NCBI RefSeq assembly: GCF_003586445.1
Contig: NZ_CP030028.1
Span: 510,501-574,500, forward strand
Length of the DNA: 64,000 nucleotides
Origin: Bacillus sp. Y1
Lineage (GTDB): Bacteria > Bacillota > Bacilli > Bacillales > Cytobacillaceae
Direction of reading: 5' to 3'
In this document: positions 1 to 64,000 of the stretch, in pieces
Layout: every line of letters begins with the position of its first letter
Numbering within the stretch: position 1 is the first letter of the stretch
The notes under the pieces: model-generated
Told to the model about the DNA's origin: nothing
Database searches by the model: none
The model's input: the letters and a program-made list of their open reading frames with translations, nothing else
Program-made: the position numbers and the translations under genes

Positions 1-1
1 A

Positions 2-763
2 GAAGCTGGGAAAACAGCGGTGATCGGTTCATACAAAGACTCTTGGACAGCACAAGTAATCGTACTTGCGGATAATTACAATGTCCTTCAACAGCACCCA
101 ACTTTTGCGGAGGATTTTACTGCAAACAAAGCAAAAATTGCGGATACACCAGGAGCTCTTAGTAGTTTCGAAAAGCTTGCTGAGGTTTATGATAAAGGAT
201 ATTTAAATGAAGACTTCCTTGCTACTGGTTATGAAGCAGGATTACAGAAGTTGGCTGAAGGGGAAGGAGCACACTACCCAATGTTAAGTTTTGCTCTTCC
301 GATGTTACAAACGAATTACGCAGAGGAATTAGATAATATTGGATTCTTCCCTCAACCAGGTGATAGTGCAGATGAAAACGGATTAACAGTCTGGGTACCA
401 GGTGGTGTTTTTGTTAATAAAAACACGGAGCATCCAGAAGAAGCAAAGAAATGGATGGAATTCTTCGTATCGCAGGAAGGTAACGACCTCTACAACTCTA
501 AGATCACGCCACAAGGACCTCCAGCTATTAAAGGAGTGGAGCTTTCAGATGATGTGTACGGTGCTGTAAAAGATATGCTACCATACTTCGAATCAGGTAA
601 AACAGCACCTGCTCTTGAATTCTTAAGCCCAGTAAAGGGTCCAAACCTTCCACAAATTGCTGTTGAAGTGGGAAGTGGAATTTCAAAGGCAAAAGCTGGA
701 GCGGAAACATATGACAAAGATGTTGAAAAGCAAGCAAAACAACTTGGCCTAGAAGGCTGGTAA
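2..763 (+). CDS. Sugar ABC transporter substrate-binding protein, C-terminal part (5' end outside window)
   Basis: The frame is open from base 2, so the gene starts upstream of the window; about 253 codons are visible. The segment GGVFVNKNTEHPEEAKKWME is typical of the C-terminal lobe of family-1 extracellular solute-binding proteins (SBP_bac_1). The lipoprotein signal and the N-terminal lobe are not visible. Two permeases, two GH78-type enzymes and a sugar kinase follow on the same strand, so the ligand is probably an L-rhamnose-containing oligosaccharide; this is inferred from context. An internal GTG at base 20 is in frame but has no ribosome binding site and is not a start. No ATPase gene is linked to the operon. 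Confidence 0.9.
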   Translation, partial: EAGKTAVIGSYKDSWTAQVIVLADNYNVLQQHPTFAEDFTANKAKIADTPGALSSFEKLAEVYDKGYLNEDFLATGYEAGLQKLAEGEGAHYPMLSFALPMLQTNYAEELDNIGFFPQPGDSADENGLTVWVPGGVFVNKNTEHPEEAKKWMEFFVSQEGNDLYNSKITPQGPPAIKGVELSDDVYGAVKDMLPYFESGKTAPALEFLSPVKGPNLPQIAVEVGSGISKAKAGAETYDKDVEKQAKQLGLEGW

Positions 764-767
764 TCAG

Positions 768-822
768 CTGGTTAAATGAGATGAGGAGGATGTCGCAAAA
801 CATCCTCTGATTTTCTAACCAG
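768..822 (+). terminator. Stem-loop between binding-protein and permease genes
   Basis: An inner 8-bp stem (GAGGATGT at 786-793 with ACATCCTC at 800-807) lies inside outer arms CTGGTTA (768-774) and TAACCAG (816-822). The trailing sequence is only weakly T-rich. Position and strength fit a leaky terminator or a 3'-end stabiliser that leaves more binding-protein mRNA than permease mRNA, as is common in ABC import operons. The function is inferred. Confidence 0.55.
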
Positions 823-843
823 ATTAGAAAAGGGGAATACTTT

Positions 844-1710
844 ATGACCAAGCTAACCAATCGCTCGTACACGTATTACTTCTTATTGCCCGCAGGAATT
901 ATATACTTCGTGTTTTTCCTACTGCCCACGATTATGTCGTTTTTCTTTAGTATGACATGGTGGACCCTCACCGATTGGAAATTTATCGGACTTGAAAACT
1001 TCATCACTTTTTTAACAGAACCTTCGTTAAACATTGGTTTTAAAAATACGATCATTTACGCCATTGTGACCTGTACGTTAAAGGTAATCTTAGGACTTTT
1101 ACTAGGTGTCTTCTTAAGCCAAAAGCTAAAAACCATCGGCTTTGTACGGTCTATGGTATTCTTTCCAACCCTTCTAAGTACGATTGCCGTTGGGATGGCC
1201 TTTGCGATGATGATGCATCCTACTCAAGGTCTAATTAATACGGCGTTGAAGATTGTAGGAATTACAGGACCAGATTGGTTAGGAGACACGACGATTGCTC
1301 TACTTTCTGTTGCATTAGTAGATGTATGGAAAGGGGTGGGGATGGCAACGGTCATCTTTATCGCAGGAATTATGTCTATTCCAGAGGACTACTACGAAGC
1401 ACTAGCCATTGATGGTGGAAACTCGTTCCATAAGTTTTGGAATATCATTGTTCCTTTAAGCAGACCAGCTATGAACTCTGTAATTATTCTAGCTTTTATC
1501 GGTGGGTTACGTTCGTTTGATTTAGTGTGGGCAATGACTAAGGGAGGCCCAGGATTTAGCACCGACTTGATAGCTTCTATTATTTATAAGCAATACCAAG
1601 GTGGTTTTTACGGTCTTTCAACAGCAGGGAACGTGATATTGTTCATTGTGGTATCTGCTCTTGCCTTCCCGTTATATGCATTCTTGAATAAGAAAGAGGT
1701 GGACTTATAA
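844..1710 (+). CDS. Sugar ABC transporter permease, MalF/UgpA type
   Basis: 288 aa integral membrane protein with six predicted helices. The first is near residues 12-32, and the cytoplasmic EAA loop (YYEALAIDGG, then IIVPL) lies at about residues 180-205 and docks the ATPase. It belongs to the BPD_transp_1 inner-membrane family of carbohydrate uptake (CUT1) importers. It pairs with the next gene, whose ATG overlaps this stop by one base, so the two subunits are translationally coupled. With the binding protein upstream it should import the oligosaccharide processed by the GH78 enzymes. The ATPase must come from elsewhere, presumably an MsmX-like shared subunit. Confidence 0.92.
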   Translation: MTKLTNRSYTYYFLLPAGIIYFVFFLLPTIMSFFFSMTWWTLTDWKFIGLENFITFLTEPSLNIGFKNTIIYAIVTCTLKVILGLLLGVFLSQKLKTIGFVRSMVFFPTLLSTIAVGMAFAMMMHPTQGLINTALKIVGITGPDWLGDTTIALLSVALVDVWKGVGMATVIFIAGIMSIPEDYYEALAIDGGNSFHKFWNIIVPLSRPAMNSVIILAFIGGLRSFDLVWAMTKGGPGFSTDLIASIIYKQYQGGFYGLSTAGNVILFIVVSALAFPLYAFLNKKEVDL

Positions 1711-2597
1711 TGAGTGAAACGCAGATCGCAGTAAAGGCTGAGGCACCATTTCGCACCAAGCATACGAGAAAGAGAAAGACGGTAAGGAAGTTATTTAGTG
1801 AGATCTTAGCGATCATCCTTTCTTTAATTATTTTTGGAGTTCCTTTTTACTTCGTTATTGTTAATGCGAGTAAGGATACAAAAGAGTCCTCTCTTTTAAA
1901 TATGGACCTTCCAAGTTCGTTTCAACTTATAGAAAATATTCAAGCGGTTATGGCCGCTCAAAACGGAATGATCGTAAGAGCTTTCTTCAATAGTATGATG
2001 ATCACTGGTTTTTCAATTGCCATTCTCATCTTAGTGGGGGCAATGGCTGGATATGTGCTCCAACGAAGAACAAGCAAAATGTCACCGTTCTTCAATTTCC
2101 TTATTTTAGCCGGACTCATTATTCCACCAGCGATTGTGCCAACGATTTGGGTACTTGACGGCATTGGATTATTTAAAACGATGCCAGGGATTATTTTAGT
2201 AGAGGTAGCACTGAACTTACCGTTTACGATTTTGCTTTATAAAGGGTTTATGGCCACTTTACCGAAAGAACTTGATGAAGCCGCACTTATTGATGGCTGT
2301 GGAAGATTAAGATTGTTCTTTAATATTATCTTGCCATTGTTAAAACCGGTTTCAGCAACCGTCATCGTATTAACAGCGGTTGGGGTATATAACGATTTCG
2401 TGAATCCGTTATACTTCTTCCCAGGTGCGGAAAACGCCACTTTACAGTTAACGCTCTATAACTTCTCAAGCATGTACAATACGCAATGGAACTTGTTATT
2501 TACAAACATTCTATTAATCTCGATTCCACCACTAATCTTGTTTATTTTCTTCAATAAGAAGATTGTAGCAGGTATGACCGCAGGAGCTGTTAAGTAG
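1710..2597 (+). CDS. Sugar ABC transporter permease, MalG/UgpE type
   Basis: 295 aa. A basic N-terminal tail of about 35 residues precedes the first helix (about 31-53). The EAA loop reads ELDEAALIDGCG followed by NIILPLLKP near residues 190-215. This is the second permease of a CUT1 importer. It starts on the last base of the previous stop codon (TAATG), the usual coupling for permease pairs. A gap of 87 bases before the next gene contains the ribosome binding site AAAGGAGG of the rhamnosidase. Confidence 0.92.
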   Translation: MSETQIAVKAEAPFRTKHTRKRKTVRKLFSEILAIILSLIIFGVPFYFVIVNASKDTKESSLLNMDLPSSFQLIENIQAVMAAQNGMIVRAFFNSMMITGFSIAILILVGAMAGYVLQRRTSKMSPFFNFLILAGLIIPPAIVPTIWVLDGIGLFKTMPGIILVEVALNLPFTILLYKGFMATLPKELDEAALIDGCGRLRLFFNIILPLLKPVSATVIVLTAVGVYNDFVNPLYFFPGAENATLQLTLYNFSSMYNTQWNLLFTNILLISIPPLILFIFFNKKIVAGMTAGAVK

Positions 2598-2684
2598 AAA
2601 GAATGCTGAAAAACAAATCTTACTTGTCCAACAGAATGTGAAGGATTAGTGGGGTTTGTTTTTTTATTAAAAGGAGGAACAAGA

Positions 2685-5624
2685 ATGGCAGGACTTATTG
2701 TGACAAATTTGACATGCGAGTATCGGAAAAATCCTATAGGGATCGATGTAAAAAATCCAAATTTCAGCTGGCAGCTGGAATCTGATCGGCGTGCTACGTT
2801 TCAGACGGCCTATCAGGTACAAGTATCAATCTCTAAAAACTTTGAAAATCGTATTTGGGATACAGGAAAAGTAGAATCCGATCAATCCATCCAACTTATG
2901 TATACAGGTCCGATTCAGTCTCGAACCCTTTACTTTACTCGAGTCAAAGTGTGGGATAACTATAATCGGGAATCAGATTGGAGTGATGTCTCTAGTTGGG
3001 AAACAGCTTTTCTTGATCATAATGAGTGGGAAGCTAGCTGGATTACTCCAGACGAAACGAAGCTGGACCCTCAATCAGAGGAGATTTTTCAACTAAGGAA
3101 AGCATTTACCTTGGAAAAAGATATTGCTTCCGCACGAATATATGCGACAGCTGCTGGATTATATGAAGCGTATATCAATGGAAAGAAAATGTCCGAGGAC
3201 CTTTTGACACCTGGCTGGACGAGTTACAAAACCCGCTTACAGTATCAAACGTATGATGTAACCAAGCTATTTTCAGAAGGAGAAAATGTGGTTGGTGTGC
3301 TGCTAGCGGATGGCTGGTATAAAGGAAATTTAGGCTGGAGTAATAAAAGAGACATCTTTGGAGACCGACGGGCACTGTTACTGCAGCTTCATGTCCGTTA
3401 TGTGGATGGGTCAGAAGAAGTCATCGGTACGGACTCCTCTTGGAAGGCTTCCACAGGACCGATTTTGTCTTCTGAGTTGTATCATGGTGAGACGTATGAT
3501 GCACGGTTAGAAGATCAGGGCTGGTTCCAGTCAGGATTTAATGATACGGGTTGGGAGAACTGCACATGCTTAGACCTCTCTTTTTCTCACCTAATTGCGC
3601 AAGAAAACTGGCCAACTAGAGTAACTGAAACGATTCGTCCAGTGGAGGTGTTTGTCACACCTGCAGGAGACACCGTACTAGATATGGGCCAAAACATGGT
3701 CGGACGTATTCGCTTCACCGTGGAAGCCCAGAAAGGAACGGTCATTACATTAGAACATGCAGAGGTTTTAGATAAGAACGGCAATATTTACTTCGGGAAT
3801 TTACGAAAAGCAAAGCAGCGGGTGACCTATATGGCAAAAGGCGAAGGAGTGGAAACTTATGCCCCACACTTCACTTTCCAAGGCTTTCGTTATGTGAAAG
3901 TTCAAGGTTATCCGAATCAAGAAAATGGGTTGAATCTAGACCATTTCATCGGAGAGGTCATTCACTCGGATATGCCAGCAACGGGCGAATTTACTTGTTC
4001 CGATCCACTCGTGAATCAACTTCAGAAAAATATAGTCTGGGGACAAAGAGGGAATTTTGTTGATGTTCCGACCGATTGTCCACAAAGAGATGAGAGGCTT
4101 GGCTGGACGGGGGATGCCCAAGTCTTTATACGAACGGCACTTTATAACTATCAAGGGGCTCCATTTTTTAAAAAATGGTTGAGAGATCTGAAGGCAGATC
4201 AGCTCGAGGATGGAGGGGTTCCATTTGTCATTCCGGATTTGCCAAACTTAATGGGTGGAAATTCCTCTTCCGCTGCTTGGGGAGATGCGGCGACCGTTTG
4301 TCCTTGGACCGTGTATAAGGTGTATGACGATAAGAGCGTGCTTGAAGATCAATACAACAGCATGAAGGCATGGGTCGAATACATTCGTAAACAAGGCGAG
4401 AACGAATTCTTATGGAATACGGGCTTTCACTTTGGAGACTGGCTTGGTTTGGATGCAAAGGAAAACAGCTATGTCGGGGCCACTCCGAGAGACTTCATCG
4501 CAACCGCTTTTTATTTCCACTCAACAAGGATTTTAAGAAACAGTGCCATTGTATTGGAAAAGTATGAGGACGCAGCTGAATATAGCAGTCTATTAAAAAA
4601 GATAAAAGAGACGTTTGTCCGAGAATTTATCTCTCCAACTGGACGACTCGCCTCTCCTACTCAAACCGCGCATGTACTTGCTCTCGCCTTTGACTTAGTA
4701 GAGGGTGAAACGAGGAAACGAGTGGCTTCAGATTTAAATAATCTAGTCATCGAAAATGACTACCATTTAACAACAGGGTTTGTTGGCACGCCATATCTTT
4801 GCTTTGCCTTATCCGAAAATGGCTATCATGATACAGCTATGAAACTACTACTTCAAGATAGCTATCCATCATGGCTTTACTCAGTGAAAAAAGGCGCGAC
4901 CACCATTTGGGAACACTGGGATAGCATCAAGCCAGATGGTAGCTTTTGGAGTGATGATATGAATTCTTTTAATCACTATGCATATGGAGCCATTGGTGAT
5001 TGGATGTACCGTAGAGTAGCCGGCCTAGATATGGATGAAAGTGATGTTGCCTATAAAAAGATTCTGATTCGTCCTCAATTTGCGGGTGGGAAGTTAACGC
5101 ATGTTAGAGCTGTGCACCAGTCCATGTATGGGAAAATCGTCTCTTCATGGGAATGGAATAAGGAGGAAATCAGCGTTCGAGTTGAAATCCCTGCGAATAC
5201 GACTGCAACCATTGTGTTACCGAATGTTCATAGTGAGGATCTAACGGAAAATAACGAGGAAGTCGTTCATGCAGAGGGAGTCGTACAGGTTAAAAATCAG
5301 GACGGAAATGTTCGAATAGAAGTCCGTTCTGGCTTATATACCTTTACGTATCCAAACCAAATGGGAAGCTTGGATCTATTTACGAAGAATTCAAGAGTGC
5401 TAGACCTACTTTCCTCTTCAAAAGCAATGGAAGTACTTGAGAAGAACAGTCCTGGGATCTCAGAAAAAATCGGACCTTTTTCACATATGAAGGCATATAC
5501 TCTAACTCGTTTCGCCAAGGAACCAACTATTCAACTAAAAGATGTGGATTCAATCATTCAAGAAATCAATGAAGCTATTTTAGCCGGAAAAAAGGAGAGT
5601 AATCATGAGTACTCAAAAGCTTAA
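2685..5624 (+). CDS. Alpha-L-rhamnosidase, GH78
   Basis: 979 aa from the ATG at 2685, preceded by AAAGGAGG at a good distance; an in-frame GTG at 2649 lacks a site. There is no signal peptide, so it acts in the cytoplasm on imported rhamnosides. An N-terminal Ig-like region (TCEYRKNPIGID) and a jelly-roll part precede an (alpha/alpha)6 catalytic barrel. The GH78 signature DCPQRDERLGWTGDA lies at about residues 464-478, with the acidic cluster around Glu470. The second conserved glutamate is Glu743 in WEHWD. A C-terminal beta-domain follows, plus an extra tail of roughly 90 residues after about residue 890. The next gene starts 20 bases inside this one. It hydrolyses terminal alpha-L-rhamnose; the linkage preference cannot be read from sequence. 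Confidence 0.93.
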   Translation: MAGLIVTNLTCEYRKNPIGIDVKNPNFSWQLESDRRATFQTAYQVQVSISKNFENRIWDTGKVESDQSIQLMYTGPIQSRTLYFTRVKVWDNYNRESDWSDVSSWETAFLDHNEWEASWITPDETKLDPQSEEIFQLRKAFTLEKDIASARIYATAAGLYEAYINGKKMSEDLLTPGWTSYKTRLQYQTYDVTKLFSEGENVVGVLLADGWYKGNLGWSNKRDIFGDRRALLLQLHVRYVDGSEEVIGTDSSWKASTGPILSSELYHGETYDARLEDQGWFQSGFNDTGWENCTCLDLSFSHLIAQENWPTRVTETIRPVEVFVTPAGDTVLDMGQNMVGRIRFTVEAQKGTVITLEHAEVLDKNGNIYFGNLRKAKQRVTYMAKGEGVETYAPHFTFQGFRYVKVQGYPNQENGLNLDHFIGEVIHSDMPATGEFTCSDPLVNQLQKNIVWGQRGNFVDVPTDCPQRDERLGWTGDAQVFIRTALYNYQGAPFFKKWLRDLKADQLEDGGVPFVIPDLPNLMGGNSSSAAWGDAATVCPWTVYKVYDDKSVLEDQYNSMKAWVEYIRKQGENEFLWNTGFHFGDWLGLDAKENSYVGATPRDFIATAFYFHSTRILRNSAIVLEKYEDAAEYSSLLKKIKETFVREFISPTGRLASPTQTAHVLALAFDLVEGETRKRVASDLNNLVIENDYHLTTGFVGTPYLCFALSENGYHDTAMKLLLQDSYPSWLYSVKKGATTIWEHWDSIKPDGSFWSDDMNSFNHYAYGAIGDWMYRRVAGLDMDESDVAYKKILIRPQFAGGKLTHVRAVHQSMYGKIVSSWEWNKEEISVRVEIPANTTATIVLPNVHSEDLTENNEEVVHAEGVVQVKNQDGNVRIEVRSGLYTFTYPNQMGSLDLFTKNSRVLDLLSSSKAMEVLEKNSPGISEKIGPFSHMKAYTLTRFAKEPTIQLKDVDSIIQEINEAILAGKKESNHEYSKA

Positions 5625-7173
5625 GAATCATGTTGTTGTAAAAAATGAAGCCTTTATTGAAGAAGCTCACCGATTGAAGCCAGAATTTAAAAGCAGTGTG
5701 GTGAAGCCGACGGCACTCGTTCATGTCCTTCCGAATCCTGATGTCATGCATGGATGGAAGGTGGAGCATGCATCTTCCATGGATGAATGGCAAAAACAAG
5801 AATACAAGAAAGGTGATTCCTTTATCGTTGATTTTGGGGACCACCAAGTGGGGTACCTAACCTTTCGTGTTCGTCCTGTGGGAAGCCCGCCGGATGCCCC
5901 GTTAAAACTGAAGTTAACGATTGGAGAAATGCCAGTAGAAATGGGAGAACCATTTGAAAATTATGATGGCTGGTTAAGTAGTGCTTGGCTACAAGAGGAG
6001 ACCATTTTTGTAGATGTCTTGCCAGCAACGATTGCTCTTCCACGCAGATATGCTTTTAGATACGTGAAGTTTGAAGTCCTAGCCACCTCGAAAAAATACC
6101 ATGTCGTGTTTGAAGAGATCGAGTGTCGAGCCGTTACGTCTGCTGATTTGGATGCGGTGGAAGTGTTAGGTCATTCAGACCCGCTTTTACAAAAAATTGA
6201 CGAAGTGAGCATAAAAACATTAGCGGATTGTATGCAGGATGTGTTTGAGGATGGGCCAAAGCGTGACCGCCGTCTTTGGCTAGGAGATTTACGTTTGCAG
6301 GCGCTAGCCAATTATGAAACGTTTGGGACGAATGATTTAGTCAAAAGATGCTTATATCTTTTTGCTGGTGTACCGAATCATCAGGGAAAGGTGTCAGCCA
6401 ATGTATTTATTGAGCCGCAACTGATTGCAGATGATACCTTTTTGTTTGACTACTCACTATTCTTCTTATCAACATTACACGATTACTATCTAGCAACAAG
6501 AGACAAAGAAACGTTAATAGAATTATGGCCTACTGCATACCGTCAAGTGGAACTGGCTCTTGAACGATTAGATGAAAATCATATTTTAGCAGATTCTTCA
6601 GAGTGGTGGTCCTTTATTGATTGGCAGCAAGGGTTAAATAAGCAAACACCATCTCAAGCGATTTTAATCTATACAATAAAGCAAGCGGTATTTTTAGCAG
6701 AGGAATTGAAATTACCAGAAAAAGAGATTCTTGCTGTACGCTTACAGGAAATTGTGGAGGCGACGAAGAAATATTTATGGGACAAAGAAATACATTTTTT
6801 TGTGAGTGGTGCAGATCGACAAGTATCATGGGCGAGTCAAATCTGGATGGTTTTAGCTGGTGTGTTATCTGATGATGAGAACAATCAATTGATGAACCAT
6901 TTATTGGAGGTAAAACCTGAAACAGGGATTGCCACACCGTATATGTACCATCACTTTATTGAAGCGTTACTGATTGCTGGAGAAAAGGAGCTAGCCATTT
7001 CTGAGATGAAAACCTACTGGGGTGGAATGATTGAAGATGGTGCCGATACGTTTTGGGAGCTGTATGACCCGAAAAACAAAGAGTTTTCCCCATACGGAAG
7101 CCATTTGATCAACAGTTATTGCCATGCTTGGAGCTGCACACCAACGTATTTAATTCGTAAGTATCATCTATAA
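5605..7173 (+). CDS. GH78-related six-hairpin glycosidase (probable second alpha-L-rhamnosidase)
   Basis: 522 aa, start ATG 5605 with GGAG 8-12 bases upstream inside the preceding gene. Much shorter than the neighbouring GH78 enzyme: a beta-rich part (about 1-185) and an (alpha/alpha)6 barrel. The motif EDGPKRDRRLWLGDL (about residues 215-229) corresponds to the GH78 signature, but Asp stands where the classic family has the acidic Glu. A second candidate acid is in DTFWELYD near residue 475. No signal peptide, so cytoplasmic. Overlap with the upstream gene means coupled expression. It probably removes rhamnose (or a related sugar) from a different linkage than its neighbour. The family is clear; activity and linkage are inferred. 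Confidence 0.82.
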   Translation: MSTQKLKNHVVVKNEAFIEEAHRLKPEFKSSVVKPTALVHVLPNPDVMHGWKVEHASSMDEWQKQEYKKGDSFIVDFGDHQVGYLTFRVRPVGSPPDAPLKLKLTIGEMPVEMGEPFENYDGWLSSAWLQEETIFVDVLPATIALPRRYAFRYVKFEVLATSKKYHVVFEEIECRAVTSADLDAVEVLGHSDPLLQKIDEVSIKTLADCMQDVFEDGPKRDRRLWLGDLRLQALANYETFGTNDLVKRCLYLFAGVPNHQGKVSANVFIEPQLIADDTFLFDYSLFFLSTLHDYYLATRDKETLIELWPTAYRQVELALERLDENHILADSSEWWSFIDWQQGLNKQTPSQAILIYTIKQAVFLAEELKLPEKEILAVRLQEIVEATKKYLWDKEIHFFVSGADRQVSWASQIWMVLAGVLSDDENNQLMNHLLEVKPETGIATPYMYHHFIEALLIAGEKELAISEMKTYWGGMIEDGADTFWELYDPKNKEFSPYGSHLINSYCHAWSCTPTYLIRKYHL

Positions 7174-7199
7174 GTTGCTTTTGGCTAAAGGAGAAGAAG

Positions 7200-8081
7200 A
7201 TGAAAAAGTATATTTCTTTTGACGTGGGTGGAACAAAGGTAAAGCACGGAATCGTCCTTGAAGACGGAACGATTGTAACAAAAGGAAGCTACTCGACTAC
7301 CTGTGATGACCTAGAGGTCTTTTTGGTCGATATGGTCAAAACGATTATGGAATATAAAGAGGCCCATGAAGTGGAAGGCGTTGCCATTAGCCTTCCGGGC
7401 TTCATTAATCCAAGCACTGGTTTCGCCGAGAGAGCGGGAGCCATTACCGCTTTGGACCAAAAAAATCTAAAGGAGCTCCTTGAAGCCATGGTTCCTTTAC
7501 GAGTGGAGATTGAGAATGATGGAAATTGCTCAGCGTTAGCGGAAAGATGGAGCGGAAATGCCATGGGCTGTGATGACTTCATTTGCTATACGATCGGCAC
7601 AGGAATTGGCGGGGGGATCATGGTGAATGGAAAGATCGTCCACGGCCATACGTTCCGCGGTGGTGAATTTGGCTTTATGCTAACGAAAGCAGATGTAAAG
7701 GGGAAAGAAATGCTTCATACCAACTCTTCTACCACTAGTCTGATCAGAAGGTATAGAGAGTATAAAGGCTTGGAAAAGGATGTAAAGGTTGAAGGAGAGT
7801 CCATTTTTTCCGAGGCTGCTGAAAATCAAGAGGTGGACCAATTAATTCATGACTGGTTGGAGCATATTAGTTACGGACTCTTTAATTTGGCAGTGACTCT
7901 AAATCCACAAAAGATACTAATTGGTGGGGGAGTAAGTGCAAGAGAAGGACTCATCAACCAAATTCAAGGGAAGCTAGAAGAACTCGAATGGTGGAAGTTC
8001 TTAAAAGTGGAAATTGCTCCATGTAAACATCGAAATGATGCCGGGATGATTGGTGCGGTTTATCATTTTATGAACAAATAA
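7200..8081 (+). CDS. ROK-family sugar kinase
   Basis: 293 aa. The N-terminal ATP-binding loop FDVGGTKVKHG (residues 6-16), ENDGNCSALAE (about 101-111) and GTGIGGGI (about 134-141) define the ROK fold. The CXCGXXGCXE zinc motif of larger ROK proteins is absent, as in some short Firmicutes glucokinase-like members. There is no DNA-binding domain, so this is an enzyme and not a NagC/XylR-type repressor. It is the last gene of the rhamnoside operon, 26 bases after the second GH78 gene, so it likely phosphorylates a sugar released together with rhamnose, such as glucose. The substrate is inferred only. Confidence 0.88.
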   Translation: MKKYISFDVGGTKVKHGIVLEDGTIVTKGSYSTTCDDLEVFLVDMVKTIMEYKEAHEVEGVAISLPGFINPSTGFAERAGAITALDQKNLKELLEAMVPLRVEIENDGNCSALAERWSGNAMGCDDFICYTIGTGIGGGIMVNGKIVHGHTFRGGEFGFMLTKADVKGKEMLHTNSSTTSLIRRYREYKGLEKDVKVEGESIFSEAAENQEVDQLIHDWLEHISYGLFNLAVTLNPQKILIGGGVSAREGLINQIQGKLEELEWWKFLKVEIAPCKHRNDAGMIGAVYHFMNK

Positions 8082-8093
8082 ATGGAACAAGAA

Positions 8094-8127
8094 GGGACGT
8101 ATGTATGAGCATACGTCCCATTTTTTT
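8094..8127 (+). terminator. Rho-independent terminator of the rhamnoside operon
   Basis: Perfect 10-bp stem GGGACGTATG / CATACGTCCC with a six-base loop, followed by seven T (8121-8127). It lies 12 bases after the ROK kinase stop. Confidence 0.92.
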
Positions 8128-8135
8128 AGAGATTT

Positions 8136-8954
8136 TTAGTGGCCCGTGTCAAAGCTCTCTGCCATCTCCAAGTTGTTCATATAGGCAGCCATGGCCATTT
8201 CATACCTTACCTTTTTGCTTGCTTCAACGAGATCCTCTTCCTTCACAAGTCCGGATATGGAGTACCTGTGACCCCTGAAATCAACGTTCAGTTCGGTGAT
8301 TTGGTTAAATTTAAAGCTCTCCACGATAACACCGTGCTCATCCTTCAACAAGAATTCTCCGTATTTCTCGTTGCAAGTTTGAGCCACTTCCTCCATGACC
8401 TTAAAAGCGTCGTCCGGATTTTGACTATAGCTGAGAACAAGGCTTTCGTTCACGCGGCGCCTTCCCCGGCTCCCGTTATGTAGTTCATTGATGTTGCTAT
8501 AGGAAACCGAATAAAGGTAACCATCAAACTGGCGAATCTTCAGGTGGCGCATGCTGATTTCCTCGATTTTCCCCTGATGATTTCCATTGATAATCACATA
8601 ATCCCCGTGATGAATCTGACGTTCAAACAAGTAAGTCAGCCCCATAATGTAATCTCGGATGATATGCTGGAAAATCAATGCCAGGGCACCGGCCACCACG
8701 ACCGAACCAGTAACAAGCCTAGTCAGGTTATAGAAATTGCTGAGCACATAAAGAAAGAAGAACACCAGTCCCATTAACTTTGTCACCTGGTATGCGAAAT
8801 GCATCAATGTCTCTTCTCGCTTTTCATCCAAGAAGCTCGTTTTGTCAAAGAAAAGCTTGATGGATTTACGAATCAAATGAACGGTAAGTATAATCAGCAC
8901 TGCCACAATTAAAATCTTTACGGGCAATCGTTCGAACAATTCAAAGGAAAACAT
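8136..8954 (-). CDS. Small-conductance mechanosensitive channel, MscS family
   Basis: 272 aa with three N-terminal helices (about 12-30, 50-70, 78-100). The third is the pore-lining, Ala/Gly-rich helix (VVVAGALALIFQHIIRDYI), followed by the beta-domain (HHGDYVIINGNHQGKIEEIS) and a C-terminal cytoplasmic alpha/beta domain. The length is close to E. coli MscS. GGAGGG lies about 8 bases before the ATG. It releases solutes on hypo-osmotic shock. It converges with the rhamnoside operon and stands alone. Confidence 0.92.
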   Translation of the reverse strand: MFSFELFERLPVKILIVAVLIILTVHLIRKSIKLFFDKTSFLDEKREETLMHFAYQVTKLMGLVFFFLYVLSNFYNLTRLVTGSVVVAGALALIFQHIIRDYIMGLTYLFERQIHHGDYVIINGNHQGKIEEISMRHLKIRQFDGYLYSVSYSNINELHNGSRGRRRVNESLVLSYSQNPDDAFKVMEEVAQTCNEKYGEFLLKDEHGVIVESFKFNQITELNVDFRGHRYSISGLVKEEDLVEASKKVRYEMAMAAYMNNLEMAESFDTGH

Positions 8955-9116
8955 TTTATCAACCCTCCACTTCTCTTAATATACCAAAGGAATGTGGAAA
9001 AGGAGAAAAAATAATATATCGTATTTCTCCAATTAATTTTGAAAACGATTTATTTTTAAACTAATATGAATATATACTTAAACCATTTTGAGAAATAACA
9101 ATTAGGGGGAATGAAT

Positions 9117-9698
9117 ATGACAAAGGGAAATGCCATCAGCAATAATAAGGAATTGTCACTAGAACAACGTGAAGACTTATTAAAAGTATTGAAAGCCCGT
9201 TTTGAAAAACACATGAACCGCCACGAAGGTCTCGAATGGGATAACATCCAAGCAAAGCTGGAAGTGAATACAGAAAAACTGTGGTCGCTTAATGAAATGG
9301 AAAGAACCGGCGGTGAACCGGATGTTGTTGGTTATGATCAGGAGAAGGACGAATACCTTTTTTATGATTGTTCAGTGGAAAGTCCTAAAGGCCGCAGAAG
9401 TGTTTGTTACGACCGTGAAGCGTTAGAGTCAAGGAAAAATCATAAACCCGAAAATAGCGCAATCGATTTGTCTTCTGCCATGGGCATTGAACTATTAACA
9501 GAGGAACAATATCGAGAATTGCAGAAACTTGGGAATTTTGATTTGAAAACATCGAGCTGGGTACAAACACCCTCTGATATTAGAGAACTCGGTGGGGCCC
9601 TTTTTTGCGACTGTCGCTTCGGTCATGTTTTCGTGTATCATAACGGTGCCGAATCTTACTATGCTGCCAGAGGATTCCGCGGTTCACTAAGGGTCTAA
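9117..9698 (+). CDS. DUF4256 family protein
   Basis: About 193 aa, soluble, no signal peptide. The sequence matches the DUF4256 pattern (GGEPDVVGYD, then YFYDCS-like FYDCSVESP, and a C-terminal GALFCDCRFGHVFVYHNGA). The function of this family is unknown. Two ATGs are in frame (9111 and 9117). The purine-rich site AGGGGGA ends directly against 9111, so 9117 has the correct spacing and is preferred. It is a single gene in an AT-rich setting. Confidence 0.85.
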   Translation: MTKGNAISNNKELSLEQREDLLKVLKARFEKHMNRHEGLEWDNIQAKLEVNTEKLWSLNEMERTGGEPDVVGYDQEKDEYLFYDCSVESPKGRRSVCYDREALESRKNHKPENSAIDLSSAMGIELLTEEQYRELQKLGNFDLKTSSWVQTPSDIRELGGALFCDCRFGHVFVYHNGAESYYAARGFRGSLRV

Positions 9699-9756
9699 AT
9701 TTAGCACAGAATTTTGTTTAGTGTTAGTGAAGTTTAGTTGAGAAGAGAAAGGTGAG

Positions 9757-10152
9757 ATGAGAGTGGGACAAATTAAAATTTACGGTGTAAAAGAAAGATT
9801 ACATCCAATTAAGGAAACATTATCGAATGTTATTCATTCGTGTATGGTAGAAGCACTTGAGCTTCCTTCGGATAAGAAATTTCACCGTTTTTTTCCTATG
9901 GACAAAGAAGATTTTTATTTTTCAAACGGAAGAACGGATGCATATACCATAATTGAGGTTAGTATGTTTGAGGGGCGAACGATAGAAGCTAAAAAACAGC
10001 TGATCAATCTGCTTTTTGAACGCATAAACAGCCAATTGAATATCTCCCCTCAAGATGTCGAGATAACCATTTTTGAAACACCGAAACATAACTGGGGAAT
10101 AAGAGGACTACCTGGCGATGAGTTAGCGTTAAATTATAAAGTGAATGTATGA
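9757..10152 (+). CDS. Tautomerase-family protein (MIF-like fold)
   Basis: 131 aa. The beta-alpha-beta pattern with IKIYGVKERLHPIKETLSNV, IIEVSMFEGRT and VEITIFETPKHNWGIRG resembles the Tautomerase_2 family common in bacilli. Those enzymes use an N-terminal proline after Met removal. Here the start region reads M-R-V-G-Q, and the alternative GTG at 9763 would give M-G-Q, so no Pro1 is available. It may therefore be a non-classical or inactive relative. AAAGGTG precedes ATG 9757 closely. A terminator follows directly. Confidence 0.78.
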   Translation: MRVGQIKIYGVKERLHPIKETLSNVIHSCMVEALELPSDKKFHRFFPMDKEDFYFSNGRTDAYTIIEVSMFEGRTIEAKKQLINLLFERINSQLNISPQDVEITIFETPKHNWGIRGLPGDELALNYKVNV

Positions 10153-10159
10153 GGAGAAG

Positions 10160-10190
10160 AAAGTGGTCTATAATGGACCACTTTTTCTTG
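10160..10190 (+). terminator. Terminator after the tautomerase-like gene
   Basis: Stem AAGTGGTC (10161-10168) / GACCACTT (10176-10183), loop TATAATG, followed by a T-rich tract. Confidence 0.85.
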
Positions 10191-10316
10191 TCCGATAAAC
10201 CGAAGCAGTTGGTTGAGAAGGAATCTTAAAGGTCTAACTGGATATTTTATGAAACCTGTAGTTTAAGATCAACGTAAATAAGGTGAAGAAGAATTAAACA
10301 AAGTGAGGTGTTACCG

Positions 10317-11072
10317 TTGAAAATTGATATATATAAAATGGAAACATCAAAAGGGAAGTTACAATATAATATCAGTGGGGGCGGAAAACCAAATATCGTT
10401 TTGATTAACGGCGGATCAGGACCAATAGAAGGTTGGATGAAAATAATACCAAAAATTTCAGAATTAGTATCAGTATTTTCCTACAATCGATTTGGTGTTG
10501 CTGGTAGCGATAAACCGAAAGAACCTCAAGATGGATTAACAATTGTTAGAACTCTACATGAGGCATTAACAATGGCGGGATTTGAACCTCCATTTTTACT
10601 AGTTGGTCATTCGCTAGGTGGGTTATATGCAAATCTGTATGCTCGACTCTATCCAAACGAAACAGCTGGTATTATCTTTTTAGAATCTAGTCATCCAAAA
10701 GATTTAACCCTTAATGAATATCAAAGTAGAACAGTAAAAGCAATTAATAAGGTATTAACAATGTTTGATTCCTTGTCTTCCCATAAACAATTCAATGAAG
10801 TTAATTTTGTCAAAGAAACTGCGAATCAAATTCATCAATTAGACACGTTTCCTGAAATACCTGTATATGTAATTACAGGTGGACAAGAAAATCGAATGAT
10901 GCCAGAGGAAGTTAGAAAAAAGCGATTAAAACATCAATTAGAATTACTTTCGTTGTCACATGACAGCAAACATATTGTTGCAGAGAAAAGTGGACATTTT
11001 CCTCAATTATCAGAGCCAAATGTAGTCATTGATACTATTACTGATTGTATAAAGCAAATAAATAACCGATAA
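10317..11072 (+). CDS. Alpha/beta hydrolase
   Basis: 251 aa from TTG 10317, chosen because GTGAGGTG (10303-10310) is at the right distance; the in-frame GTG at 10308 lies inside that site. The nucleophile elbow is GHSLGG (about residues 99-104). An oxyanion-loop segment NGGSGP lies near residue 36, and the catalytic His is in SGHFPQLSEP near the C-terminus. The acid residue is likely in the strand VYVITGGQENRM. Cytoplasmic and of unknown substrate. The gene stands alone. Confidence 0.85.
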   Translation: MKIDIYKMETSKGKLQYNISGGGKPNIVLINGGSGPIEGWMKIIPKISELVSVFSYNRFGVAGSDKPKEPQDGLTIVRTLHEALTMAGFEPPFLLVGHSLGGLYANLYARLYPNETAGIIFLESSHPKDLTLNEYQSRTVKAINKVLTMFDSLSSHKQFNEVNFVKETANQIHQLDTFPEIPVYVITGGQENRMMPEEVRKKRLKHQLELLSLSHDSKHIVAEKSGHFPQLSEPNVVIDTITDCIKQINNR

Positions 11073-11142
11073 ATAATTAATGGGCAGTTGTGGAAAATAT
11101 CTCTGTTTCTAGAATTCTCAAAAGAGTGTGAAGTGTGACACT

Positions 11143-11172
11143 GCGATTTTCCATAAGGGTGATCGCTTTTTC
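11143..11172 (+). terminator. Probable terminator of the alpha/beta hydrolase gene
   Basis: GCGAT (11143-11147) pairs with ATCGC (11162-11166), with further weak pairs inside, followed by TTTTTC. Weaker than the other terminators in the window. Confidence 0.6.
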
Positions 11173-11227
11173 TTACTCTAGAAAAGGGGCAGGATTATTA
11201 AACAAATAATTAAAAAAGAGGGATTAT

Positions 11228-11710
11228 GTGAAAAGCTATTATGCTATATTCTTTTGCTTAGCAATTACATTACATAATTTAGAAGAAGCCTTATGGTTAC
11301 CTAAATGGTCTCAGCTTGATTCATCCTTTCAAAATACAGTAACACCCAATGAATTTCATTTTGCAGTGTTGATTATTACTGCACTTGCATATTTAGTAGC
11401 ATTTCTGTATATAAACTTTTCAGAATCAAATATCATTAAGTGGGCATTTATTGGCTTTATAGGCTCTATGATTTTTAATGCAATTTTTCCGCATCTAATA
11501 GCTACTTTATTAATGAAAACATACGCACCTGGTTTAGCTACAGCTCTACTATTAAATATACCAATCAACACCGTTATACTATTTAAATTACATGATTTAA
11601 AATTGGTTACTCTAAAAGAAATAGTTTTATCAACAGCTGTAATTGGAATAATTTTATTAGCTATGATTCCTCTTTTGTTTATGTTCGGAGGAAATTTACT
11701 AAATTATTAA
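11228..11710 (+). CDS. HXXEE domain membrane protein
   Basis: 160 aa from GTG 11228, with AGAGGGA 6-12 bases upstream. The N-terminal motif HNLEE (residues 17-21), a central HFAV near residue 43 and FPHLIATLL near residue 88 match the HXXEE family of small polytopic membrane proteins. Four to five helices are predicted. Conserved His and Glu residues in membrane segments suggest metal binding or catalysis, but the family has no established function. Isolated gene. Confidence 0.82.
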   Translation: MKSYYAIFFCLAITLHNLEEALWLPKWSQLDSSFQNTVTPNEFHFAVLIITALAYLVAFLYINFSESNIIKWAFIGFIGSMIFNAIFPHLIATLLMKTYAPGLATALLLNIPINTVILFKLHDLKLVTLKEIVLSTAVIGIILLAMIPLLFMFGGNLLNY

Positions 11711-11870
11711 TCGAATGACACCTTTAATGGGGAGAGATCACTTTATTATACTAAAGTAGGTTAGTGTAGAATACTAGTCAGGCATAGGGATGAGTTCTTC
11801 CCTCTTCCTGACCAACCGAAATAATAGACTGCCGACAAACTTAAAACACATAGGTTTGTCGACACCTTAA

Positions 11871-11892
11871 GCAGCCAAGGCTGCTATTTTTT
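11871..11892 (+). terminator. Terminator between convergent genes
   Basis: GCAGCC / GGCTGC stem with an AA loop, followed by TATTTTTT on the plus strand. It overlaps the last codons of the minus-strand ECF gene. A weaker repeat GACAAAC / GTTTGTC (11834-11860) lies just before it and may help end transcription in both directions. Confidence 0.65.
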
Positions 11893-12471
11893 CCTCCACC
11901 TTAATAACGGCTTTGAAATAATCGGCGTCAACACACCTGAAAGAATCGCTTCAGTAATACCATTAGTGGCTACAATGCTCAGCAGCGCAGGCAAGAGCTG
12001 CTCCATATCCAACTTCAAAAAGTTCGCATACGGCTCCCCATAAAATAAATAAATGAATCCAAGCACTAAAACCGTATTTGTTAAAGATCCCAGCACACCG
12101 GCAACACTCATTCTTACTGTTTCATTGAGCTTCCCGCTGAGTAATCTATGGAACACATATGCAGCAACCACACCAATTAAAATCCGAGGCAAAACGGATA
12201 CAAGCGGATTCGTGAAAACAATTGGTGCAATTACGCTTGTCGGGGCGACAAATGCCCTGATGAACGTGATAATTCCCCAAATCCCGCCTACAAGGGCTCC
12301 TTCCTTCGTTCCGAGGACAATTGCTGCGATAATGACCGTTACCTGAATAAACGTCAAGCTAAGCGGTCCAATCGGGATATATCCTAAAAAAGGGATGGTC
12401 GTTTGAATAATGATAATGGCAGAAAGCATCCCTAATAGGACCATTCGGAATGTCTTGTTTTTTTTGTTCAT
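11884..12471 (-). CDS. ECF transporter S component
   Basis: 195 aa hydrophobic protein with five to six helices. It is the substrate-binding membrane subunit of energy-coupling-factor vitamin importers. The pattern PIGPLSLTFIQVTVIIAAIV (about 31-50), followed by a Gly-rich helix GALVGGIWGII, is typical of group II S components, most like the pantothenate-type (PanT-like) subfamily. The EcfAAT module is not in the window, as expected for shared modules. AGGAG precedes the ATG by 7 bases. No thiamine, FMN or other riboswitch is visible upstream, so the ligand cannot be fixed. Confidence 0.85.
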   Translation of the reverse strand: MNKKNKTFRMVLLGMLSAIIIIQTTIPFLGYIPIGPLSLTFIQVTVIIAAIVLGTKEGALVGGIWGIITFIRAFVAPTSVIAPIVFTNPLVSVLPRILIGVVAAYVFHRLLSGKLNETVRMSVAGVLGSLTNTVLVLGFIYLFYGEPYANFLKLDMEQLLPALLSIVATNGITEAILSGVLTPIISKPLLRWRKK

Positions 12472-12604
12472 GAATAAACTCCTCTTAAAAATAATATACT
12501 CTTCGTTTTCATTCTACACAAAAGAGACAATAGGGGGACAGGCTAAAGAGCGTTTTTTTTCTAGATGAGGCCAGTTTTGCTTTTTTATATGCCAATTCTG
12601 ATGT

Positions 12605-12636
12605 CAAAATGACAGTCATTTTGGTGCATTTTTTTT
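12605..12636 (+). other. Palindrome with T-run in the divergent ECF / AraC interval
   Basis: CAAAATGAC (12605-12613), one central A, and GTCATTTTG (12615-12623) form a perfect 19-base odd palindrome. It is followed by GTGCA and eight T (12629-12636). It looks like an attenuator or a bifunctional operator upstream of the AraC gene, or an operator for the divergent ECF gene. No plus-strand gene ends here, so a simple terminator role is unlikely. Confidence 0.4.
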
Positions 12637-12730
12637 AGTAAAGCACCTCAAAACGGAACCCTTTATGTTTATCCCTGCAAGCTTTTATATTACACTAAAG
12701 ACAACACAATTAACGTTCATGAGGTGTAAT

Positions 12731-13699
12731 ATGGGAAATGATCTTCTTGCAACCTTGATGGAAATAACAGAAGAAGAACAGATGATTCTCGAGCAAAGTA
12801 GTGAAATAAAAAAGGACCTTTATACAAATCAAACGTCTTTTATTATTGAAAGCGAAAAGTTCTTGAATCAAAACGAGATGATTATGCTTAGAAAGCATAC
12901 ACGATTTATTGATTTTCCCAAGCATCGTCACAATTATATCGAAATTAATTATGTGTTTCATGGTGAGTTAAAACAGAAGGTTGGAACGGAGAATGTCCAC
13001 TTAAAGCAGGGCGAGCTTTTATTTTTGAATCAGCATATTGAACACGAAATTGAAGCTTGTGCAAAAGAGGATATTATCATTAATTTTATTATTCAGCCAA
13101 AATTCTTTGATTTCATTTTTTCCTATTTATCCTCAACCAATTTAATGAGTAACTTCATCATAAACAGTCTCTATAATCACACGCAGAATGGACAATACTT
13201 GTACTTTGCTGTTACACATGTGGAGGCCATTCAAGAGTTAATTAAGAAAATGATGGATGAAATTATGGTACCATCGTTATTTTCAGAGTCTACTTTGAAG
13301 CTTTATATGGGGCTTTTAATGATAGAGCTTTTAAAGAACACGGATAAATTAAAGCAAAATGAACTAAGCACGGAACATCACTATATCCTTGTCGAGACGA
13401 TGAAGTATATTGATGAGCACTATCAAAATGCTTCTCTTTATGAGTTGGCTGAGCAATTGAATCAGCCACACTACGCGGTCAGTAAGCAAATTAAGCAAGC
13501 GACGAAATATACTTTTAAGGAGCTTTTACAAGAAAAAAGACTTACGAAAGCAAAAGAGTTTCTAGAAAGAACCGAAATGCCCATTACAAAAATCATTGAT
13601 GAAGTTGGCTACGATAATATGAGCTACTTCTACCGGATATTTAAAAGCAAATACGGAAAAACTCCAAAGGAATATCGAGTGGAGCTGAAAGGCAGGTGA
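12731..13699 (+). CDS. AraC-family transcriptional regulator with cupin sensor domain
   Basis: 322 aa from ATG 12731, with GAGGTG just upstream; upstream in-frame ATGs at 12665 and 12719 lack sites. A cupin-like ligand domain (KHRHNYIEINYVFHGELKQK, about residues 58-77) precedes two C-terminal helix-turn-helix units (LYELAEQLNQPHYAVSKQIK and PITKIIDEVGYDNMSYFYRI). Sugar-responsive regulators often have this layout. It lies between the rhamnoside operon and rhaBA and could act on either, but no operator was identified. A 20-bp tandem array begins 70 bases after its stop. Confidence 0.9.
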   Translation: MGNDLLATLMEITEEEQMILEQSSEIKKDLYTNQTSFIIESEKFLNQNEMIMLRKHTRFIDFPKHRHNYIEINYVFHGELKQKVGTENVHLKQGELLFLNQHIEHEIEACAKEDIIINFIIQPKFFDFIFSYLSSTNLMSNFIINSLYNHTQNGQYLYFAVTHVEAIQELIKKMMDEIMVPSLFSESTLKLYMGLLMIELLKNTDKLKQNELSTEHHYILVETMKYIDEHYQNASLYELAEQLNQPHYAVSKQIKQATKYTFKELLQEKRLTKAKEFLERTEMPITKIIDEVGYDNMSYFYRIFKSKYGKTPKEYRVELKGR

Positions 13700-13770
13700 A
13701 CTTTGTGTTCAGCTGTTTTTTATTGGATTTTGGAGATTGAGGACAAACTTTTAGGCCATAAAAAGTCGAG

Positions 13771-14150
13771 ATCGCAAATAAACTTTAGGAATAGCAAATA
13801 AGGATGATGAATAGCAAATAAAAATTCAGGATCGCAAATAAATTTGTAGGATCGCAAATAAAAATTCAGGATCGCAAATAAATTTGTAGGATCGCAAATA
13901 AAAATTCAGGATCGCAAATAAATTTGTAGGATCGCAAATAAAAATTCAGAATCGCAAATAAATTTGTAGGATCGCAAATAAAAATTCAGGATCGCAAATA
14001 AATTTGTAGGATCGCAAATAAAAATTCAGGATCGCAAATAAATTTGTAGGATCGCAAATAAAAATTCAGGATCGCAAATAAATTTCTAGAATCGCAAATA
14101 AAATCTGGGAATCGCAAATATATCCTAGAAATAGCAAATAAACACCGGAA
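13771..14150 (+). repeat. 20-bp tandem repeat array, 19 units
   Basis: Nineteen units in strict 20-base register, each starting with ATCGCAAATA (ATAGCAAATA in units 2, 3 and 19). From 13811 to 14090 the second half alternates without exception between AAAATTCAGG-type and AATTTGTAGG-type, giving a 40-base super-repeat (14 units). Alternate units contain the inverted repeat CAAAT-AA-ATTTG. Units at both ends are degenerate. The 20-base period is not a multiple of three and stops occur in all frames, so it is not coding. No element of this type is known to me. An iteron-like protein-binding array is possible. Confidence 0.95.
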
Positions 14151-14217
14151 AAATAGCTAGAAGGGTAACCATATTATTCAAATTTGTTTTTCTAGTACTC
14201 TAGAGCAACAAAAAAGC

Positions 14218-14258
14218 ACTGACCGAATGGAATTTCGGCCAGTTTTTTATTTTTTTCA
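14218..14258 (+). terminator. Terminator-like hairpin after the tandem array
   Basis: ACTG-A-CCGAA pairs with TTCGG-C-CAGT (one mismatch) around 14218-14243, followed by T-rich sequence to 14258. No gene precedes it closely, so it would end transcripts running through the repeat array from the AraC gene. Confidence 0.7.
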
Positions 14259-14360
14259 TGAAAAATTGGCCTTTCTATTCAATTTAAGCTTATGCCTGTC
14301 GCCTCTGACCAAGCTGCCTAAGCTTTTCTCTGTCCAGCATGGCACGAAGGGATGAGCGAG

Positions 14361-14509
14361 CTTATGACATGAAAGTCGTGAAAAATAGAAGCATACGCGT
14401 CATAAGAAAAGGTTTTTGACGTGAGAGCTGGGCAAAACAGAGGCATACGCGTCATAAGAAAAAGTTTATGACGTGAGAGCTAGAAAAACATAAGCGTACA
14501 CGTCATAAG
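14361..14509 (+). repeat. Three 52-bp hairpin-forming tandem repeats
   Basis: Three units whose TGAC cores start at 14365, 14417 and 14469 (period exactly 52). Each opens with a TTATGACGTG-like arm and closes with the complementary arm CGCGTCATAA, so each unit can fold alone. The middles (AGAGCT, A-rich, GCATACG) are conserved between units 2 and 3. No coding potential. Confidence 0.8.
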
Positions 14510-14552
14510 ACTTTTTCGTGGAGTCCAGTCCATACGTCGCTAAACAGAAAAT

Positions 14553-14800
14553 TCCGCTTTTCCTCTGTCCAGCTCCGCCTCCTTGACCCTCGAGGTCATA
14601 AGTCGATCCCTTTTGGAAAGCAGGCTTTCCGTCAGGGCTCGCCTTATGCTTGTCGGGTCAGAACAGTCGGCTCCGCTTTTCTTTGTCCAGCTCCAGCAGC
14701 TAGGGGCTCGGGGTCATAAGCCAACTCGCTCCAGAAGGCAGGCCTTCCTGCGCGATTCGTCTTATGCCTGTCGCCCCTAAGCAAGCTGCCTCCGCTTTTC
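14553..14800 (+). repeat. Two 119-bp structured repeats plus a third partial copy
   Basis: The block TCCGCTTTTC recurs at 14553, 14672 and 14791 (period 119), mostly followed by TGTCCAGCTCC. Each complete unit holds outer arms CATAAG / CTTATG around an inner hairpin: GGAAAGC-AG-GCTTTCC in copy 1 and GAAGGC-AG-GCCTTC in copy 2. A related partial piece lies at 14287-14338. GC-rich compared with its surroundings. Similar GTCCAGCTCC-type intergenic repeats are, from memory, widespread in Bacillaceae. A 65-codon frame through it is a by-product. Confidence 0.8.
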
Positions 14801-14834
14801 TTGCAAATAAGGTCAATAAATTAAATAAATCCCG

Positions 14835-14887
14835 TTATAGGATATTTCTCTAAATCTAGTATGATAGTAGTATCGTAAGCGGTTACA
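14835..14887 (+). promoter_or_regulatory. rhaBA promoter with cre site
   Basis: TATGAT (14860-14865) is a good -10; the -35 is poor (TTATAG at 14835, spacing 19). TCGTAAGCGGTTACA (14873-14887) matches the CcpA consensus WTGNAANCGNWNNCW with one mismatch and sits at about the transcription start, where CcpA would block the polymerase. The rhaB ribosome binding site AAAGGAG follows at once. Confidence 0.75.
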
Positions 14888-14905
14888 CCAAAAGGAGCGT
14901 TGAGG

Positions 14906-16327
14906 ATGAACAAGTACAGTATTGCTGTTGATATTGGTGCTTCAAGTGGAAGATTAATGTTAGGTCATAGAGAAAATGGACATTTACAGTTACGTGAATT
15001 ATATCGATTTGAAAATAAGATTGTGCAAAAAGGGAACTACTTTTGCTGGGAGCTTGATCGACTGTTTGATGAAATCAAAACAGGGTTAAAAAAGTGCCGT
15101 GAACTTGGTATCCAACCAGATAGCATCGGAATCGACACGTGGGCGGTAGATTTTGTCTTACTAGATGAAAATGACCAGCCGCTAACGGAGGCAGTATCCT
15201 ACCGTGATCCACGAACCGATGGCATGATGGAAGAGGTATTCGAGCTCATCTCCAAGGAACGCCTTTACCTTGAAACAGGGATCCAATTTCAAAAGTTCAA
15301 CACGATTTATCAGTTATATTCCTTGAAAAAGAACCATCCCGATATCTTAGCGAAAGCAAAATCCTTTTTAATGATACCGGATTATTTGAACTTTTTACTC
15401 ACAGGAAATAAATCAAATGAATATACAAATGCGACATCCACACAGCTAGTCAATGCTTTTACGAAAAAATGGGACTACGAACTGCTAGATATTTTAGGGA
15501 TTAATAAGGACATGTTCCATGAAATCCAGCTGCCAAAGACGATTCTAGGAAATTTGAAGGAAGAGCTAGTATCAGAACTTGGCTTTGATATGAACGTCAT
15601 TCTCCCTGCCACACATGATACCGGATCGGCGGTGATCTCTGTGCCTGAAGAGGAGAGTACCATTTATATTAGCTCAGGAACATGGTCGTTAATGGGGACG
15701 GAGAATCATTTCCCTATCTGTGTCACAAAAGCGCTAGATTACAATTTTACCAACGAAGGCGGTATCGACTATCGCTTCCGTTTCTTGAAAAATATTATGG
15801 GACTTTGGATGATTCAAGAGGTCAAGCGAAACTACGATCATGAGTACACGTTCGCTAAACTGGTAGAACTGGCGGAAGAGGCAGGAGACTTCCAATCAAT
15901 CGTAAACGTCAACGATGATCGATTCTTAAAGCCAGAAAATATGATTCAAGAAATTATGAACTATTGTATCGAAACGGGACAAAGGGTGCCTAGTAAACCA
16001 GGAGAAGTCGCAAAATGTGTGTATGACAGCTTAGCATCAAGCTACAAAGAAACCATCGGAGAAATTGAAAGCATTTTTGAAAAATCCTTCGACAAGATCA
16101 ATGTGATCGGTGGTGGCTGTCAAAATGAAATGCTGAATCAGCTTGTCGCGGACGTGACGAATAAAGAAGTGCTGGCTGGACCGATCGAAGCAACAGCCAT
16201 TGGTAATATCGTAGCTCAATTGATGGCATTAGGTGAATTTACGGATTTACAGGAAGTACGTTCTGTAATCAAACAATCGTTTGAAGTAAAAAAATACGAA
16301 CCTACTAAATCAGTAGCCAACTCATAA
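14906..16327 (+). CDS. rhaB: Rhamnulokinase
   Basis: 473 aa from ATG 14906 (AAAGGAG upstream; a TTG two codons earlier is less well placed). FGGY-family kinase: N-terminal phosphate loop VDIGASSGRLMLG (residues 7-19), central SSGTWSLMGTE (about 251-261), and C-terminal NVIGGGCQNEMLNQ (about 396-409). These match RhaB in detail, so it should phosphorylate L-rhamnulose to rhamnulose 1-phosphate with ATP. Same operon as rhaA, 18 bases apart. The aldolase gene (rhaD or rhaE) and mutarotase gene rhaM are not in this window, so the pathway must be completed elsewhere. Confidence 0.95.
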   Translation: MNKYSIAVDIGASSGRLMLGHRENGHLQLRELYRFENKIVQKGNYFCWELDRLFDEIKTGLKKCRELGIQPDSIGIDTWAVDFVLLDENDQPLTEAVSYRDPRTDGMMEEVFELISKERLYLETGIQFQKFNTIYQLYSLKKNHPDILAKAKSFLMIPDYLNFLLTGNKSNEYTNATSTQLVNAFTKKWDYELLDILGINKDMFHEIQLPKTILGNLKEELVSELGFDMNVILPATHDTGSAVISVPEEESTIYISSGTWSLMGTENHFPICVTKALDYNFTNEGGIDYRFRFLKNIMGLWMIQEVKRNYDHEYTFAKLVELAEEAGDFQSIVNVNDDRFLKPENMIQEIMNYCIETGQRVPSKPGEVAKCVYDSLASSYKETIGEIESIFEKSFDKINVIGGGCQNEMLNQLVADVTNKEVLAGPIEATAIGNIVAQLMALGEFTDLQEVRSVIKQSFEVKKYEPTKSVANS

Positions 16328-16345
16328 TCGGAAAGGAAGAAAATC

Positions 16346-17599
16346 ATGACTATTAAAGAAAATTTTGAACTAGCGAAGCAAGCATACTCAAAATGGGGAA
16401 TCGATGTTGAAGAGGTATTACAAAAGCTAAAACAAGTGCCTATTTCTATCCACTGCTGGCAAGGCGATGACGTGGGAGGATTTGAAGTAAATCCTAGTGA
16501 GCTATCTGGAGGAATTGATGTAACAGGGAACTACCCTGGAAAGGCAACGACACCGGAGCAATTGCGTAGCGACCTAGAAAAAGCACTGTCACTTATTCCA
16601 GGAAAACATCGTGTAAACCTTCATGCCATTTACGCAGAAACAAACGGGGAAGTAGTAGAACGTGATCAGCTAGAGCCGAAGCATTTTGAAAATTGGGTAG
16701 CTTGGGCGAAGGAACAAGGATTAGGGCTAGATTATAACCCAACCCTTTTCTCCCATCCAAAAGCATCAGATGGATTAACCCTTTCACATCCAGATGAAGA
16801 GATCCGAGAGTTTTGGATTAATCACTGTATCGGAAGTAGAAAAATCGGGGAGTATTTCGGAAAAGAACTAGGAACACCAGCATTAACAAATATTTGGATT
16901 CCAGATGGCTATAAAGACATTCCGAGTGACAGACTGACTCCAAGACAGCGCTTGAAGGATTCTTTAGATAAAATCTTTGCTGTACCAGTGGATGAGTCAT
17001 ACAATCTTGATGCCGTAGAAAGCAAAGTATTTGGAATTGGTTCTGAATCGTATGTGGTCGGTTCTCATGAATTTTACTTGGGATATGCATTAAAGAACGA
17101 TAAAATCTGCTTGCTTGATACAGGGCACTACCATCCAACAGAAACGGTATCCAACAAAATTTCTTCGATGCTTTTATATAGTGACAATTTAGCTCTTCAC
17201 GTATCAAGACCCGTTCGCTGGGATAGTGACCATGTCGTGATTTTAGATGATGAACTAAAAGAAATTGCCCTTGAAATTGTTCGTAACGATGCCCTGAATC
17301 GAGTGATTATTGGACTAGATTTCTTTGATGCAAGTATCAACCGTGTAGCGGCTTGGACAATCGGTACAAGAAATATGGTGAAGGCACTGTTATACGCAAT
17401 GCTTGTACCAAACGAAAAATTAAAACAGCTTCAAGAAGAAGGCAATTTTACCGAAAGATTAGCATTAATGGAGGAATTCAAAACCTATCCGTTCGGAGCG
17501 ATTTGGGATTACTATTGTGAACAAATGGGTGTGCCTGTAAAAGAGGCTTGGTTAGAAGAAGTAAAATCATACGAAAAAGAAGTACTTTCAAAAAGATAA
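16346..17599 (+). CDS. rhaA: L-rhamnose isomerase
   Basis: 417 aa, about the usual RhaA length. The opening [12 protein letters not shown] (about residues 32-43) is a RhaA hallmark. [10 protein letters not shown] (about 256-265) and [10 protein letters not shown] (about 324-333) carry metal-binding Asp and His residues of the TIM barrel. It interconverts L-rhamnose and L-rhamnulose in the cytoplasm with Mn or Zn. GGAAAGG precedes the ATG. It follows rhaB directly and ends at a strong terminator. Confidence 0.95.
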
Positions 17600-17601
17600 C
17601 A

Positions 17602-17650
17602 AAAAAGATAAGTAGATCTTCCTTTGTGAGGGTCTACTATCTTTTTGTTT
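17602..17650 (+). terminator. Terminator of rhaBA
   Basis: Long stem AAAAGATA-AGTAGATC / GGTCTACT-ATCTTTTT with a 12-base loop, continuing into a T-rich tract. It ends 50 bases downstream of rhaA. Confidence 0.88.
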
Positions 17651-17744
17651 TTCAAAGAATATGCTATAATTTAACATGAAATTAACATAAAAATAAAAGT
17701 AATCAAATATAAATCAACGTTCGATCGGGGAAGGGTGTACGTTT

Positions 17745-18509
17745 GTGCTTGTAGCTGAAAGGCAAAGGAAAATTGTTGATCTAGTCAATGAGCGTTTAAG
17801 TATAAGAGTGTCCGAACTGAGCAAAATTTTTTCAGTGACGGAAGAAACCATTCGTAGAGATCTTGAAAAATTAGAAAAGGATGGCTTTTTGGAAAGAAGT
17901 CATGGCGGTGCCGTAAGTATTGAAAAGGAAGATAATGAAGTTTCTTATTTGGAAAGAGAAATTACAAGAGCGGCTGAAAAGCGTGCCATTGCGTTAGAAG
18001 CGGTAAAAATGGTGGAGCCGGGGGACCAGATCGTTCTTGATGCGAGCACAACCGCTTGGTATATGGCGAAAGAACTGCCAGACATGCCGTTAACGGTACT
18101 AACAAATTCGATTAAAGTGGCCCTAGAGCTGAGTAAAAAGGAACAAATTCGTGTCATCTCAACGGGTGGAAACCTGATGTCGATATCTCTTTCGTATGTG
18201 GGTCCTCTAGCAGAACGTTCCTTGAAAATGTACCATGTGAACAAAATGTTCTTTTCATGTAAGGCGATTCATCCAGATGGTGGACTTAGCGATACGAATG
18301 AATTGCAAGCGTTATTAAAAAAGGATATGATTCAGATTGCTGATAAAGTGATCTTAATGGCGGATTCCAGCAAGTTTGGAAAAAGAGCCTTCTCTCAAAT
18401 AAACTCATTATCAGCAGTGCATAGCATTATTACCGATTCAAACATGGATGATCGAACACGAGAGAGGCTTGAAGAAAAGGAAGTTAAATTACTATTTGTA
18501 AATATATAA
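17745..18509 (+). CDS. DeoR-family transcriptional regulator, probable rhamnose repressor
   Basis: 254 aa from GTG 17745 with GGGAAGGG about 8 bases upstream. A DeoR helix-turn-helix (LSIRVSELSKIFSVTEETIR, residues 18-37) is followed by a sugar-phosphate-binding domain with DASTTAWYMA and TGGNLMSIS. In B. subtilis the rhaBMA cluster is controlled by the DeoR-type YulB/RhaR, and the position next to rhaBA suggests the same role. The ligand would be rhamnulose 1-phosphate. The role is inferred from context; no operator was recognised. TATAAT at 17665 may be its -10. Confidence 0.88.
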   Translation: MLVAERQRKIVDLVNERLSIRVSELSKIFSVTEETIRRDLEKLEKDGFLERSHGGAVSIEKEDNEVSYLEREITRAAEKRAIALEAVKMVEPGDQIVLDASTTAWYMAKELPDMPLTVLTNSIKVALELSKKEQIRVISTGGNLMSISLSYVGPLAERSLKMYHVNKMFFSCKAIHPDGGLSDTNELQALLKKDMIQIADKVILMADSSKFGKRAFSQINSLSAVHSIITDSNMDDRTRERLEEKEVKLLFVNI

Positions 18510-18513
18510 GATG

Positions 18514-18544
18514 AAAAACAGACCAAGTTAGGTCTGTTTTTTTT
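18514..18544 (+). terminator. Terminator of the DeoR gene
   Basis: AAAACAGACC / GGTCTGTTTT, loop AAGTTA, then an uninterrupted run of T to 18544. Confidence 0.93.
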
Positions 18545-18628
18545 ACTACAAAGAAGTTATTTAAATGGTCGTACCAGATGAACCGCTAGAACCGCCCCTC
18601 TAGATTTGGGAATTATTTCAAAAATATA

Positions 18629-18657
18629 TTGCGTTGTATAGGTGGAAGTAGGATAAT
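18629..18657 (+). promoter_or_regulatory. Probable promoter of the two-component operon
   Basis: TTGCGT (18629-18634), 17-base spacer, GATAAT (18652-18657), about 80 bases before the regulator start. Nothing else is recognised in 18545-18740. Confidence 0.5.
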
Positions 18658-18740
18658 TATTTACGATTTACCTACTATATCGTATATAAAAATTTTGCTA
18701 GAAAAATAGATAGTAACCGGTCAGGTAAGGGGGATTTTGG

Positions 18741-19421
18741 TTGGCTAAGATTATGGTGGTTGATGATGAGTCTCCTATTCGGGAGCTTGTCCGATTATAT
18801 TTGGAAGATGAGGGATTTGAGATTGTGGAGAAGGCGAATGGAGTGGACGCGTTGGAGTATGCGGAAAACAATCCTCTCGATTTAGTTATTCTCGATATTA
18901 TGATGCCAAAATTAGATGGCTGGGGGCTATGCAAGGAGCTTCGGGAGCTTGGAGATATTCCGATTTTAATGATTACCTCAAAGGGAGAAGCTCAGGATAA
19001 GATTAAGGGCTTTAAGCTTGGAACCGACGATTACTTAGTAAAGCCCTTTGATCCACTGGAGCTTGTGATGCGGGTAAGAGCCTTGCTGAAGCGTTATCGA
19101 ATTTCTGCCTCTCATGTGATTAAGCTTGGAGAGCTTGAATTAGACCGGAAAACCTACCATATTGTCTATCCAGATAAACGAAGGGTAACCATTCCGATGA
19201 AGGAGTTTGAGTTACTTTATAAGCTGGGCAGCTATTCAGGTCAGCTGTTCACACGTGACAACCTTATTGAACAGATTTGGGGCATAGATTATGAGGGGGA
19301 TGAGCGGACAGTTGATGTACATATCAAGCGGCTTCGGGAACGATTTGCGGAGTTTGAATCTGATTTCAAGATTGTAACCATCCGTGGTCTCGGGTATCGA
19401 TTGGAGGTGTATCGCAATTAA
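18741..19421 (+). CDS. OmpR/PhoB-family response regulator
   Basis: 226 aa from TTG 18741, preceded by AAGGGGG with a 7-base spacer. Receiver domain with acidic pocket VVDDESP, phospho-Asp in LVILDIMMPKLDG (about residue 53) and Lys in YLVKPFDP. The C-terminal winged helix ends with DERTVDVHIKRLRERF and TIRGLGYRLEV. The kinase gene overlaps its 3' end. Direct repeats TTCATAT spaced by 11 bases upstream of 20893 and 21233 are good candidates for its binding sites. Confidence 0.93.
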   Translation: MAKIMVVDDESPIRELVRLYLEDEGFEIVEKANGVDALEYAENNPLDLVILDIMMPKLDGWGLCKELRELGDIPILMITSKGEAQDKIKGFKLGTDDYLVKPFDPLELVMRVRALLKRYRISASHVIKLGELELDRKTYHIVYPDKRRVTIPMKEFELLYKLGSYSGQLFTRDNLIEQIWGIDYEGDERTVDVHIKRLRERFAEFESDFKIVTIRGLGYRLEVYRN

Positions 19422-20754
19422 GTCGCTTTATACTCGTATTGTCGTTATTTTTGTTAGTGTTGTGATGGTTAGTTTGTTTGTTGCCTATCTGGGAACGACT
19501 TATTTATATAAAGATGTTATTCATAAGGAGATTCGCCGAATCCTACTCGAAAATGGTGAAAAGGTGATCGAACTCTATGAGACTTCTAATTCTGACGATG
19601 TTGTGCAATTTACTCAAACATTTACAGGGACAATTGGAAGTAGGCTTCAGCTATATAATCAGGAGGGGGTTCCTCTACTCGATGAGGACTTGAAGGTTGA
19701 AACAAAAGATGTAGAATCCGTTCTCTCAGGGGAAGTAGAGGAAAAGATCTTTGAAGGAGAAATTCAAGTCCCGGTCGTGGGGATTCCCTTTTCGGATAAT
19801 GGTGAGTCCTTTGCATTATTTATCAGCGTAGAGAGAAATAAGGTGGAAGAGGAAACGATGAATTCGATTCACCTCATGTACGTCTTTATTCTCTTTTTAG
19901 GAAGTCTATTGATTATCATTGGTGCTCGTTATGTCGTGAATCCTCTTGTTCGGCTAACCGAAGCAACGAGGAAGATGGCGCAAGGGAACTTTAAAATTGA
20001 ACTCCCAACAAAACGTAAGGATGAGATTGGAGTCTTAAGTACCAGTTTTAATGAAATGGCAAGGGAACTTGGGAAGCTTGATCAAATGCGTCAGGAATTT
20101 GTAGCCAATGTCTCCCATGAAATTCAATCACCGCTCACCTCCATCTCAGGATTTTCAAAGGCATTACAACAAAAGCAAGTAAATGAGGAAACTCGGAATC
20201 GGTATTTGAAAATCATTGAACAGGAAAGCGAACGGTTATCACGCCTTGGAAGAAATCTGCTTCACCTTTCTCATTTGCAGCATGACCAACATAAGCTTAC
20301 CTTGGTAACTTATCGTTTAGATGAGCAGTTGCGGAGTGTAGTAATTGGTCTAGAACCACAATGGTCTGCAAAAAGCATTTTGTTTGATATTCAGCTAGAG
20401 CCGATAACTATAGAGGCAGATGAGGATCAGCTGAAACAGGTATGGATGAATATTATTAATAACAGTATTAAATTCACCCCAGCTCAAGGGAATATTGCTG
20501 TTGAAGCTACTGTTAATAATAATCAAATCACTGTTTCGATTAGTGATAATGGTGTGGGGATACCAAAAGAAGAACGAAAGGATATTTTTAAGCCTTTCCA
20601 CAAGGTTGATAAGTCCCGTGATCCTTCGATCAAAGGAAACGGGCTAGGATTATCGATTGTAAAACAAATTATTGATTTACATCATGGCCATATAGAAGTG
20701 GCTGAAAGTCCTTCGGGAGGGGCGAAGTTTATCGTGACAATACCCCAACTATAA
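19417..20754 (+). CDS. Sensor histidine kinase, apparent ATT start
   Basis: About 445 aa. The only start with a correct ribosome binding site is ATT at 19417: GGAGGTG (19403-19409) lies 7 bases upstream and translation would begin M-K-S-L-Y-T-R-I-V. The in-frame GTG at 19384 has no site, and the next ATG lies inside helix 1. The ATT overlaps the regulator stop TAA. Helix 1 (about 8-30), an extracytoplasmic sensor of about 120 residues, helix 2 (about 152-172), HAMP, phospho-acceptor FVANVSHEIQSPLTS (about 230-244) and a HATPase domain with NNSIKF, DNGVGIP and GNGLGLSI follow. It phosphorylates the upstream regulator. The signal is unknown, but the neighbouring ABC transporter suggests envelope stress or an antimicrobial. 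Confidence 0.88.
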   Translation: MKSLYTRIVVIFVSVVMVSLFVAYLGTTYLYKDVIHKEIRRILLENGEKVIELYETSNSDDVVQFTQTFTGTIGSRLQLYNQEGVPLLDEDLKVETKDVESVLSGEVEEKIFEGEIQVPVVGIPFSDNGESFALFISVERNKVEEETMNSIHLMYVFILFLGSLLIIIGARYVVNPLVRLTEATRKMAQGNFKIELPTKRKDEIGVLSTSFNEMARELGKLDQMRQEFVANVSHEIQSPLTSISGFSKALQQKQVNEETRNRYLKIIEQESERLSRLGRNLLHLSHLQHDQHKLTLVTYRLDEQLRSVVIGLEPQWSAKSILFDIQLEPITIEADEDQLKQVWMNIINNSIKFTPAQGNIAVEATVNNNQITVSISDNGVGIPKEERKDIFKPFHKVDKSRDPSIKGNGLGLSIVKQIIDLHHGHIEVAESPSGGAKFIVTIPQL

Positions 20755-20768
20755 ATAAAGTAATAACT

Positions 20769-20803
20769 GAGAAAGGAGTATTTTTACTCCTTTCTCTTTT
20801 TTT
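20769..20803 (+). terminator. Terminator of the two-component operon
   Basis: Perfect 12-bp stem GAGAAAGGAGTA / TACTCCTTTCTC with a TTTT loop, then seven T. Confidence 0.95.
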
Positions 20804-20810
20804 ATTTGCG

Positions 20811-20828
20811 TTCATATTCAGTTCATAT
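20811..20828 (+). promoter_or_regulatory. Direct-repeat box, likely response-regulator site 1
   Basis: TTCATAT (20811) and TTCATAT (20822) in 11-base register, within GTTCATATTCAGTTCATAT. A weaker TTCATAG follows at 20847. OmpR-type regulators bind such head-to-tail repeats as dimers. It lies 65 bases before the small membrane protein gene. Confidence 0.6.
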
Positions 20829-20892
20829 AGAGGATTTATCATACAGTTCATAGCCACTCACTAGCGGGTTTTTTAAGAAAGGGGGCTTTAGT

Positions 20893-21141
20893 ATGAAGGT
20901 TCGAAAAATTCTTTTTTTACCATTACTTCTTTCAATCATCTTTTCTTCAAATTGGGTAATTGATTTAGCAACTTATTTGAGAAGAGGCCTGGCCATCCTC
21001 ACCTTGGGAATGACTTTGTGGTTCATTTATGACCATTTGAAAGTACCGGATTTACCGGGCAGGATCATCATCGTTTTATGTGTCATCGTTGTCTCCTCGG
21101 TTCTGCTTGTCTTAGGTACCCTGTTAAAAACAGGTTGGTAA
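20893..21141 (+). CDS. Small membrane protein of unknown function
   Basis: 82 aa with about three hydrophobic segments (residues 4-20, 30-47, 55-76), basic N-terminus MKVRK. AAAGGGGG lies 8 bases before the ATG. I recognise no family. It sits between the two-component system and the ABC transporter genes and shares the TTCATAT direct-repeat box with the next gene, so it probably belongs to the same response. A small stem CCTGTT / AACAGG covers its 3' end but lacks a T-run. Confidence 0.75.
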   Translation: MKVRKILFLPLLLSIIFSSNWVIDLATYLRRGLAILTLGMTLWFIYDHLKVPDLPGRIIIVLCVIVVSSVLLVLGTLLKTGW

Positions 21142-21156
21142 AAAATATTACTTGTG

Positions 21157-21174
21157 TTCATATTCAGTTCATAT
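21157..21174 (+). promoter_or_regulatory. Direct-repeat box, likely response-regulator site 2
   Basis: TTCATAT (21157) and TTCATAT (21168) in 11-base register, in the same 18-base sequence as at 20811-20828. A third half-like TTCATCG is at 21192. It lies about 60 bases before the next gene. The exact duplication supports a common activator. Confidence 0.62.
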
Positions 21175-21232
21175 TGGAGGGTTACTGTAGGTTCATCGAA
21201 AAAAAGTGAAAACAAAAATAAGGAGAGATTAT

Positions 21233-21757
21233 ATGAATATTTTTCTTTTACACTGGGCTGTATTTATTTTTCTTGTAGGTCTGGTTTTATCATTACCGCT
21301 TGGGGCCGTTTATTATTTGAATCATTCACAGCTTAAGCAGTTCTTTACGAATCCGAGGAAACTGAAAGCAGCACATTTGGATTTTATCATGCAGGCATTT
21401 TCGATAGGATTGGTTTTCTTGCTAGAGATTGGTACGAACATGAGGGTTCCGACCTACGCTGTGATCCCACTGGCATTTGGAACCTTTTGTAATCCATTTA
21501 TCTTTTTAATGGAGGCAACGCCTTTGTATAAAAAGGCCTATATAAAATTACTTTACCAAACCTTAAAAGGCGTAAGCCCTTCGGCACTATTTTTCGCATG
21601 GTTTGTGGTTGCTTTTTTGTACTTACCAGCATATATCATGTGGCTTCTTCTAGCTTTTGTGTTACTACTAACCTTTACATTTGTAGCATTTAGCAGAAAA
21701 ACCAAGATGATTTCATCGACTAAAAAAATAATTGATATTGGAGGAAAACAATCATGA
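21233..21757 (+). CDS. Polytopic membrane protein of unknown function
   Basis: 174 aa from ATG 21233, with AAGGAGAG 7 bases upstream; an in-frame GTG at 21206 has no site. Four helices are predicted (about 3-27, 48-68, 74-95, 118-152) with a basic C-terminus. No recognised domain. The stop overlaps the ATPase start by four bases (ATGA), so it is expressed with the transporter and may be an accessory subunit, a sensor partner or an immunity protein. Confidence 0.8.
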   Translation: MNIFLLHWAVFIFLVGLVLSLPLGAVYYLNHSQLKQFFTNPRKLKAAHLDFIMQAFSIGLVFLLEIGTNMRVPTYAVIPLAFGTFCNPFIFLMEATPLYKKAYIKLLYQTLKGVSPSALFFAWFVVAFLYLPAYIMWLLLAFVLLLTFTFVAFSRKTKMISSTKKIIDIGGKQS

Positions 21758-22470
21758 TTACTGTAACAGATGTTTCAAAAGTGTACTCTTTAGAGTCAGG
21801 AGATTTTTATGCCTTAAAAAACAACCATATTCACATTCAAAAAGGAGAATTTGTAGCGATCATGGGTCCGAGTGGCTCGGGAAAAAGTACCTTACTTCAG
21901 CTGTTAGGCGGACTTGATTCTCCTAGTTCAGGAAAAATTGTCGTGGATGATGTGGAACTAAACACTTTAAACGAAAAAGAACTTACCCAGTTTCGACGTA
22001 CGAAATTAGGATTTGTCTTTCAGAACTATCAGCTATTACCGATGATGACGGTTGGAGAAAACATTGCCTTGGCCCTTTCTGCAAACAATGCGTCAAAAGC
22101 GAAAATCAAAACGACTGTCAAGCAGCTGTTGTCAGATGTGAACCTGGAGGGAAAAGAAACACAATTCCCTTCTCAATTAAGCGGTGGGCAGCAACAGAGG
22201 GTAGCGATCGCAAGAGCCTTAGCGATGAAGCCAAGTTTGATTTTAGCTGATGAACCCACAGGAAACTTGGATCAAAAAAACGGAGAAGACATATTACGAC
22301 TACTTTCAAAGCTTAATAAAGAAGAACAAATCACGATTGTGATGGTAACTCATGATTTACAAGCAGCACAAGTAGCTGATCGTATTATAACGGTTCGTGA
22401 TGGATTAATAGTAGAAGATGGAATGAAAGGTGGTTATCAAAATGAAACAGTGGCAAATCGCATGGCGTAA
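21754..22470 (+). CDS. ABC transporter ATP-binding protein, MacB/LolD type
   Basis: 238 aa. Walker A GPSGSGKST (about 39-47), Q-loop FVFQNYQLLP, signature LSGGQQQRVA, Walker B LILADEPTGNLD and switch VTHD are all intact. It belongs to the family that powers FtsX-like permeases. It starts inside the preceding gene (ATGA) and itself overlaps the permease start by 29 bases. Cytoplasmic subunit of a transporter likely induced by the upstream two-component system. Confidence 0.93.
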   Translation: MITVTDVSKVYSLESGDFYALKNNHIHIQKGEFVAIMGPSGSGKSTLLQLLGGLDSPSSGKIVVDDVELNTLNEKELTQFRRTKLGFVFQNYQLLPMMTVGENIALALSANNASKAKIKTTVKQLLSDVNLEGKETQFPSQLSGGQQQRVAIARALAMKPSLILADEPTGNLDQKNGEDILRLLSKLNKEEQITIVMVTHDLQAAQVADRIITVRDGLIVEDGMKGGYQNETVANRMA

Positions 22471-24931
22471 CTTAATGCTGAGGAAGATGAGAACCTTCCT
22501 TACGATTCTATCTATTGTCATAGGGGTGGCATCCACGTTTTCTGTGATTGCAGCCGTAGATTCCGCAGAGAAGTCTTTCCCTATTTTTATAAAAGAGGCC
22601 TTTGCGAAGGCAGACTTTACTATCGCAGGTACAGAGGCTTATTTTTCGGAGGATGTTCTTACGCAAACGGAATCCATTGAACACGCGACATCTATTGCCC
22701 TTTTAAAAGAAAATTCCAAACTTGTCTTGGAAGATAAAGAGGTTTCTGCGATTCAAAAAAGGGTGGTCATAACAGGGTATAGCAAGCTTGATACGTCTGT
22801 TACTGGGTTCAAAATAATGGAAGGGGACCTAAATGGCAAAGGTGCCGTCATTACAGACAGAACAGCCAAGGTGTGGGGAACGAAAATTGGAGATTCCATC
22901 TCCATTGATACAGATGATGGAGTGAAAGAAATCGAAGTTTCTGCGATTGTGAAGTACACACAAGATTTAATGGGACCATCTAGCTGGAATATGGCGAAGT
23001 ATCACCACTGGGCAATCGCTGTTCCACTACCTGTTGTGCAGGAGTGGTTTGGTCATGAAGGGGAAATCCAAGGTATTCAAGTGAGAGCGAGTGATACAGA
23101 AAGTTTAGCAGCGGTAGAACAGGAAGCTGATCAACTTGTAAAAAATAATGCAAACATTTATATGCAACCAGTCGTTGTGAATGTGGATGAAGAGTTTCAA
23201 AAGATGGATTCCTTTTTCTTGGCTCTTTATATTGCAGGATTTCTAGGAATTGCACTTAGTGCCTTCATTATTTTTAACTCCCTGTATGTCAGTATTAGGG
23301 AAAGAAAAAATGAGTTTGCCGTTCTGAAAACGATTGGATACACTCCTGGTCAATTACAGGTCATGGTACTGACAGAGGTAATCCTATTAGCTCTAGTTGG
23401 TACAGGGATTGGTCTAGTGATTGGATACGGTATGGCGCTTGGCTTAACAGCCCTCGTCTTCATGCTCATTGGAATTACTGATGGAAATAGCATGGTGCTA
23501 GTACCAGGAATCATCTTATCGTTAATTGCAGGTTTGGTTGTTCCAATTGCTGCAGCGTGGTATCCGATACGAAACGTTGGCAAAATTAGTGTCATTGAAG
23601 TGCTGAAGGAGAATAAAGCGAAAGCAAAAGTAGGGACGAATAAGTGGGTTGGAATCGTCGGAGTTTTACTGATAGGATCTAGCTTTTTTATTAAGCATTT
23701 GCTATTGGTTTTGCCCCTTATGGTTGGGATTGCGTTGATTTTCCCCTATCTATTTAAAATGTTTGGTTGGGTGATGAAAGGATTCTATGGAGTAGTTTTT
23801 CGATTTTCGGGAGACATGGCAATGCGCAACTTGAATCGAAACCTAAGTCGTTCTTCCATGACTTCAGTGATTCTCTGTCTTGGGATTGCCATGATTGTCC
23901 TAATGGCATCCCTAAACTCTGCGCTTTTACAGACATATGAAAAAGTAATTCATTCCACTTATGGTGGGAATCTTGATATTATGTTCCACCATATTGAAGA
24001 GGAAGACCTTGCGACCATTAAAGCGACAAGAGGAGTGGCAGATGCAACGACGTATTCTAAGCAGTCAATCATTTGGACTCTTGATGGTCAAAAAAGAATG
24101 CTCCCGGTGTTCGGTGTTGGGGAGGAATGGATTGATCGTTTCCCACTATTTACTAGCGAGGAATGGACACATAGTGAATTAATTGGAAGCCTAAAGAATG
24201 ATGAAATTGTCCTCGACCAAACTTCCTTCGACGTATGGGGAGGAAAAATCGGTGAAAGTATTACGCTTGATACCTTGGACGGGGTGAAGCCTTTTAAGGT
24301 GGTCGCTGTTGTCAGTACAATGAAAAACAATGGCTATAGTGCGTTTGTAAAGGATGTCCATTTTAAAGAAAACTTTGGAGTGAAGTATGAAAGAAACGCA
24401 CTGGTTATTAAGGCAGAAGAAACAAGTTCACTTCAACTACGAGAAAACATCTATGGGCAATTTGGTGAGAGAATTGAAGAAATGTGGGGACCTGAGGATT
24501 GGGTATCCGTTATTGGAGCAGTCGTTACGAGCTCATTTAGCATTATAAATGCACTCGTTGTTCTTGCGATTATCATTTCAGGTATCGGAATCACGAATAC
24601 ATTGCTCATCAATATTATGGAGCGCATCCGCGAGATTGGAATGATGCGTGCAGTCGGGGTTACGAGGAAGCAAGTTATCAGAATGATTCTTTTAGAAGGG
24701 TTTGGAATTGGCTTAGCGGCAACCGTAATCGGAATTTTATTCGGGATCCTGCTAATCTATATGACTTCCGGTTTCATGGAGTACAATACTTTAACCTTTG
24801 AATTCGGAGTTTCCAACCTAATCATTTCATTGATCTTCTTATTTGGAATAATCATCAGCTTGATTTCAAGTTTTACACCATCAAGAAGAGCAGCCAAAAT
24901 CCCGTTGAACGAAGCATTGCGATACGAGTAA
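22442..24931 (+). CDS. FtsX-like ABC transporter permease, MacB type with two FtsX domains
   Basis: 829 aa from ATG 22442, with AAAGGTGG inside the ATPase gene. Helix 1 (about 15-38) precedes a MacB-like extracytoplasmic domain. The first FtsX triple helix is at about 262-385, followed by a second N-helix region near 460-490, a second outer domain and a final FtsX unit (about 690-825). The duplicated layout is typical of Firmicutes lipoprotein, peptide or drug exporters that do not move substrates across like classical importers but drive extraction from the membrane. Substrate unknown. Last gene of the cluster. Confidence 0.92.
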   Translation: MKQWQIAWRNLMLRKMRTFLTILSIVIGVASTFSVIAAVDSAEKSFPIFIKEAFAKADFTIAGTEAYFSEDVLTQTESIEHATSIALLKENSKLVLEDKEVSAIQKRVVITGYSKLDTSVTGFKIMEGDLNGKGAVITDRTAKVWGTKIGDSISIDTDDGVKEIEVSAIVKYTQDLMGPSSWNMAKYHHWAIAVPLPVVQEWFGHEGEIQGIQVRASDTESLAAVEQEADQLVKNNANIYMQPVVVNVDEEFQKMDSFFLALYIAGFLGIALSAFIIFNSLYVSIRERKNEFAVLKTIGYTPGQLQVMVLTEVILLALVGTGIGLVIGYGMALGLTALVFMLIGITDGNSMVLVPGIILSLIAGLVVPIAAAWYPIRNVGKISVIEVLKENKAKAKVGTNKWVGIVGVLLIGSSFFIKHLLLVLPLMVGIALIFPYLFKMFGWVMKGFYGVVFRFSGDMAMRNLNRNLSRSSMTSVILCLGIAMIVLMASLNSALLQTYEKVIHSTYGGNLDIMFHHIEEEDLATIKATRGVADATTYSKQSIIWTLDGQKRMLPVFGVGEEWIDRFPLFTSEEWTHSELIGSLKNDEIVLDQTSFDVWGGKIGESITLDTLDGVKPFKVVAVVSTMKNNGYSAFVKDVHFKENFGVKYERNALVIKAEETSSLQLRENIYGQFGERIEEMWGPEDWVSVIGAVVTSSFSIINALVVLAIIISGIGITNTLLINIMERIREIGMMRAVGVTRKQVIRMILLEGFGIGLAATVIGILFGILLIYMTSGFMEYNTLTFEFGVSNLIISLIFLFGIIISLISSFTPSRRAAKIPLNEALRYE

Positions 24932-24939
24932 GTGTGACA

Positions 24940-24967
24940 GGGGGACGGTTCTTATGTATCGTTCCCC
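24940..24967 (+). repeat. GGGGGACG hairpin mini-repeat
   Basis: GGGGGACG (24940-24947) pairs with CGTTCCCC (24960-24967) with one G-T pair, 9 bases after the permease stop. No T-run, so it is a weak terminator at best. The GACAGGGGGACGGTTC type of sequence is, to my knowledge, common between genes of bacilli. Confidence 0.5.
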
Positions 24968-24992
24968 TACTAATTGAATGAGGTGTTGACAT

Positions 24993-25796
24993 ATGTTTAA
25001 TAAGTTATTGATGCTATTTATTTCGGCGGTAGTGCTTCTTTCAGCGTGCGGTACGGACTCCTCTTGGGAAGAAGAAGAGGTTGTTGAGGAAAGCAATAGG
25101 ATTATCACGGAAGATGTTGATGTAGATTGGGAGATTGATAAAGAACTAGCTTCTGGAAAAGAGAATATCATACAGCTTACTGTTTCAAATAATGGGGAGT
25201 CGGTTGATCATTTTGAAGTGAACCATGAAAAGCTGCTCCATTTAATTCTTGTAAGTAAGGATTTATCTTATTTTAATCATATCCATCCAGAATACAAGGG
25301 AGATGGAGTGTTTGAAGTCAAAAATAAGTTTCCGGCAGGAGGGGAGTACCGAATGGTTGCGGACTTCAAACCAACAAACGGAAGTTCCATGAGTAAGATG
25401 GCCTGGGAAACCGTCGAAGGGGATACAGCACAGCCAATAGCTGTTACCGTTGACGAAAATCTAGAGAAAACCGCAGAAGGAATGAACGTAGCCTTATCGA
25501 TTGAACCGGGCCTTGCAGCTGGAGAAGAACGTACGATGAAATTTACTCTAACCGAAGGAGATAAAAAGCTGCCAGTCACAGACCTCGAACCATATCTAGG
25601 CTCAATCGGACACGTCGTGGTTTTATCAGAAGATGGTGAAAGATACTTACATGTGCATGCATTAGAAGGTCAAGGTAGCGGACCAGAAGCATTATTTGAA
25701 ACAGAATTTCCGGAAAGTGGAATATATAAAATTTGGGGCCAATTCCAACGAAACGGTAAGGTTGTTACAGTACCTTTTGTAGTAGAGGTTCCGTAG
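24993..25796 (+). CDS. Lipoprotein with two His-rich Ig-like modules, possible metal binding
   Basis: 267 aa. Lipoprotein signal with lipobox LSAC (Cys20), then an acidic linker of E and D residues. Two related modules follow: the first has KLLHLILVSKDLSYFNHIHP (about 73-92), the second GHVVVLSEDGERYLHVHAL (about 206-224). H-x-H pairs at matching places resemble YtkA/FixH-like and copper-associated extracytoplasmic domains, so surface metal (copper) binding is plausible. GAGGTG precedes the ATG. No metal ATPase or regulator lies nearby. The function is inferred. Confidence 0.75.
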   Translation: MFNKLLMLFISAVVLLSACGTDSSWEEEEVVEESNRIITEDVDVDWEIDKELASGKENIIQLTVSNNGESVDHFEVNHEKLLHLILVSKDLSYFNHIHPEYKGDGVFEVKNKFPAGGEYRMVADFKPTNGSSMSKMAWETVEGDTAQPIAVTVDENLEKTAEGMNVALSIEPGLAAGEERTMKFTLTEGDKKLPVTDLEPYLGSIGHVVVLSEDGERYLHVHALEGQGSGPEALFETEFPESGIYKIWGQFQRNGKVVTVPFVVEVP

Positions 25797-25830
25797 AGTT
25801 CATTCCTTGTGAAAGGGTTGATATAGGTTA

Positions 25831-26364
25831 ATGAAGGTTGGATTAGTACGCCATTTTAAAGTGACCCATGGGTATCCTAAAAAATATATTACCGCTGAGG
25901 AACTTGTAAAATGGGAGAAGGAATATAATGAGTCGAATGTAGAAGAAAAGGAAATAGAATTATCTCAAGTTAAATGGGAAAAATGTTTTTCAAGTGACTT
26001 ACCAAGAGCTAGGATAACAGCTGAAAGATATTTTGATGGCATTATTATTTATCTTGAAGAATTAAGAGAAGTTGCCCTTTCTCCATTCTTTCAGAAGAAG
26101 ATTAGGTTGCCTCTATTTATTCATATCCTTTTTATCAGATTTGCTTGGCTAGTCAATCATAAATCCCAGCAAGAGAAAAAAAGTGACGTTCTAAAACGAG
26201 TGAATAAGGCTTTGGATCTTGCCTTACAATCAGGTGAAAATGTTCTAATTATCAGTCATGGGGGCATAATGCTGTACATGAGTAAGGAATTAGAAAAGAG
26301 AGGTTTTCGAGGGCCAAAATTCAGAAGACCAGAAAATGGGGTGCTTTATACATTTGTTAAATGA
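25831..26364 (+). CDS. Histidine phosphatase family protein
   Basis: 177 aa. The phosphoglycerate-mutase-like catalytic motif is LVRHFK (residues 4-9; usually RHG or RHA), with the second Arg in SSDLPRARITAE (about 53-64) and the second His in IISHGGIM (about 140-147). All catalytic positions except the variable residue after RH are kept. A small phosphatase of unknown substrate. Single gene with its own terminator. Confidence 0.88.
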   Translation: MKVGLVRHFKVTHGYPKKYITAEELVKWEKEYNESNVEEKEIELSQVKWEKCFSSDLPRARITAERYFDGIIIYLEELREVALSPFFQKKIRLPLFIHILFIRFAWLVNHKSQQEKKSDVLKRVNKALDLALQSGENVLIISHGGIMLYMSKELEKRGFRGPKFRRPENGVLYTFVK

Positions 26365-26396
26365 TTGTTTTCTTTAGGAACTAATAACTTAATGAG

Positions 26397-26432
26397 AAAC
26401 ACACATATAAGACATTATGTGTGTTCTTTTTT
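26397..26432 (+). terminator. Terminator of the histidine phosphatase gene
   Basis: Perfect 10-bp stem AACACACATA / TATGTGTGTT, loop TAAGACAT, followed by CTTTTTT. Confidence 0.93.
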
Positions 26433-26592
26433 ATATCAACTTGGTTAGCCTAGGGACCTTGTTTTATTCTAATAACAGAATTAAACAAATTGTATTTGTG
26501 GCGAAAATGTTAATGAACAAAAACAAACAAAGGTATATTATCTGTATTTGTGTTGAATATATATAGACTGGGGAGTAAGATAAAGGTATAGG

Positions 26593-26632
26593 AAATGAAA
26601 GGGAAAGGATAATTGAAAACCCTTTCTCATTT
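26593..26632 (+). other. Leader hairpin upstream of the Fe-alcohol dehydrogenase
   Basis: AAATGAAAGGG pairs with CCCTTTCTCATTT (two-base bulge), followed by TTTAAAA. It sits in the leader just before the Rex-like box and may attenuate transcription. The rest of 26433-26592 is AT-rich and shows no firm -35/-10 pair. Confidence 0.4.
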
Positions 26633-26641
26633 TAAAAACGT

Positions 26642-26659
26642 TTGTGAAATAGTGAACAA
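26642..26659 (+). promoter_or_regulatory. Rex-like operator
   Basis: TTGTGAA-ATAG-TGAACAA agrees with the Rex consensus TTGTKAA-N4-TTMACAA at 13 of 14 positions. It is nested in a wider imperfect palindrome (AACGTTTGT at 26637, ACAAATGTT at 26656). It lies just before the ribosome binding site of an NADH-linked dehydrogenase, a classical Rex target. Confidence 0.65.
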
Positions 26660-26680
26660 ATGTTGGAGGAGGAACAAAAG

Positions 26681-27853
26681 ATGAGCAATGCACGTGTGTA
26701 TTATGTACCAAGCACCAACCTAATGGGCAGAGGCTGTTTAAAAGAACTGCCAGCACTTGTAAAAGAACTCGGACAAAAAAAGGCATTAGTTGTAACGGAT
26801 AAGTTCTTGAATCAATCCGGTTTAGCAGGAAAAGTTCTTGCGGAACTAGATACGATTGATCTAGAATACGTCATCTTTGATGATGTCAAACCAAATCCTA
26901 CGGTCCAAAATGTGTATGAAGGGTTTGAGGTATTTAAGGAAAATGCTTGTGACTTCATCGTATCAATTGGTGGAGGATCTCCTCAGGATGCTGCAAAGGC
27001 AATTGGACTTTATGTAACCAATGGAGGAGATTTACGAGACTATGAAGGTGTTGGAAAAACAAAGAATAAATCGGTACCGATTGTTGCTGTCAACACGACA
27101 GCTGGTACATCTAGTGAATTTACCATTAACTACGTGATTACAGATACGGAACGAGAAGTGAAAATGGTTATGGTAGATAAAAACAGCTTAGTGACCATCT
27201 CTGTAAATGACCCGGAACTTATGGTTGATAAACCAGCAGATTTGACCGCTGCAACAGGTGTGGATGCACTCACCCATGCAATTGAAGCGATCGTGACTCC
27301 AGGAGCGTTCCCTGTTACAGATGCAACCGCATTAGCTGCTGTTGAAATCATCTTTAACTACTTGCCTCGTGCTGTAAAAGATGGTCATGATATTGAAGCT
27401 CGTGAACAGATGACATATGTGATGTTCTTAGCGGGTATTGCCTTTAACAATGCAGGACTAGGTTTTGTTCATGCGATGGCGCACCAGCTTGGCGGTGTGT
27501 ACGATCTTCCACACGGAGTATGTAACGCCATGCTTCTTCCGATTGTTGAAAGAGAAAATGCGAAACGTGATCCAAAGAAATTCCGTTTAATTGCAAAAGC
27601 AGCAGGCATTCAAGTGGAAGGAAAAACAGATGAGCAATGCGCAGATGAAGTGATTGAAGCAATTAAAGCTCTATGTAAGGAAGTAGGAATTCCAAGTACC
27701 CTTGCTGAGTTAGGTGTGACGGATGTGGATTTAGATAAACTAGCAACAAATGCTTTAGCAGATGCTTGTGCACCGGGTAATCCATTTCAGCCAACAAAAG
27801 AAGAAGTGATTGAAATGTTTAAAGAAATTGCTTCTCCTGTAGTCATGAGTTAA
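26681..27853 (+). CDS. Iron-containing alcohol dehydrogenase (group III)
   Basis: 390 aa from ATG 26681 with GGAGGAGG 8 bases upstream; the ATG at 26660 lies before that site. GGGSPQDAAKAIG (about 95-107) and NTTAGTSSE mark the NAD-binding half. The metal ligands are Asp and His in GVDALTHAIEA (about 194-204), His in AMAHQLGG (about 260-267) and His in LPHGVCN (about 273-279). It closely resembles B. methanolicus-type methanol dehydrogenase and propanediol or lactaldehyde reductases. With rhamnose pathways nearby, reduction of L-lactaldehyde to 1,2-propanediol is a plausible fermentative role; this is an inference. The Rex-like box supports NADH control. Confidence 0.92.
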   Translation: MSNARVYYVPSTNLMGRGCLKELPALVKELGQKKALVVTDKFLNQSGLAGKVLAELDTIDLEYVIFDDVKPNPTVQNVYEGFEVFKENACDFIVSIGGGSPQDAAKAIGLYVTNGGDLRDYEGVGKTKNKSVPIVAVNTTAGTSSEFTINYVITDTEREVKMVMVDKNSLVTISVNDPELMVDKPADLTAATGVDALTHAIEAIVTPGAFPVTDATALAAVEIIFNYLPRAVKDGHDIEAREQMTYVMFLAGIAFNNAGLGFVHAMAHQLGGVYDLPHGVCNAMLLPIVERENAKRDPKKFRLIAKAAGIQVEGKTDEQCADEVIEAIKALCKEVGIPSTLAELGVTDVDLDKLATNALADACAPGNPFQPTKEEVIEMFKEIASPVVMS

Positions 27854-27884
27854 TGACGGAGTTAGCAAGTATATAATGACACAT

Positions 27885-27897
27885 AAAATAGCGTGAG
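27885..27897 (+). terminator. Left arm of the disrupted Fe-ADH terminator
   Basis: AAAATAGCGTGAG is exactly complementary to CTCACGCTATTTT at 29258-29270 on the far side of the IS element. Removing the element and one TTT copy restores a 13-bp stem with a seven-base loop and a T-tail. Confidence 0.85.
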
Positions 27898-27910
27898 AAT
27901 TTTGATATGC

Positions 27911-27972
27911 TCCCGATAAAGTAGACAGATGAAATAATAAAAAATCTGTTTACTTTATTGGGGTTTTTTTTT
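27911..27972 (+). terminator. Terminator formed by the IS left end
   Basis: CCCGATAAAGTAGACAGAT (27912-27930) pairs over 19 bases, with two G-U pairs, with the segment at 27944-27962, followed by GG and eight T (27965-27972). It would stop outside transcription just before orfA. It probably replaced the terminator destroyed by the insertion. Confidence 0.85.
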
Positions 27973-28330
27973 ATGGCGAAAAGTGCATATTCAGCACAAG
28001 AAAAATTAGAATTTATTATCAAATACCAAAACAGCTGCAGTCCTTGATTATCTTTCTGGGAACTATTCTATGAATGAGGTTGTACGGAAGTATGAAATGT
28101 CCAGTCGTTCACTTTTGAAACAATGGATAAGGAATTATAATGATCATAGAGAAGACGGTCTCAAGGATAAGCGCGGCCAGCGTAAAGTAGAACCGGAGTT
28201 AACCCCCGAAGAAAAAATCCAACGCGAAATGAAGCGATTGGAGAGGGAAAATGAGCGTCTTCGGGCCGAGAATGCATTCTTAAAAAAGTTGGAGGAACTC
28301 GAAAGGAGGCGTTTAAAGAAACGTCATTAA
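27973..28330 (+). pseudogene. IS3-family orfA, frameshifted
   Basis: Starts ATG 27973 (MAKSAYSAQEKLEFIIKYQN), then loses frame near 28037 and meets TGA. The reading continues in another frame (AVLDYLSGNYSMNEVVRKYE) to the stop at 28330. It holds the helix-turn-helix (MNEVVRKYEMSSRSLLKQWI) and a leucine-zipper-like C-terminus. A one- or two-base indel separates the parts. Confidence 0.88.
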
Positions 28331-29207
28331 GCCAAATTCGATTAACAGATAAATATATAGCCATTCAGGAACTTCATGAGGAAGAGAAATTCTCCATTGT
28401 GCTATTATGCAAGATTGCGAGAATTCAACGTTCTTCTTATTATAAATGGCTTAATCGCACCCCTTCAGATAATGAGAAATTGAATGAGAAAATTCTAGAG
28501 GAAATAAAAACTTTATATGAGAAAGTGAACGGAATATATAGATATCGTCGCATGACGATGAACTGAACCGTACCTTATCAACGCCTATAAATCATAAGCG
28601 AGTATATCGATTGATGAGAATCGCCGGAATCCAATCGTTGATTCGACGCAAAGGCAAAAAATATAAGCCAAGTACACCCAAACATGTCGCTGAAAACATC
28701 TTGAACAGAGAATTCACCGCAGAGAACCCAAATGAAAAATGGTTAACAGATGGGACTGAAATGAAATACGGGGCTACACATAAGGCTTATTTGAGTGCAA
28801 TTTTAGATTTGTGCGATGGATCCATTGTTAGTTATATATTAGGAACTTCTAATAATAATTCGTTGGTATTTAAAACTTTCGAATTAGCATTGGAAGCTAA
28901 TCCGGGAGCAAAACCCCTCTTCCATAGTGATCGAGGATTTCAATACACTTCCCCTGCTTTTAAAAGGAAAATTGATAAAGCAGAGATGGTTCAAAGTATG
29001 TCGAGGGTCGGAAGGTGTATTGATAATGGACCAATGGAGTCTTTTTGGGGAACATTGAAAAGTGAAAAGTATTATCTGAACAAGTACAGCACCTTTGAAG
29101 AGTTGAAAAAAGACATTGAGGAGTACATAAAATTTTATAATTATGAAAGATTACAAAAAAGACTAAACGGCCTTAGTCCCTTAGAATACAGGGCTAAAGC
29201 CGCTTAG
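28289..29207 (+). pseudogene. IS3-family orfB transposase, frameshifted
   Basis: Read in the -1 frame after the A6G site (VGGTRKEAFKETSLSQIR). The frame breaks at about 28562, where one base appears lost (ATGAAC-TGA), then resumes through 28611-29207. The DDE integrase core is intact in the second part: Asp in WLTDGTE, Asp in HSDRGFQYTS, Glu in DNGPMESFWG. The end RLNGLSPLEYRAKAA is typical of the family. Confidence 0.9.
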
Positions 29208-29257
29208 TGTCGTTTTTTTATTTCCACTGTCTACTTGACGGGGGGCACTTCATTTGA

Positions 29258-29275
29258 CTCACGCTATTTTTCTTT
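29258..29275 (+). terminator. Right arm and T-tail of the disrupted Fe-ADH terminator
   Basis: CTCACGCTATTTT then TCTTTT. See the left arm at 27885-27897. Separated by 1.36 kb of IS sequence, it can no longer work as a local hairpin. Confidence 0.85.
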
Positions 29276-29331
29276 TAAACAAAGGAATATTAATGTAATC
29301 AAGTTTAATTGGCATTCGATTTCCTGCAAGC

Positions 29332-29410
29332 CCTGTCCGAATACCCTCCGGATTCGGACATCCAAGAGCAAACTCCATCAATTCCTGTCCAAATACCCCC
29401 AGAATTTGTA
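29332..29410 (+). repeat. Pair of degenerate CCTGTCC hairpin repeats
   Basis: CCTGTCC occurs at 29332 and 29384 (52 bases apart). The first begins a stem TCCGAAT (29336) / ATTCGGA (29352) around ACCCTCCGG; the second is a decayed version (TCCAAAT / ATTTGTA around ACCCCCAGA). Non-coding, between the IS and the glycine-zipper gene. Confidence 0.6.
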
Positions 29411-29432
29411 TTAATCAATTCTATGAAAATGG

Positions 29433-29711
29433 CTACTCTTTTAGAGAGTCAATATTATTTCTCGCATCACGATTTTCGGAAGCTGAATGGCTATCTTCTT
29501 CAACGCCCTCACCCATTTGGTTACCAATCGCACCGCCTGAAACACCGCCTATCACAGCACCAACTAGTCCAAATGGAGAACCGATCATCGCACCCGCAAC
29601 GGCTCCATTTAAAGTTCCTGCTGCTTCACTATAGTCATTGACACCTTGATTGTTGACCTTTTCTTCCACATTTTCATCCTCGAAGTTATTGCGTTCGTTA
29701 CTCTGATTCAT
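29433..29711 (-). CDS. Small glycine-zipper protein
   Basis: 92 aa. A hydrophilic, Asn- and Glu-rich N-terminus (MNQSNERNNFEDENVEEK) is followed by a single hydrophobic glycine-zipper (GAVAGAMIGSPFGLVGAVIG, about 36-55) and a charged tail. Glycine-zipper segments pack in or on membranes, and small proteins of this type occur in bacilli, some linked to spores. AAGGAAGTGAG precedes the ATG. The plus-strand frame opposite is a shadow. Function unknown. Confidence 0.72.
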   Translation of the reverse strand: MNQSNERNNFEDENVEEKVNNQGVNDYSEAAGTLNGAVAGAMIGSPFGLVGAVIGGVSGGAIGNQMGEGVEEDSHSASENRDARNNIDSLKE

Positions 29712-29898
29712 CTACTCACTTCCTTGTTTATAAGTGAAAAATTTGGTGTACTATCCTAAACATATACTACCCAGCCGAAGTCGTTTTACTCCCTTTGTTT
29801 AGTGGTAGATTTCTAAGTTTCATTAAGAGTTGAGTGTTATACACAAACAGATGTAAACTACCAATAACTAATTAAACAGATTAACTGGAGGAAATGAG

Positions 29899-30690
29899 AT
29901 GAAATATTTTGTAGTTGATGCTTTTGCAGAAAAGGTTTTTGAAGGAAATCCAGCAGGAGTCTGTATCATGAATGATTGGATTTCAGATGAACTTATGCAG
30001 AAAATAGCCATTGAAAATAATTTATCAGAAACAGCTTTTGCAGTAAAAGAAGAAGCAGGTCCCTATCGGCTTAGATGGTTTACACCTGGAGGAGAGATTA
30101 ATCTTTGTGGGCACGCTACGTTAGCAACGGCATTTATCATACTAAATTATTATGAGAAGCAATTGGATTGTGTCAAGTTCCATACAATTAGTGGAGAATT
30201 AACTGTAAATAAACAAGATGATTTATATGAACTGGATTTCCCTTCCGTTCCTTTAGAAGAAATTTCTGTTACGGATCAAATGATCAGCGCTTTGGGAATT
30301 GTGCCAAAAGAAACCTACTTAAATAGAGATCTTGTATTCATACTGGAGTCCGAGGAAGAAGTGAGAAACGTAAGCCCTGACTTTGCCAAATTAGAAACAT
30401 TACCAGAAGGATTGGGTGTTTGTGTTACGGCCAAAGGTAGCACATATGATTTTGTCTCTCGAGGATTTTTCCCTAAGCTAAAAATTAATGAAGATCCCGT
30501 AACAGGTTCATTACATTGTGGCTTAATTCCTTTTTGGGCCAATAGACTGGGAAAAGAGGAAATGGTGGCTAGACAATTATCAAATAGAGGTGGAACACTT
30601 TATTGTAAACATGAGGGTACACGAGTGAAAATTGCTGGAAGTGCCGTTTTATATTCAGTAGCCGAGATAAACATTGGGGATCAAGTATAA
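29899..30690 (+). CDS. PhzF-family isomerase
   Basis: 263 aa, the normal length. VDAFAEKVFEGNPAGVC (residues 5-21) and the catalytic Glu in NNLSETAFAV (about 41-50) match the PhzF family, as do RWFTPGGEINLCGHATLATA and EDPVTGSLHCGLIPFW. Members have a diaminopimelate-epimerase fold. PhzF itself isomerises a phenazine precursor; most bacillar homologues have no known substrate, and no phenazine genes lie nearby. AGGAGG-like GGAGGAAA precedes the ATG. Confidence 0.9.
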   Translation: MKYFVVDAFAEKVFEGNPAGVCIMNDWISDELMQKIAIENNLSETAFAVKEEAGPYRLRWFTPGGEINLCGHATLATAFIILNYYEKQLDCVKFHTISGELTVNKQDDLYELDFPSVPLEEISVTDQMISALGIVPKETYLNRDLVFILESEEEVRNVSPDFAKLETLPEGLGVCVTAKGSTYDFVSRGFFPKLKINEDPVTGSLHCGLIPFWANRLGKEEMVARQLSNRGGTLYCKHEGTRVKIAGSAVLYSVAEINIGDQV

Positions 30691-30737
30691 TTCAAGAATA
30701 AGGTGATTTTTCGATAAACCAGGGGTGAAGGGTTGGG

Positions 30738-30905
30738 ATGTATTCATTAAAGTTGGGTTATTTTATTATTATCATACGTTCCTCATCAGGAGTGTTCATC
30801 GTTCCTTTTGAAAATGAATTTGGATGGGATCGGTCAACCATTTCATTTGCTATTGCGAAGGAACGTATTGTAGTTAAGGAAAATGAATCTTCTATAGCTA
30901 ACTAA
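30738..30905 (+). pseudogene. Remnant of an MFS transporter N-terminus
   Basis: A 55-codon frame starting ATG 30738 behind AGGGGTG. GYFIIIIRSSSGVFIVPFEN followed by EFGWDRSTISFAIA closely follows the first helix and the GW-x-RS-x-ISFA motif of major-facilitator proteins. After FAIAK the sequence turns into unrelated KERIVVKENESS and stops, so at least 350 codons are lost. Probably a deletion scar. Confidence 0.6.
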
Positions 30906-30908
30906 ATG

Positions 30909-30953
30909 AAAAGGCCGAATATCCCATGATATAGAAAATGGGATATCGGCTTT
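30909..30953. terminator. Bidirectional terminator between MFS remnant and aldo/keto reductase
   Basis: AAGGCCGA-ATATCCCAT pairs with ATGGGATAT-CGGCTTT with one bulge. T-rich on the minus side (CCTTTTC) and short T-runs on the plus side. It closes the minus-strand reductase gene. Confidence 0.72.
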
Positions 30954-30973
30954 CGTTCCAAGTATATTTGAAA

Positions 30974-31954
30974 TTAATTATGACCCACTATACGATGCGG
31001 TACATATGGTTCTTCAAGGAATGCAATTTCTTCCGGTGAAAGCTTTACTGATAAAGCACCTACAGCATCCTCAAGATGTGATATTTTTGTTGCCCCGATT
31101 ATTGGAGCTGTTACTGTCTCTTTTTGTAATAACCAAGCAAGTGCAATATGTGTACGTTGAACACCGTGTTTTTCTGCAATAGATGCTACTCGCTCAACCA
31201 CTAATCGGTCGCCATCGGCAGTCGCATCGTATTTTGACTTTTGGACTTGATCGGTTTCCGAACGAAGTGTGGTTTCGGACCAGTCGCGCGTTAATCTACC
31301 TGATGCAAGTGGGCTATATGGAGTAACACCAATTTTCTCTTCCTTACAAAGTGGTAGCATTTCTCTTTCCTCTTCACGGTAGATGAGGTTGAGATGGTTC
31401 TGCATAGAGACAAATTTCGTCCAACCATTTTTTTCAGCCACATGTAAAGCTTTTTGGAATTGCCAAGCAAACATGGCAGAAGCACCAATGTATCTTGCTT
31501 TTCCTGACTTCACTACATCATGCAAGGCTTCCATTGTTTCTTCAATAGGAGTAGTATAGTCCCAGCGATGGATGATATAAAGATCTACGTAATCTGTTTC
31601 CAATCGCTTAAGGCTCTTATCAATTTCACTCATTATAGCTTTTCGAGAAAGGCCCGAACCATTTGGACCTTTGTGCATTTGCCCGTGTACTTTGGTTGCT
31701 ATTACTACTTCGTCACGATTAGCGTAATCTTTCAGAGCCCTTCCAAGATATTCCTCACTTGTGCCAAGAGAGTATACATTGGCAGTATCAAAAAAATTAA
31801 TCCCTAATTCAAGCGCCTTCTTTATCACGGGGCGAGAGTCCTGCTCGTTAAGTACCCATTGGTGAACCCATTTATTTGCGTCTCCAAAACCCATACATCC
31901 AAGACAAAGTCGAGATACATCTAAGCCAGTATTACCAAGTTTCGCATACTCCAT
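30974..31954 (-). CDS. Aldo/keto reductase
   Basis: 326 aa from ATG 31954 (MEYAKLGNTGLDVSRLCLG), with GAGAGGG upstream; a start 11 codons earlier has no site. TIM-barrel oxidoreductase with the catalytic tetrad Asp in FFDTANVYS, Tyr in the same motif, Lys in VIATKVHG and His in YIIHRWDY. Cofactor NADPH is expected. The closest described type is the YajO/YakC-like group. It is divergent from an AraC regulator, with direct repeats TTGATAGGA in the shared promoter region, which suggests aldehyde-responsive control. Confidence 0.92.
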   Translation of the reverse strand: MEYAKLGNTGLDVSRLCLGCMGFGDANKWVHQWVLNEQDSRPVIKKALELGINFFDTANVYSLGTSEEYLGRALKDYANRDEVVIATKVHGQMHKGPNGSGLSRKAIMSEIDKSLKRLETDYVDLYIIHRWDYTTPIEETMEALHDVVKSGKARYIGASAMFAWQFQKALHVAEKNGWTKFVSMQNHLNLIYREEEREMLPLCKEEKIGVTPYSPLASGRLTRDWSETTLRSETDQVQKSKYDATADGDRLVVERVASIAEKHGVQRTHIALAWLLQKETVTAPIIGATKISHLEDAVGALSVKLSPEEIAFLEEPYVPHRIVGHN

Positions 31955-32047
31955 TTGATTGTTCCCTCTCTTTTGTTTATTTGCCACGTTTAACGTGACC
32001 TCTTTGGAAATAATTATGCCATAAATAATAAATAACCCTTAACCCAT

Positions 32048-32077
32048 TCCTATCAAGTTTTTGCCTAATCCTATCAA
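32048..32077 (-). promoter_or_regulatory. Direct-repeat operator between AKR and AraC genes
   Basis: TCCTATCAA at 32048-32056 and 32069-32077, 21 bases apart (two helical turns); on the minus strand this reads TTGATAGGA twice. It lies just upstream of a minus-strand promoter (TTAAGG, about 18 bases, CATAAT near 32016-32021), so an AraC activator would sit against the -35. TATAAT at 32107-32112 is the likely -10 of the AraC gene. Confidence 0.62.
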
Positions 32078-32140
32078 CCACTCTTACCCTACCAACGAAT
32101 ATCAGATATAATGACTGAAGATGGAGAAAAAGGAGAATAA

Positions 32141-33046
32141 ATGATGTCTGAGAAAACCTACAAACAGCAACTAGAACTTGCTAATCTCATAGAGAACTTT
32201 TCCAAACAGGATGGTGTCCATTCTACATTAATCCCCTCTTTATTTCTCATTCGTGAATCCATTATTACGGAACCTTTATCTAGAGTGAACGAGCCGTCTT
32301 TTTGCATGATTCTCCAAGGTGAGAAGGAAGTGATATTGGGAGAGGAACGATTCTTGTATGGTCCTGGGCATTATATTGTGGCCTCAGTTGATTTGCCAGT
32401 AACAGGGCAAGTGATCAAAGCCTCAACAGAATTGCCCTATTTAGCTTTCAAACTTGAATTTACCTCAACTGAAATTTTAGAAGTTATAAATGAAACAGAT
32501 ATTCCATTTAATCAGGGAAAGAACTCGAAGCGGGCTATGTTTGTTAGCGAAGTAGAACCATGTTTGTTGGATGCAGTACTAAGACTAGCAAATTTATTAG
32601 AAAATCCAAAGCACATTCCTGTCCTTGGTCGATTATTTAAAAAAGAAATTATCTATTGGATCTTACAAGGTCCACATGGAGAAGCATTAGAACAAATAGC
32701 ATTAGAGGGTAGCAATGCATCTAGAATACGAGAAGTGATCAACCATATTATCAAAAATTTTGAAGAACCCTTTCGAATCGAAAAGCTTGCCGAAATCGCA
32801 AATATGAGTGTGTCATCTCTGCATCGACATTTTAAAGATGTAACAGCTATGAGTCCTATTCAGTTCCAAAAACAATTGAGATTACAAGAAGCTAGGCGCA
32901 TGTTATTGGCAAATCCAACAGATGTAGCCGATGTTGCATTCAAGGTGGGCTATGAAAGCCAATCGCAATTTAGTCGGGAATATTCCCGAATGTTTGGCCA
33001 TTCACCTCGAGTAGATATAAGAAGAATGAGAGAAAACTATGCTTAA
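32141..33046 (+). CDS. AraC-family regulator, AraC_N type
   Basis: 301 aa from ATG 32141 or 32144 (AGGAG at 32131-32135 favours the second). N-terminal domain of the AraC-type arabinose-binding-like family seen in aldehyde-responsive regulators (LSRVNEPSFCMILQGEKEVI and YLAFKLEF), then two helix-turn-helix units (RIEKLAEIANMSVSSLHRHF and DVADVAFKVGYESQSQFSRE). Divergent to an aldo/keto reductase; this pairing is common and implies direct control. Terminator directly behind. Confidence 0.92.
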   Translation: MMSEKTYKQQLELANLIENFSKQDGVHSTLIPSLFLIRESIITEPLSRVNEPSFCMILQGEKEVILGEERFLYGPGHYIVASVDLPVTGQVIKASTELPYLAFKLEFTSTEILEVINETDIPFNQGKNSKRAMFVSEVEPCLLDAVLRLANLLENPKHIPVLGRLFKKEIIYWILQGPHGEALEQIALEGSNASRIREVINHIIKNFEEPFRIEKLAEIANMSVSSLHRHFKDVTAMSPIQFQKQLRLQEARRMLLANPTDVADVAFKVGYESQSQFSREYSRMFGHSPRVDIRRMRENYA

Positions 33047-33059
33047 AATGAATAGGAGT

Positions 33060-33100
33060 AATAGTGGGCTATGCTTGAGTAAGAGGCATAGCCTATTTTT
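33060..33100. terminator. Bidirectional terminator between AraC and HPr-like genes
   Basis: GGCTATGC (33067-33074) / GCATAGCC (33086-33093), with outer AATAG / CTATT pairs. T-run TATTTTT on the plus side and AAAAATA on the other, so it can serve both convergent genes. Confidence 0.85.
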
Positions 33101-33121
33101 ATTCAAGAAATGGGGTGCACG

Positions 33122-33400
33122 TCAATCATTGATCAATCCTTTTTTATTAAAATACTCCTTAATTGATTGTATGGCCCGTATTTCATCACTTCCAATAGCC
33201 TTTATATATAATTTAGTACCTGGCTTAATTCCTAGAGACAAAATTTCCATTATTGACTGGGTTGAGTGTTTTAGATTAACAGTATCACCCTGATACTCAA
33301 GGAAAATATCGGATTTAAATTTATAAGCTAAACTTACTAGCAGGGTTGCAGGTCGTGCAAATCCAGTGTTCTTAGTAATAATAAACTTTTTTTTAATCAT
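33122..33400 (-). CDS. HPr-like protein lacking the catalytic histidine
   Basis: 92 aa from ATG 33400 with GAGGTGA 5 bases upstream. The whole chain aligns with HPr (FIITKNTGFARPATLLV, SDIFLEYQGDTVNLK, LSLGIKPG). In HPr the phospho-accepting His15 lies in GIHARPAT; here the stretch is TGFARPAT, one residue shorter with no His. Four extra residues (HSTQ) precede the serine that matches regulatory Ser46 (S-I-M). It therefore cannot pass phosphate in the PTS. It recalls Crh, which also lacks His15 and works with CcpA. It lies 124 bases after the alcohol dehydrogenase gene on the same strand, possibly cotranscribed. Confidence 0.85.
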   Translation of the reverse strand: MIKKKFIITKNTGFARPATLLVSLAYKFKSDIFLEYQGDTVNLKHSTQSIMEILSLGIKPGTKLYIKAIGSDEIRAIQSIKEYFNKKGLIND

Positions 33401-33524
33401 TTTTTCACCTCTTAAGGTCGTTTCCGCAAAAAATCTAATGAAATAAAGTAGGACGAGTAGAGGATGCCCAAAAGCTAGCCTTTTTTGGACACCCTCACAA
33501 TTACTTTTAAAATTTATCATGTTC

Positions 33525-34565
33525 TTACATAGTGCTGATGTCAATCACGAATCGATACTTGACATCTGAGGCTAATACGCGTTCGTAGGCTTCATCAATT
33601 TTGTCCGCCGAAATTACTTCAATGGTAGGAACAATATTATGTTCTGCACAGAAGTCTAACATTTCCTGAGTCTCACGGATGCCTCCAATCATTGAACCTG
33701 CAAATGAACGGCGATGACCGATAAGCGAGAACACATTTACTGCCAATGGCTCTGCAGGCGCACCAACATTTACTAAAGTACCATCCAGTGTTAACAGTGA
33801 GAGATAAGCACTAATGTCAATTTTTGCACTTACCGTGTTAATGATCAGGTCAAAAGTACCGGCAAGTTTATTAAATGTCTCAGGATCACTTGTGGCATAG
33901 TAACTGTCGGCACCGAATTGCAAACCATCTTCCTTTTTACTCAAAGTTTGTGACAGAACGGTAACTTCTGCACCCATGGCGTGTGCAATCTTAACAGCCA
34001 TATGACCAAGACCGCCCAGACCAACAACCGCTACTTTCTTTCCTGGTCCAGCTTCCCAATGATTTAGTGGCGAATATGTCGTAATACCTGCGCAAAGTAA
34101 TGGTGCTGCAACGTCAAGCTCAATACCATCAGGAATTCTGACTACGAAATCCTCCGTTACCACTATGTGAGTAGAATAGCCACCTTGAGTTGGCTCACCG
34201 TATTTGTCAACACCAGCATAGGTAGGGACATTTCCATTGAGACAGTATTGTTCTTCTCCTTTACGGCAGTTCTCACATTCACCACAGGAGTCAACCATAC
34301 ATCCGACCCCTACTCGGTCACCGACCTTGTACTTTGTGACCTCAGCTCCTACTTCCGTGACAATTCCCGCAATCTCGTGTCCAGGTACGAGTGGATAGTT
34401 CACTGGACCCCATTCTCCATGTGCAGTATGGATGTCAGAATGGCATATTCCTGCATATTTAATTTCTATTAGAACATCATGTAAATCAAGATCGCGTCGT
34501 TTAATTTCAGCTGCTCGAAACGGTTTGTCTGGACCGTCGACAGCTCTTGCTTTAGCAATTACCAT
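33525..34565 (-). CDS. adhA: Zinc-type NAD(P)-dependent alcohol dehydrogenase, AdhA-like
   Basis: 346 aa. Catalytic zinc ligands Cys in GICHSDIH and His-Glu in PGHEIAG. The structural zinc site is [20 protein letters not shown] (four Cys, about 94-113). Rossmann motif [15 protein letters not shown]. It belongs to the cinnamyl-alcohol-dehydrogenase-like group and resembles B. subtilis AdhA, which is controlled by the MerR-type AdhR in the response to formaldehyde and methylglyoxal. A divergent MerR gene lies 331 bases away and a MerR-type operator precedes this gene, so the same circuit is likely. Symbol given by analogy. Confidence 0.9.
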
Positions 34566-34685
34566 TAATAAAACCTCCTAAAATTTATACTTTTCAAGAG
34601 AATATGCTTGTATCAGGTAAATGAATCACTCAGGGTACATTTCCCTTCATTCATTTCTACCCCTACTTCTTTCTCTTGCAAAACC

Positions 34686-34716
34686 ATGTTAATCCCTAGA
34701 GTTAACTCTAGGTCAA
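34686..34716 (-). promoter_or_regulatory. MerR-type promoter of adhA with 19-base spacer
   Basis: On the minus strand: TTGACC (34716-34711), a 19-base spacer, TAACAT (34691-34686). The spacer carries the 18-base perfect palindrome CCTAGAGTTAACTCTAGG (34695-34712). An overlong spacer with a centred dyad is the mark of MerR-activated promoters, and AGAGTTAACTCT is close to the described AdhR/NmlR-type operators. Confidence 0.82.
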
Positions 34717-34845
34717 GTGATTAAATGATATTTTTTTAAAAAGCTCTCTCTGGCCATACATGTATCAAACTATCTATCAATCTAGTTGATTTTTACTTTC
34801 CTTTAAAACTTTGACATTCAGCAAATACGGTGATAAACTCCCTCG

Positions 34846-34876
34846 TAACAATAGAGTTAACTCGAGGTCTATATCA
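34846..34876 (+). promoter_or_regulatory. Second AdhR-like operator upstream of the MerR gene
   Basis: TAGAGTTAACTCGAGG (34852-34867) with the perfect core GAGTTAACTC. It lies 30 bases before the MerR start, in the same 19-base frame between TAACAA and ATATCA. Probably autoregulation. The rest of 34566-34896 is AT-rich without genes. Confidence 0.7.
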
Positions 34877-34896
34877 TTCAGAAAGGGAGATAAATA

Positions 34897-35304
34897 TTGA
34901 AGACATATTCTATCAGCGAAGTTGCAAAAGAATTGAATGTTACAGTATATACCTTGCGCTACTACGACAAAGAGGGGCTTATGCCTTTTGTAGAAAGGAC
35001 AGCCAGCGGAATACGATTGTTTAAAGAATCCGATATCGAAGCTTTAAAAATAATTGAATGTCTAAAATCCACCGGAATGCCTATTAAGGAAATTAAAAAC
35101 TTCATTGAATGGTGTTCTGATGGGGACTCCACGTTGCAACAAAGATATGACATGTTTTTGGAAAGAAAGGCTTGTGTAGAAGCACAGATGGAAGAACTGA
35201 AAAAAACAATGGAACTCATCGAGCATAAATGTTCGTATTACAAGACTGCTTTGAATGCCGGAACGGAAGAGATTCATAAAATAGAAACTTCCATGACTAA
35301 TTAG
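34897..35304 (+). CDS. adhR: MerR-family regulator, AdhR-like
   Basis: 135 aa from TTG 34897 with AAAGGGAG upstream. Winged helix SISEVAKELNVTVYTLRYYD (residues 5-24) and second helix pair, then a long dimerisation coiled coil (about 78-115). A lone Cys in IIECLKSTGM (about residue 54) matches the redox or aldehyde-reactive Cys52 of AdhR-type NmlR-group regulators. It lacks metal-binding Cys pairs. Divergent from the AdhA-like gene with matching operators on both sides. Confidence 0.87.
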   Translation: MKTYSISEVAKELNVTVYTLRYYDKEGLMPFVERTASGIRLFKESDIEALKIIECLKSTGMPIKEIKNFIEWCSDGDSTLQQRYDMFLERKACVEAQMEELKKTMELIEHKCSYYKTALNAGTEEIHKIETSMTN

Positions 35305-35315
35305 CTTCTTTTGAT

Positions 35316-35386
35316 TTAGGCAGCTTGTAAGGTCTGAACTCGGTATTGTACCGGGCTCAGGCCTTTTAGTTGTGCCTGGATTCCGT
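35316..35386 (-). pseudogene. C-terminal scrap of an IS3-family transposase
   Basis: Read on the minus strand the segment encodes IQAQLKGLSPVQYRVQTLQA-A and a stop, the standard end of IS3/IS150 orfB. It differs from the end of the element at 27903-29252, so it comes from another IS. The same bases form a GC-rich stem (AAGG-CTGA-CGGTA / TACCG-TCAG-CCTTTT) that may now end adhR transcription. Confidence 0.78.
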
Positions 35387-35446
35387 TAGTGAAGAATGAG
35401 TGAATCTAGTTATTAAAGGGGTTTCATGGTAGAATGTTGTCGAGGA

Positions 35447-35461
35447 ATGAAAACGCTTTAA
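35447..35461 (+). promoter_or_regulatory. cre-like site before the sensor kinase
   Basis: ATGAAAACGCTTTAA fits the CcpA consensus WTGNAANCGNWNNCW except for the C near the end. It lies 17 bases before the start codon. A TAGAAT -10 candidate is at 35430. Confidence 0.45.
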
Positions 35462-35477
35462 AGAGGTGAAGGATTCT

Positions 35478-37199
35478 TTGATAAAGTTTAATCAAGTAAC
35501 TTTTAAAAATAGGATTATCTTTATTTTTCTATGTAGCAGTTTAATTCCATTTATATGTTTGGGATTTCTTTCCTTCTATACAATAGATTCTATACTTCGT
35601 AATAAAGTAGAAAGTTCACTGCAAAGTAATTTGAAGCAAGATTTAATAACTTTAGAAAATACATTAAATAACTTAAATCATGTCTCTCAACAGCTTGCAT
35701 ATGGCGCAAGAGCAAATAATCTCTTTGAGGAATTGGAAAATGAACGTGAGCCCTATAATCGTATTCAGATTCGAAGTGAAATTAAAAGTGAAATAAATTT
35801 GATTTCTTTTTCAAATCCCAATGTAGGTTTAATTATGTACTACTATCCTGAGAAGCAAGAATATGATTTTGAAAGTTTTAGACTCCGCGGGGACTTTTTG
35901 CCAGACAATCTTCCAATAATGGCTAAGTACTCGGAAATTACATACTATGGACCTCACAAAAGTTACAACGGATTAATTAATCAATATGTATTTAGTACGA
36001 TGCGTAAAGTGAATTTGCCTAATCAAAATGTTTATTTATATATAGAGACGGGACGCAATGCTTTGGAAACTATATTTGCTCCTGAGAATAAGAGAGATGA
36101 CTCCCGTCGTTTACTTTTACTTGATAATGATGGGAAAATCACCTTTAGTGAAAATGAAAAAGCTTTCCCTGAGAATAGTATGTTTGTAGATTACAGCAAA
36201 TCGGAAGCCAGCTCTGGATATTATAAAAACTATTTTTGGAATAAAGAAACAAGTAACCAAGGATGGAGTATTGTTTCCATTACCCCGGTTAAGGAGCTGA
36301 ACAAGGAACGAGACAAATGGCTCTTTCAAGCTGCTTTAATATTAACTTTCTTCATAGTCGTTGCGTTATTATTTGCTATGTTAATGTGGAAGATGGTTTA
36401 TAACCCCTTGAAGAAATTCAACAAGGAGGTAAAATCCTTAACTCAGTCTACTACCGAGCAAACAGAATTAACTAAGATACCTGAATTTGATGATTTACTT
36501 TATCAAGTGAGAAGTATGAAGACGAAGATTTGGGATTTGTACGCTGAGATTGAACAGAAAGAAAAGCGACGAGCGGACTTAGAAGTAGAAAAACTCCTCT
36601 ATCAAATAAATCCACATTTCTTAATGAATACACTGGATACGGTGCATTGGTTGGCTGTCTTTAGTGGACATGAAAAAATAGATAAGGTGGTCCTCTCCTT
36701 AAATAAGTTACTTAGCTATAATCTTGGGAAAATGGGTGAGTCCACAACGGTTAAGAAAGAAATAGAGGCAGTAAAAGAATATTTACAGTTGCAACAGATT
36801 CGCTATGATTTTCAATTTGATGTGGATATAGAAGTAGATGAAACCACGATGGGATTATCGATTCCACGTTTCCTCCTTCAGCCCTTGGTAGAAAATGCTC
36901 TTTATCATGGTGTAAGTGACGACGGCTATATACATGTAAATGTGAAGTTGTACGATTATTTAGAGATTACCATCCAAGATAATGGTTCTGGTATGTCAAG
37001 AGAAGAAATAAACAGCTTACTTCTTGATGAGTCAAAAAATAGTCAAAAGGTTGGAATGGGCATCGGCTTGAGCTATGTAAAACGTATTCTGGAAGCGAAT
37101 TATGGGGAAGAAGCTAATTTAGAAATTAAAAGTGAAATGGGAAAAGGGACAATAGTTTCTTTACGAATCCCCGTCTCTGGAGGTGAAAGATCAGAATGA
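35478..37199 (+). CDS. Sensor histidine kinase, YesM/LytS-like
   Basis: 573 aa from TTG 35478, with GAGGTGAAGG before it; the GTG at 35466 lies inside that site. Helix 1 (about 13-35), a large extracytoplasmic sensor (about 36-275), helix 2 (about 280-302), HAMP, then His_kinase domain with phospho-acceptor QINPHFLMNTLDTVHW (about 375-390) and HATPase motifs DNGSGMS and GMGIGLSYV. This class pairs with AraC-type response regulators and controls carbohydrate uptake operons in bacilli. It overlaps its partner by four bases (ATGA). The ligand is likely an extracellular alpha-glucan oligosaccharide, judged by the downstream genes. Confidence 0.92.
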   Translation: MIKFNQVTFKNRIIFIFLCSSLIPFICLGFLSFYTIDSILRNKVESSLQSNLKQDLITLENTLNNLNHVSQQLAYGARANNLFEELENEREPYNRIQIRSEIKSEINLISFSNPNVGLIMYYYPEKQEYDFESFRLRGDFLPDNLPIMAKYSEITYYGPHKSYNGLINQYVFSTMRKVNLPNQNVYLYIETGRNALETIFAPENKRDDSRRLLLLDNDGKITFSENEKAFPENSMFVDYSKSEASSGYYKNYFWNKETSNQGWSIVSITPVKELNKERDKWLFQAALILTFFIVVALLFAMLMWKMVYNPLKKFNKEVKSLTQSTTEQTELTKIPEFDDLLYQVRSMKTKIWDLYAEIEQKEKRRADLEVEKLLYQINPHFLMNTLDTVHWLAVFSGHEKIDKVVLSLNKLLSYNLGKMGESTTVKKEIEAVKEYLQLQQIRYDFQFDVDIEVDETTMGLSIPRFLLQPLVENALYHGVSDDGYIHVNVKLYDYLEITIQDNGSGMSREEINSLLLDESKNSQKVGMGIGLSYVKRILEANYGEEANLEIKSEMGKGTIVSLRIPVSGGERSE

Positions 37200-38587
37200 T
37201 TCGAGTATTAATAGTAGACGATGAAAAAATTGTTCGTAAGGGCTTAATTTCCTTTATGCCCTGGGATGATTTTGGGATGAAGGTTGTAGGAGAAGCTAAT
37301 AATGGTGAGAATGCACTCCAAATTATTGAGAAAAACAAGGTCGATTTGTTATTAACGGATTTATCCATGCCAGTTATGTCTGGAATTGAATTAATGAGAG
37401 AAGTTAGAAAAAAATATCCTCACATTCAAATAGTGGTTCTAACTCTACATCAAGATTTTGAATATGTTCAGGAGGCACTTCGACTTGGAGCGATTGACTA
37501 TATTGCCAAAACGCAATTAGATAAAGAACAGTTTGAAGATGTTTTAGGTAGAATTGCTTCCTTAATGGAACAGAAAGATTTATTAAAAGGAAATCCATTT
37601 CCTCAAGATGAATTAGTCGACGTTGAAGAAATCTTGGTATTATTCGCTTTAAACCCACAAAGTGATGAGGTGAAATTGGATACCTACTTATCAGTTGGAG
37701 CCTTAGAAGCGGATCTAGGTATCTGGTACTGGCCATCTATAGAAGAACAAGATAGAAAGTCACTTCAGGATTGGGTAACCAACGCTTTTTCATCAAATTC
37801 GGAATTTGTACTTATTCGTTTCCAGGGACTTAAACATATGGATCGAAAATCGATTTTGCAACTTCTAAGGGGCTATCAAAAGGGTGATTTATTTTATGAT
37901 TATGATCCATTACAGTCTTACAAAATTGTACACAGTGAAGATATTCTTAATAAAGGAAAAAAAGAAACTGGATATGATATGAGTGAAATCAAAGAAAAGT
38001 GGATATCTGGGGAATGGATTCATAACGATCAATTGTTTGAACATATGCAAAATGAACTTAAATCATTTAGGCTGCCGCCGATCCGTTTAACACGGATGTT
38101 CTTTTCTATTACAGATGAATGGAACCGCCTATACCACCAAATCCTGTCTGAGCCCATTTTTATCGAAGATTTTTTAACCAACTGGGTTCAATTTGAGACT
38201 TGGTTAAGGCAAACAAGAAAAAAAATAAAAATGATAAAAATGAAGTCTCCCTATTCTTTGGAAATTCAAAATAGTATCCTGCAAGCAATGAGCTTAGCAC
38301 AGCAAATGTTGAATAAACATATTACAGCAGGAAATATGGCCAAGAGGGTCAATATGAGTAGTAGCTATTTCAGCCAGTGTTTTAAAGAGATTGTTGGTAA
38401 AACATATACAGATTATTTGAGAGACATTCGGATGGAACAAGCAAAAGATTACTTAAGAAACACAACAAAAACAATTCATTGGATTGCAGAACAGGTTGGG
38501 TATACTGATGAAAAATATTTTAGTCGACTATTTCGAGAGCATGTAGGTGTTTTACCAAGTGAGTATAGACAAAAGGGTAACATATAA
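37196..38587 (+). CDS. AraC-type response regulator, YesN-like
   Basis: 463 aa. N-terminal receiver with DDEKIVRKG, phospho-Asp in LLLTDLSMPVMSG (about residue 54) and Lys in YIAKTQLD. A long middle linker of unknown fold follows (about 140-355). The C-terminal AraC domain has helices AGNMAKRVNMSSSYFSQCFK and TIHWIAEQVGYTDEKYFSRL. Partner of the overlapping kinase, expected to activate the transporter and glycosidase operon that starts at 38752. Strong terminator behind. Confidence 0.93.
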   Translation: MIRVLIVDDEKIVRKGLISFMPWDDFGMKVVGEANNGENALQIIEKNKVDLLLTDLSMPVMSGIELMREVRKKYPHIQIVVLTLHQDFEYVQEALRLGAIDYIAKTQLDKEQFEDVLGRIASLMEQKDLLKGNPFPQDELVDVEEILVLFALNPQSDEVKLDTYLSVGALEADLGIWYWPSIEEQDRKSLQDWVTNAFSSNSEFVLIRFQGLKHMDRKSILQLLRGYQKGDLFYDYDPLQSYKIVHSEDILNKGKKETGYDMSEIKEKWISGEWIHNDQLFEHMQNELKSFRLPPIRLTRMFFSITDEWNRLYHQILSEPIFIEDFLTNWVQFETWLRQTRKKIKMIKMKSPYSLEIQNSILQAMSLAQQMLNKHITAGNMAKRVNMSSSYFSQCFKEIVGKTYTDYLRDIRMEQAKDYLRNTTKTIHWIAEQVGYTDEKYFSRLFREHVGVLPSEYRQKGNI

Positions 38588-38597
38588 AGTTGGTTAG

Positions 38598-38645
38598 AAA
38601 ACGTACGAAAAAGGGGTAGACATTTTTCATACGTTTTTTTTTATT
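38598..38645 (+). terminator. Terminator of the sensor-regulator operon
   Basis: AAAACGTACGAAAAA pairs with TTTTTCATACGTTTT (one mismatch), loop of about 12 bases, long T-run. Confidence 0.88.
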
Positions 38646-38666
38646 TTAATAAATAGTTAACCTATC

Positions 38667-38681
38667 TTGTAACCGCTTTCT
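38667..38681 (+). promoter_or_regulatory. cre site of the alpha-glucan operon
   Basis: TTGTAACCGCTTTCT is a full match to WTGNAANCGNWNNCW. It lies 71 bases before the binding-protein start, so CcpA repression in glucose is expected. Confidence 0.82.
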
Positions 38682-38751
38682 ATCTCGGTAAATCCTTCTA
38701 CAGTGATATATTGAAATTAGAAATTAGATTCTTCATAAGAGGGGGAAAATT

Positions 38752-40398
38752 ATGAAAAAGGTAGTAAAGGCTGGATTGGCAGGTTTATTGATTACCGCTA
38801 GTTTAAGTGCATGTACCGGTAAAACTGAAAGTAGTAACAACGCGGATAATGTACTGAAAGTTGATTCCAATGGGAAGTATACGGAACCAGTTGAAGTGTC
38901 TATTGGTAAAGGAATTGATGCTAACTATAAGTTCGAAGGAAATGATACAGCCGAAAACAATGCCTACACCCGTTGGTTAAAAGATCGTTATAACATTGAT
39001 ATTAAGCATGAGTGGGAAGCATCGGCAGGAGATTATGAACAAAAAGTAAGTTTGACCATTGCAAGCAACGATCTTCCAGATGCTATGTTAGTCAATGAGT
39101 CGCAGTTAAAGCAAATGATTAAAGCGGATCAATTGGCTGATTTATCGGAAGTTTATGAAGAATATGGTTCAGAAAGACTTAAGGATATTTATAAATCAAA
39201 TCCTGGTTTATTAGATAATGTAACTGTTGATGGAAAATTGTATGCATTTCCAGAGACCACGCTTCCATCCGCACCGTTGACCTGGATTCGTAAGGACTGG
39301 CTTGATAAATTGGGACTTCAACCACCTAAAAATTTACAGGATGTAGAAAACATCGCACAAGCGTTTATTGATAACAATATGGGTGGACAGGACACAATTG
39401 GTATTGTAGGAACTGCACAAGGTGGTGCACTATATCCTACTTTTCTAACATCAGGGGATCACTCCTTTAATTTAGCACCGGTGTTCTTTGCTAACAATGC
39501 TTACCCAGGAATTTGGGTCAAAGATGAAGATGGGAAAGCCGTTTATGGTTCAACACTTCCAGAAACAAAGGCTACATTAGCCTTGTTGAATGAATGGTAT
39601 AAGGAAGGAATTTTGGACAAGGAACTTGGTTTAAGGAAAAGTTCACAAGAGGTAATTGCAAGTGGTAAAACTGGTATTTACTTTGGAGCTTGGTGGACTC
39701 CTTATAATATCGAAGATTCAATAAAGAATGATCCGAATGCAAATTGGCGTCCATATGCTGCACCAGTAGATGCTGCAGGTGTACTTAATTCTAATGAAAC
39801 CACAGGAAGTCAGTATATCGTAGTTAGTAAAGAATATGAACATCCAGAAGCAATTGTAGAACTTTTAAATATCCATGTAAATGAGAAAGACGCTAGTTAT
39901 AAAGAAGCAGTAGGTAAGGAAATGACTTCACAGGAAATTCCGTTGTTTACAATCATGGGGCATGGGGATCAGCTGAAATACGCTGTAGATACAACTCGAA
40001 AGTTTCTTGCGGGTGAAATTAGCCTGGAAGAAGTTGATAAAGTAAATTATGGCTTTACGTATGAACTCGTATCACATGCTAAGAACACGAAAAAAGAGCC
40101 TTACGATAATTACGATATACAATATTGGAATAAAGATGACGAATTCTTTACTCATGTTTACTCTCATCTGAATGGTGGTTCTACATTTGTTGATGCTGAC
40201 ATTAATTATGTTCGTAGCCTAGCAACTGCCAAAACACAAACGATGCAAACCCGTTGGACAAATCTGAAAAAACTAGAAGATGAAACTTTCTTAAAAATCA
40301 TTTTCGGCAATGCACCGTTAAGTGATTTTGATAAATTTGTTGAACAATGGAAAGAACAGGGTGGAGATCAAATTACTAAAGAAGTAAACGAGCAATAA
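38752..40398 (+). CDS. Extracellular sugar-binding lipoprotein, LplA/YtcQ-like
   Basis: 548 aa. Basic N-terminus, hydrophobic stretch and lipobox LSAC (Cys21) mark a lipoprotein. The length over 500 residues and the motifs YTRWLKDRYNIDIKHEW and SPVNE-like GSQYIVVSKEYEHPEA fit the large solute-binding proteins that pair with LplB/LplC-type permeases and YesMN-type regulators. First gene of the operon, with a hairpin between it and the permeases. The ligand is presumably a malto- or pullulan-type oligosaccharide, judged by GH31 and GH13 neighbours. Confidence 0.92.
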   Translation: MKKVVKAGLAGLLITASLSACTGKTESSNNADNVLKVDSNGKYTEPVEVSIGKGIDANYKFEGNDTAENNAYTRWLKDRYNIDIKHEWEASAGDYEQKVSLTIASNDLPDAMLVNESQLKQMIKADQLADLSEVYEEYGSERLKDIYKSNPGLLDNVTVDGKLYAFPETTLPSAPLTWIRKDWLDKLGLQPPKNLQDVENIAQAFIDNNMGGQDTIGIVGTAQGGALYPTFLTSGDHSFNLAPVFFANNAYPGIWVKDEDGKAVYGSTLPETKATLALLNEWYKEGILDKELGLRKSSQEVIASGKTGIYFGAWWTPYNIEDSIKNDPNANWRPYAAPVDAAGVLNSNETTGSQYIVVSKEYEHPEAIVELLNIHVNEKDASYKEAVGKEMTSQEIPLFTIMGHGDQLKYAVDTTRKFLAGEISLEEVDKVNYGFTYELVSHAKNTKKEPYDNYDIQYWNKDDEFFTHVYSHLNGGSTFVDADINYVRSLATAKTQTMQTRWTNLKKLEDETFLKIIFGNAPLSDFDKFVEQWKEQGGDQITKEVNEQ

Positions 40399-40405
40399 AA
40401 AAATG

Positions 40406-40442
40406 ATCTCAAGACGGGTGAAGCACTCGTCTTGAGATTCTT
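40406..40442 (+). terminator. Intercistronic hairpin after the binding-protein gene
   Basis: 11-bp perfect stem ATCTCAAGACG / CGTCTTGAGAT, loop of 11 bases, then TCTTT only. Likely a partial terminator or mRNA 3' stabiliser giving excess binding protein, like the hairpin at 768-822. Confidence 0.72.
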
Positions 40443-40459
40443 TCAAGGAGGAAAATGAA

Positions 40460-41428
40460 ATGAAAAACAGAGTGGTACACAATCAGGCCCCGCTCACCAG
40501 ATCTGTTTTAGAACGTAAACCTGCTATAACTCTATCAAAAGTTTATCGTTCGAATTATACCCATTACTATTTAATGCTTCTTCCTGGCCTGCTTTGGATG
40601 TTCTTTTTTAATTTGTTTCCCATGTACGGAACATTAATGGCATTTAAGGATTTTAATCCAGGAGTAGGGATTCTTAAGTCTGCATGGATAGGTCTAGAAA
40701 ACTTTAAATATATGTTTGAGCTCCCAGACAGTATTCAAGTTTTCAAGAATACAATAGTCATCGCACTTGCAAAAATGGTTTTACAATTAATTGTCCCTTT
40801 AATATTTGCTCTTATGTTAAATGAAGTGAAAAATAGGTTTTTTTCTCGATCGGTTCAGACAATCGTTTATTTACCGCATTTTCTTTCTTGGGTTATTGTG
40901 GCAGGTATTCTACTAGACCTTTTCTCGCTTTCAGGCCCAGTCAATCAGTTGCTTACTGTCTTGGGAATTGAACCGATTTTATTCTTTTCCAATCCAGATA
41001 TCTTTCCGGCAATTGTAATTGGTAGTGACGTTTGGAAGGAGTTTGGTTTTGGTGCAATTATCTATTTTGCAGCACTAACGTCTATTAGCCCTGAATTATA
41101 CGAAGCTGCGGCAATAGATGGTGCTTCCCAGTTTAGACGCTTAATTAGCATTACGCTGCCTAGCATACTTCCAGTAGCCATATTACTAGGTACATTAAGC
41201 TTAGGTAATATCTTGAATGCAGGGTTTGATCAAATATTTAACCTATACAATCCACTTGTCTATTCTACTGGGGATATCATTGATACTTGGGTTTATCGGG
41301 CAGGTCTAATAGATATGCAATATGGATTAGCTACAGCAGTAGGACTTCTTAAATCTATTGTGAGCTTAATATTAATTGCTATTTCTTATGGGTTAGCTTA
41401 CCGGTTTGCAAATTATAGAATTTTCTAA
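40460..41428 (+). CDS. Sugar ABC transporter permease, LplB type
   Basis: 322 aa with AAGGAGG before the ATG. A hydrophilic N-terminal tail of about 35 residues, six helices, and the EAA loop LYEAAAIDGASQFRR then ITLPSILPV (about 213-240). Segment FNLFPMYGTLMAFKDFNPG is typical of LplB/YtcP-like permeases. Works with the next gene; no ATPase is encoded nearby. Confidence 0.92.
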   Translation: MKNRVVHNQAPLTRSVLERKPAITLSKVYRSNYTHYYLMLLPGLLWMFFFNLFPMYGTLMAFKDFNPGVGILKSAWIGLENFKYMFELPDSIQVFKNTIVIALAKMVLQLIVPLIFALMLNEVKNRFFSRSVQTIVYLPHFLSWVIVAGILLDLFSLSGPVNQLLTVLGIEPILFFSNPDIFPAIVIGSDVWKEFGFGAIIYFAALTSISPELYEAAAIDGASQFRRLISITLPSILPVAILLGTLSLGNILNAGFDQIFNLYNPLVYSTGDIIDTWVYRAGLIDMQYGLATAVGLLKSIVSLILIAISYGLAYRFANYRIF

Positions 41429-41446
41429 AGTAAGGAGGGATGGAAT

Positions 41447-42331
41447 ATGGTAGAAGAACGATCTGTCATATCCAAGTTTTTCAATGGATTTAATGTGTTT
41501 TTACTTATTTTAATTACCCTTCTATGTATCTATCCAGTTTGGTATATGTTAGTTGTTTCTTTTAGTGATAAATCTGCAGTGGCTGCGGGGCAAGTGTTCC
41601 TTTGGCCCAAAGATTTTACAATATCAGCTTATAGGTTGATCCTGGATGATATTCAATTTTTCAAATCCTTTGGTATCTCAGTTACCCGTGTCATTTTAGG
41701 AACGATCACTACCTTTGTAGTTGTGGTTTTAATGGCTTATCCACTTTCAAAAACGTCAAGGGAATTCAAACCAAGAAATATTATTATGTGGATTTTGATA
41801 TTTGCCATGCTTTTTAACGGCGGTTTAGTTCCATGGTATATGACTATGAAGGCACTGGGACTGACCAATAATATATGGGGTCTTGTTCTTGGAGGGGGAT
41901 TACCTGTTTTTAATGTTATTTTGGTCATGAACTTTTTTAGAAATTTACCAAAGGAATTGGAAGAATCAGCAATTATGGACGGAGCAGGACCATGGAGAAT
42001 TTTGTTAAACATCTTTTTACCGTTGTCTAAACCTGTATTGGCTACTATTTTAGTCTTTACAATCGTTTATCATTGGAATGAATTTTTTCAGGCCATGGTG
42101 TTAATGACAAAAAATGACCAATATCCATTACAAACTTACATTCGTTCCCTTACGGTCGTAACGGATCTTTCAAGTATGGATGCGGAATCAGCGAAACTTC
42201 TTACATCGACATCCAATCAAACGTTAAATGCAGCGAAAATATTTATATCAATGCTTCCACTTTTAGTGATTTACCCATTTTTTCAAAAATATTTTGTCAA
42301 GGGTATTACGCTCGGTTCTGTTAAGGGGTGA
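41447..42331 (+). CDS. Sugar ABC transporter permease, LplC type
   Basis: 294 aa, AAGGAGG 9 bases before the ATG. Six helices. EAA loop LEESAIMDGAGPWRI then NIFLPLSKPVL (about 172-198), and the C-terminal FQKYFVKGITLGSVKG characteristic of LplC/YtcP-type subunits. It completes the importer with the LplB-like subunit 18 bases upstream. Confidence 0.93.
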   Translation: MVEERSVISKFFNGFNVFLLILITLLCIYPVWYMLVVSFSDKSAVAAGQVFLWPKDFTISAYRLILDDIQFFKSFGISVTRVILGTITTFVVVVLMAYPLSKTSREFKPRNIIMWILIFAMLFNGGLVPWYMTMKALGLTNNIWGLVLGGGLPVFNVILVMNFFRNLPKELEESAIMDGAGPWRILLNIFLPLSKPVLATILVFTIVYHWNEFFQAMVLMTKNDQYPLQTYIRSLTVVTDLSSMDAESAKLLTSTSNQTLNAAKIFISMLPLLVIYPFFQKYFVKGITLGSVKG

Positions 42332-42412
42332 TAGAAAGGATATATGCCCTCTGCCGACAAGTTATCTCGAAATGCTACAAAAGGGATCCAAAAACTATAA
42401 GGAGGAATTTGT

Positions 42413-44800
42413 ATGCAAGATACTAGTTTTGCTATACACCCCGGAAAGAAGGTTAATATAAGAGGAACTTCCTATCAAAGTATAGGTTCTCTTGTTAATT
42501 ATAAATTCCAAGAAAAGGTGTTAAATATTAAATGTGAAAATGGATATGTTTCGATATGTTTTTATCGAGATGATATTGTTCGAGTTATTATGAATCCTAA
42601 AAAGACACCTTCTTTAAAAACGAGTTTTGCTGTTATTAAAAAGCAGGAGGATGTTGAGGTGGGTGTTAACGAGAGAGAGGGTGAGATACATGTTTCAAGT
42701 AATAAGCTCTCACTCGTTATTAACAAAACACCAATAAGGATTTCTATTTTTGATAATCAAGGACGTTTGCTTGTGCGTGAAAACGAAACAGGTATGGGTT
42801 TTAATGAGAAACAAGAGGTTATCTGTTTCAAAGAGATGCATAAAGAAGACCACTTTTATGGGTTTGGTGAAAAAACAAGCTTCTTAGATAAACGTGGTGA
42901 GAAAATGACTATGTGGAATTCCGACGTGTTTGCTCCACATAATCCCGAGATTGATGCGCTTTATCAATCCATACCTTATTTTATGACGATTCGTAATGGA
43001 GATGCCCATGGGATCTTCTTTGATAATACCTTTAAAACAGTATTCGATATGAAAACATCTAATGATACCTATTCGTTTTCTGCTGAAGGTGGTCAACTAG
43101 ACTATTATGTCTTTGCAGGTCCAACTCCAAAGGCAGTATTAGAACAGTATTCAGAAATAACAGGGAGAATGCCAATTCCTCCAAAATGGGCATTAGGATA
43201 CCATCAATCTCGCTATAGCTATGAATCTGAGAAAGAAGTAAGAGAACTAGCAAGTAATTTTCTAGAGAAAGAGATTCCACTTGATGCCATTTATTTAGAC
43301 ATCCATTATATGGATGGGTATCGCGTATTTACATTTGATGGAGATAAGTTTCCGAATCCAGCGGCCTTAGTTCAAGACCTAAAGGATGCTGGAATTCATG
43401 TTGTCCCAATCGTAGACCCTGGTGTGAAAGAAGACCCTGAATATTTGGTTTATCAAGAAGGGGTTAGAGGAGATAGATTTTGCAAATACATTGAAGGAAA
43501 TATATACTTTGGCGATGTTTGGCCAGGCAAGAGTGCATTTCCTGATTTTACGAACAGTGATGTACGTAAATGGTGGGGTGAAAAGCATGAATTTTATACC
43601 CGTCTAGGTATAGAGGGTGTTTGGAATGATATGAATGAACCAGCTGTCTTCAATGAGACAAAAACCATGGACTTAAAAGTTATTCATGATAATGATGGTG
43701 ATCCAAAAACACATCGGGAAATGCATAACTTGTACGGACTTTTAATGGGTGAAGCAACCTACGAAGGGATGAAAGAACAGTTAAACGGGAACCGTCCATT
43801 TTTACTGACTCGTGCGGGATTTGCTGGTGTTCAACGATATGGCACTGTCTGGACGGGGGATAATAGAAGCTTCTGGGAGCACTTACAAATGTCCATTCCA
43901 ATGTGTATGAATCTTGGTATTTCAGGAATTCCATTCTGTGGGCCAGATGTTGGAGGGTTTGCACATGACACAACAGGACAATTACTCTTAAGGTGGACCC
44001 AAGTTGGTACATTTACTCCCTATTTTAGAAATCATAGTGTCCTAGATTCCATTCGCCAGGAGCCGTGGTCATTTGGAGAAGACTATGAAAAGGTTATTAA
44101 AAAATACATCCAAGAGCGCTATGTATGGCTTCCCTATTTATATACTTTATTTAGAGAAGCAAGTGTTACTGGAGTACCTGTAATGCGTCCATTAGTACTT
44201 GAATATCCCGATGATAAACATACTTTTAACCTATCTGACCAATTTATAATTGGCTCGAATGTGATTGTAGCACCGATATTAAAACCAGATACCTATCATC
44301 GGGTTGTTTATTTACCTAAAGGAAACTGGGTGAATTATTGGACAGAAGAAATTCTTGAAGGTGGTAAGCACCATCTTATCCAAGCTGACCTTGAAACATT
44401 GCCTATCTTTGTTAAAAAGGGAGCAATCCTTACTCATGGAACTGTAAAACGTTCAACTAAAATGAAAGAAAGTGAAATGACCATTCATTTATATCCAACA
44501 AAAGATGAGGTTTCTACGTTTACTTATTATGAAGACGATGGGAAAACATTTGCTTATAATTATGGTCAATATTTCGAATGTAAGATTGAAACAAAAATGG
44601 ATGATAAAAATCTTGATATCGTTATTAATGTTGAACATGATCAGTTTAAACCAGATTGGGAAAAAGCAATGTTTGTCATTCACGGATTAAACGCCGGTAT
44701 GACAATAAAAGTGAACGGAAAAATACCAAGTGAGGTTATTAAAGAACCGGAATCAACTCTTAATAAAGTTCCAGTTCCAATTGAATATTTCAACAAATAA
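42413..44800 (+). CDS. Alpha-glucosidase, GH31
   Basis: 795 aa, AAGGAGG upstream, no signal peptide, so intracellular. N-terminal beta-domain with HFYGFGEKTS, then the GH31 barrel. The nucleophile Asp lies in GVWNDMNEPAVF (about 402-413) and the acid/base Asp in WTGDNRS (about 480-486). WALGYHQSRYSYESE and PYLYTLFREA are further family marks. It hydrolyses alpha-glucosidic bonds from the non-reducing end. With the GH13 gene and an importer, it likely finishes degradation of imported malto- or isomalto-oligosaccharides. Alpha-xylosidase is a less likely alternative. Confidence 0.93.
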   Translation: MQDTSFAIHPGKKVNIRGTSYQSIGSLVNYKFQEKVLNIKCENGYVSICFYRDDIVRVIMNPKKTPSLKTSFAVIKKQEDVEVGVNEREGEIHVSSNKLSLVINKTPIRISIFDNQGRLLVRENETGMGFNEKQEVICFKEMHKEDHFYGFGEKTSFLDKRGEKMTMWNSDVFAPHNPEIDALYQSIPYFMTIRNGDAHGIFFDNTFKTVFDMKTSNDTYSFSAEGGQLDYYVFAGPTPKAVLEQYSEITGRMPIPPKWALGYHQSRYSYESEKEVRELASNFLEKEIPLDAIYLDIHYMDGYRVFTFDGDKFPNPAALVQDLKDAGIHVVPIVDPGVKEDPEYLVYQEGVRGDRFCKYIEGNIYFGDVWPGKSAFPDFTNSDVRKWWGEKHEFYTRLGIEGVWNDMNEPAVFNETKTMDLKVIHDNDGDPKTHREMHNLYGLLMGEATYEGMKEQLNGNRPFLLTRAGFAGVQRYGTVWTGDNRSFWEHLQMSIPMCMNLGISGIPFCGPDVGGFAHDTTGQLLLRWTQVGTFTPYFRNHSVLDSIRQEPWSFGEDYEKVIKKYIQERYVWLPYLYTLFREASVTGVPVMRPLVLEYPDDKHTFNLSDQFIIGSNVIVAPILKPDTYHRVVYLPKGNWVNYWTEEILEGGKHHLIQADLETLPIFVKKGAILTHGTVKRSTKMKESEMTIHLYPTKDEVSTFTYYEDDGKTFAYNYGQYFECKIETKMDDKNLDIVINVEHDQFKPDWEKAMFVIHGLNAGMTIKVNGKIPSEVIKEPESTLNKVPVPIEYFNK

Positions 44801-44877
44801 TGAGTATTTAACAACTAGAGGTCCGTCCCAGTGTCTATATTGATCTAGAAATCTTATAAAAAGAGGGAGAGGTTCAG

Positions 44878-46635
44878 TTGAAAAGGTCCATAAATATTGC
44901 TTGTACTCTAATGATGATTATAGCTATGGTAGTGTTTACTGGTGGTTTTTCTGTATCAAATCATGTTGTAGCTGAGAATTTGTCCAAGAAGCAAGTAGAT
45001 TCTAGTACGATCCCTGATCATACAATTAGAATTCATTACAAAAGAATGGACCAGAACTATGATAACTGGGGCCTTTGGTTATGGAATGATGTGGCTATTC
45101 CTTCGGCTGAAGCAGGTGTTTGGCCTACAGGTGCCACTCCATTTTCCAATACACAGGTAGATGAAAATGGAGCTTATGTTGATGTAGAGTTAATTGAAGC
45201 TCCAACCAGTATAAGTTTCATTGTTGTAAATAGGTCTACTGGTGAAAAAGATGGTGATGCAAAGGTATTTGCCCAGTTTGGTGAATATAAAGAAGTATTT
45301 ATTACAGAAGGAGATGACTTTGTGTACACTTCCCCTGATGGTTCATCGAATGTAGAAAAGAGTAAAACTTTTCATCCTAATTGGTCAAAGGATTCTACCA
45401 TTTATGAAGTGAACGTCAGACAGTATACACCTGAAGGAACGTTTAAGGCGTTTGAATCTCATCTACCGAGATTAAAGGATTTAGGCGTAGAAATATTGTG
45501 GTTTATGCCCATTCATCCGATTTCGAGTGAGGGAAGGATTGGAACATTAGGTTCCTACTATGCAATACAAGATTATAAAGCAATTAATCCAGAGTTTGGC
45601 ACATTAGACGATTTCAAAAGATTAGTAGAAAAAGCACATAGCATGGGATTCAAAGTGATGCTAGACTGGGTGGGGAATCACACTGGAAAAGATCATATTT
45701 GGACTGAAAATAAAGAGTGGTACACTCTAGACGATGAGGGGAATATCACTCACCCCCCTGGGACAAACTGGTTGGATGTTGCCGACTTAAATTATAACAA
45801 TACTGACATGCGAACGGCCATGATTGACGCTATGAAATATTGGATTACAGAAACAGACATTGACGGGTATCGTGCTGATTATGCTGTAGGTGTGCCTCTA
45901 GATTTTTGGGAGACTGCTCGAAAAGAATTAAATAAAATAAAACCAGTATACATGTTAGCGGAGGATAATACCGTCTATAACCTGCTAGATCATGCATTTA
46001 ATTCTAATTATGGTTGGGAACTAAATCATATAATGAGAGATATAGCCATTGGGAATAGGGACGCAACACATGTAAAATCATATATTTCAAAAATGGAACG
46101 CCTATATCCAAGTGGTTCTTATCCAATGCATTGGACTACGAATCATGATGATAATTCGTGGGAAGGTACTACATCAGAGCTATTTGGTGAATCTGAAAAA
46201 ACGATGGCTGCTTTAACATTTACCTTACCAGGTATGCCATTAATTTATTCAGGTCAAGAGGCCGGATTAAATAAGAGGTTGGCGTTTTTTGATAAAGATG
46301 AAATCTCTTGGCAAGATTTATCGGATCAAAAGTTCTATCAGGATTTAATACGCCTTAAAAAGGAAAATAAGGCATTGTGGAATGGAGATGCTGGTGGGGA
46401 AATTAACTTATTAGATACTTCTGACGAAAACATATTAGCTTTTGAACGACAAAAAGGTAATTCAAAGGTAATGGTTATAGTTAATCTTTCTGGAGACCCT
46501 ATCTCCGGCAGTGTAACTGTGGACTCAAAGTCTGTCGGAAACTATCATTTGTTCCCTTCAAAGGAAACCGTTAGTATAGAAAACAAACAACCATTTGATT
46601 TGGAACCTTGGGAATATCATATTCTTGTAAAATAG
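44878..46635 (+). CDS. Secreted GH13 enzyme with CBM41-like domain, pullulanase/amylase type
   Basis: 585 aa from TTG 44878 behind AGAGGGAGAGG. A classical signal peptide (about 1-33, ending VVA-EN). An N-terminal CBM41-like domain (IRIHYKRMDQNYDNWGLWLW, about 44-63) of the kind that binds alpha-glucans. Then a short GH13 barrel: nucleophile Asp in IDGYRADYAV (about 334-343), Glu in YMLAEDN, Asp in TTNHDDNSW. It would cut starch or pullulan outside the cell to feed the importer. Shorter than true type I pullulanases, so the linkage specificity is open. Confidence 0.9.
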   Translation: MKRSINIACTLMMIIAMVVFTGGFSVSNHVVAENLSKKQVDSSTIPDHTIRIHYKRMDQNYDNWGLWLWNDVAIPSAEAGVWPTGATPFSNTQVDENGAYVDVELIEAPTSISFIVVNRSTGEKDGDAKVFAQFGEYKEVFITEGDDFVYTSPDGSSNVEKSKTFHPNWSKDSTIYEVNVRQYTPEGTFKAFESHLPRLKDLGVEILWFMPIHPISSEGRIGTLGSYYAIQDYKAINPEFGTLDDFKRLVEKAHSMGFKVMLDWVGNHTGKDHIWTENKEWYTLDDEGNITHPPGTNWLDVADLNYNNTDMRTAMIDAMKYWITETDIDGYRADYAVGVPLDFWETARKELNKIKPVYMLAEDNTVYNLLDHAFNSNYGWELNHIMRDIAIGNRDATHVKSYISKMERLYPSGSYPMHWTTNHDDNSWEGTTSELFGESEKTMAALTFTLPGMPLIYSGQEAGLNKRLAFFDKDEISWQDLSDQKFYQDLIRLKKENKALWNGDAGGEINLLDTSDENILAFERQKGNSKVMVIVNLSGDPISGSVTVDSKSVGNYHLFPSKETVSIENKQPFDLEPWEYHILVK

Positions 46636-46647
46636 ATTCTAAACTTT

Positions 46648-46690
46648 AAAGACCATCCCTATTCTATCATATAGGGATGGTCTTTTCTGT
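46648..46690. terminator. Bidirectional terminator between GH13 and Bce-type genes
   Basis: Perfect 15-bp stem AAAGACCATCCCTAT / ATAGGGATGGTCTTT with an 8-base loop; T-rich on the plus side and A-rich upstream, so it works for both convergent operons. Confidence 0.9.
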
Positions 46691-46718
46691 AGGCTTGTTA
46701 TATTAAATAAGGCTGGGG

Positions 46719-48671
46719 TTAAAGTGCATTTCTTATCACCTTTTTATAATTTAGCACGGACAGGAATCCGAAAATGGAGTATAAGCCTGTATATAGAATC
46801 ATGACCAGTGCCATTGGCGTCCAAAGTTCCGCCCCGAAAAAGAACCAGCCTGATTGAACAGCAAAATAGCTGTGGGAAAGACCGATGACTAAAGGAATTC
46901 CAAAATTGAATACCTGTTTCCAACCGATCCCTTTTGTTAGATCTCCTTGAGTGAAACCGAGCTTTCGTAGAATCGTATAGTTGGACCTCTCATCTTCACT
47001 TTCATCCATTTGTTTGAAATAAAGAATACAGCCAGATGTGATAAGAAAGGTAAGTCCAAGGAATCCAACGATAAACATCATGAGGCCCATAAGCTGTTTC
47101 TGTTCTGTGCTCATTTGAAGCTGTGAATCATTCATGTAATGTTCATCTTCATTGAATCCTAGCTGATTATAAAGATCATTTGCTTGTTGAATCGTCTCTT
47201 CCTTCTTCATCTCAATCCCGATAAAGACAGAAGATTCCCTCTGTACCTCTGGATCTAAGTCTTTTTGAAGGGTAGAAAACAAGGTATCATCGACGATCGC
47301 AACTGGCTGACCACCATTTGTAAAATACCATGAAACAATAAACTCATCTCTTAACCCAATATAATCAAGAGGAATCGATTCGGATTTACTGTGTAATTCA
47401 ATTTTTCCAGAGTCTTCAAGAGCCATGAATTTGGATAGCATGTCACTATATCCTGTAAACAACGTTTCTTTTGGTGACACATCCATTCCAGGAACAGATT
47501 TTTCACTAACAACAGGCAACTCCATCTTACTGAGATCCGTATCCAATAAATCTGCTTCTATTTTTATAATCGATTTCAGATTCGCAGTGACCATCACAAC
47601 CTCAATGACGGTCTCCTCAAAGGGTAGATTCTCACTCTTTAAAGCATTCTTAAAGGTTTGTGCATCTTCTGTACTAGCGAAGGAAAAATCTTTAATTACA
47701 TTATCTTCAGCTGTTTTTTCTGCTGAGTAATAAGAGATATAACTTAGCGATAACAAGCCGATGGCCAGTGCGGATACCGTTGTGACAATGGTTAGCAGTA
47801 ACGAATTCGACTTCATTCGAAACATGATAGAAGATAATGAGAGAACTTCCCTTATATTTAAGTACCCATCCTTCTTTTTTCGGATCATATTAAAGATAAA
47901 GCTTACCGATCCTTTGTAAAAGAAATAGGTTCCAATAATTACTGATGCTAAAATGACAATCATGGCAATGAATAGCTCGGTCATATCTGTAAAGTCACCA
48001 CTAAACAGCTTGGTGGAAACAAAATACCCAAATACTATGAGAACAATACCGGCAATGCCCATGAACATCTCCCATACTGACAGCTTTTGTACCTTTTGCT
48101 CTGCAGAAGAGGTAACTCGAAATAAGGATAAAATCGTCTGTTTTCTTATAAAAAGAGCATTCATCCCAAGAATTAATAAGAAAATCAATGTAAACACAAT
48201 GAGTGTTTGAACAAATGCTTGGCTTGAAAAATGTAAGGTCGTGACGGCATTTACTCCCGTGATTTTTAGTAATATCATCATGATTAATTTAGAAATTGAA
48301 AACCCAAGGAAAATACCAATGCCTAGTGACAAAAAATAGAGAAGAGCATTTTCCACTCCAAGAATGCGGAAAATCTTTCGTTTCGTCATGCCAATCAAAT
48401 GAAACAGTCCGATCTCTTTACTGCGTCTTTTGATAAATATCATATTGGCATACACGAGAAAGACGGTAACGATCCCAACAAGAAGGACGGAAGCGGCTCG
48501 AATTGAAGCTCCTCCTTTAATACTCCCTTTTGCTGCGTCCATAGCAGGGTCATATTGCAGGGTAACAAACGCAAAATAGAGAGAGACACTAAAAACCAAG
48601 GCAAATACATACAGATAGTAGTTTTTGATATTCTTTTTAAAGGAACGAAGGATGAGTTGATTAATGGTCAT
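46719..48671 (-). CDS. BceB-like ABC permease
   Basis: 650 aa with ten predicted helices and one large extracytoplasmic domain of about 200 residues between helices 7 and 8 (about 310-515), the layout of BceB/YxdM/PsdB-type peptide-resistance permeases. N-terminal FtsX unit near 15-170, second near 525-645. It starts 11 bases inside the ATPase gene. These transporters free lipid II-cycle intermediates from bound peptide antibiotics and also sense flux for their kinase. The exact antibiotic cannot be told. Confidence 0.92.
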
Positions 48672-49422
48672 CTTGCACCCCTCCTAACACTCCTTGGGTT
48701 TTCATAATATCTTGGAAAAAGGCTTGCCTTGTTTCTGAACCACGGTTTAGTTGGGTATAAATTTGTCCGTCTCTAAGGAAGATGACTCTTGAACAGTAGC
48801 TGGCTGCTACAGGGTCATGAGTGACCATCACAATGGTGGATTTTCGCTTTTGGTTCAAGTGGCTAAGCTTATTTAATAAATCGGACGCTGCCTTTGAATC
48901 AAGTGCCCCGGTTGGCTCGTCAGCAAAGATCAGGCTTGGCTCATGAATGAACGCGCGGGCAGCGGATGTTCGTTGTTTCTGACCCCCGGAAATTTCATTT
49001 GGATACTTATTATGAAGCTCTGCAATCCCTAGCTCATTGGCTACTTCCGTAAACTTTTGGTCGGCTTCCTTCTTTGGTGTTTTTGTAATCGATAAAGGAA
49101 GCAAAATGTTTTCTTTGACTGTGAGTGTATCTAATAAATTGTAATCTTGAAAAATAAATCCTAAGTTCTTTTGACGAAAAAGGGCGAGTTCTTTATCACG
49201 CATCTGTGTAATCTCTTTTCCTTCCACATAAATGGAGCCTTGGCTAACATGGTCAATCGAGGAAAGCACATTTAACAGAGTGGTTTTTCCTGATCCAGAG
49301 GCTCCCATGATACTGACGAATTCTCCTTGTTCAATGAACATATTGATGCCTTTTAGTACCTCTTGTTTATTAAATTTATTTCCGTAGCTTTTGTGTATTT
49401 GTTTTGCTTCTAGGATATTCAA
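48661..49422 (-). CDS. BceA-like ABC ATPase
   Basis: 253 aa from TTG 49422, with AAGGAGAGG about 7 bases upstream. Walker [10 protein letters not shown] (about 40-48), signature [10 protein letters not shown], Walker [13 protein letters not shown], switch VTHD. Close to BceA/YxdL, with [15 protein letters not shown]. Overlaps the permease gene. Own promoter candidate with a palindrome upstream. Confidence 0.93.
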
Positions 49423-49451
49423 TCTGATCCTCTCCTTCCTTCAATGACTTG

Positions 49452-49479
49452 ATTATAAATGGATAGGGAGCTCCCATCC
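49452..49479 (-). promoter_or_regulatory. Promoter of the BceAB-like operon with palindrome
   Basis: TATAAT on the minus strand (49457-49452). Directly upstream is GGGAGCTCCC (49465-49474), a perfect 10-base palindrome within GGAT-GGGAGCTCCC-TATCC, and no good -35. This arrangement suggests an activator-dependent promoter, presumably the BceR-like regulator, although known BceR sites lie further upstream. Confidence 0.5.
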
Positions 49480-49499
49480 TTCGATTCAGCTAACATTTG

Positions 49500-49537
49500 A
49501 AACAGGCATGTGACATCTTTGTCACATGCCTGTTATT
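49500..49537 (-). terminator. Hairpin at the end of the kinase gene
   Basis: 15-bp perfect stem AACAGGCATGTGACA / TGTCACATGCCTGTT with a TCTT loop; it overlaps the kinase stop codon. The T-run after it on the minus strand is short (TGTTTC), so termination may be partial. Confidence 0.7.
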
Positions 49538-50526
49538 TTGACGAACTCATTTCGATTAGGGAGGATGAGAGAAAAGGTTGACCCGACTCCAAGTGTGGAC
49601 TGAACACATAGTTGAATGAACAAGGACTCTGCTGCTTTTTTCGCTAAATATAATCCCATTCCAGTGGCAGAGTGATCTTGATGGGTGGAAGTAGAGGTAA
49701 ACCCTTTTTCAAAAATACGTGGCATGTCCCGTGGATCAATCCCACGCCCATAATCTTGTATTTCTATGACGATATGATCCTCTTTCTTTAAGCTTCTTAT
49801 GTAAATATCGGACAGGCTGCTGTATTTAACGGCATTGGTTAACAATTGTCGTAGGATAAAAGCGAGCCATTTCACATCAGTAAGAATCTCCCGTTCTTGA
49901 AGACTAACATCTATGCCAATACCTTTTTGGATACACCAAGATTGTAAGGTTTTGATTTCTGGAATAAGCAGAGTGTGAAGATCTACTTTTTCTATAAATA
50001 GGTCATTCTCAATAAAATAAAGACGTTTCTGGTGAAGTTGTTGGTCGAGTAATAAGTGAACTCGTAGCCACTCATGAGTGAGACTTGCCTTTGTTTTTTC
50101 ATCAGGAATACGGTCAATAATGAGATGCATGGCTGTTAAAGGAGTCTTTACCTCATGAATCCAGGCCAACAACTGGTCCTTCTCATCCTCTAATGATAGT
50201 TGATGGTGATTGGACTGTTTTTTTAACAATTCTGTTTGTTTATAGACACTTTTTTCAATGATCTCCTCAAAGGGACTTTCTGCTTGTGGGATCTGAGACA
50301 GATCTAGATTGTTTTCCCACTCATCAAACCCTTTAAAAAAACGAGTCTCCTTTTGATATCTGATGAAAAGGAAGATCGAGAATAGGAGAAAGGATAAAAA
50401 TACAATGTATAGAATGGGTTTGATCGGGATCGCAGAATCGAGAAAAGCCACAAATACAATTAAGAGATGGATGAAGAAATAAAAGAGAATCCAACTACGG
50501 CGTTCCTTTACGAATTCTTTGATCAT
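49522..50526 (-). CDS. BceS-like intramembrane-sensing histidine kinase
   Basis: 334 aa. Two helices near the N-terminus (about 13-31 and 36-55) joined by a very short outer loop, so there is almost no extracellular sensor; such kinases rely on their ABC transporter for sensing. Phospho-acceptor LAWIHEVKTPLTAMHL (about 119-134), HATPase motifs NAVKYSS, DYGRGIDP and GMGLYLAKK. Its start overlaps the regulator stop by four bases. Confidence 0.93.
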   Translation of the reverse strand: MIKEFVKERRSWILFYFFIHLLIVFVAFLDSAIPIKPILYIVFLSFLLFSIFLFIRYQKETRFFKGFDEWENNLDLSQIPQAESPFEEIIEKSVYKQTELLKKQSNHHQLSLEDEKDQLLAWIHEVKTPLTAMHLIIDRIPDEKTKASLTHEWLRVHLLLDQQLHQKRLYFIENDLFIEKVDLHTLLIPEIKTLQSWCIQKGIGIDVSLQEREILTDVKWLAFILRQLLTNAVKYSSLSDIYIRSLKKEDHIVIEIQDYGRGIDPRDMPRIFEKGFTSTSTHQDHSATGMGLYLAKKAAESLFIQLCVQSTLGVGSTFSLILPNRNEFVKITGM

Positions 50527-51215
50527 GAAAGAGATCCCTCTTCGATGGCTATATAGCCCTGTCCTATCTTTGTTTCTATATAGTGGCCTAGCTGTAACTC
50601 ATCCAGTTTTTTCCGTAATCGATTGACATTGACCGTTAGTGTATTATCACTGACAAACCGTTCATCATCCCAAAGACTTTTAATGATGGTCTCGCGGCTC
50701 ACAATGCTGTTCTTTTTTTCGATTAATATTTTTAAAATGTACATTTCATTTTTCGTCAGCTCAATTGAACCGTTGTTGTTCGTTACCGTATTTTTCTCGT
50801 AATCCACCGTAGCACCGCACCATGATTTCAACTCGACTGTGTGATTGCTATAATTGTAGACTCTGCGGAGAATCGCTTGGATTTTCGCAATTAACACGTC
50901 AAAATGGAAGGGCTTTTGGACAAAATCGTCTGCCCCTAGCTGCATGCTCATGACCATATCTGTCGGATGATCACGTGAAGAAAGGAAGATGATCGGGACA
51001 TTGGAATGGGCTCTGATCATACGGCACCAGTGAAAACCATCGTATTTAGGAAGTTGAATATCAATGATGACTAAATCAGGCTTTACCTTCGTAAACTCCT
51101 CAAGAACGAGCGCAAAATCTTCGATACCGTGAACTTCATAAGACCACTGTGTCAGTCGGTCTTTTATTTCATGAAAAAGACTAGAATCATCTTCAATTAG
51201 AAGAATTTTAAACAT
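50523..51215 (-). CDS. BceR-like response regulator
   Basis: 230 aa from ATG 51215, with GGTGA a few bases upstream; an in-frame TTG four codons earlier is less likely. OmpR-type receiver (ILLIEDDSSL, phospho-Asp in LVIIDIQLPKYDGF, Lys in FVQKPFHFD) and winged helix ending VNVNRLRKKLDELQ and IETKIGQGYIA. Partner of the overlapping kinase; expected to induce the adjacent BceAB-like transporter. Confidence 0.93.
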   Translation of the reverse strand: MFKILLIEDDSSLFHEIKDRLTQWSYEVHGIEDFALVLEEFTKVKPDLVIIDIQLPKYDGFHWCRMIRAHSNVPIIFLSSRDHPTDMVMSMQLGADDFVQKPFHFDVLIAKIQAILRRVYNYSNHTVELKSWCGATVDYEKNTVTNNNGSIELTKNEMYILKILIEKKNSIVSRETIIKSLWDDERFVSDNTLTVNVNRLRKKLDELQLGHYIETKIGQGYIAIEEGSLS

Positions 51216-51309
51216 ACCTGTCACCAACTTTCTTCATCATTGTAACGAAACCTCAAACAAAAGAAAATTAGTTGCATGTAAAAAAATAACAAAAATCAAG
51301 TGTTCATAT

Positions 51310-51421
51310 TAAGTGTCCACCCCATGCGGACAAAACTGGTGAATCTGTCCACGGAGGGTGACAGACACCACCCGTGGACAAAAAAGGCAAAAGTGTCCAC
51401 GAAGGGTGTCAGACACCACAA
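51310..51421 (+). repeat. GTCCAC/GACACC mini-repeat array, left copy
   Basis: TGTCCACCCCATGCGGACA, then two units made of TGTCCACG-RA-GGGTG and a GACAGACACC or GTCAGACACC end, the second preceded by CGTGGACA and AAAAGGCAAAAG. CGTGGACA pairs with TGTCCACG and GGTGTC with GACACC, so each unit folds. It ends 52 bases before the diguanylate cyclase gene. The matching array is at 52699. Confidence 0.8.
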
Positions 51422-51472
51422 AGTGTAGTAGTATATAACGGTATATTATTTGTTCAGGTGCGTGATACATAA

Positions 51473-52675
51473 ATGGGCTTTTCTCTTGATATGAAAACAA
51501 TTTTTGTTATTTTGGTTACGGGTCATGTTTTTACTGTGTTTTTAATTAGTGCTTATTGGCGGGACCATCGAACAGATAAGACGGTGACTACTTTTTTCTT
51601 GGCCAAATGTGTTCAAGCCCTTGCCTGGACATTATTAACCTTACGGGGTGGCATTTCGGATGTGTTCACTATCTCAGTTGCCAACACTTTATTGTTTTTA
51701 GGGACTTCGTTTGAAATGATGGCGATTCTAAGACTGTTGAACGTGTATACAAAACGGATAAAAATAGCGTATTTGATTATGACCTTCATAAACATATTTG
51801 CTTTTCATTTAGCTATTCTATTTTTTAACTTGGAGAGCAACCGAATTGCCGTTGCTTCATTTGGCACCGCTATGCTTATGATTCTACCTGTCTATCATTT
51901 AGTATATAAGCGAGAATCCTCGCGATTAAGAAGGATATTAGGATTGTTTTACTTGTTTTTAGCCTTGGCTTTGTGTGGTAGAGGGATCGTTACCCTAATG
52001 TCCGCTTATACATGGAGCTTTTTTACGCCAGGATTTTTCCAAACTCTTTCTTTCATAGGTCTTTATCTTGTGATGCTGATCGGAAACACAGGATTTATCC
52101 TCATATTAAAAGAACAAGCGGATCAAGAGCTTATTCGATTAGCCAGTTATGATGACTTAACAGGAGCGTTGAATCGAAGAGTATTTTTCTCAGAAGCAAA
52201 CAAGTGTTTAATGGCATGTTCTAAGAATAAGAAACCCATATCACTTATTTTGTTTGATATTGATTATTTTAAAAAGATTAATGATAAATATGGACATGAT
52301 GTTGGTGATCATGTGCTGCGTGAATTGAGCAAGAAGATTCGGGAGTATATCAGCAAAGGGCATTATTTTAGCCGTTTTGGTGGCGACGAATTTGCGATTC
52401 TTCTACCAGAAACAGATGAGGAACAATCCATGAAGTTAGCATCAGAAATTTGTAAAGCGATAGAGAAGGAGATTTTGACGGAATGGGAGCTATCATACAC
52501 GATTAGTATGGGTATACTAACCATTATCCCTACCGTAGAGACAGAACTAGAAACGATGTATGTTGCCTGTGACAAAGCTCTCTATGAAGCAAAGAGAAAT
52601 GGAAGAAATGGTGTCAGTCGAGGCTTTTTATCTACAGAAGGGTTTGGAGATGATAGGCTAAGTCAAATCAATTAA
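51473..52675 (+). CDS. Membrane diguanylate cyclase (GGDEF)
   Basis: 400 aa. Six or seven N-terminal helices (about 8-205) form a membrane sensor of no clear family, followed by a GGDEF domain: DDLTGALNRR (about 227-236), LFDIDYFKKINDKYGHDVGD and RFGGDEFAIL (about 302-311). The active-site motif is canonical, so it should make c-di-GMP. The inhibitory I-site RxxD five residues before GGDEF is absent (SKGHYF). The ribosome binding site is weak for both ATG 51473 and ATG 51491. Flanked on both sides by matching mini-repeats. A c-di-GMP riboswitch lies 4 kb downstream. Confidence 0.9.
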   Translation: MGFSLDMKTIFVILVTGHVFTVFLISAYWRDHRTDKTVTTFFLAKCVQALAWTLLTLRGGISDVFTISVANTLLFLGTSFEMMAILRLLNVYTKRIKIAYLIMTFINIFAFHLAILFFNLESNRIAVASFGTAMLMILPVYHLVYKRESSRLRRILGLFYLFLALALCGRGIVTLMSAYTWSFFTPGFFQTLSFIGLYLVMLIGNTGFILILKEQADQELIRLASYDDLTGALNRRVFFSEANKCLMACSKNKKPISLILFDIDYFKKINDKYGHDVGDHVLRELSKKIREYISKGHYFSRFGGDEFAILLPETDEEQSMKLASEICKAIEKEILTEWELSYTISMGILTIIPTVETELETMYVACDKALYEAKRNGRNGVSRGFLSTEGFGDDRLSQIN

Positions 52676-52698
52676 TCAAAATATAGAAAAGGGGGATG

Positions 52699-52805
52699 TT
52701 TGTCCACCCCACGCGGACAAAAAAGGCAAAAGTGTCCACGAAGGGTGACAGACACCACCCGTGGACAAAAAAGGCAAAAGTGTCCACGAAGGGTGACAGA
52801 CACCC
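52699..52805 (+). repeat. GTCCAC/GACACC mini-repeat array, right copy
   Basis: Same order as at 51310: TGTCCACCCCACGCGGACA, then two units of AAAAAAGGCAAAAG, TGTCCACGAAGGGTG and ACAGACACC, the second preceded by CGTGGACA, with near identity between units. It fills the space between the diguanylate cyclase and the convergent amine oxidase gene. Confidence 0.82.
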
Positions 52806-52816
52806 ATTTTTATTTT
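52791..52816 (+). terminator. Terminator made from the last mini-repeat
   Basis: GGGTG (52791-52795) / CACCC (52801-52805), loop ACAGA, then ATTTTTATTTT. It probably ends the diguanylate cyclase transcript. Confidence 0.6.
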
Positions 52817-54138
52817 AGGGTTTCTTTTGCGGCGCGTTCTCCTGATTCAATGGCACCCTCCATGTAAAGGCGCCATTCATTAGCTGTTTCAGTCCCCGCC
52901 CAATGAATAGGTCCAACCGGGTCCGTTAAAGCAGACCCATATTCAGAGATCACTCCGGTCGCAAAATGGGCGGCATATCCTCCTCTTGCCCAAGAATCCT
53001 CTGCCCAATCCTTCTCATAAACACTAATAGGCTCAAGTGCCTTGCTTCCGAATAAATGGGCAATACAAGCTATAATCTCTTTCCTACGTGCTTCTTTTGT
53101 CAATCGACCCAAACTTCTTGCGTATTTTCCCCCGATCAATGCGGTTAGAACTCCATAAGGCTGGCCTGGTGTGGTGCTATCCATCGTAGCTCGAATCGGT
53201 CCGCAATCGTAGTAAGAGCTGCCAGATAATCCATCTTCTCTCCAAAAGGGGGTGTTATATATGATGACTGATTTTATGATCGATCCTTGACCAACCCGCT
53301 GACAAAGCTGTTCGCGAAGTGCAGGCAGTGGGGGATTGTATTGTATTTTTGCGCTAAAAGCAGGAGGGATGGCAACGATGACTTTTTTGCTAGTCCAACG
53401 CTCGGAATCAGTGTGGACGGTTGCACCACTGTCTCTCCACTCAATTTTTCTTACATGCTTGTTTAAGTAAATATGATCCTGCATAATTTTAGCCATTCGT
53501 AGTGGTAAGGTTTGAGCCCCATTCGTTATCCACATATCTTCAGCAGTCAAAATCTGATCCATTCCACCGGCGGATTGGATGAACCAAAGGATGTCTAAGA
53601 AGGAAAATTCGCTAAGCTCAAGGGAGGAAAGCTCTTCACAGAAAATACGGAAGAATGCTTTTCCGTATTTTGAGAACATTTGTCTTTCAATCCAGCTGTC
53701 CATAGTTAGCGCATCATATTCTCTCATTAAAGGTGAATGTAATAATCCTTCTTTCTGAATAAGCTTCGTTAATTGATGGATCTTCTTTCGAGTTAGAAAT
53801 AAATCTAGCATTCCTTGTGGTGAAACGGGTGGGGAAGTTTTTGAACTAAGCATGCGCTTGTTATGTAAATCATATATGGTTTTTCCCTGTTTGTATGAAG
53901 GGATGGTCTTTATATTGAAAAATTTCAATAAGGACTGTATACGAGGCTGGAATGGAGAAATCCACTGGGCACCAAGGTCAATTGTAGAATCTTGATGGGT
54001 AATCGTTAAAATTCTTCCCCCTATACGGTTTTGAGCTTCTAGGATAGCAAAGCTTTTTCCGTGCTTCCTTAACTCCCATCCAGCAGCAAGACCAGATAGG
54101 CCAGCTCCAACAATTACTACGTCTACATGATTTAGCAC
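52810..54138 (-). CDS. Flavin-containing amine oxidase
   Basis: 442 aa from GTG 54138 with GGGAGG about 8 bases upstream. FAD dinucleotide fold VVIVGAGLSGLAAGWELRK (residues 7-25) with ILEAQNRIGGRI (about 31-42), and the C-terminal FAD motif IHWAGTETANEWRLYMEGAI (about 412-431). These define the monoamine oxidase / phytoene-desaturase-like superfamily. No signal peptide. Substrate unknown; single gene, convergent to the diguanylate cyclase. Confidence 0.9.
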   Translation of the reverse strand: MLNHVDVVIVGAGLSGLAAGWELRKHGKSFAILEAQNRIGGRILTITHQDSTIDLGAQWISPFQPRIQSLLKFFNIKTIPSYKQGKTIYDLHNKRMLSSKTSPPVSPQGMLDLFLTRKKIHQLTKLIQKEGLLHSPLMREYDALTMDSWIERQMFSKYGKAFFRIFCEELSSLELSEFSFLDILWFIQSAGGMDQILTAEDMWITNGAQTLPLRMAKIMQDHIYLNKHVRKIEWRDSGATVHTDSERWTSKKVIVAIPPAFSAKIQYNPPLPALREQLCQRVGQGSIIKSVIIYNTPFWREDGLSGSSYYDCGPIRATMDSTTPGQPYGVLTALIGGKYARSLGRLTKEARRKEIIACIAHLFGSKALEPISVYEKDWAEDSWARGGYAAHFATGVISEYGSALTDPVGPIHWAGTETANEWRLYMEGAIESGERAAKETLK

Positions 54139-54338
54139 GATGAGTGCCTCCCGTAAAAGATTTAGCTGCTGAAAATAAAAGATTTAGGCATCGTGAAAGT
54201 ATTTTTCCTCTGTTCCTAAAGAAACATGTACATTTTAATGAATATGTGGTCAAATGAAATGTACTTTACATATTGGCTTAATAAAAAGAATACGTTCGGT
54301 AAAATTAGTATTGTAAAGAATTTTTGAAAAGAGGCTGT

Positions 54339-55778
54339 ATGATGGATTTTACAGATTTCACTTTAAGTGAAGAAATATTGAGTACTTTAGCGAGCTTACA
54401 ATATCAACAACCAACTGAAGTTCAAAGGAAGGTCATTCCGCTTGTGATAGAGGAGCGCGATGTGGTCGTAAAGTCACGTACAGGAAGTGGAAAAACAGCA
54501 TCCTTTGCCATTCCGATTTGTGAAATGATCGATTGGGCAGAAAATAAACCGCAAGCTCTCGTGCTTACCCCTACTCGAGAGTTAGCTGTACAGATAAAAG
54601 AAGATTTTATAAATATCGGCCGGTTAAAACGAATCAATGCAGTAGAAGTATACGGAAAGCAATCCTTTATGTATCAAAAAACGAAACTTAAGCAAAAGAC
54701 TCATGTGGTTGTAGGGACACCAGGTCGACTGCTTGATCATATTCAAAAAGGGACCCTTGTGTTAGATCGTGTCCGATACCTAGTGATTGACGAAGCGGAT
54801 GAAATGCTAAACATGGGCTTTATCGAACAAGTGGAGGCAATTATTGAAGAAATGCCAAAAAATCGAGTAACTATGCTCTTTTCAGCCACTCTTCCTGATA
54901 CCATAAAAAAGCTAGCCCAAAACTATTTACACTCTCCTGTGGAGGTTGAGATTGAATCTTCAAGTACTTCAGAAGAATTAATTGAGCATTCATTATTTTG
55001 GGTGGAGGAAGACGAAAAACTTCAATTATTGCAAAATGTAACGATTATTGAAAACCCGGATAGCTGTATCATTTTTTGCCGGACAAAAGACCGTGTCGAT
55101 ATGGTCGTCGATCATCTAACGAAGCTTGGATATGATTGCGATAAAATACATGGTGGAATGATTCAGGAAGATCGTCTAGATGTGATGAGTGAATTTAAAC
55201 GGGGAGAGTTCCGCTACCTTATCGCAACCGATGTGGCAGCACGAGGAATTGATATCGAAAATATTTCACTTGTGGTGAACTTTGATATCCCATATGAAAA
55301 AGAGAGTTATGTGCATCGTACTGGAAGAACCGGGCGGGCGGGCTTGAAAGGAAAGGCTACTACTTTTGTGACAGATAGAGAAAAACGATTGTTAGAAGAG
55401 ATAGAACAATTAATTGGTTTTTCTATTCCACAGAAGGTGAAACCTGCTTCGGGACAGTTGGAGAGATCACGACCTGCCTTTGAAGAGAAGATTAGTTCCA
55501 ATCCAGTTATCAAGCAACTAAAAAGTGAGCAGTTAAATAAGGATATCACCAAACTCTATTTTAATGGCGGCAAGAAAAAGAAGCTGCGCGCTGTTGATTT
55601 TGTAGGAACCATTTCAAAAATTGATGGTGTAACGGCAGAGGATATCGGAATTATCACGATTCTTGACACGGTCTCTTATGTAGAAATCCTAAATGGAAAA
55701 GGGTCACTTGTGTTGTCCGAAATGAAACATACAACGGTAAAAGGGAAACAATTAAAGGTTCATGTGGCAAGAAGATAA
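54339..55778 (+). CDS. dbpA: DEAD-box RNA helicase, DbpA/YxiN family
   Basis: About 479 aa from ATG 54339 or 54342 (GAGG at 54331-54334). Helicase motifs in order: [63 protein letters not shown]. The C-terminal RNA-binding domain (about 402-479, with [19 protein letters not shown]) is the DbpA type that docks on hairpin 92 of 23S rRNA, so it acts in 50S subunit assembly. B. subtilis YxiN is the close relative. Single gene with its own terminator. Confidence 0.93.
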
Positions 55779-55779
55779 G

Positions 55780-55805
55780 AAGCACTTCCTAGAGGTGCTT
55801 TTTTT
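55780..55805 (+). terminator. Terminator of the helicase gene
   Basis: 9-bp stem AAGCACTTC / GAGGTGCTT with loop CTA, then a T-run. Confidence 0.9.
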
Positions 55806-55830
55806 AATTGGGAAAAATGAACAAAACCCA

Positions 55831-55859
55831 TTGACAGATTATTACTCTTACTTTAATAT
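55831..55859 (+). promoter_or_regulatory. Sigma-A promoter of the YhfC-family gene
   Basis: TTGACA (55831-55836), exactly 17 bases, TAATAT (55854-55859): one of the best promoters in the window. The -10 overlaps the following palindrome. Confidence 0.82.
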
Positions 55860-55881
55860 TATCATTATCAATAATGATAAT
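55858..55881 (+). promoter_or_regulatory. Palindromic operator, Fur-box-like
   Basis: Perfect 10-base arms ATTATCATTA (55858-55867) and TAATGATAAT (55872-55881) around TCAA, overlapping the -10 and start. It is made of GATAAT-like hexamers, as Fur boxes are, though the order of the hexamers differs from the classical GATAAT-ATTATC layout. A repressor site is certain in form; the regulator is not. Confidence 0.65.
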
Positions 55882-55898
55882 AAAAAGGGGGATTTACA

Positions 55899-56669
55899 AT
55901 GATAAGCAATGCAACGATCTTTAGCATGGTCGCAGTTATCATATTTTCCATTCTTCTATTTGTTAGTGCCATTCTTTTTACAAAAAAACAGGTGGGAATT
56001 TCTCTCAAGCCGTTAATAATAGGTAGCATCGGGTTTGTTATTATTACTCAAGTATTAGAGAAACTTCTTCATGTTGTCGTCATAACCAGTTTTTCAAACT
56101 ATGTGGAACATCCATGGTTATTTGGATTATATGGCGGTTTTGCTGCAGGGATTTTCGAGGAACTGGGACGCTATATCTTATTTATCTGGCTGTTAAAAAA
56201 ATATCAGGATTACAAGGGTGGCCTTTCCTTTGGTGTTGGCTGGGGTGGCATTGAAGCAGTAGTAATCGCTCTTTCAACGGTAGTACCATTTCTTATCTTT
56301 GCAACCATGATCAATGCAGGTACATTTGATTCATCTATCGGAGCTAGTCTTCCAAGTGATCAGGCAGCAACCATTAAAGAAACATTATTAAATCAGGGAG
56401 TTTCTCACTACTTATGGGCAATACCAGAACGCTTCTTTGCCCTCTTTATGCAAATCGCTTTCACCTTACTTGTCTTAATAGCTGTTATTAAAAAGAAATT
56501 CCAATACGTATTGCTCGCTATAGTCGCTCATGCGGCGATTGACTTTCCTTTAGCTTTCTACCAAACTGGATACATTAAGAGCTTATGGATCATTGAGTTG
56601 TACATTGCCTTAATCGGAGTTCTATCTTTCTTTATAATAAAAAGATTAAGAAAATTGTTGATTGGGTAA
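55899..56669 (+). CDS. YhfC-family intramembrane metalloprotease
   Basis: 256 aa with about seven helices. Glu-Glu-x-x-Arg in FEELGRYILF (about 86-95) and an intramembrane His in AIVAHAAIDFPLAF (about 206-219) match the YhfC group of CPBP-related membrane proteases. AAGGGGG precedes the ATG. Preceded by a strong promoter overlapped by a palindrome, so it is tightly repressed under some condition, perhaps iron-replete growth. Substrate unknown. Confidence 0.85.
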   Translation: MISNATIFSMVAVIIFSILLFVSAILFTKKQVGISLKPLIIGSIGFVIITQVLEKLLHVVVITSFSNYVEHPWLFGLYGGFAAGIFEELGRYILFIWLLKKYQDYKGGLSFGVGWGGIEAVVIALSTVVPFLIFATMINAGTFDSSIGASLPSDQAATIKETLLNQGVSHYLWAIPERFFALFMQIAFTLLVLIAVIKKKFQYVLLAIVAHAAIDFPLAFYQTGYIKSLWIIELYIALIGVLSFFIIKRLRKLLIG

Positions 56670-56715
56670 AAATACCTGAGGCAAAAGTCTGTTTTAATAA
56701 AGTATAATTAAAGAA

Positions 56716-56803
56716 AAACTGTAAAAGGCAAACTTTTCCGAAAGGGAAGGACGCAAAGCCGTGAGCCTAATCGCTTGTCATGCGAATGGTCGTCAGGTTG
56801 CCA
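56716..56803 (+). promoter_or_regulatory. c-di-GMP-I (GEMM) riboswitch
   Basis: The conserved landmarks appear in order: GGCAAAC (56727), a hairpin TTTTCC-GAAA-GGGAAG with GNRA loop, GGACGCAAAGCC (56749-56760), GAGCCTAA, a second hairpin TCGCTTGTCATGCGA, and GGTCGTCAGGTTGCC (56788-56802). These are the P1/P2/P3 and tetraloop-receptor parts of the class I c-di-GMP aptamer. TATAAT at 56703-56708 is the likely -10. After the aptamer, GCCAGGTCTCA can pair with TGTGAGCCTCGGCTGGC just before the ribosome binding site GGGGG. No T-run follows, so control is probably at translation. Confidence 0.93.
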
Positions 56804-56848
56804 GGTCTCATTTTGTGAGCCTCGGCTGGCAGAATGGGGGAACTTGGA

Positions 56849-57718
56849 ATGAAAAAGCTCGTTGTATCAATGATTATTGTTTTGCTTTTTTCAATTGGAG
56901 GCTTTGGATCAAAAATGAGTGCATCAACTGTAGATCGCTCCACATGGCTTTGGAATCCATGGGAAATTGTGAGTAATGAAACAGGAACCTTAAGCTTTCT
57001 TGAACAAAAGCAAATCAACAAAGTCTATGTACAAATCGATCGTGATATCCCAATGAATGTATACCGTAGCTTTATTACGAAGGCATCAGTAAAAGGGATA
57101 AAAGTATATGCTCTAGATGGAGCGCCGGGTTGGGTGGCACCAAAAGGCTACAGAAACCAAGATGCTCTTATGAATTGGTTAAAAACCTATCAAGCAGGGT
57201 CAACCGCTTCTCAAAAGTTTAGTGGTATTCATTTAGATGTAGAGCCCTACTTATATAGCGGTTGGAATACGAATAGAGCAGCTACTGTAAAAAGTTATCA
57301 AGAACTGATAACAAAAGCGAATAATTCAGCTGCAGGATTAAAACTACCACTTGAAGCGGACCTGCCATTCTGGTTTGATGAAGTTTCTTATAATAATACG
57401 TATGGTAAAGGAAATCTAGCGGAGTGGGTCATTACAAAAACGAATAGTGTAACGATTATGGCCTACCGTGATACAGCTCCTGCCATCATTGAAATCGTAA
57501 AAAATGAAGTAGCCTTTGCTGGGAAACATAATAAGGCATTAGTAATCGGTGTAGAAACAGGTGCAACAGACGAAGGAGATATGATTTCTTTTTTTGAAGA
57601 AGGGGAAGCATACATGAACGAGCAACTTGCTACTGTTGCCTCTCATTACGGAACAACTCTTGGATACAAGGGAATTGCTATCCACCATGTGGGAAGCTGG
57701 AAAACCATGAAACCATAA
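56849..57718 (+). CDS. Secreted TIM-barrel-like protein under c-di-GMP riboswitch control
   Basis: 289 aa from ATG 56849 (GGGGG 8 bases upstream; the ATG at 56834 lies before that site). Signal peptide about 1-27 (MKKLVVSMIIVLLFS, cleavage near SAST). The remainder alternates strands and helices like a glycosidase barrel: WLWNPWEI, KVYVQIDRDI, GIKVYALDGAPGW, GIHLDVEPYL (candidate acids in DVE, about residue 136), LEADLPFW, ITIMAY-like VTIMAYRDTA and ALVIGVETG. Probably a cell-wall- or matrix-polysaccharide-acting enzyme. Homologues are, from memory, sometimes labelled amidase without proof. The riboswitch makes it a direct c-di-GMP output. Confidence 0.8.
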   Translation: MKKLVVSMIIVLLFSIGGFGSKMSASTVDRSTWLWNPWEIVSNETGTLSFLEQKQINKVYVQIDRDIPMNVYRSFITKASVKGIKVYALDGAPGWVAPKGYRNQDALMNWLKTYQAGSTASQKFSGIHLDVEPYLYSGWNTNRAATVKSYQELITKANNSAAGLKLPLEADLPFWFDEVSYNNTYGKGNLAEWVITKTNSVTIMAYRDTAPAIIEIVKNEVAFAGKHNKALVIGVETGATDEGDMISFFEEGEAYMNEQLATVASHYGTTLGYKGIAIHHVGSWKTMKP

Positions 57719-57725
57719 AGAACGC

Positions 57726-57752
57726 AAAAAGCACTCAAAAGAGTGCTTTTTT
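57726..57752 (+). terminator. Terminator of the riboswitch-controlled gene
   Basis: AAAAAGCACTC / GAGTGCTTTTT, loop AAAA, and T-run. Confidence 0.95.
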
Positions 57753-57831
57753 GTTCATATTCAGTCCTTTTTCTTGTCTAAAAAACATCATATACTTTGT
57801 TTAAAGATTGGAAACAGGGAGGGCGCTGTTT

Positions 57832-58716
57832 ATGAACCTGAAACATTTACAATATTTTCGTGTGCTAGCCAAAACACAGCATTATACAAAAGCAGCAGCT
57901 CAGCTATATATCACACAACCAAGTCTTAGTCAGGCAATAGGCGAGCTTGAAAAAGAATTAAGTATAAAGTTATTTGAAAAGGTTGGTCGAAATATCAAGC
58001 TGACAAAGTACGGTCAATATTTTTTAACCTATGTGGAAAACGGATTAGAGGAGCTTGAAAAGGGTGAAAGGAATCTTCAAAAGCTCACCAATGCCAATAC
58101 GGGTATCATTGACTTAGCATTCATTTTTTCCTTAGGCGCTGATTTTGTCCCATCAATTATTCAGTCCTTTATGGAAGCAAATGAGGGCGGACAAGTGACG
58201 TTTTCGTGTATACAAGGAACAACACAGAACATCATTCAAGGCCTAAAGGAAGAAAATTATGACCTAGCTTTTTGTACGTATGCGGAACATGAACCAGAGA
58301 TTGATTTTATTCCATTAATGAAGAGAGATATTGTACTAATCACCCATAAAGATCACGCATTAGCATCAAAAAATTCCGTGGAATTAAAGGATATTGCTGA
58401 GGAAAAATTCGTTTGTTTTAACAAGAAAAGTCTATTTCGTCCCGTAATCGATCAATTATTTACAGATGAGGGGATTACTCCATATATTTCTTGTGAAGTC
58501 GCAGAGGATACGGCATTAGTAGGCTTAGTGGCAGCAAAACAAGGAGTGGGTATCCTACCACGATCCTCCACCTTAGACCTGTTTGATATTAAAGTACTAC
58601 CTTTTCAGGAGCCGCTCCCAGAACAAATTATCTACATGGCGAGTGTAAAGAATCGTTACCTATCACCTGTAGTGGAGAAGTTTAAAAGTTTTATTGAAAG
58701 AAATTCACTTAACTAA
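57832..58716 (+). CDS. LysR-family transcriptional regulator
   Basis: 294 aa from ATG 57832 (MNLKHLQYFRVLAKTQHYTK), with GGGAGGG upstream. Winged helix at residues 1-60 (KAAAQLYITQPSLSQAIGEL), then a two-lobed effector domain (about 88-290). It belongs to the CynR/YybE-like group. The dehydroquinase gene 140 bases downstream is a plausible target; ATAGG-GTTGG-CCTAT at 58741-58755 is an inverted repeat in that gap. The effector is unknown. Confidence 0.92.
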   Translation: MNLKHLQYFRVLAKTQHYTKAAAQLYITQPSLSQAIGELEKELSIKLFEKVGRNIKLTKYGQYFLTYVENGLEELEKGERNLQKLTNANTGIIDLAFIFSLGADFVPSIIQSFMEANEGGQVTFSCIQGTTQNIIQGLKEENYDLAFCTYAEHEPEIDFIPLMKRDIVLITHKDHALASKNSVELKDIAEEKFVCFNKKSLFRPVIDQLFTDEGITPYISCEVAEDTALVGLVAAKQGVGILPRSSTLDLFDIKVLPFQEPLPEQIIYMASVKNRYLSPVVEKFKSFIERNSLN

Positions 58717-58821
58717 AAGAGTCTTTTTTTGTCATTTTTCATAGGGTTGGCCTATAGATCTCACCAAAAAACCGATTGGTATTTATGGATCGTCTGTTTT
58801 AAAATAGTCGTATAAACAAGT

Positions 58822-58839
58822 TTGTGAAATAATGAGCAA
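58822..58839 (+). promoter_or_regulatory. Rex-like sequence upstream of the dehydroquinase gene
   Basis: TTGTGAA-ATAA-TGAGCAA fits TTGTKAA-N4-TTMACAA at 12 of 14 positions and shares most of its bases with the site at 26642. It lies 18 bases before the start codon, as in the first case. Confidence 0.42.
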
Positions 58840-58856
58840 AAGGAAGAGGGAATCTG

Positions 58857-59315
58857 ATGAAAAAAGTACTTATGTTAAACGGTGTGAATCTTAATATGTT
58901 TGGAAAACGTAATCCGATGGTGTATGGAACTATTACCCTAGATGAAATTAAGGAAAACATGAAAAAGTTAGCAGAAGAGTTAGATCTAGAACTTGAAACA
59001 TTCCAAACGAACTCTGAAGGAAAAATGGTAGATCGCATTCATCAAGCCTATCGTGAGAAGGTCGATGCAGTGATTATTAATGCTGGTGCATGGACTCATT
59101 ATAGCTACGGAATTCGCGATGCTTTAGATATTTTAGAAGTACCGTTTATTGAGATTCATATGTCTAATATCCATGCAAGAGATGAATTTAGACATCGTTC
59201 TGTATTCGCAGATATTGCTAAAGGTCAGATTAGCGGTTTTGGATGTGACAGCTATTTATTAGGGTTAAGAGCAGCAAAAACTCTTATTGATGAAAAGCAA
59301 TTGCAAGAAGCTTAA
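58857..59315 (+). CDS. aroQ: Type II 3-dehydroquinate dehydratase
   Basis: 152 aa. LMLNGVNLNMFGKRNPMVYG (residues 5-24, with catalytic Tyr and Arg), FQTNSEGKMVDRIHQA, IINAGAWTHYSYGIRDAL and EIHMSNIHARDEFRHRS (catalytic His) follow AroQ closely. Some usually fixed residues differ: V for P in LNGPNLN and A-W for P-G-A-Y in the INPGAYTH motif. It converts 3-dehydroquinate to 3-dehydroshikimate. Linked only to a LysR gene, so it may serve quinate or shikimate use or be a divergent paralogue, and not the housekeeping copy. Confidence 0.88.
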   Translation: MKKVLMLNGVNLNMFGKRNPMVYGTITLDEIKENMKKLAEELDLELETFQTNSEGKMVDRIHQAYREKVDAVIINAGAWTHYSYGIRDALDILEVPFIEIHMSNIHARDEFRHRSVFADIAKGQISGFGCDSYLLGLRAAKTLIDEKQLQEA

Positions 59316-59381
59316 AACAAAAAGCTAGCAGGCCCATGAATAAAGGGTTCCGTTTTCGGGTACTTTCTTATTAAAATACAC

Positions 59382-59425
59382 AAGACAAGACGTATAAATT
59401 GGCATACGTCTTGTCTTTATTTATT
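59382..59425 (+). terminator. Terminator after aroQ
   Basis: 14-bp stem AAGACAAGACGTAT / ATACGTCTTGTCTT, 8-base loop, then TATTTATT. Confidence 0.88.
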
Positions 59426-59515
59426 AACGTTTCTACGAAATCCCATTAACTTTGACATAGCAATTAACATCATTATTATAACGGATATTAAGTATTGTAC
59501 AATTAAAAAAGAAGG
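59417..59515 (-). pseudogene. Possible membrane-protein 3' remnant
   Basis: A minus-strand frame open from 59515 to a stop at 59417 reads IVQYLISVIIMMLIAMSKLM then GFRRNVNK, a helix with a basic tail like the end of an integral membrane protein. The frame has no ribosome binding site and is closed by TGA upstream; the hairpin at 59382-59417 would serve as its terminator. Chance cannot be excluded. Confidence 0.3.
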
Positions 59516-59653
59516 TCAAAACTCCTGTCATTTTCCAGTGCCATTTCGATCTTTATAAACTGGTCGATAAAAAGCTGCTGATTCCTATATCTAGGTTTAA
59601 GATGGTCTTAACTTATCGGTTGGGGGATCAGGTTAAGCACCCGAGCTGATAAA

Positions 59654-59841
59654 TAGACGGAAAAATTCCGCTTAATTGGTAATTATTATTAAAAAAGGCT
59701 TAAATAGACGGAGAGATTCCGCCTATTGGCTCGAAAAATGCCAAAATGGGAGATTTTGCTTTGCATAAGCGGAAATCCTTCCCTTATTTACCCCGAAACG
59801 AGCTCCATTCTGCATTTAACCGAAAAATCTCCGCTTATTCG
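59654..59841 (+). repeat. Dispersed CGGA-ATTCCG mini-repeats
   Basis: Related short palindromic elements: TAGACGGAAAAATTCCGCTT (59654), TAGACGGAGAGATTCCGCCT (59705), TAAGCGGAAATCC (59766) and AAAAATCTCCGCTTA (59823). The first two are complete hairpins 51 bases apart; the others are half-size or decayed. The remainder of 59430-59958 shows no gene; a 75-codon plus-strand frame through the repeats lacks a ribosome binding site. Confidence 0.65.
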
Positions 59842-59883
59842 TTTTAAATATCGTGAGGTCTTTTCGCCATGGGAAAATTTAAA

Positions 59884-59917
59884 ATGTATTTGGGAGGGGT
59901 ACCCCACCCAAATACAT
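59884..59917 (-). terminator. 34-base near-perfect palindrome, terminator of the TetR gene
   Basis: ATGTATTTGGG / CCCAAATACAT around A-GGGGTACCCC-A; only one A-A mismatch in 34 bases. On the minus strand it is followed by TTTTAAATTTT and lies 42 bases after the TetR stop, so it can end that transcript. Confidence 0.7.
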
Positions 59918-59958
59918 CTAAATAACCCTTTTGCCCATGACCTGACCTACTAGCTTTG

Positions 59959-60819
59959 TTATTTCAGATACGAACGTAGTTGTTGTATTTTTGCTTTTCC
60001 GAAGTGCCCCTCTAAGGTTGTTAAAGCACTTTCCACTACAAATTGCCTCTTAATATTTTGTTGCAAAAGCTCCTCCAGAATGAAATCGAGCAGCTCTGAA
60101 TACCTCTCGAATTCAGAAACGTTCATCAGTTCCTTTTTAAGAGACATAATTTCAAATGTTACTTTTTCTTTATAGGATTGCTCTTTCTTATGACAGGAGG
60201 GTGACCATTCTTCTAATAATTCAGGAGCTAGAAGTTGTTCCTGAGTTTCTCCTACATCCTTTATAAATGTTAATAATCGATTCACCGAATACCGTACGAC
60301 TCGTTCCGGATTACTATATATTTTATTTGCCTTTCGTTCATATTTTAGATTATGGTGCAAAATAGCAGTAAACATAATAGCCCCGTCAAGAAGGTAGAGT
60401 TTTTTACTCTCTCCAAAAATATCATTTAGCCGTTCATATACCCATCTTAATAGTCTTAATTGAATATTACTGATAAACTTCTTTAACTCTACATCATTTA
60501 AAAATAACACCTCTTCATACAGAGGAATTAGGTTTGTGGCACGATGTGTCTTAACTTGAAGTGTCATTTGTTTAATAAATATCTCGATATCTGACGGATC
60601 TTTTCCGATTAATAGTTCGTTTCTTTCATGCTCAAACTTTTTTTGTATGTCTCGGAAAATGGCCATGAGTAGTTCGTTTTTTGAAGAAAAGTAATTATAA
60701 AATGTTCCTTTAGAAATACTACTATAATCTAAAATGTCTTGAATGGAGGTTGCTTGAAATCCTTTTTCTACAAAAAGCTGATGTGCGGTATTTATTACGT
60801 GCTGCTTCCGATCATTCAT
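59959..60819 (-). CDS. TetR/AcrR-family regulator
   Basis: 286 aa from ATG 60819 (MNDRKQHVINTAHQLFVEKG), with AGGTGAT 5 bases upstream; the ATG at 60849 lacks a site. The helix-turn-helix is TSIQDILDYSSISKGTFYNY (about 24-43). The C-terminal part of about 230 residues is longer than in most TetR proteins and of the YcfQ/HTH-Bacillus DUF type. Divergent from a DHA2 drug exporter, so probably its repressor. Confidence 0.92.
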   Translation of the reverse strand: MNDRKQHVINTAHQLFVEKGFQATSIQDILDYSSISKGTFYNYFSSKNELLMAIFRDIQKKFEHERNELLIGKDPSDIEIFIKQMTLQVKTHRATNLIPLYEEVLFLNDVELKKFISNIQLRLLRWVYERLNDIFGESKKLYLLDGAIMFTAILHHNLKYERKANKIYSNPERVVRYSVNRLLTFIKDVGETQEQLLAPELLEEWSPSCHKKEQSYKEKVTFEIMSLKKELMNVSEFERYSELLDFILEELLQQNIKRQFVVESALTTLEGHFGKAKIQQLRSYLK

Positions 60820-60847
60820 CGTATCACCTGAATTAGTATTTGGACTC

Positions 60848-60865
60848 ACTGTATAAATGTATAGT
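60848..60865. promoter_or_regulatory. Inverted repeat near the TetR start, candidate operator
   Basis: ACTGTATA-AATGTATAGT is an imperfect palindrome (ACTrTAyA arms). Related pieces AGTGTATAAC (60951) and ACTTATAGTATA (60980) lie before the exporter, whose promoter may be TTGCAT (60916) and TATAAT (60937), spacing 15. Operator role is inferred. Confidence 0.4.
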
Positions 60866-61002
60866 AACTTATTTTTATGAAGGTTACAAACCCATTATTT
60901 AGCTGTGTTTTTTCATTGCATTTTTTGTACTGAGGGTATAATATATGTAAAGTGTATAACAGCAGTATATTTTATTGGACTTATAGTATAGGAGGAACAT
61001 AC

Positions 61003-62550
61003 ATGGCTGAAAAACAAGACAAACGGCCGCCATACGGAATTATTGGAGTTCTGTTAATTGGGGCGTTCATTACGTTTTTAAATAACACCTTATTAAATAT
61101 TGCTTTGCCATCCATCATGAAGGATTTAGAGATAGAAGCTGCCACGGTTCAGTGGTTAACTACTGGCTTTATGCTTGTTAACGGGATATTAATTCCGGCT
61201 ACTGCCTTCTTGATACAGAAATATTCTGTTCGAAATTTATTTTTAGTCGCAATGAGTTTATTTACGATCGGTACTTTAGTTGCTGGTGTGGCTCATGAAT
61301 TCCCGATTCTTTTAGCTGGACGTATGCTTCAAGCATCAGGATCTGCCATCATGATGCCATTGTTAATGAACGTCATGCTCGTTAGCTTCCCAATTGAAAA
61401 AAGAGGAACAGCGATGGGGGTATTTGGTTTAATTATCATGTTTGCCCCAGCGATTGGACCAACTTTATCTGGTTGGATTATCGAACACTATGATTGGAGA
61501 ATGCTTTTCCACTTTATTACTCCTATTTCTGTGTTAGTGGTATTAATCGGATTCTTCCTTTTAAAAGATAAGAAAGAAAAGAGTAATCTTCGTTTAGACT
61601 TTTTCTCATTAATTTTATCAAGTATTGGATTTGGTGGAATCCTTTACGGCTTCAGTTCAGCAGGAAGCAAGGGCTGGGACAGTCCGCATGTGTACCTGGC
61701 TATTGCCATCGGCTTCATCTCACTAGTAACATTTATTTTAAAACAAATGAAGCAAGACCATCCGTTGTTAAACTTTGGAGTGTTTAAATACCCAATGTTT
61801 GCCTTGTCATCTACTATATCCATGGTAACAAACATGGCATTATTCTCAGGGATGATCCTTATTCCCATTTATGTTCAAACGATTCGTGGAATTTCCCCAC
61901 TGGACGCGGGGTTAATGCTCCTACCAGGTGCCATCGCCATGGCGATTATGTCTCCTATTACGGGGAGATTGTTTGATAAATTTGGTGGTCGAGTATTGGC
62001 ATTAATCGGTTTAGGAATCACGGTGATCACCACGTATGAGTTTAGTCAGCTCTCAGTAGACTTAAGTTATACGCACTTAGTCATCCTTTATACGGTACGA
62101 ATGATCGGAATGTCATTTGTTATGATGCCTGTTTCAACAAATGGACTAAACCAGCTCCCAACTCGTTTCTATCCACATGGAACGGCAATGAACAATACGT
62201 TAAACCAAGTAGCTGGGGCAATCGGAACAGCATTGCTTGTAACCGTTATGTCTAACCGTACGGAAACACATGCAAAAGAAATAGCAGATGAAGCGATGAA
62301 GACAGCTGCAGGTCAAGGAGCAGGAGCAGGAGCAGCTCAGCCAACTGCTGAAATGATCGCTCAAATGAAAGAGCAGATTATGATGAAGGCGATGCTCGAA
62401 GGAATTAATGATGCTTTCCTAGTGGCTACAGGGATTTCGATTGTAGCATTCATCCTCGCATTCTTTATCAAACGTGCGACACAAGCAGAGGACCCAATGG
62501 AAGAAAAAGAAACTTCAAAAGTTGTCCCTGGTGAGTTAGCTGAAAACTAA
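61003..62550 (+). CDS. DHA2-family MFS multidrug exporter
   Basis: 515 aa from ATG 61003, AGGAGG 7 bases upstream. Fourteen helices are predicted, the mark of the DHA2 (EmrB/QacA) group. Motifs: LNNTLLNIALPSIMKDL (about 27-43), WLTTGFMLVNGILIP, LAGRMLQASGSAIMMPLLMN (motif C-like PxxGPTLSG follows) and GRLFDKFGGR. A Gly/Ala-rich insertion GQGAGAGAAQ near residue 438 lies in the last outer loop. Proton-driven drug efflux, probably repressed by the divergent TetR protein. Confidence 0.93.
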   Translation: MAEKQDKRPPYGIIGVLLIGAFITFLNNTLLNIALPSIMKDLEIEAATVQWLTTGFMLVNGILIPATAFLIQKYSVRNLFLVAMSLFTIGTLVAGVAHEFPILLAGRMLQASGSAIMMPLLMNVMLVSFPIEKRGTAMGVFGLIIMFAPAIGPTLSGWIIEHYDWRMLFHFITPISVLVVLIGFFLLKDKKEKSNLRLDFFSLILSSIGFGGILYGFSSAGSKGWDSPHVYLAIAIGFISLVTFILKQMKQDHPLLNFGVFKYPMFALSSTISMVTNMALFSGMILIPIYVQTIRGISPLDAGLMLLPGAIAMAIMSPITGRLFDKFGGRVLALIGLGITVITTYEFSQLSVDLSYTHLVILYTVRMIGMSFVMMPVSTNGLNQLPTRFYPHGTAMNNTLNQVAGAIGTALLVTVMSNRTETHAKEIADEAMKTAAGQGAGAGAAQPTAEMIAQMKEQIMMKAMLEGINDAFLVATGISIVAFILAFFIKRATQAEDPMEEKETSKVVPGELAEN

Positions 62551-62559
62551 AATATTGTA

Positions 62560-62590
62560 AGGAGGACCTAATTTGGTCCTCCTATTTTTA
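62560..62590 (+). terminator. Terminator of the exporter gene
   Basis: 9-bp stem AGGAGGACC / GGTCCTCCT, loop TAATTT, then ATTTTTATTT. Confidence 0.93.
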
Positions 62591-62648
62591 TTTACATAGA
62601 GTATGATAAACCTAGTACATATTATTTCTAAGAATTGGGTGTAGTGAT

Positions 62649-63326
62649 GTGAAAATATTACTTGTCGAAGACGATAAAATCATTGCTTCAGGCCTTGAAT
62701 ACTCTCTCCAGCAGGATCAGTTTTCAACGATACTTTGTTACAATGTGGAGTCTGCGAGAAAGGTCATAGCAGAACAGCTTAACGAAATTGACCTTTGTTT
62801 GTTTGATTTATCTTTACCGGATGGAAGTGGATATGATCTTTGTCGGTTAGTAAAAGAGCATAGTGATGTACCGGTCATTTTTCTAACAGCGATTGATGAT
62901 GAGGGAAATGTGGTCATGGGGCTAGATATGGGGGCGGATGATTATATTACAAAACCGTTCAGAATTCGTGAGCTTTTGTCGCGTATAAAAACTGTATTAC
63001 GACGCTATCAAAAGCAGACACAGTCAATGTTGGACATTGAATCCATTCGCATCAATACCCTTGAGGGGAAAGTATATAAAAATGGGATGGAGGTTCAAGT
63101 GACCGCCCTAGAGTATCGACTACTACTGATTTTTGCGAACCATTGTGGACAAGTGCTATCAAGAAGTCAGTTATTAGAACAGATTTGGGATGTGGCTGGT
63201 GACTTTGTTAACGATAATACACTGACCGTTTACATAAAAAGACTAAGAGAAAAGCTAGAGGATGATCCGCAACATCCTAGCATTATTAAAACCATCCGTG
63301 GATTAGGCTACAAGATGGGAGAGTAA
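62649..63326 (+). CDS. OmpR-family response regulator
   Basis: 225 aa from GTG 62649. Receiver ILLVEDDKIIASG, phospho-Asp in LCLFDLSLPDGSGYD (about residue 54), Lys in YITKPFRIRE; winged helix with FVNDNTLTVYIKRLREKLED and TIRGLGYKMGE. The kinase gene follows after one base. The target is unknown; the nearest preceding gene is a drug exporter with its own regulator. Confidence 0.93.
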   Translation: MKILLVEDDKIIASGLEYSLQQDQFSTILCYNVESARKVIAEQLNEIDLCLFDLSLPDGSGYDLCRLVKEHSDVPVIFLTAIDDEGNVVMGLDMGADDYITKPFRIRELLSRIKTVLRRYQKQTQSMLDIESIRINTLEGKVYKNGMEVQVTALEYRLLLIFANHCGQVLSRSQLLEQIWDVAGDFVNDNTLTVYIKRLREKLEDDPQHPSIIKTIRGLGYKMGE

Positions 63327-63327
63327 A

Positions 63328-64000
63328 ATGTTACGAAATCGAGAGTTTCAGTTTTATATTTTTATGCTTTCCCTTATTGGCGGAGTGGCGACTGTCTTGG
63401 CCACTTTTTCTCTCATCCAGCCTGTGTTACTCATTTCATTAACGTCTCTTGTGTTGATTGTATGCAGCATTGGTTTTACTTGCTGGCGTTATAATGAAAT
63501 AAAAAAGCTTTCAGGCTATCTTCGGAAAATGAGTTCAGGTGGTACGTCACTGGATATTCGTGACAACTATGAAGGGGAGCTGAGTATTTTAAAAAATGAA
63601 ATATACAAAGTAACCATCATGCTTTCTGAGCATAAGAAAATGCTGCAAAGGGATAAGGTGCACTTAACGGATGCGATTTCTGATATCTCCCATCAGTTAA
63701 AGACGCCTTTAACTTCTATGATGGTAATGGCTGATTTACTAAGTGCCTCTACCTTATCAGAAGGAAAGAGAAAAGAATTCACGAAAAATATCCAGGTCCA
63801 GTTAGAACGAATTGAATGGTTAGTATCTTCTTTATTGAAGCTATCAAAACTAGATGCAGGGACCATCGTTTTTAAAAAGGATCAAGTAAACGTGAAGCAG
63901 CTCATTGGAAAATCGGTAGAGTCACTATTGATTCCTATGGATATAAAAGACCAGAAATTACTTATTGATGGTGAGAATGATGTTTCTTTTCTGGGGGACT
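63328..64000 (+). CDS. Sensor histidine kinase, 3' end outside window
   Basis: Open from ATG 63328 to the window edge (224 codons visible). Two closely spaced helices (about 7-28 and 32-52) with almost no loop between them, so intramembrane sensing as in BceS-like kinases. Then a linker and the phospho-acceptor ISDISHQLKTPLTSMMVMAD (about 115-134). The ATPase domain is only begun. Partner of the regulator one base upstream. A transporter gene may follow beyond the window. Confidence 0.9.
   Translation, partial: MLRNREFQFYIFMLSLIGGVATVLATFSLIQPVLLISLTSLVLIVCSIGFTCWRYNEIKKLSGYLRKMSSGGTSLDIRDNYEGELSILKNEIYKVTIMLSEHKKMLQRDKVHLTDAISDISHQLKTPLTSMMVMADLLSASTLSEGKRKEFTKNIQVQLERIEWLVSSLLKLSKLDAGTIVFKKDQVNVKQLIGKSVESLLIPMDIKDQKLLIDGENDVSFLGD

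Follow-up and report, generated by a model that had tools for sequence, protein, structure and literature searches.

Plasmid-origin iterons lie next to an initiator gene or an origin and consist of non-palindromic repeats in direct orientation, spaced by about two turns of the helix; a Rep-type protein binds them. The REP/BIME elements of enterobacteria consist of palindromic hairpin units at gene ends, in arrays of alternating unit types, and in CRISPR arrays, identical repeats are separated by mostly unique spacers of ~26-72 bp. Constant-length satellites are a frequent feature of Bacillus-type bacteria. In a survey of 176 Bacillus genomes, 781 tandem repeats had a length of 20-21 nt and 1886 a length of 51-53 nt (Subirana and Messeguer 2021; PMC8161180). 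These repeats keep a constant length while their sequence varies, are species-specific and contain a short characteristic sequence; a few repeats of 40-41 nt are related to those of 20-21 nt. Their function is given as unknown in that paper, which discusses nucleoid stabilisation and small RNAs. In addition, PMC8161180 and PMC8625621 report transcription of the 52-nt satellites of B. coagulans.

The DNA analysed here (the window) is a stretch of 64,000 nucleotides, G000:C1:510501-574500, from a genome of 5.03 Mb in a single contig, and the host genus is probably Robertmurraya. The original prediction had placed a tandem array between an AraC gene and rhaBA, and the array was indeed located there, with an AraC-family gene before it and an FGGY-kinase gene and then rhaA after it. 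The features of this region are as follows:

12665..13699, plus strand: gene of an AraC-family regulator, on the upstream side of the array (ORF; Pfam HTH_18, HTH_AraC and AraC_binding)
13683..13723, plus strand: intrinsic terminator predicted for the araC-type gene, ahead of the array (hairpin and T-run, -10.9 kcal/mol; coordinates converted from locus L054)
13771..14150, plus strand: array of 19 units in 20-bp steps, core ATCGCAAATA(AA) followed by variable positions 13-20 (pattern scan)
13811..14110, plus strand: alternating-type region of 15 units, with strict two-sequence alternation in the 13 units at 13811-14070 (unit listing; Tandem Repeats Finder, period 40)
14151..14250, plus strand: tail with a predicted intrinsic terminator at its end, hairpin at 14219-14242; tails like it come after other arrays that are not its orthologs (flank BLAST, alignment and terminator prediction)
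14362..14513, plus strand: 52-nt repeat in three degenerate copies, in the same gap as the array (Tandem Repeats Finder, period 52, 2.9 copies; repeat finding)
14900..16327, plus strand: FGGY-family kinase gene in the rhaB position, downstream of the array (ORF, Pfam)

All 18 steps of the array were exactly 20 bp, with 19 units within 380 bp (13771-14150), which confirmed the predicted 19-unit 20-bp array. The prediction had also given every unit one start; this held for the exact core ATCGCAAATA in 16 of the 19 units, but the units at 13791, 13811 and 14131 carried the variant core ATAGCAAATA. Error-free alternation had been described over 14 units. In the unit listing, the spacers AAAATTCAGG and AATTTGTAGG took turns across 13 units (13811-14070), one of them reading AAAATTCAGA, and the alternation of types carried on through the 14th (AATTTCTAGA) and 15th (AAATCTGGGA) units, but with spacers that differ from those two. 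This two-type alternation is beyond chance, as the spacer identity at lag 2 minus that at lag 1 was 2.68 of 10, a value reached by 1 of 20,000 unit permutations. Tandem Repeats Finder gave the array a score of 561 at period 40 and 367 at period 20. Across the window, the core with at most one mismatch matched 29 times against 6.5 expected, and 29 matches were reached in 0 of 100 shuffles. The edges of the array were degenerate and its centre was homogeneous in the unit listing, and no listed ORF of at least 80 aa covered it; the claims of a homogenised centre with degenerate edges and of non-coding DNA were therefore borne out.

The array is a member of the published 20-21-bp constant-length satellite class of Bacillus-type genomes, and the earlier statement that nothing explains it was thus too strong. 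The published description (PMC8161180) asks for a repeat length of 20-21 nt that is the same in at least 60% of the repeats, for four or more repeats in a stretch of 800 nt, for several arrays per genome with a common short, lineage-specific sequence and for no coding of amino-acid repeats. The window array has 18 of 18 steps of identical length, and 186 of 188 steps were exactly 20 bp across 17 arrays of this genome, where steps of 19, 21 and 39-41 bp were also allowed. With 19 units in 380 bp and no listed ORF of at least 80 aa over it, it belongs to a set of at least 17 arrays whose three-unit pattern was found in 3 of 193 family genomes, all three of the same genus. It thus shares with the 20-21-nt Bacillus repeats of PMC8161180 the 20-bp step, the non-coding location, several arrays per genome and a lineage-specific short sequence. 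Beyond the main text of that paper, we add to the class a core/spacer split measured between arrays, a usual duplicating block of 40-42 bp with two cores (40 bp in this genus), a location at gene 3' ends and inheritance at orthologous sites.

The three degenerate 52-nt copies in the same gap resemble the 52-nt Bacillus repeats (PMC8161180), which are likewise of constant length and variable sequence. They differ from the window array in their 52-bp step and in having a core pair in inverted orientation, TTATGACG ... CGTCATAA, instead of direct cores. The genome has the inverted pair at four further places (239 kb, 1.234 Mb, 2.07 Mb and 2.18 Mb), and both published constant-length classes thus occur in it. 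At 14289-14801 of the window, between the 52-nt repeats and rhaB, the stretches CTTATGCCTGTCGCC..GCTTTTC and TTTTCTCTGTCCAGC occur in three copies each, and similar stretches lie at the same site in two other genomes of the genus (G002 and G003).

In the whole genome, two-unit core patterns gave 86 forward and 32 reverse matches, and the reversed control gave 0. At least 17 arrays on the core ATCGCAAATA were found between 321 kb and 4.88 Mb, comprising 205 units under a loose chain rule, and a decayed array of 2-3 units at 506 kb came in addition to these. The two-unit match occurred in 5 of 5 genus genomes (this one included) against 0 of 56 other genomes, and a 26-unit array was found on one contig named Bacillus sp. 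AFS041924. These results establish a genus-level array family that shares a single directional core, ATCGCAAATAAA, and keeps a strict 20-bp register. The largest array of the genome, L055 at 599 kb, has 36 units and is spanned by an open antisense frame of 230 aa, probably due to composition; open antisense frames also cross some other arrays, the window array being outside the listed ORFs.

Core and spacer were compared in 43 deduplicated arrays with 422 units (379 once the last unit of each array was dropped; 232 distinct). Unit positions 1-12 carried 1.2-2.0 bits of information and positions 13-20 carried 0.1-1.0 bits. With same-site and orthologous pairs left out, the agreement between arrays was 0.471 at positions 13-20 and 0.902 at positions 1-12, the latter somewhat inflated because units were detected through core similarity (at most 2 mismatches; skipped units were allowed but rare). 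Composition alone predicts an agreement of 0.476 at positions 13-20, and these positions retain base composition only. An A/T alternation at position 13 was rejected as a rule for all arrays, the neighbour agreement of 0.47 being equal to that given by composition (0.47). The top signals of mutual information between unit positions lay mostly between close positions within the unit and formed no clear stem pattern.

Our main reading, in which we have about even confidence, is that the arrays are DNA sites for a putative protein in fixed helical register. Such a protein would read the core as DNA and fill the array side by side, taking one site for roughly every two turns of the helix, probably in blocks of two sites. 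The core and its spacing would then be under selection while the spacer drifts. Candidate purposes of the putative protein are chromosome organisation and the titration of a regulator. The earlier comparison with arrayed operators on a shared helix face fits the exact 20-bp register, but the binding protein in it is putative. The chief rival is a neutral satellite, in which homology between cores drives slippage, blocks expand and collapse in tolerant gaps behind gene ends, and the likeness of the cores reflects common descent; we consider this possible, though not the probable case. The degenerate array edges are in keeping with it. However, different arrays agree at 0.90 in positions 1-12 but show no trace of common ancestry in positions 13-20, and the 20-bp register is almost never lost (186 of 188 steps). 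A core that is kept array after array, next to a spacer that is not, is something that a purely neutral satellite does not by itself predict.

The duplicating unit was traced through the spacers, whose identity within arrays was 0.529, 0.704, 0.509, 0.690, 0.519 and 0.715 at lags 1 to 6, respectively. Neighbouring spacers (0.529) were no more alike than spacers of different arrays (0.526), whereas the next-but-one spacers reached 0.704. Identical spacers made up 6 of 336 cases at lag 1 and 83 of 293 at lag 2. Identity at lag 2 was above that at lag 1 in 29 of 37 genus arrays but not in the other 8; with one array per site group (27 groups, 3 of them too short), this was so in 18 of 24. Among the 36 arrays with at least 6 units, a count that leaves out seven shorter arrays, the dominant lag was 2 in 24, 4 in 6, 1 in 6 and 3 in none. 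In a slippage model without block preference, lag 2 was dominant in no more than 105 of 300 runs, compared with these 24 of 36 arrays, or 16 of 24 when each site is represented by a single array; the model is crude and gives support, not proof, and its shortfall at lag 2 also speaks against a neutral satellite. The usual mode of duplication is thus by a unit of 40 bp with two cores.

The araC-type gene was present in 4 of 4 other genus genomes with 95-97% identity; in G003 (L093), its frame is interrupted by one in-frame TAA. An array stood at the araC-rhaB site in 4 of 5 genus species, with 19 units behind the araC-type gene in the window genome (G000), 11 in G002, 6 in G003 and about two in G004. 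In G001, no array was found in the 1.5 kb examined behind the orthologous araC-type gene, indicating that the array site can be lost. The original prediction had taken absence from sister strains, together with no bound protein and no effect on neighbours, as a mark of a neutral satellite; the 1.5 kb of G001 agree with this in part, but the core is retained across arrays while the spacer is not. Because the unit number at one site ranges from 19 down to about two, with none seen in G001, a neutral satellite is still a serious rival to the reading as protein sites. The dimer AAAATTCAGG/AATTCTTAGA occurred once in the G003 array and AAAATTCAGG/AATTTGTAGG about 6.5 times in G000, so the window array, judged by these sequences, appears to have expanded relative to its G003 ortholog. 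Together with the 40-bp rule seen in other arrays, this difference supports the proposed growth by 40-base duplication. For 14 orthologous array pairs, with orthology assigned by us from flanking genes and flank BLAST, the best-match spacer identity was 0.66-0.89, and 13 of the 14 exceeded the mean of non-orthologous pairs (0.67, sd 0.07, 581 pairs), which indicates that arrays are mostly inherited in place. The araC-rhaB array occupies an inherited site, and its unit number changes mostly in 40-bp two-core blocks.

Next, we examined the genomic context of the arrays, using longest-ORF picks as gene calls. In the window genome, 8 of the 17 arrays lay between co-directional genes and had their core in the direction of these genes, 5 lay between convergent genes and 4 were antisense to both neighbours, and 0 of 17 lay between two gene starts. 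A position between divergent genes was seen for one array of relatives (L072; 17 scorable) and for one in other genera (L130; 19 scorable). Arrays sit beside gene 3' ends. A predicted terminator stood between the gene end and the array in 13 of the 17, and 4 of these 13 were antisense to both flanking genes; at the window array, the T-run of the predicted araC-type gene terminator is 55 bases ahead. No terminator was predicted before L050, L056, L059 and L066, the hairpin of L050 being present but missed by the rule used. A Pfam scan of the 3'-adjacent genes of 11 arrays gave unrelated families for 10 and none for 1, which led us to reject a regulon; unrelated neighbours are also what a neutral satellite would allow. 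The first ORF of the contig reads as DnaA, and the origin was accordingly set at position 0. The core was on the leading strand in 13 of 15 arrays of this genome away from the assumed terminus. A leading-strand rule is not claimed, since the G024 arrays, among the matches listed, were in both orientations.

Flank BLAST linked the downstream tails of the non-orthologous arrays L051, L052, L054 and L069/L080, and the L053 tail was added to this group by alignment only. The tails end in a terminator. A dispersed element that copies an array and its tail to new sites behind genes would account for these common tails and for the similar unit order of L051 and L054; tails and some unit order common to arrays at different sites also fit a neutral satellite. 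A covariance model was built from nine tails, which it recovers by construction, and was searched with 150 of the first-look candidates scored per genome. Outside the training set, it matched beside arrays in G004 (E 1.1e-5) and G002 (E 0.006) and partially at 506 kb in G000 (E 0.02), three matches that favour copying, and weakly beside the 4.88-Mb array (E 0.12). One more match was at L105. However, matches at L098 and L108 had no adjoining array, and part of the tail is thus a terminator that also occurs by itself. In addition, the tail was present in a minority of arrays by BLAST, no upstream flank was shared between non-orthologous arrays in flank BLAST, and orthologous arrays were inherited in place. 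We therefore regard a copying element as improbable.

The terminators after tailed arrays could also belong to a transcribed repeat RNA or a 3' UTR. In G002 and G004, the araC hairpin ahead of the array lacks a T-run, and the array could be transcribed there, as reported for the B. coagulans satellites. In some arrays, the alternating spacers seemed, by eye, to form convincing RNA hairpins. Across 40 arrays, however, neighbouring spacers did not pair more than swapped-spacer controls on either strand (p 0.24-0.91), which ruled the hairpins out. A scan of the window with Rfam 15 at gathering score gave no match over the array, which sets aside a known structured RNA family, and the predicted terminators ahead of 13 of 17 arrays point away from transcription. 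A role at the RNA level is accordingly very unlikely. The single Rfam 15 match in the window was a c-di-GMP-I riboswitch at 56717-56805 (71.6 bits).

The arrays of this family resemble plasmid iterons in that their repeats are direct and non-palindromic and follow each other at about two turns of the helix. Unlike iterons, they occur behind unrelated genes at no fewer than 17 sites of the chromosome, and replication iterons were rejected because no initiator gene was found by the 11 arrays scanned (10 other Pfam families, 1 none). They share the gene-end location and the alternating unit types with REP/BIME elements, but not hairpin units, given the lack of excess pairing between neighbouring spacers in 40 arrays. 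A CRISPR array was ruled out, as the spacers are 8-10 bp long and 83 of 293 are found again at lag 2.

Finally, we looked for similar arrays in other genera. Four-fold repeats anchored on TCGC were found in 84 of 193 family genomes at 21 bp and 72 at 20 bp, and those of the control word TCCG in 95 and 35 of 193, respectively. The control is similarly widespread, indicating that TCGC is not special, and a family-wide TCGC anchor was rejected. In 20 arrays of other genera, with other cores and 20- and 21-bp steps, lag 2 exceeded lag 1 in 15, in seven genera; the 20 arrays were hand-picked among the matches listed, with some alternation already visible beforehand. The five without it were L119, L126, L127, L131 and L132, of which L127 and L131 have just one or two variable columns. 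It is conceivable, but rather doubtful, that the 20-21-bp satellites across the family are one system, with 40-42-bp two-core blocks and a putative fast-evolving DNA-binding protein, in which the core changes by genus. If true, bacteria would have a parallel to satellite DNA that co-evolves with the protein bound to it, and the two-type alternation would be the signature of a two-site block. A kept core with a drifting spacer, together with the two-core block in several genera, makes satellite function testable. One genome of genus g10 (G036) holds many 20-bp arrays on the core TCCGCTCGTAAAT, with 182 four-fold matches.
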